Part shown: piece after piece, positions 1 to 22,971 of the stretch
Numbering within the stretch: the first letter of the stretch is position 1
How the letters are laid out: every line of letters begins with the position of its first letter
Program-made: the position numbers and the translations under genes
Notes under the pieces: model-generated
The model's input: only the letters and a program-made list of their open reading frames with translations
Told to the model about the DNA's origin: nothing
Databases searched by the model: none
Assembly (NCBI GenBank): GCA_024405255.1
Contig: JAKSOY010000044.1
Coordinates: 1 to 22,971 of the forward strand
Source: Kiritimatiellia bacterium
GTDB lineage: Bacteria > Verrucomicrobiota > Kiritimatiellia > RFP12 > UBA1067
Length of the DNA: 22,971 bases
Direction of reading: 5' to 3'

Positions 1-868
1 GCTTCGCGTCGATCTTGTCGAACATCTTCTCCGCCAGAAGCGGCACGCTCATCACGACCGTCGGCTGCAGGATCTTCACATCCTCGCCGATCGTATAGAG
101 CGAACGGACGAACTTCATCGTACAACCGCGGAAGAGCGACAGCACGAAGTTCGCGCAGAACGAGAACGCATGGAAGAGCGGCAGCACCACGAGCAGGGAG
201 TCCGTGTTGTCCACCGTCTCGCCGAATGCGCCCAGCGCACCGTCGATGTCCGCAATGAAATTGCTGTGCCGGAGCATCGCGCCCTTGGGCTTGCCCGTCG
301 TGCCGGAGGTGTAGATGACGGACGCCACGTCTTCACCCTGCGCGACATTCGCGTCGTACCAGCCCGTGCCCTTTTCCGCGAGCGTCTTCACGCCCTGGGC
401 CTTCAGCGTCTCGTAGTCATAGACCGGCACCGTGCCGATCGGCTCGTATTCGGTCGCACCGCCGTCGACGATCACAATCGCACGCAACGCCGGCAGCTGG
501 GACGCAATCGCCTTCATCATCGCGAGATGGGGCTTGTCGGTCGTCACCACGGCTGCGCCGGAATCGTTGAGGATGTACGCCACTTCATCGTTGTGCAGCT
601 TGGGGTCCATCGGCACCACGCTCACACCGGCGCCGCTGCACGCGAGATAGGCTTCCATCCAGGTCGGGCTGTTCGGCAGCACGAGGGCCACGTTCTCTTC
701 ACGCGGACGCAGCGCGAACGCGGGGCCATAGGCCTCGGCCACGGCACGCACGCCCGCGAGGAACTCGGCCCACGTGCGCGTGTGCCATTCCTTGTTATAC
801 GAATACTGGAGCGCCACCTTCTGCGGCGTCTCCTTTGCAAATTTCTCCAGATATGAACGGATTGTCAT
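1..868 (-). CDS. AMP-forming acyl-CoA synthetase (long-chain fatty acid-CoA ligase type), N-terminal part
   Basis: The frame is open from ATG at 868 to the window edge, giving about 289 residues of an adenylate-forming enzyme; the C-terminal half lies outside. These enzymes activate a carboxylic acid with ATP to an acyl-AMP and transfer it to CoA. The diagnostic P-loop-like motif YTSGTTGKPKGAM sits near residues 187-199. Upstream there is a typical N-terminal region (RTWAEF, then ALVLPNSPTWMEAYLAC) and downstream the VVLPLFHAFSF block. The start is set by GGAG at 876-879, seven bases before the ATG, and by a promoter directly upstream. It is transcribed separately from the apbE operon. The substrate cannot be told from this half. 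FadD-like ligases and acyl-ACP synthetases share these motifs. Confidence 0.9.
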   Translation of the reverse strand, partial: MTIRSYLEKFAKETPQKVALQYSYNKEWHTRTWAEFLAGVRAVAEAYGPAFALRPREENVALVLPNSPTWMEAYLACSGAGVSVVPMDPKLHNDEVAYILNDSGAAVVTTDKPHLAMMKAIASQLPALRAIVIVDGGATEYEPIGTVPVYDYETLKAQGVKTLAEKGTGWYDANVAQGEDVASVIYTSGTTGKPKGAMLRHSNFIADIDGALGAFGETVDNTDSLLVVLPLFHAFSFCANFVLSLFRGCTMKFVRSLYTIGEDVKILQPTVVMSVPLLAEKMFDKIDAK

Positions 869-937
869 CTTTCTACTCCGTTAGTTTGACTCGCTAAATT
901 CTTGGATGTTCTTTCGTTTGAAGTTTTATCCGCTAAA

Positions 938-966
938 AGTATACCAAATGTCTAGCACATTCTCAA
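938..966 (-). promoter_or_regulatory. Promoter of the acyl-CoA synthetase gene
   Basis: Read on the minus strand, TTGAGA (966-961) and TATACT (943-938) are separated by exactly 17 bases, and TGG precedes the -10 to give an extended -10. The -35 overlaps the last codons and stop of apbE. The start codon lies about 70 bases downstream and has an SD. Confidence 0.7.
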
Positions 967-1808
967 GGGTTTCCGCCGAACCAACGTAGGGGGTCCCGGA
1001 ACCGGTCGAAGAACGGCGCCTGGTGGCGCGCCACGAGAACTTGCGCCTCCAGCCTCTCGCAGGTCCTTTCGATCTCGCGCGCATCAAGTGCCAGCACCGC
1101 CGTCGAAAGCGCATCGGCCACCGTCGCCGAGGACGCGCGACTCCAGCTCTGCGCCCACTTCACGGCCGCACCGCCTCGCCGCACATCACGCACATGCTCG
1201 CCCCGCAGTTCGAATCCGCTACCCGAGAGCGCCCCGCTCGAAAGACGCAACACCGTCGGCGTCTTCGTGCGGCTTTTCCACACGCCGCCCACGCCGAGCG
1301 GCCAGCCCGTCTCATCCGGCGACGGCGCACCCGACGCCAGCAGCGTCGACGTACCGCCGTTGAGGAGCCAATTCGTCAGCTCGAACTGTCCGCCACGCAG
1401 AATCTTCGCGCATTCGTCCAGCGCATAGCCCTTGCCGATGCCGCCGAAATCGAGTTTGACCGGACCCTTCTTCACACCCACGCGGAAGTGCTCGACGTCG
1501 ATCACAAGTTCGCCGAAGTTGCGCGCCTCGACCGTCGGGTCGAACGCACCGTCCGTCGCCGCGCAGATCTGCGCGCTCGCCACGAGCACATCCATCGTTT
1601 CAGGCGTCACCAGCGTGTTCGCGCCATCGGCGAGCGCCCCGATCACAGCAACGTCGCTCGTGTCGGAGAACTTCGTGAGGAGACGCTCGATCTGGTCGAT
1701 GCGCGCAAAACACGCCGCGGCGGCCGACCCGCAGAGCGCCTCGTCCTCCGTCAAACCAAAGGACACCGAAAACTCGGTGTCCATGGCTCTATAGGAAAAT
1801 GTCTTCAC
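963..1808 (-). CDS. apbE: FAD:protein FMN transferase (ApbE family)
   Basis: ApbE enzymes covalently attach FMN from FAD to threonine or serine residues of exported or membrane redox proteins such as Nqr/Rnf subunits. About 281 residues. Visible signatures are the N-terminal YRAMDTEF (family: MGTxF), KLDFGGIGKGYALDE (family: DLGGIAKGYAVD) and the C-terminal ATVADALSTAVLAL (family: ADALATA). The usual HIIDPxTG motif is degraded to HVRDVRRGG, so metal or substrate binding may differ. I choose GTG at 1808 because it overlaps the cytochrome stop as GTGA, which suggests translational coupling, and because it keeps the residues normally found before the MGT motif; ATG at 1784 is the alternative. 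It is the last gene of the argH-exbB-exbD-cytochrome operon, and its flavoprotein target is not in the window. No lipobox or clear signal peptide is seen. Confidence 0.88.
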   Translation of the reverse strand: MKTFSYRAMDTEFSVSFGLTEDEALCGSAAAACFARIDQIERLLTKFSDTSDVAVIGALADGANTLVTPETMDVLVASAQICAATDGAFDPTVEARNFGELVIDVEHFRVGVKKGPVKLDFGGIGKGYALDECAKILRGGQFELTNWLLNGGTSTLLASGAPSPDETGWPLGVGGVWKSRTKTPTVLRLSSGALSGSGFELRGEHVRDVRRGGAAVKWAQSWSRASSATVADALSTAVLALDAREIERTCERLEAQVLVARHQAPFFDRFRDPLRWFGGNP

Positions 1809-4384
1809 TTCCGCAGACGGAGAAGCTGGCACAGAACCGCGCTCGCGCAGGCGAAGCAGAGCGACACGCACCGGTGGCTCCACAACAGGATTTCCTGTCC
1901 ATGCGAGCCGAACACCGTCATCATCGGCATCACCGCCGTGAAGATCGTGCCCGCCGCGAACAGCACCCAGAACGCCCACACGACACCGCTCCAGAGCTTC
2001 GTCGTACGCTCCTTCGCACGGATCGCCATCAGCAGCACCGCGCAGCCCGCGAAGCCGCCGCCCGCCATCATGTGGCCGACAAGCACCCAGCTCGACATGC
2101 CGCCACAGAGCCAGCCGATCACGCCGCTCAGCAACAGGTAGCCGAGGCACACGATGAGGCCCATGTCCAGCACCCACTTGATGAGTCCGCCCAGGAACTC
2201 ACGCGTATTCGCCGTGAACCACTCGCCCAGACGCGTGAGGGCCACACCGGCCGCCGCCGCGAGGAAGAGGCACATCAGCGAGAAGATCGTCCACAGCGTC
2301 ACCTTCAAGAGCGGACGCATCGCAAACGTGGACCCGAGCACCGTATGGTAGCAGCTGCACACGCGCAGCAGATCCGCCTGCTTGACCACCGGACCCGACA
2401 CCTCCTGCACCGGACCCGTCGGCTTGATTTCGCCGAGGAAGAACTTCGAGTCGCCCGTATGGCAGTCGGCGCACTTGACCGGTGCCGCACCGCGCGCCTG
2501 ACGCGCCGCACGCACATCGTGCGCCAGCGGCCACGACACGGGCTGCGCCTCCGCCACACCCGCCGTCTCCACAAGCGCGCCCTTTTCGTCGAGCGAGAAC
2601 ACAAGGCCCGCCGAGAGGTAGCGCACGTCCTTGCCCGCATTCTTGAGCGCACGCGCCAGCATCTCCTTGGTGATGGGCTGTTCCTTGCCCTTCACCTTGA
2701 AATACTGTTCGATCGTCCAGCGGTCGACGAACGGAATGAACGTCTTGCCATCCGCCGAGAGGGTCCCGACGGGGAAAGGCTCGTTCGCCGGCACGGCCAC
2801 ACCCGGGCATTCTTCCACCGCTTCGCCCAAACGCCCCTTGTCATCAGCGACCTTGAGCACGAGCGTATACACCTTGCCTTCGCGCACCGCCGCAACGCGC
2901 ACCTTCGCATCGGCCGGCGTTTCGGTTCTGTCGATCTGCGCATTGTAGATCGTGATCAGGAGCTTCAGGAACTCGTCCTTGATCCGGTCGGTCGCCGTTA
3001 TGAACGGAATCTCGTTCGTGGCCGCCTGATAGACCAGCGACAAGTCCTCCTTCAGCTTCGGGACGCCGGGAAGGTTGCTCGTGTCGTCGAGCATCGCCAG
3101 CGCCGTCTCCACGCGCTTGACCACGTCGAACGCGTCGCCCGCAAGCTTCTGCGCCTCTTCCGGCGGAATCGGCTTGAGCGCGCCCTTTTCTGCGGCACGA
3201 TAGAAACCGCTCGGCCACATCATGCGGCACGGCTCGACCACGCCCTTCGCGTTCTTCACGAACACGGGCTCGACGATGTACGGACAATCCGTCGCCCACT
3301 GCGCACGGCCGTAGATGCCGATGCGGTTCGCACGCGACGTGCGCACAAGCGCCAGCTCGCCGTCCTTCGTCACGCCCGAGTGGCAGACCGTGCAGGCAAG
3401 CTTCTGGAAGTGCACGAGCGGGATGCCCGCATGCACCGGCTTCGGACCCGCGCCCTTTGCGGCCGTGTGGCAGCCCGCGCAGCTCGTCGTCGCCACCTGA
3501 TGGTCCATCCCGTTCTTGTGGCAGTCAATGCAGGAGAGTCCGTGCTTCAAGTGGACATCGCCCTCGATCGCGTGCGAGGGCACGCCCTTCTCGCTCACGC
3601 CGTGGCACGCCAGGCAGTTCTCGTTCTTCGGCTTGCCCACGTTGAACACGCAGCGGTCCTTGGTGTCAAAGCGCGACGGATCATAGATCGTCTTCTCCGG
3701 CACGCGGAAGAGATGGTCGTCGGGATTGTCCGACCCCATGGCAAGATCCCACGTCGAATTGAGACGCTCGTTCATGCCGTCGACGATCGCAAGGCCCGAG
3801 GCCGCCGTCATCGCACCGCGCCAGTTTTCACGCAGCACCTGACGCGCCCATTCGCTCGAATCGTAGCCGCTCTGCTGGTGGCACGCGAGGCAGTTCGGTT
3901 CGAGTCCGCCCGTCACGAACCAACGCTGCTTCGCGCCGTCGGCGCTCTGCATCGCGCGCGGATCATTCCCCACGCCTCCGCCCGGGAAGGAACGCCCGAA
4001 AAGCTTCGTCCACTGCCAGCACGACAAGCCCAACGCTGCCGGCGTATAGGCGCCCTGCTGGCCGTGCAGCGTCAGCGGAATCGCCGTACCCGTCTTGTCG
4101 TCCGTCCAGAACCACGGCTCGACCACCACGGAAGACTGCGCATCAGTCGCGTCAAGACCCGTGCGGAAGTGGTTGGCCCCCTTCATCGCATCGACATCGT
4201 GGCACTGGCCACACGTCTGAACCGTCGAAATCGGACGCGCCAAAGCCTGCGTCGACGACACCTTCTGTCCTTCATGGTCACGCGGTGTAAGGCGATGCAC
4301 CGGCACGGTGCGTCCGCCATTCCAATGCGATACCGCCATCACCGGCAGGCAGCTCAAAGCGACCAAATAACAAAGATTTCTCAT
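1805..4384 (-). CDS. Multihaem cytochrome c with C-terminal multi-helix membrane domain
   Basis: An 859-residue exported electron-transfer protein. A short signal peptide (about residues 1-17, hydrophobic, ending VMA) is followed by a haem domain with seven CXXCH sites: residues 58, 165, 257, 285, 302, 331 and 638. Six lie in the first 340 residues; the seventh follows a roughly 300-residue stretch with none. The C-terminus has about five hydrophobic segments (near 695-717, 737-760, 765-788, 800-825, 840-856) with histidines at 771 and 837 that could ligate a b haem. The whole looks like a quinol-linked membrane cytochrome with a periplasmic multihaem head; that role is inferred, since I do not recognise a named family. 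The SD GGAAGG lies 8-10 bases before the ATG. It sits 38 bases after exbD and overlaps apbE. Confidence 0.85.
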   Translation of the reverse strand: MRNLCYLVALSCLPVMAVSHWNGGRTVPVHRLTPRDHEGQKVSSTQALARPISTVQTCGQCHDVDAMKGANHFRTGLDATDAQSSVVVEPWFWTDDKTGTAIPLTLHGQQGAYTPAALGLSCWQWTKLFGRSFPGGGVGNDPRAMQSADGAKQRWFVTGGLEPNCLACHQQSGYDSSEWARQVLRENWRGAMTAASGLAIVDGMNERLNSTWDLAMGSDNPDDHLFRVPEKTIYDPSRFDTKDRCVFNVGKPKNENCLACHGVSEKGVPSHAIEGDVHLKHGLSCIDCHKNGMDHQVATTSCAGCHTAAKGAGPKPVHAGIPLVHFQKLACTVCHSGVTKDGELALVRTSRANRIGIYGRAQWATDCPYIVEPVFVKNAKGVVEPCRMMWPSGFYRAAEKGALKPIPPEEAQKLAGDAFDVVKRVETALAMLDDTSNLPGVPKLKEDLSLVYQAATNEIPFITATDRIKDEFLKLLITIYNAQIDRTETPADAKVRVAAVREGKVYTLVLKVADDKGRLGEAVEECPGVAVPANEPFPVGTLSADGKTFIPFVDRWTIEQYFKVKGKEQPITKEMLARALKNAGKDVRYLSAGLVFSLDEKGALVETAGVAEAQPVSWPLAHDVRAARQARGAAPVKCADCHTGDSKFFLGEIKPTGPVQEVSGPVVKQADLLRVCSCYHTVLGSTFAMRPLLKVTLWTIFSLMCLFLAAAAGVALTRLGEWFTANTREFLGGLIKWVLDMGLIVCLGYLLLSGVIGWLCGGMSSWVLVGHMMAGGGFAGCAVLLMAIRAKERTTKLWSGVVWAFWVLFAAGTIFTAVMPMMTVFGSHGQEILLWSHRCVSLCFACASAVLCQLLRLRK

Positions 4385-4422
4385 TATCTTTTCCTTCCCC
4401 GAAATCGGCTAGATTAACAAAC

Positions 4423-4842
4423 TCACTTTTTCTCGTTGTCCTGCGTGGCCAACGAGAAGTTCCATACATCGGCCGCGCGACACGCGTCGATCAATTCCAT
4501 CAGCTGGTCGTACTTCGACGTCTTGTCGGCGCGAATCACAACGGGCTGCCCCGGATACAGCTTGGCGATGCGCGCCAAACGCTCCGTCACCTCCTGAAAC
4601 GTCAGGGTCTGTCCGTTGATCGAAACCTTGCCCTGGGCGTTCAGATTGAGAATGATCTCGCCCGGCATACGCCCGGGCACGGTCGCGCTCTTCGCCGTCG
4701 GCAATGCGATGGCGACTTCCGTCTCCCACTGGGAGAACACGCTCGACGTCACGAAGAAGCACAACAGCAGGAAGATGACGTCCATCAAGGACGCCATGCC
4801 CACCGTCGGCGCGTGACTTTTCTGGTTGCGGCGAAAATTCAT
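4423..4842 (-). CDS. exbD: Biopolymer transport protein ExbD/TolR family
   Basis: A 139-residue ExbD/TolR protein, the single-span partner in the proton-driven ExbB-ExbD or TolQ-TolR motor. A cytoplasmic N-terminus (NFRRNQKSHAPTVGMASLMD) leads into one transmembrane segment at about residues 17-37 whose aspartate (SLMDVIFLLLCFFV) is the conserved proton-carrying residue. A periplasmic domain follows, with the typical VVIRADKTSKYDQLMELIDACR block. Length is normal for the family. The ATG overlaps the exbB stop by one base (TAATG). No TonB or TolA homologue is visible nearby, so the energised partner is unknown. Confidence 0.93.
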   Translation of the reverse strand: MNFRRNQKSHAPTVGMASLMDVIFLLLCFFVTSSVFSQWETEVAIALPTAKSATVPGRMPGEIILNLNAQGKVSINGQTLTFQEVTERLARIAKLYPGQPVVIRADKTSKYDQLMELIDACRAADVWNFSLATQDNEKK

Positions 4843-5474
4843 TAGAACGCCTTTTCAAGAATGACGGCCAGCGTCTCGAGTCCCGCAATGCGCTTCGCCG
4901 TACGACGGCGCAGCACCGCGTGGAAGAAGAGGCACGGAATGGAAATCGCCAAGCCGAACACCGTCGTGATGATGGCCTGCGACACGCCCTGCGCCAACAC
5001 GACCGGACGCGCATTCGCCGCGAGGTCGCTCGCAATGCCGCCAAACGCCTGGAACATGCCGAGCACCGTACCCAGAAGACCCACAAGCGGCGCGATGGCC
5101 GCGATATCCGCCAGCCAGTCGACGGACGCCTGAAGCTGTTCGGCCACGTGCGCACCGGCCGTTTCAACAGCCGACGTGACGTTCGCCCGCTGCCCCGCCG
5201 GCGTCCGCTGCACCACGTCGAGCGCGGCCAGCGCGATGGACGCGAACGCGCACGGACGGCGCTCGCACAGACGACGCGCCTCGCCATGGTCGCCCGTCTG
5301 CAGCTTGCTGAACACGTCGCTCAGCAGCGGACGCGGCGCAAGGGCGCCCCGACGCTGCGCGAACAGAAGATAGAGGACGACGGCGAACGCAAGCACCGAC
5401 AACCCCGCCAGCACCCACATCAGGTAGCCGCCGTATTGCCACGCCTGCAACAAAGTAATTCCCGTTTCTGACAT
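4842..5474 (-). CDS. exbB: MotA/TolQ/ExbB proton channel family protein
   Basis: A 210-residue ExbB/TolQ-type inner-membrane channel subunit that works with the ExbD encoded next. Three membrane spans are visible: about residues 15-37, 118-145 and 160-185. Between the first and second is a cytoplasmic region of short helices. The conserved family core is present (IAAIAPLVGLLGTVLGMFQAF, then AQGVSQAIITTVFGLAISIP). A purine-rich SD (AGAAGGGAAA on the minus strand) lies in the 21-base gap after argH. The pair argH-exbB has no obvious metabolic logic; co-transcription with a respiratory cytochrome is noted as a finding. Confidence 0.93.
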   Translation of the reverse strand: MSETGITLLQAWQYGGYLMWVLAGLSVLAFAVVLYLLFAQRRGALAPRPLLSDVFSKLQTGDHGEARRLCERRPCAFASIALAALDVVQRTPAGQRANVTSAVETAGAHVAEQLQASVDWLADIAAIAPLVGLLGTVLGMFQAFGGIASDLAANARPVVLAQGVSQAIITTVFGLAISIPCLFFHAVLRRRTAKRIAGLETLAVILEKAF

Positions 5475-5495
5475 AATGATTTCGTTTCCCTTCTA

Positions 5496-6845
5496 TTAAC
5501 TGAACAATTTCTGAAGCTTGGCCTCGAACGCCGTCTTGCGTTCATCCATCAACCCGAGCCAGGCCTGAATGCGCTTGGCATAGAGCGCATAGTCGAGACC
5601 CGCCGTCGCACCCGCATGCGTCTTCGCCGCCACGGCCGCATCCGCATCTTCGCTCGCAAGCGCCTCGAGGTTGTCGCGCACCTGATGGTACGCTTCGCGC
5701 CACGGCGTGCCGGCGGCGACTTTGCGCAGCGCCACGTCCGTCGCGAACACGCCCGGGATGAAGCCCGCACGCAACTTCGCTTCGTCCACACCCATTCCGC
5801 GTACGAACTTCGCGAGAATGCGCAACGTCGTGCGCGTGATCGCCAGCCCCTTCATGTAGAGGCCCTTGCAGTCCTGAAGGTCGCGGTTGTAGCCGCCCGG
5901 CATCGCATGCAGCATCGACAGGGACGCCGTTGCAAGTCCCAGCACCTGCGCCGTCTTCGAACGCACCAGTTCGAGCACGTCGGGATTGTACTTCTGCGGC
6001 ATGATCGAACTGCCCGTGCAGTAGGCGCGCGGCAGGGTGAAGTAGCCGAACTCCGGCATCGAAAAGAGGATCATGTCTTCGGCGAGACGCGACAGCACCG
6101 CCATCAGCTGCGCGAGCGCGCACAGGAGCGACGCTTCGTCTTCGCCACGGCCCATCGACGCGCCGAACACATTGTGGAGCGGACGCGCAAACCCGAGCAG
6201 ATCGCTCGTACGCTGCCGGTCGAGCGGCAACGGCACGCCATAGCCGGCGGCGCTGCCGAGCGGACACGCATCGTTCATCTTGTAGGCGGCTTCGAGATTC
6301 GCCGTCTGATCGAGAATCATCTCGGCATGTCCCGTCGCCCACACGCCCACGGAACTCGGCATCGCCGGCTGCAGATGGGTCCGACCCACCATCGGCACGC
6401 GGTCGTGCGCCTGGCCGAACGCCACAAGCGCCGTCGCGAGGTCGCCGAGCTCGGTCCCCAGGCCCAGCAGCTGGTCCTTGATGTGCAGACGCACATCGAC
6501 CGCCACCTGGTCGTTGCGGCTGCGGCCCGTATGGATCTTCTTGCCGAGATCGCCCAGCGTCTCCGTCAGGCGCGTCTCCACGGCCATGTGCACATCCTGG
6601 TCCTGCTCGCGCACCACAAAGGTCTCGTCCGCCACCACATTCGCCAGCGCGGCCCGCACACGCGTCGCCTCGTCCTTCGTCACCACGGGCGGCTCGACGG
6701 GCATCTCCGAAAGCATCGTCACATGGGCCGCCGTTCCAAGGCAGTCCCAACGCACGAGATCCATGTCCAAAACGGGATCGTCGCCCACCGTATAGTCCAG
6801 CACGTCAGGATCGACGTCGCCGGTTATTGTCTTTTCCGTTTTCAT
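5496..6845 (-). CDS. argH: Argininosuccinate lyase
   Basis: Catalyses the last step of arginine synthesis, argininosuccinate to arginine plus fumarate, as a cytosolic homotetramer of the fumarase/aspartase superfamily. At 449 residues it is slightly short. The superfamily signature GSSIMPQKYNPDV is at residues 268-280, HTGRSRNDQ at 95-103 and GRTHLQPA at 144-151. The N-terminus lacks the usual WGGRF segment and starts directly at the helical domain, which makes this a divergent member. The ATG overlaps the stop of the upstream gene as ATGA. No other arginine genes are in the window. Confidence 0.93.
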   Translation of the reverse strand: MKTEKTITGDVDPDVLDYTVGDDPVLDMDLVRWDCLGTAAHVTMLSEMPVEPPVVTKDEATRVRAALANVVADETFVVREQDQDVHMAVETRLTETLGDLGKKIHTGRSRNDQVAVDVRLHIKDQLLGLGTELGDLATALVAFGQAHDRVPMVGRTHLQPAMPSSVGVWATGHAEMILDQTANLEAAYKMNDACPLGSAAGYGVPLPLDRQRTSDLLGFARPLHNVFGASMGRGEDEASLLCALAQLMAVLSRLAEDMILFSMPEFGYFTLPRAYCTGSSIMPQKYNPDVLELVRSKTAQVLGLATASLSMLHAMPGGYNRDLQDCKGLYMKGLAITRTTLRILAKFVRGMGVDEAKLRAGFIPGVFATDVALRKVAAGTPWREAYHQVRDNLEALASEDADAAVAAKTHAGATAGLDYALYAKRIQAWLGLMDERKTAFEAKLQKLFS

Positions 6846-8119
6846 TTCTTTTCAGGTACCTTCGTCGGCGCCAACTGACCGCCATGTTCGATGACTTCCT
6901 TCAATTTCGCCTCTGCGGCGTCGAGAAGCGGAACCAGCTTGTCGGCATTGGCTCCACGCGTCAGCATCACCAAGAAACTGCTATAGGCTTCCGAGACGGC
7001 CGCAAGTCCCGGTCCACGCCGGACGGCATAGAGCGGCAACTCGCGCATCTTCTTCTGGGCCGCCTGCCGCACGGCCGGTTCATCCACCCGCGCAATCGCC
7101 TCCCGGAACGTACAGGTCGACGGAGCGCCCGGCTTCAGGTCCTGTTTGAATTCCGTCAGGTCGAGCGTCAGCTGCGACCGGAAATTCCGCAGATCCCAGC
7201 CGCTCGCCTCGCCCGGCGAAAGGACGGCGCGCGAAAGACGGTCCAGACGCGCCTGGAAGGCCTTCACCTGATCGGACTCGCTCCGCTCGCCGGTGATGAG
7301 TTCCACGAACGAATCCGCCGTCCATTCATGCCCGGCGGCCAAACGCTCCAGCAACGCCTGCACCGCGCGACGCTCCTTCGTCCACGCCACCAGGTAACCC
7401 GCGAGAACCGCGTCCTGCAAGGACGAGATCTTCAGCTTGGCAACACACTTCGGGAACGCCGGCAGCTTGTTCGCCCGCCACAGCTCCAGCATCGCCCGAA
7501 TGGCGGCGTGGCCGCCATCCGCCGTGCGCGCCTGCAAGGCCCCGAAGGAAAACCACTTCGGCAGCTGGCCCGCCTCCGCCACGCCTTCCGGACGATGACG
7601 GTCGATCCACGCACGGAAATACGCCTGCGCGATTTCAAATCGCAGCGCCTCGAGATTGGTGAATCCGGGAGACGGCAGCCAAAGGCGCGTCAGGATGTTG
7701 CCGTCGCGCCGCACGACCCGCGCAATCACCCGAATGTCGTTCGTCTGCCCGTCCAGCGCGTGAATGACGAGTCCGCGCCCCTGCGCACGCGGCATCTGCA
7801 ATCCAAAGGCATGCTCGAGATCCTGGACGAACTGCGACGTAAAACGCAGCAACGGCAGACGGAAGCCCATCGTATCACCCGGCACGTCCGCCGCGAGCAC
7901 CTCTACAAAACCGTCCGAACTCGTTGCGGAACGCGGTAGCTCCCGCGCCCGCCGACGGGCGGACGATTCATCGGCCGAGACCGCTGCCTGAGGCGCCGGC
8001 ACAGGGGTTGCCGATTGAGCCCAGCCGTCGCCCGCCGCCAGAAGCAGCGAGAGTACAGCCAACAGCACGCACCGCAGAGTGCGCGTCAATCGTTCCCCAT
8101 CCATTCTGTTGGTTCGCAT
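6842..8119 (-). CDS. Exported protein of unknown function, possible inactive metallopeptidase-like fold
   Basis: 425 residues if started at ATG 8119; an in-frame ATG at 8104 is equally possible. A signal peptide is clear: basic start, then hydrophobic CVLLAVLSLLLAAG and GWAQS as a likely cleavage site. The mature part is rich in alanine and charged helices. Around residues 158-194, LRFEIAQAYFRAW followed by LPKWFSFGAL resembles the peptidase-MA/gluzincin arrangement HExxH ... LPxWLxEG, but the zinc ligands are missing (FEIAQ). That resemblance is by eye and weak. The longer open frame up to 8278 runs into heptamer repeats and is not coding. It is the first gene of the argH-exbBD-cytochrome-apbE operon and overlaps argH by four bases. 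Confidence 0.75.
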   Translation of the reverse strand: MRTNRMDGERLTRTLRCVLLAVLSLLLAAGDGWAQSATPVPAPQAAVSADESSARRRARELPRSATSSDGFVEVLAADVPGDTMGFRLPLLRFTSQFVQDLEHAFGLQMPRAQGRGLVIHALDGQTNDIRVIARVVRRDGNILTRLWLPSPGFTNLEALRFEIAQAYFRAWIDRHRPEGVAEAGQLPKWFSFGALQARTADGGHAAIRAMLELWRANKLPAFPKCVAKLKISSLQDAVLAGYLVAWTKERRAVQALLERLAAGHEWTADSFVELITGERSESDQVKAFQARLDRLSRAVLSPGEASGWDLRNFRSQLTLDLTEFKQDLKPGAPSTCTFREAIARVDEPAVRQAAQKKMRELPLYAVRRGPGLAAVSEAYSSFLVMLTRGANADKLVPLLDAAEAKLKEVIEHGGQLAPTKVPEKK

Positions 8120-8128
8120 AGGTGGAAT

Positions 8129-8137
8129 ATTATAGCA
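8129..8137 (-). promoter_or_regulatory. Extended -10 promoter of the argH operon
   Basis: Minus strand TGCTATAAT, a consensus extended -10 with no good -35 at 17 bases. It ends nine bases before ATG 8119, so transcription would begin almost at the start codon, suggesting a leaderless mRNA or use of ATG 8104. Confidence 0.6.
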
Positions 8138-8160
8138 TAAAAATCGCAATCTGTGGAAGA

Positions 8161-8265
8161 CTGAAAACTGAAGATTGAAATCTGAATACTGAAATCTGAA
8201 ATCTGAAAACTGAAATCTGAAAACTGAAGATTGAAGATTGAAGATTGAAAACTGAATACTCAAAA
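8161..8265 (+). repeat. Array of 15 heptanucleotide repeats
   Basis: Fifteen consecutive 7-bp units of consensus YTGAARW (for example CTGAAAA, CTGAAAT, TTGAAGA) without interruption of phase; only the last, CTCAAAA, departs from the YTGA start. The array lies between the rplT terminator and the promoter of the minus-strand operon. Confidence 0.9.
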
Positions 8266-8291
8266 GGGCACGGCGCAAGCCGTGCCCTTTT
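8262..8291 (-). terminator. Bidirectional hairpin terminator after rplT
   Basis: A perfect 13-bp stem (AAAAGGGCACGGC) with a GCAA loop and A/T tails on both sides, 26 bases past the rplT stop. The stem is symmetrical, so it could stop transcription from either side. Confidence 0.8.
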
Positions 8292-8316
8292 GCGGTCTGT
8301 CTTCTCGCGTGCGGCC

Positions 8317-8664
8317 TTAGGCCTTCTTCGCGATTTCGACGATCTGCTTGAAGCCCTCCGGATCGTGGATCGCGATCTCGCTGAGCATCTTGCGGTTCAG
8401 CGTGACGCCGGCCTTGAGCAGACCCGCGATGAACGCGCTGTAGCTCATGCCTTCCGCACGGGTCGCGGCGTTGATACGGGCGATCCAGAGATGACGGAAA
8501 TCACGCTTCTTCAGCTTGCGGTGGATCGTGGCCAGGCGCTGGGCGCGGTCAACGGCTTCCGTCGCAGTGCGGAAGAGTTTGGAACGACCACCACGGAAAC
8601 CCTTCGCAAGTTCCAGGCGGCGACGACGACGTTCACGGGAAGCAGGTGCGTTAGTAGCTCGCAT
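8317..8664 (-). CDS. rplT: 50S ribosomal protein L20
   Basis: 115 residues, the normal length. L20 binds 23S rRNA early in large-subunit assembly. Recognised from the very basic N-terminus with [25 protein letters not shown], the central [18 protein letters not shown] and the C-terminal [25 protein letters not shown]. It follows rpmI by 13 bases with an SD (GGAGGAA on the minus strand) in the gap. In many bacteria L20 represses its own operon through the leader; nothing here proves that. Confidence 0.97.
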
Positions 8665-8677
8665 TTTTCATTCCTCC

Positions 8678-8875
8678 TTAGGCATACGGCTGCATACGGT
8701 GCATCGTCTTCTCGACGGTTGCATCAGTGACGGCGAGACCACGGAGATTGCGCTTGCGCCCGCGCGGCTTGTAGCCGTTCAGGTGGCTCTTGCCGCCCTG
8801 CGAACGCATAACCTTACCCGTAGCCGACATTTTCATGCGCTTCGTGGCGCACTTTTTCGTTTTCATCTTAGGCAT
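8678..8875 (-). CDS. rpmI: 50S ribosomal protein L35
   Basis: 65 residues, standard for L35: PKMKTKKCATKRMKMSATGKV followed by SHLNGYKPRGRKRNLRG and a C-terminal helix. It is co-transcribed with rplT. Upstream, where infC is usually found, there is only a promoter region and the divergent adk, so translation factor IF-3 is encoded elsewhere in this genome. Confidence 0.96.
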   Translation of the reverse strand: MPKMKTKKCATKRMKMSATGKVMRSQGGKSHLNGYKPRGRKRNLRGLAVTDATVEKTMHRMQPYA

Positions 8876-8949
8876 TTTGTTTATCCTTTTCTTTCCTTAC
8901 CGGTCGGGCAGTCGGTTGTGAGCCCGATCCAGATGGAAAAGCGGGGAGT

Positions 8950-8978
8950 AGTATATCAAATCTCAGAGCCCGAATCAA
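8950..8978 (-). promoter_or_regulatory. Promoter of rpmI-rplT
   Basis: Minus strand TTGATT (8978-8973), a 17-base spacer ending in TGA, then TATACT (8955-8950). The transcript leader would be about 70 bases. A second extended -10, TGGTATAAT, lies further upstream at 9016-9008 on the same strand. Confidence 0.65.
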
Positions 8979-9031
8979 GCCCCTTTCGCAACTTTCCAAC
9001 AATGTTGATTATACCATTTTCCAGCAGATTG

Positions 9032-9040
9032 TGGTATACT
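9032..9040 (+). promoter_or_regulatory. Extended -10 promoter of adk
   Basis: TGGTATACT ends ten bases before the adk ATG, with no convincing -35 at 17 bases and no SD in between. The mRNA would be leaderless or nearly so. Confidence 0.55.
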
Positions 9041-9050
9041 ATTCGGCGCT

Positions 9051-9683
9051 ATGAATATTGTCATTCTTCTCGGTGCCCCGGGTTCGGGGAAAGGTACGGT
9101 CGCGGGCAAGCTCGCGTCCGAAAATGCAAATCTCAAGCACGTCTCGAGCGGCGATCTTCTGCGCGGCGCGGTGGCCAAGGGCACCGAAGCCGGACAGCAG
9201 GCGAAGGCGTTCATGGAAGCGGGCAAGCTCGTTCCGGATGAACTCATCGCCACGATGATCAAGGATGTCGTCGCGGAGACGACGGGCGATGTGACGATGC
9301 TGCTCGACGGCTTCCCGCGCAACCTCGCGCAGGCGAAGATCCTCGAGGAGATGGGCGCGCCGGTCAAGTCGGCCGTTCTCATCGACGTCCCTGACGAGAT
9401 CATCCAGGACCGCATCGCGGGCCGCCGTACGTGCCCGAAGTGCAAGGCCGGCTACCATGTGAAGAACCTCCCGCCCAAGGTGGAAGGCATCTGCGATGTG
9501 TGCGGCGCCGAGCTCACGATCCGCAAGGACGACAATCCGGAGACGGTGAAGGACCGTCTCGTCGTCTACCACCAGCAGACCGAGCCCCTGATCGCCTATT
9601 ATAAGGATAAGGGCCTGCTGAAGACGGTCGACGGCATGACGGGCGTCGATTCCGTCGCGGCGAACTTCCTCAAGGTCATGTGA
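9051..9683 (+). CDS. adk: Adenylate kinase
   Basis: Catalyses ATP + AMP to 2 ADP in the cytosol. 210 residues, typical for the long form. The P-loop GAPGSGKGT is at residues 8-16, the AMP-binding SSGDLLR follows, and LLDGFPRN is at 84-91. The LID domain carries four cysteines (C128, C131, C148, C151) in a zinc-finger arrangement, as in many Gram-positive and PVC-type kinases, unlike the Cys-less E. coli enzyme. It is followed at once by map, a common pairing in ribosomal-protein regions, though no secY or other ribosomal genes are adjacent here. Confidence 0.97.
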   Translation: MNIVILLGAPGSGKGTVAGKLASENANLKHVSSGDLLRGAVAKGTEAGQQAKAFMEAGKLVPDELIATMIKDVVAETTGDVTMLLDGFPRNLAQAKILEEMGAPVKSAVLIDVPDEIIQDRIAGRRTCPKCKAGYHVKNLPPKVEGICDVCGAELTIRKDDNPETVKDRLVVYHQQTEPLIAYYKDKGLLKTVDGMTGVDSVAANFLKVM

Positions 9684-9688
9684 GATCG

Positions 9689-10456
9689 ATGAAAGTCGAC
9701 ATCAAGACCAAGGCCGAAATCGACCGCATGCGCGTGGCGTGCCGGATGAGCGCGGAGGTCCGCGATCTCGCGGCCGCCGCGTGCGTACCGGGCGCCACCA
9801 CGGCGGACATCGACCAAGTGGTGCGCGACTACTGCCTGAAAAACAAGGTGGCCGCGAGTTTCCTCGGCTACGCCGGCTTCCCGGGCGCGCTCTGCGTGAG
9901 CGTCAACGATGAAGTCATCCACGGCATTCCGGGTCCCCGTGTCATCATGCCGGGCGACATCGTGAAGTGCGACGTGGGCGTGAACACGTTGGGATTCAAC
10001 GGCGACACCAGCCGCACCGTGATGGTCGGCGTGAGCGATCCCGAGATCATCCGTCTCGTCGAGACCACCAAGAAGTGTCTCGCCGCCGGCATCGCCACCG
10101 CAGGACCTGGCGTGCATCTCGGCGATGTCGGCTATGCGATCCAGAAAGTCGCCGAAGACGCCGGATTCGGTGTCGTCCGCGACTGGATTGGACACGGCGT
10201 CGGCCGAACCGTCCATGAAGACCCCGAAGTGCCCAACTACGGCAAGCCCGGGACCAAGCTTGTGCTGAAGCCCGGCATGACCATCGCCATCGAACCGATG
10301 ATCACGCTCACCAAGGAAGGCGCCAAGACGTTCGTGGACCGCAAGAACGGCTGGACCGTGTACACGCGCGACCATTGCATGGCCGCCCACTTTGAACACA
10401 CCGTCGCCATCACAGACGACGGCGCCGAAATCCTCACCGTTCCCGCAGACTATTAA
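9689..10456 (+). CDS. map: Methionine aminopeptidase, type I
   Basis: Removes the N-terminal methionine from new proteins. 255 residues from ATG 9689. The five metal ligands of the pita-bread fold are all present: D95 (KCDVG), D106 (GDTSRT), H169 (GHGVGR), E202 (IEPM) and E236 (FEHT); the substrate histidine H78 (VIHGIP) is also there. No N-terminal SH3-binding or zinc extension, so it is the bacterial type Ia/b core. A GTG at 9680 overlapping the adk stop (GTGA) could instead start the protein three residues earlier. I prefer the ATG because AAGG at 9672 is better spaced for it. Translation is probably coupled to adk. Confidence 0.96.
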   Translation: MKVDIKTKAEIDRMRVACRMSAEVRDLAAAACVPGATTADIDQVVRDYCLKNKVAASFLGYAGFPGALCVSVNDEVIHGIPGPRVIMPGDIVKCDVGVNTLGFNGDTSRTVMVGVSDPEIIRLVETTKKCLAAGIATAGPGVHLGDVGYAIQKVAEDAGFGVVRDWIGHGVGRTVHEDPEVPNYGKPGTKLVLKPGMTIAIEPMITLTKEGAKTFVDRKNGWTVYTRDHCMAAHFEHTVAITDDGAEILTVPADY

Positions 10457-10471
10457 TCGCTCTTTATCTGT

Positions 10472-10520
10472 AATCTTTAACCTTTAACCTTTAATCTTTA
10501 ACCTTTAATCTTTAACCCTT
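10472..10520 (+). repeat. Second heptanucleotide repeat array, seven units
   Basis: Seven 7-bp units of consensus AAYCTTT in unbroken phase, between map and dinB. Read on the minus strand and rotated, the unit is TTAAAGA/G, one base from the TTGAAGA unit of the array at 8161-8265. Confidence 0.88.
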
Positions 10521-10521
10521 T

Positions 10522-10584
10522 CCGGCGGATGGACCCGAAGGCGCCACGGTCGAACGGCGACTGATTGTCCATCCGCCGGTTTTT
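10522..10584 (+). terminator. Terminator-like hairpin between map and dinB
   Basis: A perfect 13-bp stem, CCGGCGGATGGAC (10522-10534) with its complement at 10567-10579, a 32-base loop and a run of five Ts ending in A. It should terminate adk-map. The T run ends directly at the dinB start codon, leaving no room for an SD. Confidence 0.72.
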
Positions 10585-11745
10585 ATGCCCCTCATCCTCC
10601 ATATGGACATGGACGCATTCTTTGCGTCCGTCGAGCAACGCGACCATCCCGAATGGCGCGGCAAGCCCGTCATCGTCGGTGCCGGTGCGCACGAGCGCGG
10701 CGTCGTCTCGACCTGTTCGTACGAAGCGCGTGTCTTCGGCGTCCACTCGGCGATGCCGAGCCGTACGGCCTACGCGAAATGTCCACACGCCATCTTTGCG
10801 CCGCCGCGAATGCACGTCTACCAGGAGGTTTCCGACCAGGTCTTCAAGATCCTCGACCACTATTCGCCCTTCGTCGAGGGCGTCTCGGTCGACGAGGCCT
10901 TTCTCGACGTGACGGGCACCGTGCATCTCTTCGGCGATGCGCGTACGCTCGGCGAACGACTCCGCGCGGAAGTGTGGGAGACGTGCCACTTGACCTGTTC
11001 CGTCGGACTTGCCACGAACCGCCTGCTCGCCAAAATCGCCAGCGAAGAGGCAAAGCCGAACGGGCTCTTCGTGATGCCGTCCGAACCGAATGAAATCCGC
11101 GCCTGGCTCGCCCCGCAATCGGTCAAGATCCTCTGGGGCGTCGGCAAGAAGACGAATGAGGTTCTAGTCCGCTACGGCTATCGGACCTGCGGCGACATCC
11201 AAAACGCCGATCCGCGTTTTCTCGCGCGCATTCTCGGTGAAGCCGCCGCCGAATCCATCCAGGCGCATGCAAACGGCATCGACTTTTCCCGTGTCGCCTG
11301 GGACGACGAAGAGGAGAAGAGCGTTTCGCGTGAACACACATTCGGCGAGGATGAAACCAACCGCGACGTCGTGCGGGCCGCGCTGCTTGAGCTCGTCGCC
11401 GATGTGGGCCGACGGACCCGTACTCAACCACGACGCGCCCGCACGGGTAAAATCAAACTGCGCGACGCCAGCTTCACCACGCTCACACGCCAGGCACGTT
11501 TCGATCTTCCGGCCTGCGACGATCTGTCGTTTCGCCACCTCGCCCTCGAACTCTTCGATCGCGAATGGCCTCCATCCGGACGCCGTACGGTGCGCCTGAT
11601 CGGTTTTGGCGTGACGGACTTCACCCAGGACGACACCCTTCCCGCCCCCTCGCTCTTCGAAACGCCCAACAACCACACGCGCGACAAACGCGAAAATCTC
11701 GCCGCCGTTCTCGACAAGCTCCCCAACACCCACTTCGGGCTCTAG
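10585..11745 (+). CDS. dinB: DNA polymerase IV (Y-family translesion polymerase)
   Basis: 386 residues. The catalytic acidic residues are visible at HMDMDAFFASVEQ (D8) and SVDEAFLD (D103, E104). SVGLATNRLLAKIASEEAKPNG marks the palm and thumb, and a little-finger domain follows. Near the C-terminus PSLFE looks like the clamp-binding motif, followed by a short helical tail (KRENLAAVLDKL). The start is fixed by the conserved N-terminus, which begins only a few residues before D8. Upstream there is a terminator hairpin and no SD. No SOS box is recognised. The gene converges on priA and the two stop codons share bases (CTAG region 11742-11745). Confidence 0.96.
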   Translation: MPLILHMDMDAFFASVEQRDHPEWRGKPVIVGAGAHERGVVSTCSYEARVFGVHSAMPSRTAYAKCPHAIFAPPRMHVYQEVSDQVFKILDHYSPFVEGVSVDEAFLDVTGTVHLFGDARTLGERLRAEVWETCHLTCSVGLATNRLLAKIASEEAKPNGLFVMPSEPNEIRAWLAPQSVKILWGVGKKTNEVLVRYGYRTCGDIQNADPRFLARILGEAAAESIQAHANGIDFSRVAWDDEEEKSVSREHTFGEDETNRDVVRAALLELVADVGRRTRTQPRRARTGKIKLRDASFTTLTRQARFDLPACDDLSFRHLALELFDREWPPSGRRTVRLIGFGVTDFTQDDTLPAPSLFETPNNHTRDKRENLAAVLDKLPNTHFGL

Positions 11746-14078
11746 GAAAGGTTCTGGGCGTCGACATCGAAGACGAGACGAAGCTCCTTCGGTGCAGGAC
11801 GCTCGGACTCGATCCACTTCACCGCCGAGACGATATCCTTTGTCGACGGCGCCCGAACGACAACCTGGTAGCGGAACCAGCCCTCGGCTTTGAGCAGCGG
11901 CGCTTCGGCCGCTTCCGAGACGCGAAAGAGGTCCTGTTGGCGCGCCGTGTTGAATTGCTTCGCCCACGAGGTGAGCGACTTCGCATAGAGGTCCGCCCAG
12001 CTGGACGCGACCTCTTCGACTTTGGAACGAAAGACGAGTGTCGCCAAACGGCAATAGGGCGGCAGGTAGGCCTCTTTGCGCGCCGCGAGTTCCTGTGCCG
12101 CAAACGCGGTAAAGCCCTTGTCGGACGCCGCCGCCGCAATCGCAGGTGCATCCGGCGCGAACGTCTGCAGATAGACTTCGCCCGGTTTTTCGGCACGCCC
12201 CGCACGACCGCTCACCTGCGCAAGCAATTGGTACGTCCGTTCGCTCGCGCGCGGATCGGGACGATGCAAAGACGTGTCGGCATTGAGAACCCCGACGAGG
12301 GTCACATTCGGGAAGTCGAGCCCCTTCGCAATCATCTGCGTTCCCAAGAGTACGTCGGCGCGGCCCGCACGGAAAGTCGAGAGAATGTCGTCATGCGAAA
12401 ACTTGCGCGAAGTCGAGTCCGCATCCATCCGCAATACGCGCGCATGGGGGAAACACCGCTGGAGCGCAGCCTCCGCCCGTTGCGTGCCAATGCCCGTGTA
12501 GTTGAATTCGCGGTTCTTGCAATCCGGACAGGCCGACGGCAGATGGGTCCAACCGCCGCACACGTGGCACCGCAGACAATGATCGGCCTGATGGTAGGTA
12601 TAGGGAACGGAACAATCCGGACACTCCGCGACCCACCCGCAGTCGGGACATTCCAGCACACGCGAATAGCCACGCCGGTTGAGAAAGAGAATCGTCTGTT
12701 CGCCGCGCTCGAGGCGCAGATGGAGTGCATCCAGAAGCGGTTGCGAGAAGATGGGCGGATGCCCCGTTTTCTCGGACTCCTGCTCCATATTGATCAAATG
12801 GACTTGAGGAAGCGCGCGCCCCGCGACACGATTCGGCACCGAGGCGAGCACGTATTTTCCCGTCTGCGCATTGAGCCAGGATTCCAACGACGGCGTGGCG
12901 CTGCCCAATACGGCACCTGCCCCTTCGAACTGCGCCCGCACGACGGCCACATCGCGTGCGTGGTAGCGCGGTGTTTCGTCCTGCTTGTACGAAGGATCGT
13001 GTTCTTCGTCCACCACAATGAGCCCCAAGTTCCGCACGGGCGCAAAGACGGCACTGCGCGGCCCCACCACGACACGCGCTTCACCCGTGCGGATCCGGTG
13101 CCATTCATCGTAGCGCTCGCCATCCGAAAGCGCCGAATGCAGCACCGCCACCTGTTCGCCGAAACGCGCCGCGAACCGGCGAACCGTCTGCGGCGTCAGC
13201 GAAATCTCCGGCACGAGGACGATGGCGCCTTGTCCGCGTTCCAATACGCGCGCGATCGCCTGCAGATAGATTTCCGTTTTACCCGAACCCGTGACACCAT
13301 GCAGCAGCACGGGCTTCGTCGCGGAAGAAATGATGTCCAACGCCTGCTGCTGCTGGGGATTCAGCGCGAGGGGCTTCGACGGCATCACACGCCGTCCCGC
13401 CAATGGATCGCGCCGCGAGACTCGTGGCGCAATCGCCACTACGCCCTTCTCCGCCAACGACTTCAGCGTTGCGGGCGACGTCTTGAATTCATGCACCAGC
13501 TGCTGCAGCCAACCGCCCCCCACACGCTGGATTTCCTTCAACAGTTCAGCCTGATGCGGCGTGAGCTTGACAGGGGTCTGTCCCCTTTTGTCCTCGGGGG
13601 ACTGTCCCCCTGCCGATTTCTTGGGGGGCTGTCCCCCTTCACCCGTAACGGGTTCGACATAGAGCAGCTCTTTGGGCTTGATGCTCGGCTTGAGCACGGC
13701 CGCCGGCAATGCCGCCTTCAGCGTCGTTTCAATCGGCGAATGCGTGTAGTGCGCGATCCACTTCACGAGCTTGAGAAGCGTCGGCGAAAAGAACGGCGAT
13801 TCATCCTCGATCGCCAGAATCGGCTTCAGCGTGAAAGCCTTCTCCGCCGGCTTCGACAAAGGCTGTCCAAACAAATCGCGCGGTTCGTCATTCTGCGCAG
13901 ACGCGGGAACCGCACGCTCAGCCTCGTCCTTGATCGCGAGCGCAAAGCCACGCGCAATGCGCCCCCCAAATGGAACACGAAGAAGCTGCCCAACGAGCAG
14001 CTTCTTCGCGAGGTTGTCCGGCACCGAATAGCTGAAGAGCCGATCCAGTGCCAGATCGATGGCAACCGAGACAATCAA
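11742..14078 (-). CDS. priA: Primosomal protein N', replication restart helicase PriA
   Basis: 778 residues. PriA recognises stalled forks and reloads the replicative helicase. Domains in order: the N-terminal 3'-DNA-binding domain (IVSVAIDLALDRLFSYSVP), a winged-helix region, helicase Walker A (GVTGSGKTEIYLQ, near residue 260), DEEHDPSYKQ with the PriA aromatic loop region (RYHARDVAV), GSATPSLES, a cysteine-rich zinc-binding domain (CPDCGWVAECPDC, then LRCHVCGG and CPDC), GTQMIAKGLDFPNVTLVGV and QVSGRAGRAEKPG. The start is TTG, directly abutting the pseudopilin TAA; the family N-terminus supports it. A linker of about 25 residues near 145-170, rich in G, P, Q and K, is encoded by the repeated palindromes listed separately. 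Confidence 0.96.
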   Translation of the reverse strand: MIVSVAIDLALDRLFSYSVPDNLAKKLLVGQLLRVPFGGRIARGFALAIKDEAERAVPASAQNDEPRDLFGQPLSKPAEKAFTLKPILAIEDESPFFSPTLLKLVKWIAHYTHSPIETTLKAALPAAVLKPSIKPKELLYVEPVTGEGGQPPKKSAGGQSPEDKRGQTPVKLTPHQAELLKEIQRVGGGWLQQLVHEFKTSPATLKSLAEKGVVAIAPRVSRRDPLAGRRVMPSKPLALNPQQQQALDIISSATKPVLLHGVTGSGKTEIYLQAIARVLERGQGAIVLVPEISLTPQTVRRFAARFGEQVAVLHSALSDGERYDEWHRIRTGEARVVVGPRSAVFAPVRNLGLIVVDEEHDPSYKQDETPRYHARDVAVVRAQFEGAGAVLGSATPSLESWLNAQTGKYVLASVPNRVAGRALPQVHLINMEQESEKTGHPPIFSQPLLDALHLRLERGEQTILFLNRRGYSRVLECPDCGWVAECPDCSVPYTYHQADHCLRCHVCGGWTHLPSACPDCKNREFNYTGIGTQRAEAALQRCFPHARVLRMDADSTSRKFSHDDILSTFRAGRADVLLGTQMIAKGLDFPNVTLVGVLNADTSLHRPDPRASERTYQLLAQVSGRAGRAEKPGEVYLQTFAPDAPAIAAAASDKGFTAFAAQELAARKEAYLPPYCRLATLVFRSKVEEVASSWADLYAKSLTSWAKQFNTARQQDLFRVSEAAEAPLLKAEGWFRYQVVVRAPSTKDIVSAVKWIESERPAPKELRLVFDVDAQNLS
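13573..13637. repeat. Three GGGGNCTGTCCCC palindromes inside priA
   Basis: Imperfect palindromes GGGGTCTGTCCCC (13573-13585), GGGGACTGTCCCC (13597-13609) and a G/C-extended GGGGCTGTCCCC type (13624-13637), about 24-28 bases apart, all within the priA reading frame. They encode a low-complexity linker and do not break the frame. Confidence 0.85.
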
Positions 14079-14816
14079 TTACAAGCCAACCGGAATGTAC
14101 GAGAACTCGGCATCCGTCGGGATCGTGAAGCTCTGACGGTTGTACACGACGTTCAACTTCGAATACTTGAGCTTGATGCTCTGCGCAGCGCCTCCCTTAC
14201 GCACGAGAACCCAAGCCTTGTTCGAGAACGGCGTATCCGACTCGCCGCCGTTGGCCTTGCCAACCGGAACTTCCGTCGTGGACGTGCCGTCATAAGCATC
14301 CGTCTTGAGCTGCTGATAGGCGACGTTACGCGAGCAGAGCACCGGCAGAACGTCTTCCATTTCGTCCGTCAGACCCGACGCGATGATCCACGTCACGTTC
14401 TGCGGCTGGATGTTCTTGCCCGTGAAGCCCGGGACGCCCGAACCCGAAAGAACGCCGATATCGACGCCCGACACATACGGCGACCACTGGTCGGTACCGA
14501 ACTGATCGAGGTCGAAGAGTTCCTTGAAGTATTCCGTCGACGAGCTGTACGGACCCATGCCCGCGATATCTTCCGTGTCGTCCGACTTGTTCTTGCTGGA
14601 CTTCGGCCACACAGAGGAGAGGCCCGCCGCTTCACGCTCGGTGTTCGCCGTCGTGATACCGACGTACAGGTTACGGCCGCGCATCGAGCACGCCGAGAGG
14701 TTGGCGCTCAGCATGGCGGCGGAAATCGCCGGGAACAGCGCGCCCATCAGAATGCCGAGAATGCCGATCACGACCAGCAATTCGACAAGGGTAAATCCGT
14801 TAGATGTTTTCTTCAT
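14079..14816 (-). CDS. Pseudopilin-like protein with prepilin N-terminal methylation site
   Basis: 245 residues. The N-terminus MKKTSNG/FTLVELLVVIGILGILMGALFPAI is a textbook type IV prepilin/type II pseudopilin leader, with the peptidase cut after G7, phenylalanine at +1 and glutamate at +5, followed by a single hydrophobic helix. The remainder is a globular domain with two cysteines around the middle and no recognisable family motif. Proteins of this kind are numerous in PVC bacteria and most have no known job; the GspG/PilE label would be too specific. The SD GGGAG lies eight bases before the ATG, and a good promoter lies upstream. priA follows with no gap, so the pair is probably co-transcribed. 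Confidence 0.88.
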   Translation of the reverse strand: MKKTSNGFTLVELLVVIGILGILMGALFPAISAAMLSANLSACSMRGRNLYVGITTANTEREAAGLSSVWPKSSKNKSDDTEDIAGMGPYSSSTEYFKELFDLDQFGTDQWSPYVSGVDIGVLSGSGVPGFTGKNIQPQNVTWIIASGLTDEMEDVLPVLCSRNVAYQQLKTDAYDGTSTTEVPVGKANGGESDTPFSNKAWVLVRKGGAAQSIKLKYSKLNVVYNRQSFTIPTDAEFSYIPVGL

Positions 14817-14866
14817 TTTTGAACTCCCACTTTTGTTTTAGATTTTTAGTTTTGTCCGTGCTGGGT

Positions 14867-14895
14867 ATTATCTCATAAAGACGGCATCTTGGCAA
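14867..14895 (-). promoter_or_regulatory. Promoter of the pseudopilin-priA operon
   Basis: Minus strand TTGCCA (14895-14890), 17-base spacer ending in TGA, then GATAAT (14872-14867). The leader is about 45 bases. Confidence 0.65.
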
Positions 14896-14941
14896 GGAGT
14901 AATTTTGAAAAAATCACAGTGGCCTTTTGGATGAATTTCGG

Positions 14942-15027
14942 CTTCGTCCAAGAGAAAAAACAAAACCCGTTTTATCGGGGCCATCAGCTTCGTCCAAGAA
15001 AAAAATAAACCCCGTTTTACCGGGGTT
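14942..15027 (-). terminator. Duplicated terminator downstream of the tRNA-Tyr 3' end
   Basis: Two imperfect copies of a 38-39-base segment (14942-14980 and 14988-15025), each beginning CTTCGTCCAAGA and containing a CCCG-rich hairpin. The copy next to the tRNA has a perfect 7-bp stem AACCCCG/CGGGGTT (15008-15014, 15021-15027), followed on the minus strand by a T-rich run. This is the natural terminator of the original tRNA-Tyr transcript. The outer copy has a weaker stem. Confidence 0.75.
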
Positions 15028-15029
15028 AA

Positions 15030-15088
15030 TGGTTGTGGGAGGTGGATTCGAACCACCGAAGGTGTGAACCAGCAGATTTACAGTCTGT
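15030..15088 (-). pseudogene. Displaced 3' portion of tRNA-Tyr(GTA): left attachment site
   Basis: Read on the minus strand this is the 3' part of a class II tRNA. It has the anticodon arm with loop CTGTAAA (anticodon GTA at 15081-15079), a long variable arm (15058-15071), a T-arm with perfect GGTGG/CCACC stem and TTCGAAT loop (15041-15057), a 3' acceptor strand TCCCACA, discriminator A and encoded CCA (15032-15030). The D-arm and 5' acceptor strand are absent: bases beyond 15088 do not match, and the first anticodon-stem pair is already mismatched (A-C). This is the expected scar of integration by a tyrosine recombinase into the anticodon region, with the integrase gene 160 bases away. Confidence 0.85.
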
Positions 15089-15147
15089 AAAGAATACCTT
15101 ATCTTATTGGGGTTTATGAAAATCTAGTGGCAATCGGTGGTTTACCC

Positions 15148-15176
15148 TTGTCAATTAACGCTCAATATGGTAAAAT
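15148..15176 (+). promoter_or_regulatory. Integrase promoter
   Basis: TTGTCA (15148-15153), exactly 17 bases, TAAAAT (15171-15176), followed by a roughly 65-base leader that ends in a strong SD (AAGGAGGTG, 15237-15244) before ATG 15250. The stretch 15089-15249 otherwise holds no gene. Confidence 0.7.
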
Positions 15177-15249
15177 GGGGGTGTCTTGCGGAAAACGGCA
15201 GAACGCAACACGAAAGCAACCAATGAGGCACAAGTAAGGAGGTGCGAAA

Positions 15250-16650
15250 ATGGCAAGGGAACAAGGCAAGCGGGCGCGGTCGAACGGCGCGAACGGGAAG
15301 CGAAGGCAGAACGGCACGGGGACAATCGAACGGCGCGGGGATAGGTGGCTGGCCCGGTGGACGGTGCGCAACCCGCAGGGGGCAATCGTGCGCCGTTCCG
15401 AGACGATACGCCCGAACGAGGAATTGGATAGCGGTATACCGCACCCCGTTGGATCGGTGGATTGGGCGCGCGCCCGTCTGCGGGTACTGACCGAGGGGAA
15501 CGCCCTTTTGACGCAGGAACGAGAACTGAAAAAGACCGCCGAGCGGCTGGCGGGCGTGAAGGCCGAACTTGCGCGGATAGAGGACGAGAAACCCGCCCTT
15601 GCCCTTGCGGACGGATTCGAAGCATACCGCGCCAGCCGTGAACGGCCCGACACGGGCGCAGCAACAATGGATATGTACGAAAGCCAGTACACGCGGCTTG
15701 TCCGCTGGGTGGCGGCGAACGCGCCCGAAGTGGTGGAAATGCGCCACTTGACACGGGCGACCGCCGAGCGGTTCATGGACTATCTAGCCGGGGAACTTTC
15801 AACGAACTCATACAACAAGTATCTCACCCTCTTCACGCGGGTTTGGAAGGTGTTGGAAGAGACGGCACGAATCACGGCTAACCCTTGGGAGAAGATACGC
15901 CCGAAGTCTGTACAATCCTTCACGCGGCGGGAATTAACGATTGAGGAACTACGCCGCGTGTGCGGATCGGTAGAAGGTGAAATGCGCACCCTCTTCGCAA
16001 TCGGCATTTACACGGGCTTGCGGCTGGGCGACTGCGCCCTGCTGGACTGGGGCGCGGTGGACATTGTGCGCGGCATGATCTCCACCATTCCACACAAGAC
16101 GGCGCGCCACGCCCACGGCAAGCCCGTGGTGATTCCCCTGCACCCTGCGCTTGCGACCATTCTTTCGGAAACCCCAACGGAAGCCCGCACGGGTTTCGTG
16201 GTGCCTGGCATTGCGGAAAAATATCGGCGTGATTCGGCATCCGTCACGGACACCATTCAACGGATTTTTGCAGGGTGCGACATCCGAACCACGGAGAAGG
16301 ACGAGACGGACAAGCGGGCCCGCGTGATTGTGGGCTTTCATAGCCTGCGCCATACATTCGTTTCAATGGCCGCGAACGCGGGCGCGCCGCTGGCATTGAT
16401 TCAATCCATTGTAGGGCATAGCAACCCGACAATGACGCGGCACTATTACCATGAAAGCGAAACGGCACTTAAAAACGCCGTTGCCGCCCTGCCCGATGTG
16501 AACGGGGACAATGCGCCAACCGATGAAGCGGCAACCATGCCGGGCGTTCCCTGCGCGTTCTGCGCCGCGCTGGACGAAATGACACGCGAACAACTGGAGG
16601 CGGCGAAAGCGGAGATCGAAAAGCGGCTTGCGTCTTTCGGGCCGATGTGA
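15250..16650 (+). CDS. int: Tyrosine recombinase / site-specific integrase
   Basis: 466 residues. It catalyses integration and excision of the element at tRNA-Tyr. A very basic N-terminus (residues 1-50, with a DRWLARWTVRNPQG strand likely to bind arm sites) leads into a charged helical stretch (about 75-115) and a SAM-like core-binding domain (about 118-205). The catalytic domain shows R258 (TGLRLGD), H364-x-x-R367 (HSLRHTF), H390 (GHSNPTMT) and the nucleophile Y399 in RHYYH, so all the key residues are present. A C-terminal extension beyond the catalytic tyrosine carries CAFC and a final coiled-coil-like helix (REQLEAAKAEIEKRL). The gene reads inward from the attachment site with its own promoter and SD. 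Confidence 0.96.
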   Translation: MAREQGKRARSNGANGKRRQNGTGTIERRGDRWLARWTVRNPQGAIVRRSETIRPNEELDSGIPHPVGSVDWARARLRVLTEGNALLTQERELKKTAERLAGVKAELARIEDEKPALALADGFEAYRASRERPDTGAATMDMYESQYTRLVRWVAANAPEVVEMRHLTRATAERFMDYLAGELSTNSYNKYLTLFTRVWKVLEETARITANPWEKIRPKSVQSFTRRELTIEELRRVCGSVEGEMRTLFAIGIYTGLRLGDCALLDWGAVDIVRGMISTIPHKTARHAHGKPVVIPLHPALATILSETPTEARTGFVVPGIAEKYRRDSASVTDTIQRIFAGCDIRTTEKDETDKRARVIVGFHSLRHTFVSMAANAGAPLALIQSIVGHSNPTMTRHYYHESETALKNAVAALPDVNGDNAPTDEAATMPGVPCAFCAALDEMTREQLEAAKAEIEKRLASFGPM

Positions 16651-16656
16651 TAGAAT
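16628..16656 (+). promoter_or_regulatory. Possible promoter at the end of int
   Basis: TTGCGT (16628-16633), 17 bases, TAGAAT (16651-16656), overlapping the int stop codon. It would drive the gene at 16814 through a structured leader of about 150 bases. Confidence 0.45.
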
Positions 16657-16674
16657 GTCGGTGTTCCTCGGAGC

Positions 16675-16813
16675 GGAAGTAAGAAGCCAAACCGAACACG
16701 GAACAATGAACGCGGGACAAGCAAATTTTTTCGCCGCCCGTCGAACGCCTGCGCACCCGTGCGCACTTCTTACCGTTCGGCGGGCGGCGAAATTTCAATG
16801 GAAGTAAGAAGCC
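16675..16813 (+). repeat. 14-bp direct repeat flanking a large hairpin
   Basis: GGAAGTAAGAAGCC occurs at 16675-16688 and again at 16800-16813, where it directly precedes the ATG of the next gene. Between them lies a hairpin with an 18-bp stem (16729-16746 with 16775-16792, one G-U pair) and a nested stem TGCGCA/TGCGCA (16750-16755, 16760-16765). There is no T tract on the plus strand, so a simple terminator is unlikely. Confidence 0.75.
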
Positions 16814-17215
16814 ATGAACGGAAACAAGACGGGCCGCGCCACCCTCAACGGCGTACACGGACACACCTCGGCAAGCGGAATCACCTACACGGAAACCGCC
16901 AGCTCCGCCACGATCACGATTGCGGGAACGGCATTTGACAACCTACGGAAAATCGCCAGCGCGATGAACGCCGTCGAATGGACGGACGGCGACAACGATG
17001 CGCACCAGGTGCTTGACGAATTTCTTCTGGGTGTGTTCATTGACAACCTTGCAAGTCCCGTGAAAGAGTACAAGGGAATCACAATGGGCGGCGTAAGGGA
17101 ATCGGTAGACATGATCCTTCAAAGTGTAGACACGGGGTTTGAACCCGACACGCCCGAACACAAAGCCCGCGTGAACGCGCTTCGGGATGAATTCATTAAG
17201 TTCGGGGTTTACTGA
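16814..17215 (+). CDS. Hypothetical protein, mobile element
   Basis: 133 residues with no family I recognise. The N-terminus is rich in Thr, Ser and Gly (ITYTETASSATITIAG, likely beta strands). The C-terminal two thirds is acidic and helical (DNLRKIASAMNAVEW, DDNDAHQVLDEF-type spacing, TPEHKARVNALRDEFIKFG). No membrane segment or cysteine. The start is supported by the purine-rich GGAAGTAAGAAG just upstream, although its spacing of only two to four bases is short. It sits between int and a 299-residue orphan and ends 81 bases before that gene. Confidence 0.6.
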   Translation: MNGNKTGRATLNGVHGHTSASGITYTETASSATITIAGTAFDNLRKIASAMNAVEWTDGDNDAHQVLDEFLLGVFIDNLASPVKEYKGITMGGVRESVDMILQSVDTGFEPDTPEHKARVNALRDEFIKFGVY

Positions 17216-17246
17216 CAGACCCGCGCGGGCGTGAACAAACCAAACG

Positions 17247-17278
17247 GGCGGCGCGAGGACGGAAAACCCCGCGCCGCC
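17247..17278 (+). promoter_or_regulatory. Leader hairpin before the gene at 17297
   Basis: A perfect 9-bp stem GGCGGCGCG/CGCGCCGCC with a 14-base loop, placed just before the SD AAAGGGG (17284-17290). It could control translation of the following gene or protect the mRNA end. Confidence 0.5.
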
Positions 17279-17296
17279 ACTTCAAAGGGGCGACGA

Positions 17297-18196
17297 ATGA
17301 AAAAGCAAAAAACAAATGCGATGAATCCAACACTTGCCGACGAGCTGGATCAGGCGAAAAGCCACTATTCTAAATCACTTGCCGATGTTGACTTTCTGCG
17401 CGTTGAACTCGGGCTGACCGAAAGCGCAATCCGCCGCCAGCTCGACAACTACACCGCGCCGCCAACACCGATTGGAGAACTCGTCACGGAGCAAGGCCGC
17501 ACCGTGCGCGGTGCGCTGGTTGCGTTCTGCGACTTCTTAAAACGCATGGAACGCAATCTGTCTTACAACGATACGGAGCGGGGCGACTGCCTTTTTTATT
17601 GGTACCTTGTCGCACCGCTCATTTGCGAATATCTTAAACGGCGCGGGGCGGCAAGCGACACAACCGCCCGTCTTGCCGGGCTTGTCACGGAAGCGAAGCC
17701 AAAGCCGACCAGCAAGGGCGATGCGTCCTCTGCTGGCAATCCGTTTGCCATGGCTTGTGGCGTACTCGATTTTGAAAAAGCGGTTTTGGCTGCGGTTGAT
17801 TCGGACACAACACAAGTGGGCGCACCCCGTGAAGGGGGCGGCGCAACGGCGAAACGGGGACGGAAGATCACGGGCGAACCCCTGCGGCAGAACGGGCAAA
17901 TCATCGAGCCGAAAGGGATGCGTGAAAATGGCGACGTCTGGAACGGCCAAAGGAAACCTATCAAATGTGAAGTCGGCAGATTAGTAATCGGGAAGGATGT
18001 CTACCCCGTCCCCTTTTCTCTTCGAGGTTTCGTGTCCGACCTCTTGACGGCATACGAAAACGGGGGGTGGGTGAGAACCAATAAAAAGAGATGGCAAAAC
18101 AACTGCCGTGGAAAATCGGCATCTTTGTTAAACATCATCGAAGGGAGAAAGATTAGCCACACTTTCACGGGCGAATATCGGTTATGGGTGTTATGA
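17297..18196 (+). CDS. Hypothetical protein, possible DNA-binding regulator or replication accessory protein
   Basis: 299 residues from ATG 17297. I prefer this over the GTG at 17231, which would translate the hairpin above; AAAGGGG lies six bases before the ATG. The N-terminal half (residues 1-135) is helical (LADELDQAKSHYSKSLADVDFLRVELGLTESAIRRQLDNY, a conserved-looking CDFLKRMERN). The middle (150-225) is low complexity with a basic patch (AKRGRKITGEP). The last 75 residues read like a compact folded domain (YPVPFSLRGFVSDLLTAYENGGWV, then KRWQNNCRGKSASLLNIIEG), possibly a winged helix. No family is recognised. It ends directly at a cluster of CATAACGCC repeats, which it might bind; that link is inferred from position only. 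Confidence 0.7.
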   Translation: MKKQKTNAMNPTLADELDQAKSHYSKSLADVDFLRVELGLTESAIRRQLDNYTAPPTPIGELVTEQGRTVRGALVAFCDFLKRMERNLSYNDTERGDCLFYWYLVAPLICEYLKRRGAASDTTARLAGLVTEAKPKPTSKGDASSAGNPFAMACGVLDFEKAVLAAVDSDTTQVGAPREGGGATAKRGRKITGEPLRQNGQIIEPKGMRENGDVWNGQRKPIKCEVGRLVIGKDVYPVPFSLRGFVSDLLTAYENGGWVRTNKKRWQNNCRGKSASLLNIIEGRKISHTFTGEYRLWVL

Positions 18197-18308
18197 TTGT
18201 TAAAAACTTCATAACGCCCACTTCATAACGCCCACGCGCCCCCGCCAATAAAAGCGGGGGTTTTTGTTTCCGTAGGCGTTATGATTCATAACGCCTACTT
18301 CATAACTG
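18186..18308. repeat. CATAACGCC repeat cluster with embedded terminator
   Basis: Two tandem 14-bp copies of CTTCATAACGCCCA (18207-18220, 18221-18234) are followed by a perfect 12-bp inverted pair GTAGGCGTTATG/CATAACGCCTAC (18272-18298). Degenerate copies flank them at 18186-18196 and 18299-18308. Spacing between units is regular (14 bp in the tandem pair). Iteron-like or operator-like. Confidence 0.8.
18239..18265 (+). terminator. Terminator after the gene at 17297
   Basis: A 7-bp stem CCCCCGC/GCGGGGG (18239-18245, 18254-18260), an 8-base loop and five Ts. It lies between the two halves of the CATAACGCC repeat cluster. Confidence 0.8.
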
Positions 18309-18413
18309 TTTTTTCCTTGTCTGCTAAATGCTTTAATAGCCCCGTCTTTTGCGGGCGGTATGCACCAACGCACCCCGCCGAAGCAAGGGGCAAACATTCA
18401 AGGAACAAACAAA

Positions 18414-18758
18414 ATGTGCATGAAGTCCACCGAGACCGCCGTCAAGGCCATTGTCGCCGCCGACCCGTCCGTCACCGCCGAAATGGCAAAAGCGGCACTT
18501 GCCGCGCTCAACGGTGAAACTGCCGCCGCCGTCACCGACCAAACGCCGATTGACCGCGCCTTGACCCCGAAGCAGGTTGCGGGGATTTTGGGCGTGAGTC
18601 GTAAGACCGTGACCGCATACGGACGGAAGGGCCTTATTCAAGGAATCGGGAGCAAGGACAAGCGCGGGGCAATCCGCTACTACGCCGCGTCAAGTGTCCG
18701 CGCGTTCCTGGCTGGCGGCAACACGAACGAAAGCAAGGGGGCCAGCGATGCGATGTGA
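18414..18758 (+). CDS. Helix-turn-helix protein, excisionase/MerR-type
   Basis: 114 residues. The C-terminal half carries a MerR/excisionase-type helix-turn-helix: LTPKQVAGILGVSRKTVTAYGRKGLIQGIGS followed by RYYAASSVRAFLAG, the usual winged-helix layout of small recombination directionality factors. The N-terminal half (TETAVKAIVAADPSVTAEMAKAALAAL) is a short alanine-rich helical region that may dimerise. The start at 18414 has AAGGAA at 18400-18405; an upstream in-frame ATG at 18360 lacks an SD. It probably acts as a directionality factor for the integrase or as a repressor. The next gene overlaps its end by 11 bases. Confidence 0.8.
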   Translation: MCMKSTETAVKAIVAADPSVTAEMAKAALAALNGETAAAVTDQTPIDRALTPKQVAGILGVSRKTVTAYGRKGLIQGIGSKDKRGAIRYYAASSVRAFLAGGNTNESKGASDAM

Positions 18759-19032
18759 CTTTGTTGTTGTCGCGGAATCCGAATTTGCAGGGCGCGAAGT
18801 CACCGCGATAGCAACGGTATGCCGCACCGCAGACGGCACACCGCCGGTTTGCAACGCGCGAGTTGTCGCTTTTGTACCTAGAACAGACCCCGGCGACTTG
18901 AATTTTGCCCGCGAGATTGCGGACGCGCTGAACGAAAAGCGCGAACGCGACCGAGAGTCCAGCAGGGCAGCAGCTAAAGCCCGAGCGGAAGAAGAGGCCC
19001 GCCGTGAGCAATCGGCGGGCGGGCATGAGTAA
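18748..19032 (+). CDS. Small hypothetical protein
   Basis: 94 residues. The first 50 look like alternating strands (CDFVVVAESEF, REVTAIATVCRT, ARVVAFVPRT). The last 40 are a highly charged coiled coil (FAREIADALNEKRERDRESSRAAAKARAEEEARREQ). No family is recognised. It is translated from an ATG inside the end of the previous gene with AAGGGGG eight bases upstream. It ends 17 bases before the primase-helicase, so all three are probably one transcript. Confidence 0.65.
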   Translation: MRCDFVVVAESEFAGREVTAIATVCRTADGTPPVCNARVVAFVPRTDPGDLNFAREIADALNEKRERDRESSRAAAKARAEEEARREQSAGGHE

Positions 19033-19048
19033 GTAGGAGGACTTACCA
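19029..19048 (+). promoter_or_regulatory. SD displayed in a hairpin loop before the primase-helicase
   Basis: GTAAGT and ACTTAC form a 6-bp stem whose loop is exactly AGGAGG, the SD of the gene at 19050. The site also contains the motif AAGTAGGN3ACTTACC, repeated at 22307-22323. Confidence 0.55.
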
Positions 19049-19049
19049 C

Positions 19050-21878
19050 ATGGATATTATATCAGACTCGCCCGACGAGTGCGAGACCCTTTTCGGCGGA
19101 AATCTCGCGGAGCCGCAGGAACCCGCGCAACCCACGCCGCAGGAGCCGGAACTGCAGCCAAAGCCAAAGCCGCAGGAGCCGCCGCGTACTATCACGAAGG
19201 TTGACCCGAAGGCCGCTATGACCGTGTTGAAACAGATCGTCGCGCAGGATGAACGCAACAGCGTACACTATGACTTCAACGAGGTGAAGCGCGCCGTAGG
19301 CGTTAGCGTGTATCTCAACGAGCGCGGAATACCGATGAAAGGCAACCGCTTCAATGCGACATGGCGCGGAGGTGAACGCTTCTCTTGCTCGATTAGTGAA
19401 GATGATAGGTCGTGGTACGACCATGTAGAAAAGGCTGGTGCGTCTGTCCTTGATCTCGCAATGCGTGTCGAAGGATTCCCCACGGTAAGACGAGCCGCTT
19501 ACGAGCTTGGCCAGCGGTTCAACGTCACGCCGAAAAAATTGACTGGAGCGAAGAAGGACTATGGAAAAGAAGTCGCTCATTACGATTATGTTGACGCTAA
19601 CGGAGTGCCGCTTTACGCGGTGATTCGATACGATCCGAAGAAGTTTGTACAACGCCGACTCGACCAGCAGGGACGGCGTGTTAAAGGAAGTCTTGAAAAC
19701 ATTCAGCGCGTCCCCTACCACCTTCCCGAACTTATCGCGGAGGTGCGCAAGCCGTCCGAGCAGCAGGTCCCGATATTCCTCACCGAAGGCGAAAAGGACG
19801 CGGACAACCTTCGCGCCCTAGGTCTTGTTGCGACGAGCGCGGCGATGGGCGCAGGGAATTGGAAGGAGCAGACGTATCACTATTCGCAATGGTTCAAAGG
19901 CGCGAGGCGCGTTCTCATCGTTGCCGACCGCGACCCTGCGACAGACGAGAAAGGGAATAGGCACTACAAGGGCCAGTATCACGCCACCGAGGTACAAGCG
20001 GCACTTGCGAACATCGGCGTTGATGCCGCCGTCGCCTATGTCGGCGAGGGCAAGGACGCGTCCGACTGGATAGCCGCCCTTCATTCCGTAGGCGCGGACG
20101 ATGCGACAATCAGACAGAAGTTCATCGACCTTGCGGAGAATACGCCGCAGTGGGAATGGACGGAGCCGCCGGAAGCCATAGAACCTACACCAGCGCAAGC
20201 GGAGAGGCAACCAACGCCGCCGCGATTCGGCACAATCACCGCGACGGGCGACACCGATTTTCCAAGCGTCGTTGGAGGCGTTAATGTCTGCCGGGAGTTC
20301 TACACATTCAAAGTCGATGCGTCCAAACCCATGTACGATTCGATTGTGGATGCAACTGCGGAAGTGGCTAGAAAGTACACAGAATCGCAGATCAAGAGCA
20401 GGGGCGACAACGCATTGAAACCGCTGGGGAAAGCCGACGTTGAATCCGTGCGCCAGCTTGCGGTAGTCATGTGGCTGCGTTCGTGCGGACAGTTCTACCG
20501 CAATGCAGAAACGCGGAGCATTGCCGATCTTTTATACTTCAACCGCAGAAGCGGGCGACTTCTCCGCATGGCCTCGGACGAGTTCAACGCGTGGTTGTCA
20601 AACAATGCCCGGGTAAACCGCGCAGACAAATCTTTCGGCCAGCTTGTCGCGTTCGTGGAGGACGCGGCGATGGACCCGGACATTTCGCAGGATGTCGTGC
20701 CTCAGGCGTTCGTGGCAAGGACGGACGAGGCGGTCTACATCAGTTGCGGAGAATCGAAGATGGTGCGGCTGAAAGGTGGGCGCATTGAAACCGTCGCCAA
20801 CGGAACGGACGGCGTTCTATTTCCCTGCGAGTGGACGCTTAAGGATTGGAATCTTCTATCATCTGACGCGAAGGTTTCCGACCCGTTCGATTCCGCCGAG
20901 CAGTTCGAGGGGCTTTCATTCAACACATGGTACGGGCGGTATCTTCTCCGGGCGTGGTATCTCAACCTCTTCGCGCACCACCGAAACCGCACACCGCTTC
21001 TGCTTGCAGGAGAACGCGGCTCCGGCAAAACTTCGGTTGCGAGGGCTTTGCGGGAAATGGCCGGTTATCCTATCCGTGAAGCTGGCATCGACCCCAAGAA
21101 GGAGGAGGATTTTTGGGTTGCGGCCAACGGGCGCGGACTACTGCTTTTCGACAACGTGGAGGAAGAAGCGCAGAGCGCGAAATGGCTCACAACCGCCATC
21201 GAGAAGGTCACGACAGGCGGCGCGAAGGAGGTCCGAAAACTTTACACGCAGACCACAACATCATATCGCGCGTTGTCCGATCTTGTGTTCGCCTCCAAGA
21301 CCCCTTCCTACTGCAAAAACGAAGGGGTTGCACATCGGTTCGTGATCGTCAATCTCAACGCAGGAATAGGAGAATTCAAAGGCGACGAGCTGTTGAAGGA
21401 AATAGCCGACCGACGCGACGAGTTCATGACATGGACAGCGCGGACGGTTGCGGCGGCGATGGAGGCAAACATCGACATTCCCGACGCGGTGAATGAACGC
21501 TATCCCGACTTCGGCAGATTCGCGCTTAGGTGCGCACACGTCCTTGGGGATTACGACAACACGCTGAAAGCCCTTCAATGCGGAGAGCTGGAGAAGTCTG
21601 TCATAGTGCTTAAGCGCGACGGACTTGCAAGCGAGATATTCGACTTCCTATCCGAGCGCGACGGGAATTGGGAGGGGCGCATGACGGACATTGCAAGGAC
21701 TGTACACGCAGGAGAGCAAGACGAGATACTTAACCGAATCGGGCTACGCTATGCAAAGACCATCAACCGACTGCGCCGACCGTTCGAGGCGTGTTTCAAA
21801 TCGGTGTCAACGCGAATATCAGCAGGAATAACCTTTTATCGGTTTGGCGGTTTGAACGACCTGCTAAAGACTCCATAA
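19050..21878 (+). CDS. TOPRIM primase fused to a superfamily 3-like helicase (element replication protein)
   Basis: 942 residues. An acidic proline-rich N-terminus (20-46) is followed by a region resembling the CHC2-type primase fold without the zinc cysteines (SVLDLAMRVEGFPTVRRAAYELG, 131-154). A TOPRIM domain follows, with IFLTEGEKDADNLRALG (E246, E248) and VLIVADRDPATD (D293, D295), the metal-binding acids for primer synthesis. A linker and a helical region (about 395-620) lead into an ATPase with Walker A LLAGERGSGKTS (K660, T661) and Walker B GLLLFDNVEE (D701), then FASKTPSYCKNEGVAHRFVIVNL as a sensor segment. The C-terminal 150 residues may bind the origin. This layout is that of phage and satellite primase-helicases such as P4 alpha. 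An iteron origin lies 10 bases after the stop. The SD is AGGAGG at nine bases. Confidence 0.88.
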   Translation: MDIISDSPDECETLFGGNLAEPQEPAQPTPQEPELQPKPKPQEPPRTITKVDPKAAMTVLKQIVAQDERNSVHYDFNEVKRAVGVSVYLNERGIPMKGNRFNATWRGGERFSCSISEDDRSWYDHVEKAGASVLDLAMRVEGFPTVRRAAYELGQRFNVTPKKLTGAKKDYGKEVAHYDYVDANGVPLYAVIRYDPKKFVQRRLDQQGRRVKGSLENIQRVPYHLPELIAEVRKPSEQQVPIFLTEGEKDADNLRALGLVATSAAMGAGNWKEQTYHYSQWFKGARRVLIVADRDPATDEKGNRHYKGQYHATEVQAALANIGVDAAVAYVGEGKDASDWIAALHSVGADDATIRQKFIDLAENTPQWEWTEPPEAIEPTPAQAERQPTPPRFGTITATGDTDFPSVVGGVNVCREFYTFKVDASKPMYDSIVDATAEVARKYTESQIKSRGDNALKPLGKADVESVRQLAVVMWLRSCGQFYRNAETRSIADLLYFNRRSGRLLRMASDEFNAWLSNNARVNRADKSFGQLVAFVEDAAMDPDISQDVVPQAFVARTDEAVYISCGESKMVRLKGGRIETVANGTDGVLFPCEWTLKDWNLLSSDAKVSDPFDSAEQFEGLSFNTWYGRYLLRAWYLNLFAHHRNRTPLLLAGERGSGKTSVARALREMAGYPIREAGIDPKKEEDFWVAANGRGLLLFDNVEEEAQSAKWLTTAIEKVTTGGAKEVRKLYTQTTTSYRALSDLVFASKTPSYCKNEGVAHRFVIVNLNAGIGEFKGDELLKEIADRRDEFMTWTARTVAAAMEANIDIPDAVNERYPDFGRFALRCAHVLGDYDNTLKALQCGELEKSVIVLKRDGLASEIFDFLSERDGNWEGRMTDIARTVHAGEQDEILNRIGLRYAKTINRLRRPFEACFKSVSTRISAGITFYRFGGLNDLLKTP

Positions 21879-21887
21879 CTCGGTAGT

Positions 21888-21992
21888 TGGTGGGCTTGGT
21901 GGGCTTCGACCCCGTTTCTATGTAAGTTTTTTATAAAAAATTTCTCTATAGGGATTTTTAAAACGGGGGGTCGAAGCCCACCAAGCCCACCA
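21888..21992. other. Candidate replication origin: paired iterons around an AT-rich core
   Basis: The left arm holds two tandem 9-bp iterons GGTGGGCTT (21889-21897, 21898-21906) followed by CGACCCCGTTT. The right arm (21961-21992) is the mirror image, with two iterons in inverse orientation (21974-21982, 21983-21991) and only two extra bases. Between them are 43 bases that are strongly AT-rich with A and T runs (21918-21960). It starts 10 bases after the primase-helicase stop. Iterons flanking an AT-rich segment just downstream of the replicase is the arrangement of the SaPI origin. A long hairpin terminator is the alternative. Confidence 0.6.
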
Positions 21993-22035
21993 CGAACAAA
22001 AAAGGCTATTGCTATTGCCACACGAAAGGAGAATC

Positions 22036-22290
22036 ATGATCGACACCACCGAAACCCCGCCTTGCCCCGTGTGCGGCGGGCCGTCCGAACCCGCGCGCCG
22101 TTCCGACTTCGCCTTGCTGGCCTTCGGGCTGATCGTCCACAGCCGCCGTTGCACGAACTGCGGCCACCGATTCCAAGCCGCGCGGGGAATGACTGCCGAC
22201 GAGCGCGACCGCGCACGTTCTGGACGATTCGCCAGGACGGAAGCCACCGACCCCGCGCCGCCCTGCTCGGACGGCTGGGACTTTCTGTAA
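22036..22290 (+). CDS. Small zinc-ribbon protein
   Basis: 84 residues. Two CxxC knuckles, CPVCGG (residues 10-15) and CTNCGH (near 41-46), form a zinc ribbon with a hydrophobic linker (FALLAFGLIVHSRR) between them. The C-terminal half is polar and probably unstructured. Similar ribbons occur in many small phage proteins and transcription regulators; the specific role is unknown. The SD AAAGGAGA (22025-22032) gives the start at 22036, not the upstream ATG. Confidence 0.75.
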   Translation: MIDTTETPPCPVCGGPSEPARRSDFALLAFGLIVHSRRCTNCGHRFQAARGMTADERDRARSGRFARTEATDPAPPCSDGWDFL

Positions 22291-22568
22291 GCCTACATAC
22301 TTACCAAAGTAGGTTTACTTACCCTTTACCGCCGCCCGCCGCACCGCCCCCGCGTCAACGCGCCCGCGCGCACGCACACGCACGCGCGAACCAGACCACG
22401 CGCCACAGACCGCCGAAAAACGCCCTAGGGCGCACGCGGTAGACGGGACGCACAACCACGGGGGCGAAAGGCGCGGGCGCGTCCTATGGGCGAATTTACC
22501 CCATTCCCGTGCAAGGAGACGGGCGGGGAGAACGAAGCCACTACAACCACAACCGAAAGGAACACAAG
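22291..22568. other. Gap without a recognised gene; repeated motif and palindromes
   Basis: No gene I can support. It holds AAGTAGGN3ACTTACC (22307-22323, with a further TACTTACC at 22298-22305), a CGCG-TCAA-CGCG hairpin (22351-22362), a 24-base alternating pyrimidine-purine run (22365-22388) and the perfect 12-bp palindrome CGCCCTAGGGCG (22421-22432). The open frames on both strands are GC-driven and lack SDs. Confidence 0.6.
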
Positions 22569-22757
22569 ATGAAGAAGCGAAACAACGCGACCGACACCGA
22601 CCGAGGCCGCACCGCGAAAACACCCAATCCCGCCGCCGAGGCATGGCGGCGACTGCAAGCCGAGGCCCTGCTCCGGCGGTGCGGATACGTCGAGCTGCCC
22701 GGCGGGAAATGGATCGACCCGACCGACCAGAACGACAAGGGGCTGAAGCTGGGCTGA
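22569..22757 (+). CDS. Small hypothetical protein
   Basis: 62 residues, basic at the N-terminus (MKKRNNATDTDRGRTAKT), then a helix (AAEAWRRLQAEALLRRCG) and a short strand-turn (YVELPGGKWIDPTDQN). No family is recognised. AAAGG at 22556-22560, eight bases before the ATG, supports translation. It may be one of the small regulatory proteins typical of such elements. Confidence 0.55.
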   Translation: MKKRNNATDTDRGRTAKTPNPAAEAWRRLQAEALLRRCGYVELPGGKWIDPTDQNDKGLKLG

Positions 22758-22971
22758 CGGCGCGCGGCTGGCGTGACGGGTGGTGTGCTGGGTGTAGGGG
22801 GGGGATTCCTCCGCATGGGGATAGACCCCGCCACGGGGTGACGCGGCCAAAGCCCCCATCCCCCGCCACGGGGGCGACCCCTCGAACGTGGGCGCACCCC
22901 CTCTATAGAGTTCCTAGGCCCCCCGCCTACGTACCCATGGCCCCCCTATACCCGCGCGGGGGTGGGTGGGG
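22758..22971. other. GC-rich non-coding end of the window with clustered palindromes
   Basis: No gene with an SD is seen. CCCCGCCACGGGG occurs at 22826-22838 and again, extended by one base on each side, at 22860-22874. The last 71 bases hold five perfect palindromes: CTCTATAGAG (22901-22910), CCTAGG (22913-22918), TACGTA (22928-22933), CCATGG (22935-22940) and CCCGCGCGGG (22951-22960), separated by C or G runs. Confidence 0.6.

Follow-up and report, generated by a model that had tools for sequence, protein, structure and literature searches.

The question raised by this locus is what a nearly symmetrical 105-bp site, standing immediately behind a primase-helicase gene, does for the DNA that carries it. 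The DNA analysed, referred to here as the window, is a stretch of 22,971 bases whose portion from 15.03 to 22.97 kb belongs to an integrated element and forms its left end. It is very probable that the site is the replication origin of this mobile element, a phage or a phage satellite, in a host that by its sequence lies nearest to Kiritimatiellae MAGs. We read it in this way because its relatives keep a layout of four repeats while the letters of those repeats change. The parts of the element and of the site are these.

15028..15087, minus strand: attL, the 3' part of a tRNA-Tyr gene, identical at 56 of 61 positions (one gap) to an intact tRNA-Tyr (GTA)
15250..16650, plus strand: tyrosine integrase (PF00589, E 1.4e-17; phrog_1, E 1.2e-40)
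16814..17215, plus strand: small protein with no assigned function (open reading frame; no family match)
17231..18196, plus strand: protein with no assigned function (open reading frame; no family match)
18360..18758, plus strand: helix-turn-helix protein, excisionase/AlpA-like (PF12728, E 3.9e-7; phrog_66, excisionase and transcriptional regulator, E 1.3e-6)
19050..21878, plus strand: primase-helicase of 942 aa (toprim ~170-345, AAA+ (SF3-like) ~620-800, winged helix ~858-933)
21621..21848, plus strand: predicted C-terminal winged helix, codons 858-933 (helix-strand-helix-helix-strand-strand order in the structure model)
21888..21992, no strand: proposed replication origin, a 26-bp perfect inverted repeat enclosing 53 AT-rich bases
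21889..21906, plus strand: left iteron pair, GGTGGGCTT twice (21889-21897 and 21898-21906), from the sequence
21914..21929, plus strand: inner core, left copy (family consensus GgGccgTTTTccaaAAAcTCc), from family information content
21951..21964, minus strand: inner core, right inverted copy, from family information content
21974..21991, minus strand: right iteron pair, inverted (21974-21982 and 21983-21991), from the sequence
22036..22290, plus strand: small zinc-ribbon protein behind the origin (PF09723, E 1.1e-4; PF14354 (Lar), E 4.4e-4; both under the curated cut-off)

One more small open reading frame with no assigned function lies between the helix-turn-helix gene and the primase-helicase. 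The intact tRNA-Tyr (GTA) used for comparison occupies the syntenic place in the relative genome G001 (G001:C40; L276), and the homology of attL to it ends at the anticodon stem. The contig ends 979 bases past the site and the element's right end lies off it; the two open reading frames tested in this interval gave no match to terminase families. The last bases of the contig (22760-22971) are G+C-rich, with C and G runs and repeated CCCCGCCACGGGG, a composition that may have caused the assembly to break there. Host genes make up the left flank of the element, among them an 859-aa multiheme gene with 75% identity to a gene of isolate RUG14841 (where RUG presumably stands for rumen) and 65-70% to several Kiritimatiellae records; judged by such identities, the nearest host records of the element-bearing bacterium are Kiritimatiellae MAGs. 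Two long open frames at 1799-4417 (+) and 1023-2141 (+), of 872 and 372 aa, run antisense to host genes, the multiheme gene and those flanking it, and are probably a by-product of high G+C coding.

The sequence-only reading had described two repeats on each side of the site, in opposite orientation, behind the primase-helicase, and there they are. Each arm contains a tandem 9-bp GGTGGGCTT pair; in the whole window this word is confined to 21889 and 21898 and its complement to 21974 and 21983. The dimensions had been given somewhat differently. The primase-helicase stop (21878) and the left arm are separated by 9 bases and not 10, and the enclosed segment, put at 43 AT-rich bases, measures 67 bases between the inner repeats (64% AT) or 53 between the perfect arms (77% AT). 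The mirror symmetry is real, but its perfect part is 26 nt long and not 30: the arms at 21888-21913 and 21967-21992 are complementary at 26 of 26 positions.

The host gene led us to genomes of the same class, which contain relatives. Profile A1 had a match in 45 of 345 genomes of that class, and profile A4 in 78 of 387 genomes of a phylum-wide draw, many of these being short N-terminal matches. Our family set comprises the window, 20 loci covering the helicase part (19 long and one C-terminal fragment, G171) and four added loci. From this count of 25 we omitted L238 (a second contig with the same module as L151), L236 (a 58-position match) and matches of 31-47 positions in G007, G478, G194:C61 and G379. 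We used a strict detector, which demands two 9-bp tandem repeats and an inverted copy 20-150 nt apart. By this measure 20 of the 25 loci, the window included (in the earlier 20-locus set, the window and 17 of 20), have the layout at the helicase gene's 3' end, against one of 2,500 Markov-simulated segments of ~1 kb. The repeat letters vary among relatives and the arms remain complementary. Taking the best match per locus, the arm distance is 64-69 nt in 19 of the 20 loci with the strict layout, the exception being L169 at 53 (64 if read in the other register). In L158 a further strict match, of poorer quality, has an arm distance of 148. Origin function had been an inference from one sequence; the comparison supports it, since the layout is conserved in relatives that have other letters.

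Relatives that keep the replicase and lack iterons would speak against this reading. Of the five loci outside the strict count, four show the layout in a weaker version or with 8-bp units: L154 has a weak TATAAGGTT form at its stop, L160 and L166 have 8-bp spacing on both sides or on one (partly by eye; L160 by eye), and L221 has 8-bp repeats GCGGCTTT. In the fifth, L223, the best candidate is a weak 8-bp one, 179 nt past the stop. When only the downstream side was inspected, some loci showed inverted repeats, with other letters, and others showed none, because the module precedes the stop in many of them. Elsewhere in the 380 kb of the family loci there were three strict matches, two of them in L165. 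Among other open reading frames of these loci, 12 of 470 had a strict match near their end; eight of the 12 are the helicase module reached via another frame, and the remaining four are two sites, L161:3541-3653 and L165:1744-1851. In L165 the same origin module (GCGGTGATT repeats) is present twice, at 1744-1851 and 8479-8581, about 6.5-6.7 kb apart, a pair that recalls the ori and crr of P4.

Viral contigs and host controls show how far the layout may be trusted on its own. An IMG/VR scan with A4 gave 28 relatives, and in 13 of them the strict layout stands near the 3' end. Among the remaining 15, some have an 8-bp or weaker form (L242, L246, L256) and the rest little or nothing. This set is partly close kin of the first, L244 and L245 having the repeats of L150. 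When A1 was run against viral contigs, 80 of 539 relatives were listed, whose matches fall in the primase half and extend no further than query residue 529; 74 of these 80 have at least 200 nt past the stop, and nine of the 74 show the strict layout in a scan from 300 nt before to 700 nt after it, with nine further strict matches elsewhere within the 80 listed loci. The layout may thus be tied to the helicase type. Host contigs used as a control contained five strict matches in 345 kb, on three contigs, so a strict match without its place proves little. A1 against genome contigs gave 142 pattern matches and zero relatives, and A3 against viral contigs gave no matches. Exact IMG/VR matches of the 19-mer TGGTGGGCTTGGTGGGCTT on 13 contigs were dropped, having no inverted partner by eye and resembling repeated coding sequence. 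Several sets of 9-bp GGTGGACAC repeats stand at L184:9004-9246 behind a different primase-helicase that has only its primase part in common with that of the window. Likewise L227, L228, L229 and L234, whose primases are related but whose helicase halves are different, have inverted pairs of 9-bp repeats located at the 3' end of the gene or past it (CCCCCGATG, CGGACGGTT, CGGACGCTT and TGCTCCAGG). L180:12087-13216 holds seven copies of a 155-nt repeat, mostly 69 nt apart and 60-76% alike, on a contig that also has an integrase 45% identical to that of the window.

Within the left arms of the aligned modules, identity is 0.79 at lag 9 and 0.24-0.43 at the remaining lags in the range 4 to 14. Complementarity between the arms covers 13-18 of 18 positions in 23 of 24 modules and 12 in L154. 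Each half also contains an inner core with the consensus GgGccgTTTTccaaAAAcTCc, whose information content, taken over 39 non-redundant of 48 half-sites, is 10.2 bits against 4.6 +/- 0.2 (maximum 5.1) in 50 shuffles; the core of the window fits this consensus loosely. The inner segment is only 44-58% AT in 13 of the 18 modules measured.

The same plan appears in named replicons. Nine of 12 have the strict layout 54-469 nt past the primase stop: pRN1, pRN2, pHEN7, the mycobacteriophages Urkel, Yuna and Strobilo (close to one another in the search), Acinetobacter phage 4316, Bordetella phage BPP-1 and a Pediococcus plasmid; it was not found in pDL10, Pseudomonas phage MR14 or pHTUR06. Both the pRN family and the BPP-1 group are treated in the pRN1 paper, so pRN1, pRN2, pHEN7, pDL10 and BPP-1 were not independent choices, and without them the layout is present in five of seven. 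According to the available text of that paper, a ~100-nt stem-loop 54 bp behind orf904 of pRN1 is needed for replication, the origin is described as being without iteron structure, and its mechanism is disputed in print (PMC4234260). We find that the pRN1 stem consists of 9-bp repeats, 7/9 identical within each arm, at an inner distance of 64 nt. The window resembles pRN1 and BPP-1 in having a ~100-nt inverted-repeat origin or stem-loop downstream of a gene for a primase - SF3 helicase - winged-helix protein, in a structure that is kept while its sequence is free, and in stems that are also 9-bp repeats; it differs in its primase, which is of the AEP type in pRN1 and of the toprim type here. 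It is an evenly balanced proposition that one origin plan, two inverted 9-bp repeats per side at a distance of some 58-92 nt, is common to the primase - SF3 helicase replicons of bacteria and archaea, that the pRN1 and BPP-1 stem-loops and the mycobacteriophage, Pediococcus plasmid and Kiritimatiellae origins are the same thing, and that the pRN1 stem is two pairs of protein-binding repeats and not an extruded hairpin.

The pRN1 work also provides the case for a cruciform or single-strand initiation signal, in which the hairpin would be recognised and not the repeats: its authors, in the text available, propose that proteins of this type assemble at a stem-loop, and the integrity of the stem is needed there (PMC4234260). 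In our family, however, the arms are often imperfect (12-18 of 18) while the nine-base repetition persists, and we consider recognition of a hairpin unlikely.

Repeats of this kind could instead be an operator that binds the element's own protein or another regulator and controls copy number or expression, with no part in origin firing. Iterons often serve both replication and control, and the second module in L165, about 6.5-6.7 kb off, would suit such a role. We nevertheless think an operator very improbable given where the site lies, 3' of the gene or within its end and not at a promoter, and given that the pRN1 site of the same layout is required for replication in the published account available (PMC4234260). 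Of 24 aligned modules, 19 have a site that starts within the open reading frame, 34-343 nt ahead of the stop and in differing reading frames, which argues for selection on the DNA; in L221, one of the 19, it runs past the end of the frame. Only the window, L153, L154, L158 and L162 have the module behind the stop. The GGTGG-type repeat reads V-G-L in L150 and G-G-F in L167, and therefore neither the protein nor a terminator explains it.

That a terminator, or some other RNA hairpin, ends the primase-helicase message here is a still smaller likelihood. A 141-nt RNA at the site does fold strongly (-73.2 kcal/mol, z -8.5; equalled by none of 200 shuffles), directly behind the gene, but the stem is followed by no T run on either strand, and a terminator would need neither tandem 9-bp repeats nor a fixed distance of 64-69 nt, nor would it be expected to start within the frame, as 19 of the 24 modules do. 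The site is absent from a terminator scan, whose loop limit of 8 would exclude such a site anyway, and no Rfam family reaches its gathering score in the window. That the arms are the termini of a small transposon or MITE, or that this is an attachment site, can be dismissed in spite of the perfect 26-bp inverted repeat: the place is conserved with unconserved letters (the same gene end in 20 of 25 loci), and attL is elsewhere, in the tRNA-Tyr gene at 15028-15087.

If the site is an origin, the primase-helicase is its likely initiator. The best PDB match of the helicase model is the SaPI5 primase-helicase, and by predicted fold the window protein is an initiator of the SaPI Rep fold with a C-terminal DNA-binding domain; a PDB sequence search with A1 gave no match at E 1. 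An AEP (prim-pol) primase domain is absent and a toprim domain stands in its place: Toprim_3 falls under the cut-off in the window protein and is found in four of five members, and this part of the model has the T7 primase fold. On the structure model, the winged helix (codons 858-933) is likely to be the repeat-binding domain. The repeats had been expected to covary with the replicase C-terminus. In Mantel tests on 22 of 24 loci (L169 and L154 excluded), the repeat letters do track the replicase, but as a whole protein and not through its C-terminus alone: r was 0.52 for the toprim part, 0.47 for the winged helix (0.44 when limited to its presumed recognition stretch), 0.40 for AAA+, 0.32 for the helix at 805-857 and 0.27 for the middle, with no winged-helix-specific covariation beyond the whole-replicase correlation in these 22 loci. 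This correlation is co-inheritance and no proof of contact. In the mechanism that we propose, the winged helix would bind the repeats, two helicase rings would assemble face to face over the inner segment, at ~eight helical turns from pair to pair, and would melt it, the toprim domain would prime both strands, and a host polymerase would extend the primers once the element has left the tRNA-Tyr gene.

The kind of origin is already known from PICI/SaPI, P4 and pRN1. The parallel with SaPI origins drawn in the sequence-only reading holds in the predicted fold and in the available text of two papers, which place two iteron sets around a central segment immediately 3' of rep (PMC7581432, PMC6092414). 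For an E. coli PICI, gene and origin have been assayed by plasmid replication (PMC6092414). The window also has the PICI/SaPI gene order int - excisionase-like - pri-rep - ori. It differs in its toprim primase (T7-like fold), where SaPI5 and SaPIbov1 are given as AEP in the text available (PMC7581432), and its family differs in having another host phylum, two 9-bp repeats per side and a module that is also present in prophages. P4 likewise has origin repeats directly behind a primase-helicase gene, and its alpha primase is called Toprim-type in the text seen (PMC4234260). Type-1 repeats of P4 crr begin GGTG and two stand 9 bp apart; the window has GGTG-type repeats directly behind its gene, but in the opposite orientation to the centre, while crr has five annotated repeats per 120-bp copy, two copies and a separate ori. 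Sequence homology of P4 alpha to the window helicase was not detected (BLASTP E 1.6; profile probability 46, in the toprim part only). At the putative origin of SCCmec Cch2, the C-terminal domain of the initiator helicase similarly binds direct repeats downstream of the operon, although there are three AAGTG repeats there and inverted repeats are dispensable for binding, in the account available (PMC7581432). As far as we have seen, what is new comprises the lineage, the version with a toprim primase, a strict 2+2 plan of 9-bp repeats with its near-constant distance and inner core, the in-gene placement and the link to pRN1-type stem-loops; within the open-licence literature, the common nine-base layout and its pRN1 link were not found in print.

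Relatives that carry the module are elements of more than one type. They include prophages: a large terminase starts within ~1.3 kb behind the helicase in L150, L153, L156, L157 and L158, and a portal or head-tail connector is present in L150, L153, L157 and L158. L165 is a phage with a family-A polymerase and a 2013-aa RNA-polymerase-like protein. L162:285-6539 is a complete integrated element of 6.2 kb, bounded by perfect 43-bp repeats (half of a tRNA-Arg) at 285-327 and 6497-6539, with an integrase, HTH_17, an unassigned 317-aa gene, an SF3-like helicase, the origin module (5055-5157) and a second HTH_17 gene; a 10-bp TCACGG repeat array lies at 5483-5572. No structural genes were recognised in it, and its gene content makes it a candidate minimal replicating satellite. 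A search for attR repeats in L163, L181, L153, L158 and L222 gave no flanking att pair. The gene order of L162 resembles that of the window, and it is therefore plausible that the window element is a PICI-like satellite.

These findings offer a testable origin for phages and satellites in a gut lineage of which little has been cultured, together with a simple rule for recognising origins in unannotated elements: two inverted 9-bp repeats per side at the 3' end of a primase-helicase gene. They also put on offer an alternative reading of the pRN1 stem-loop origin, in which the stem is a pair of 9-bp iterons per side. With the site beginning inside the helicase gene in most of the aligned modules, the gene and its origin would travel together.
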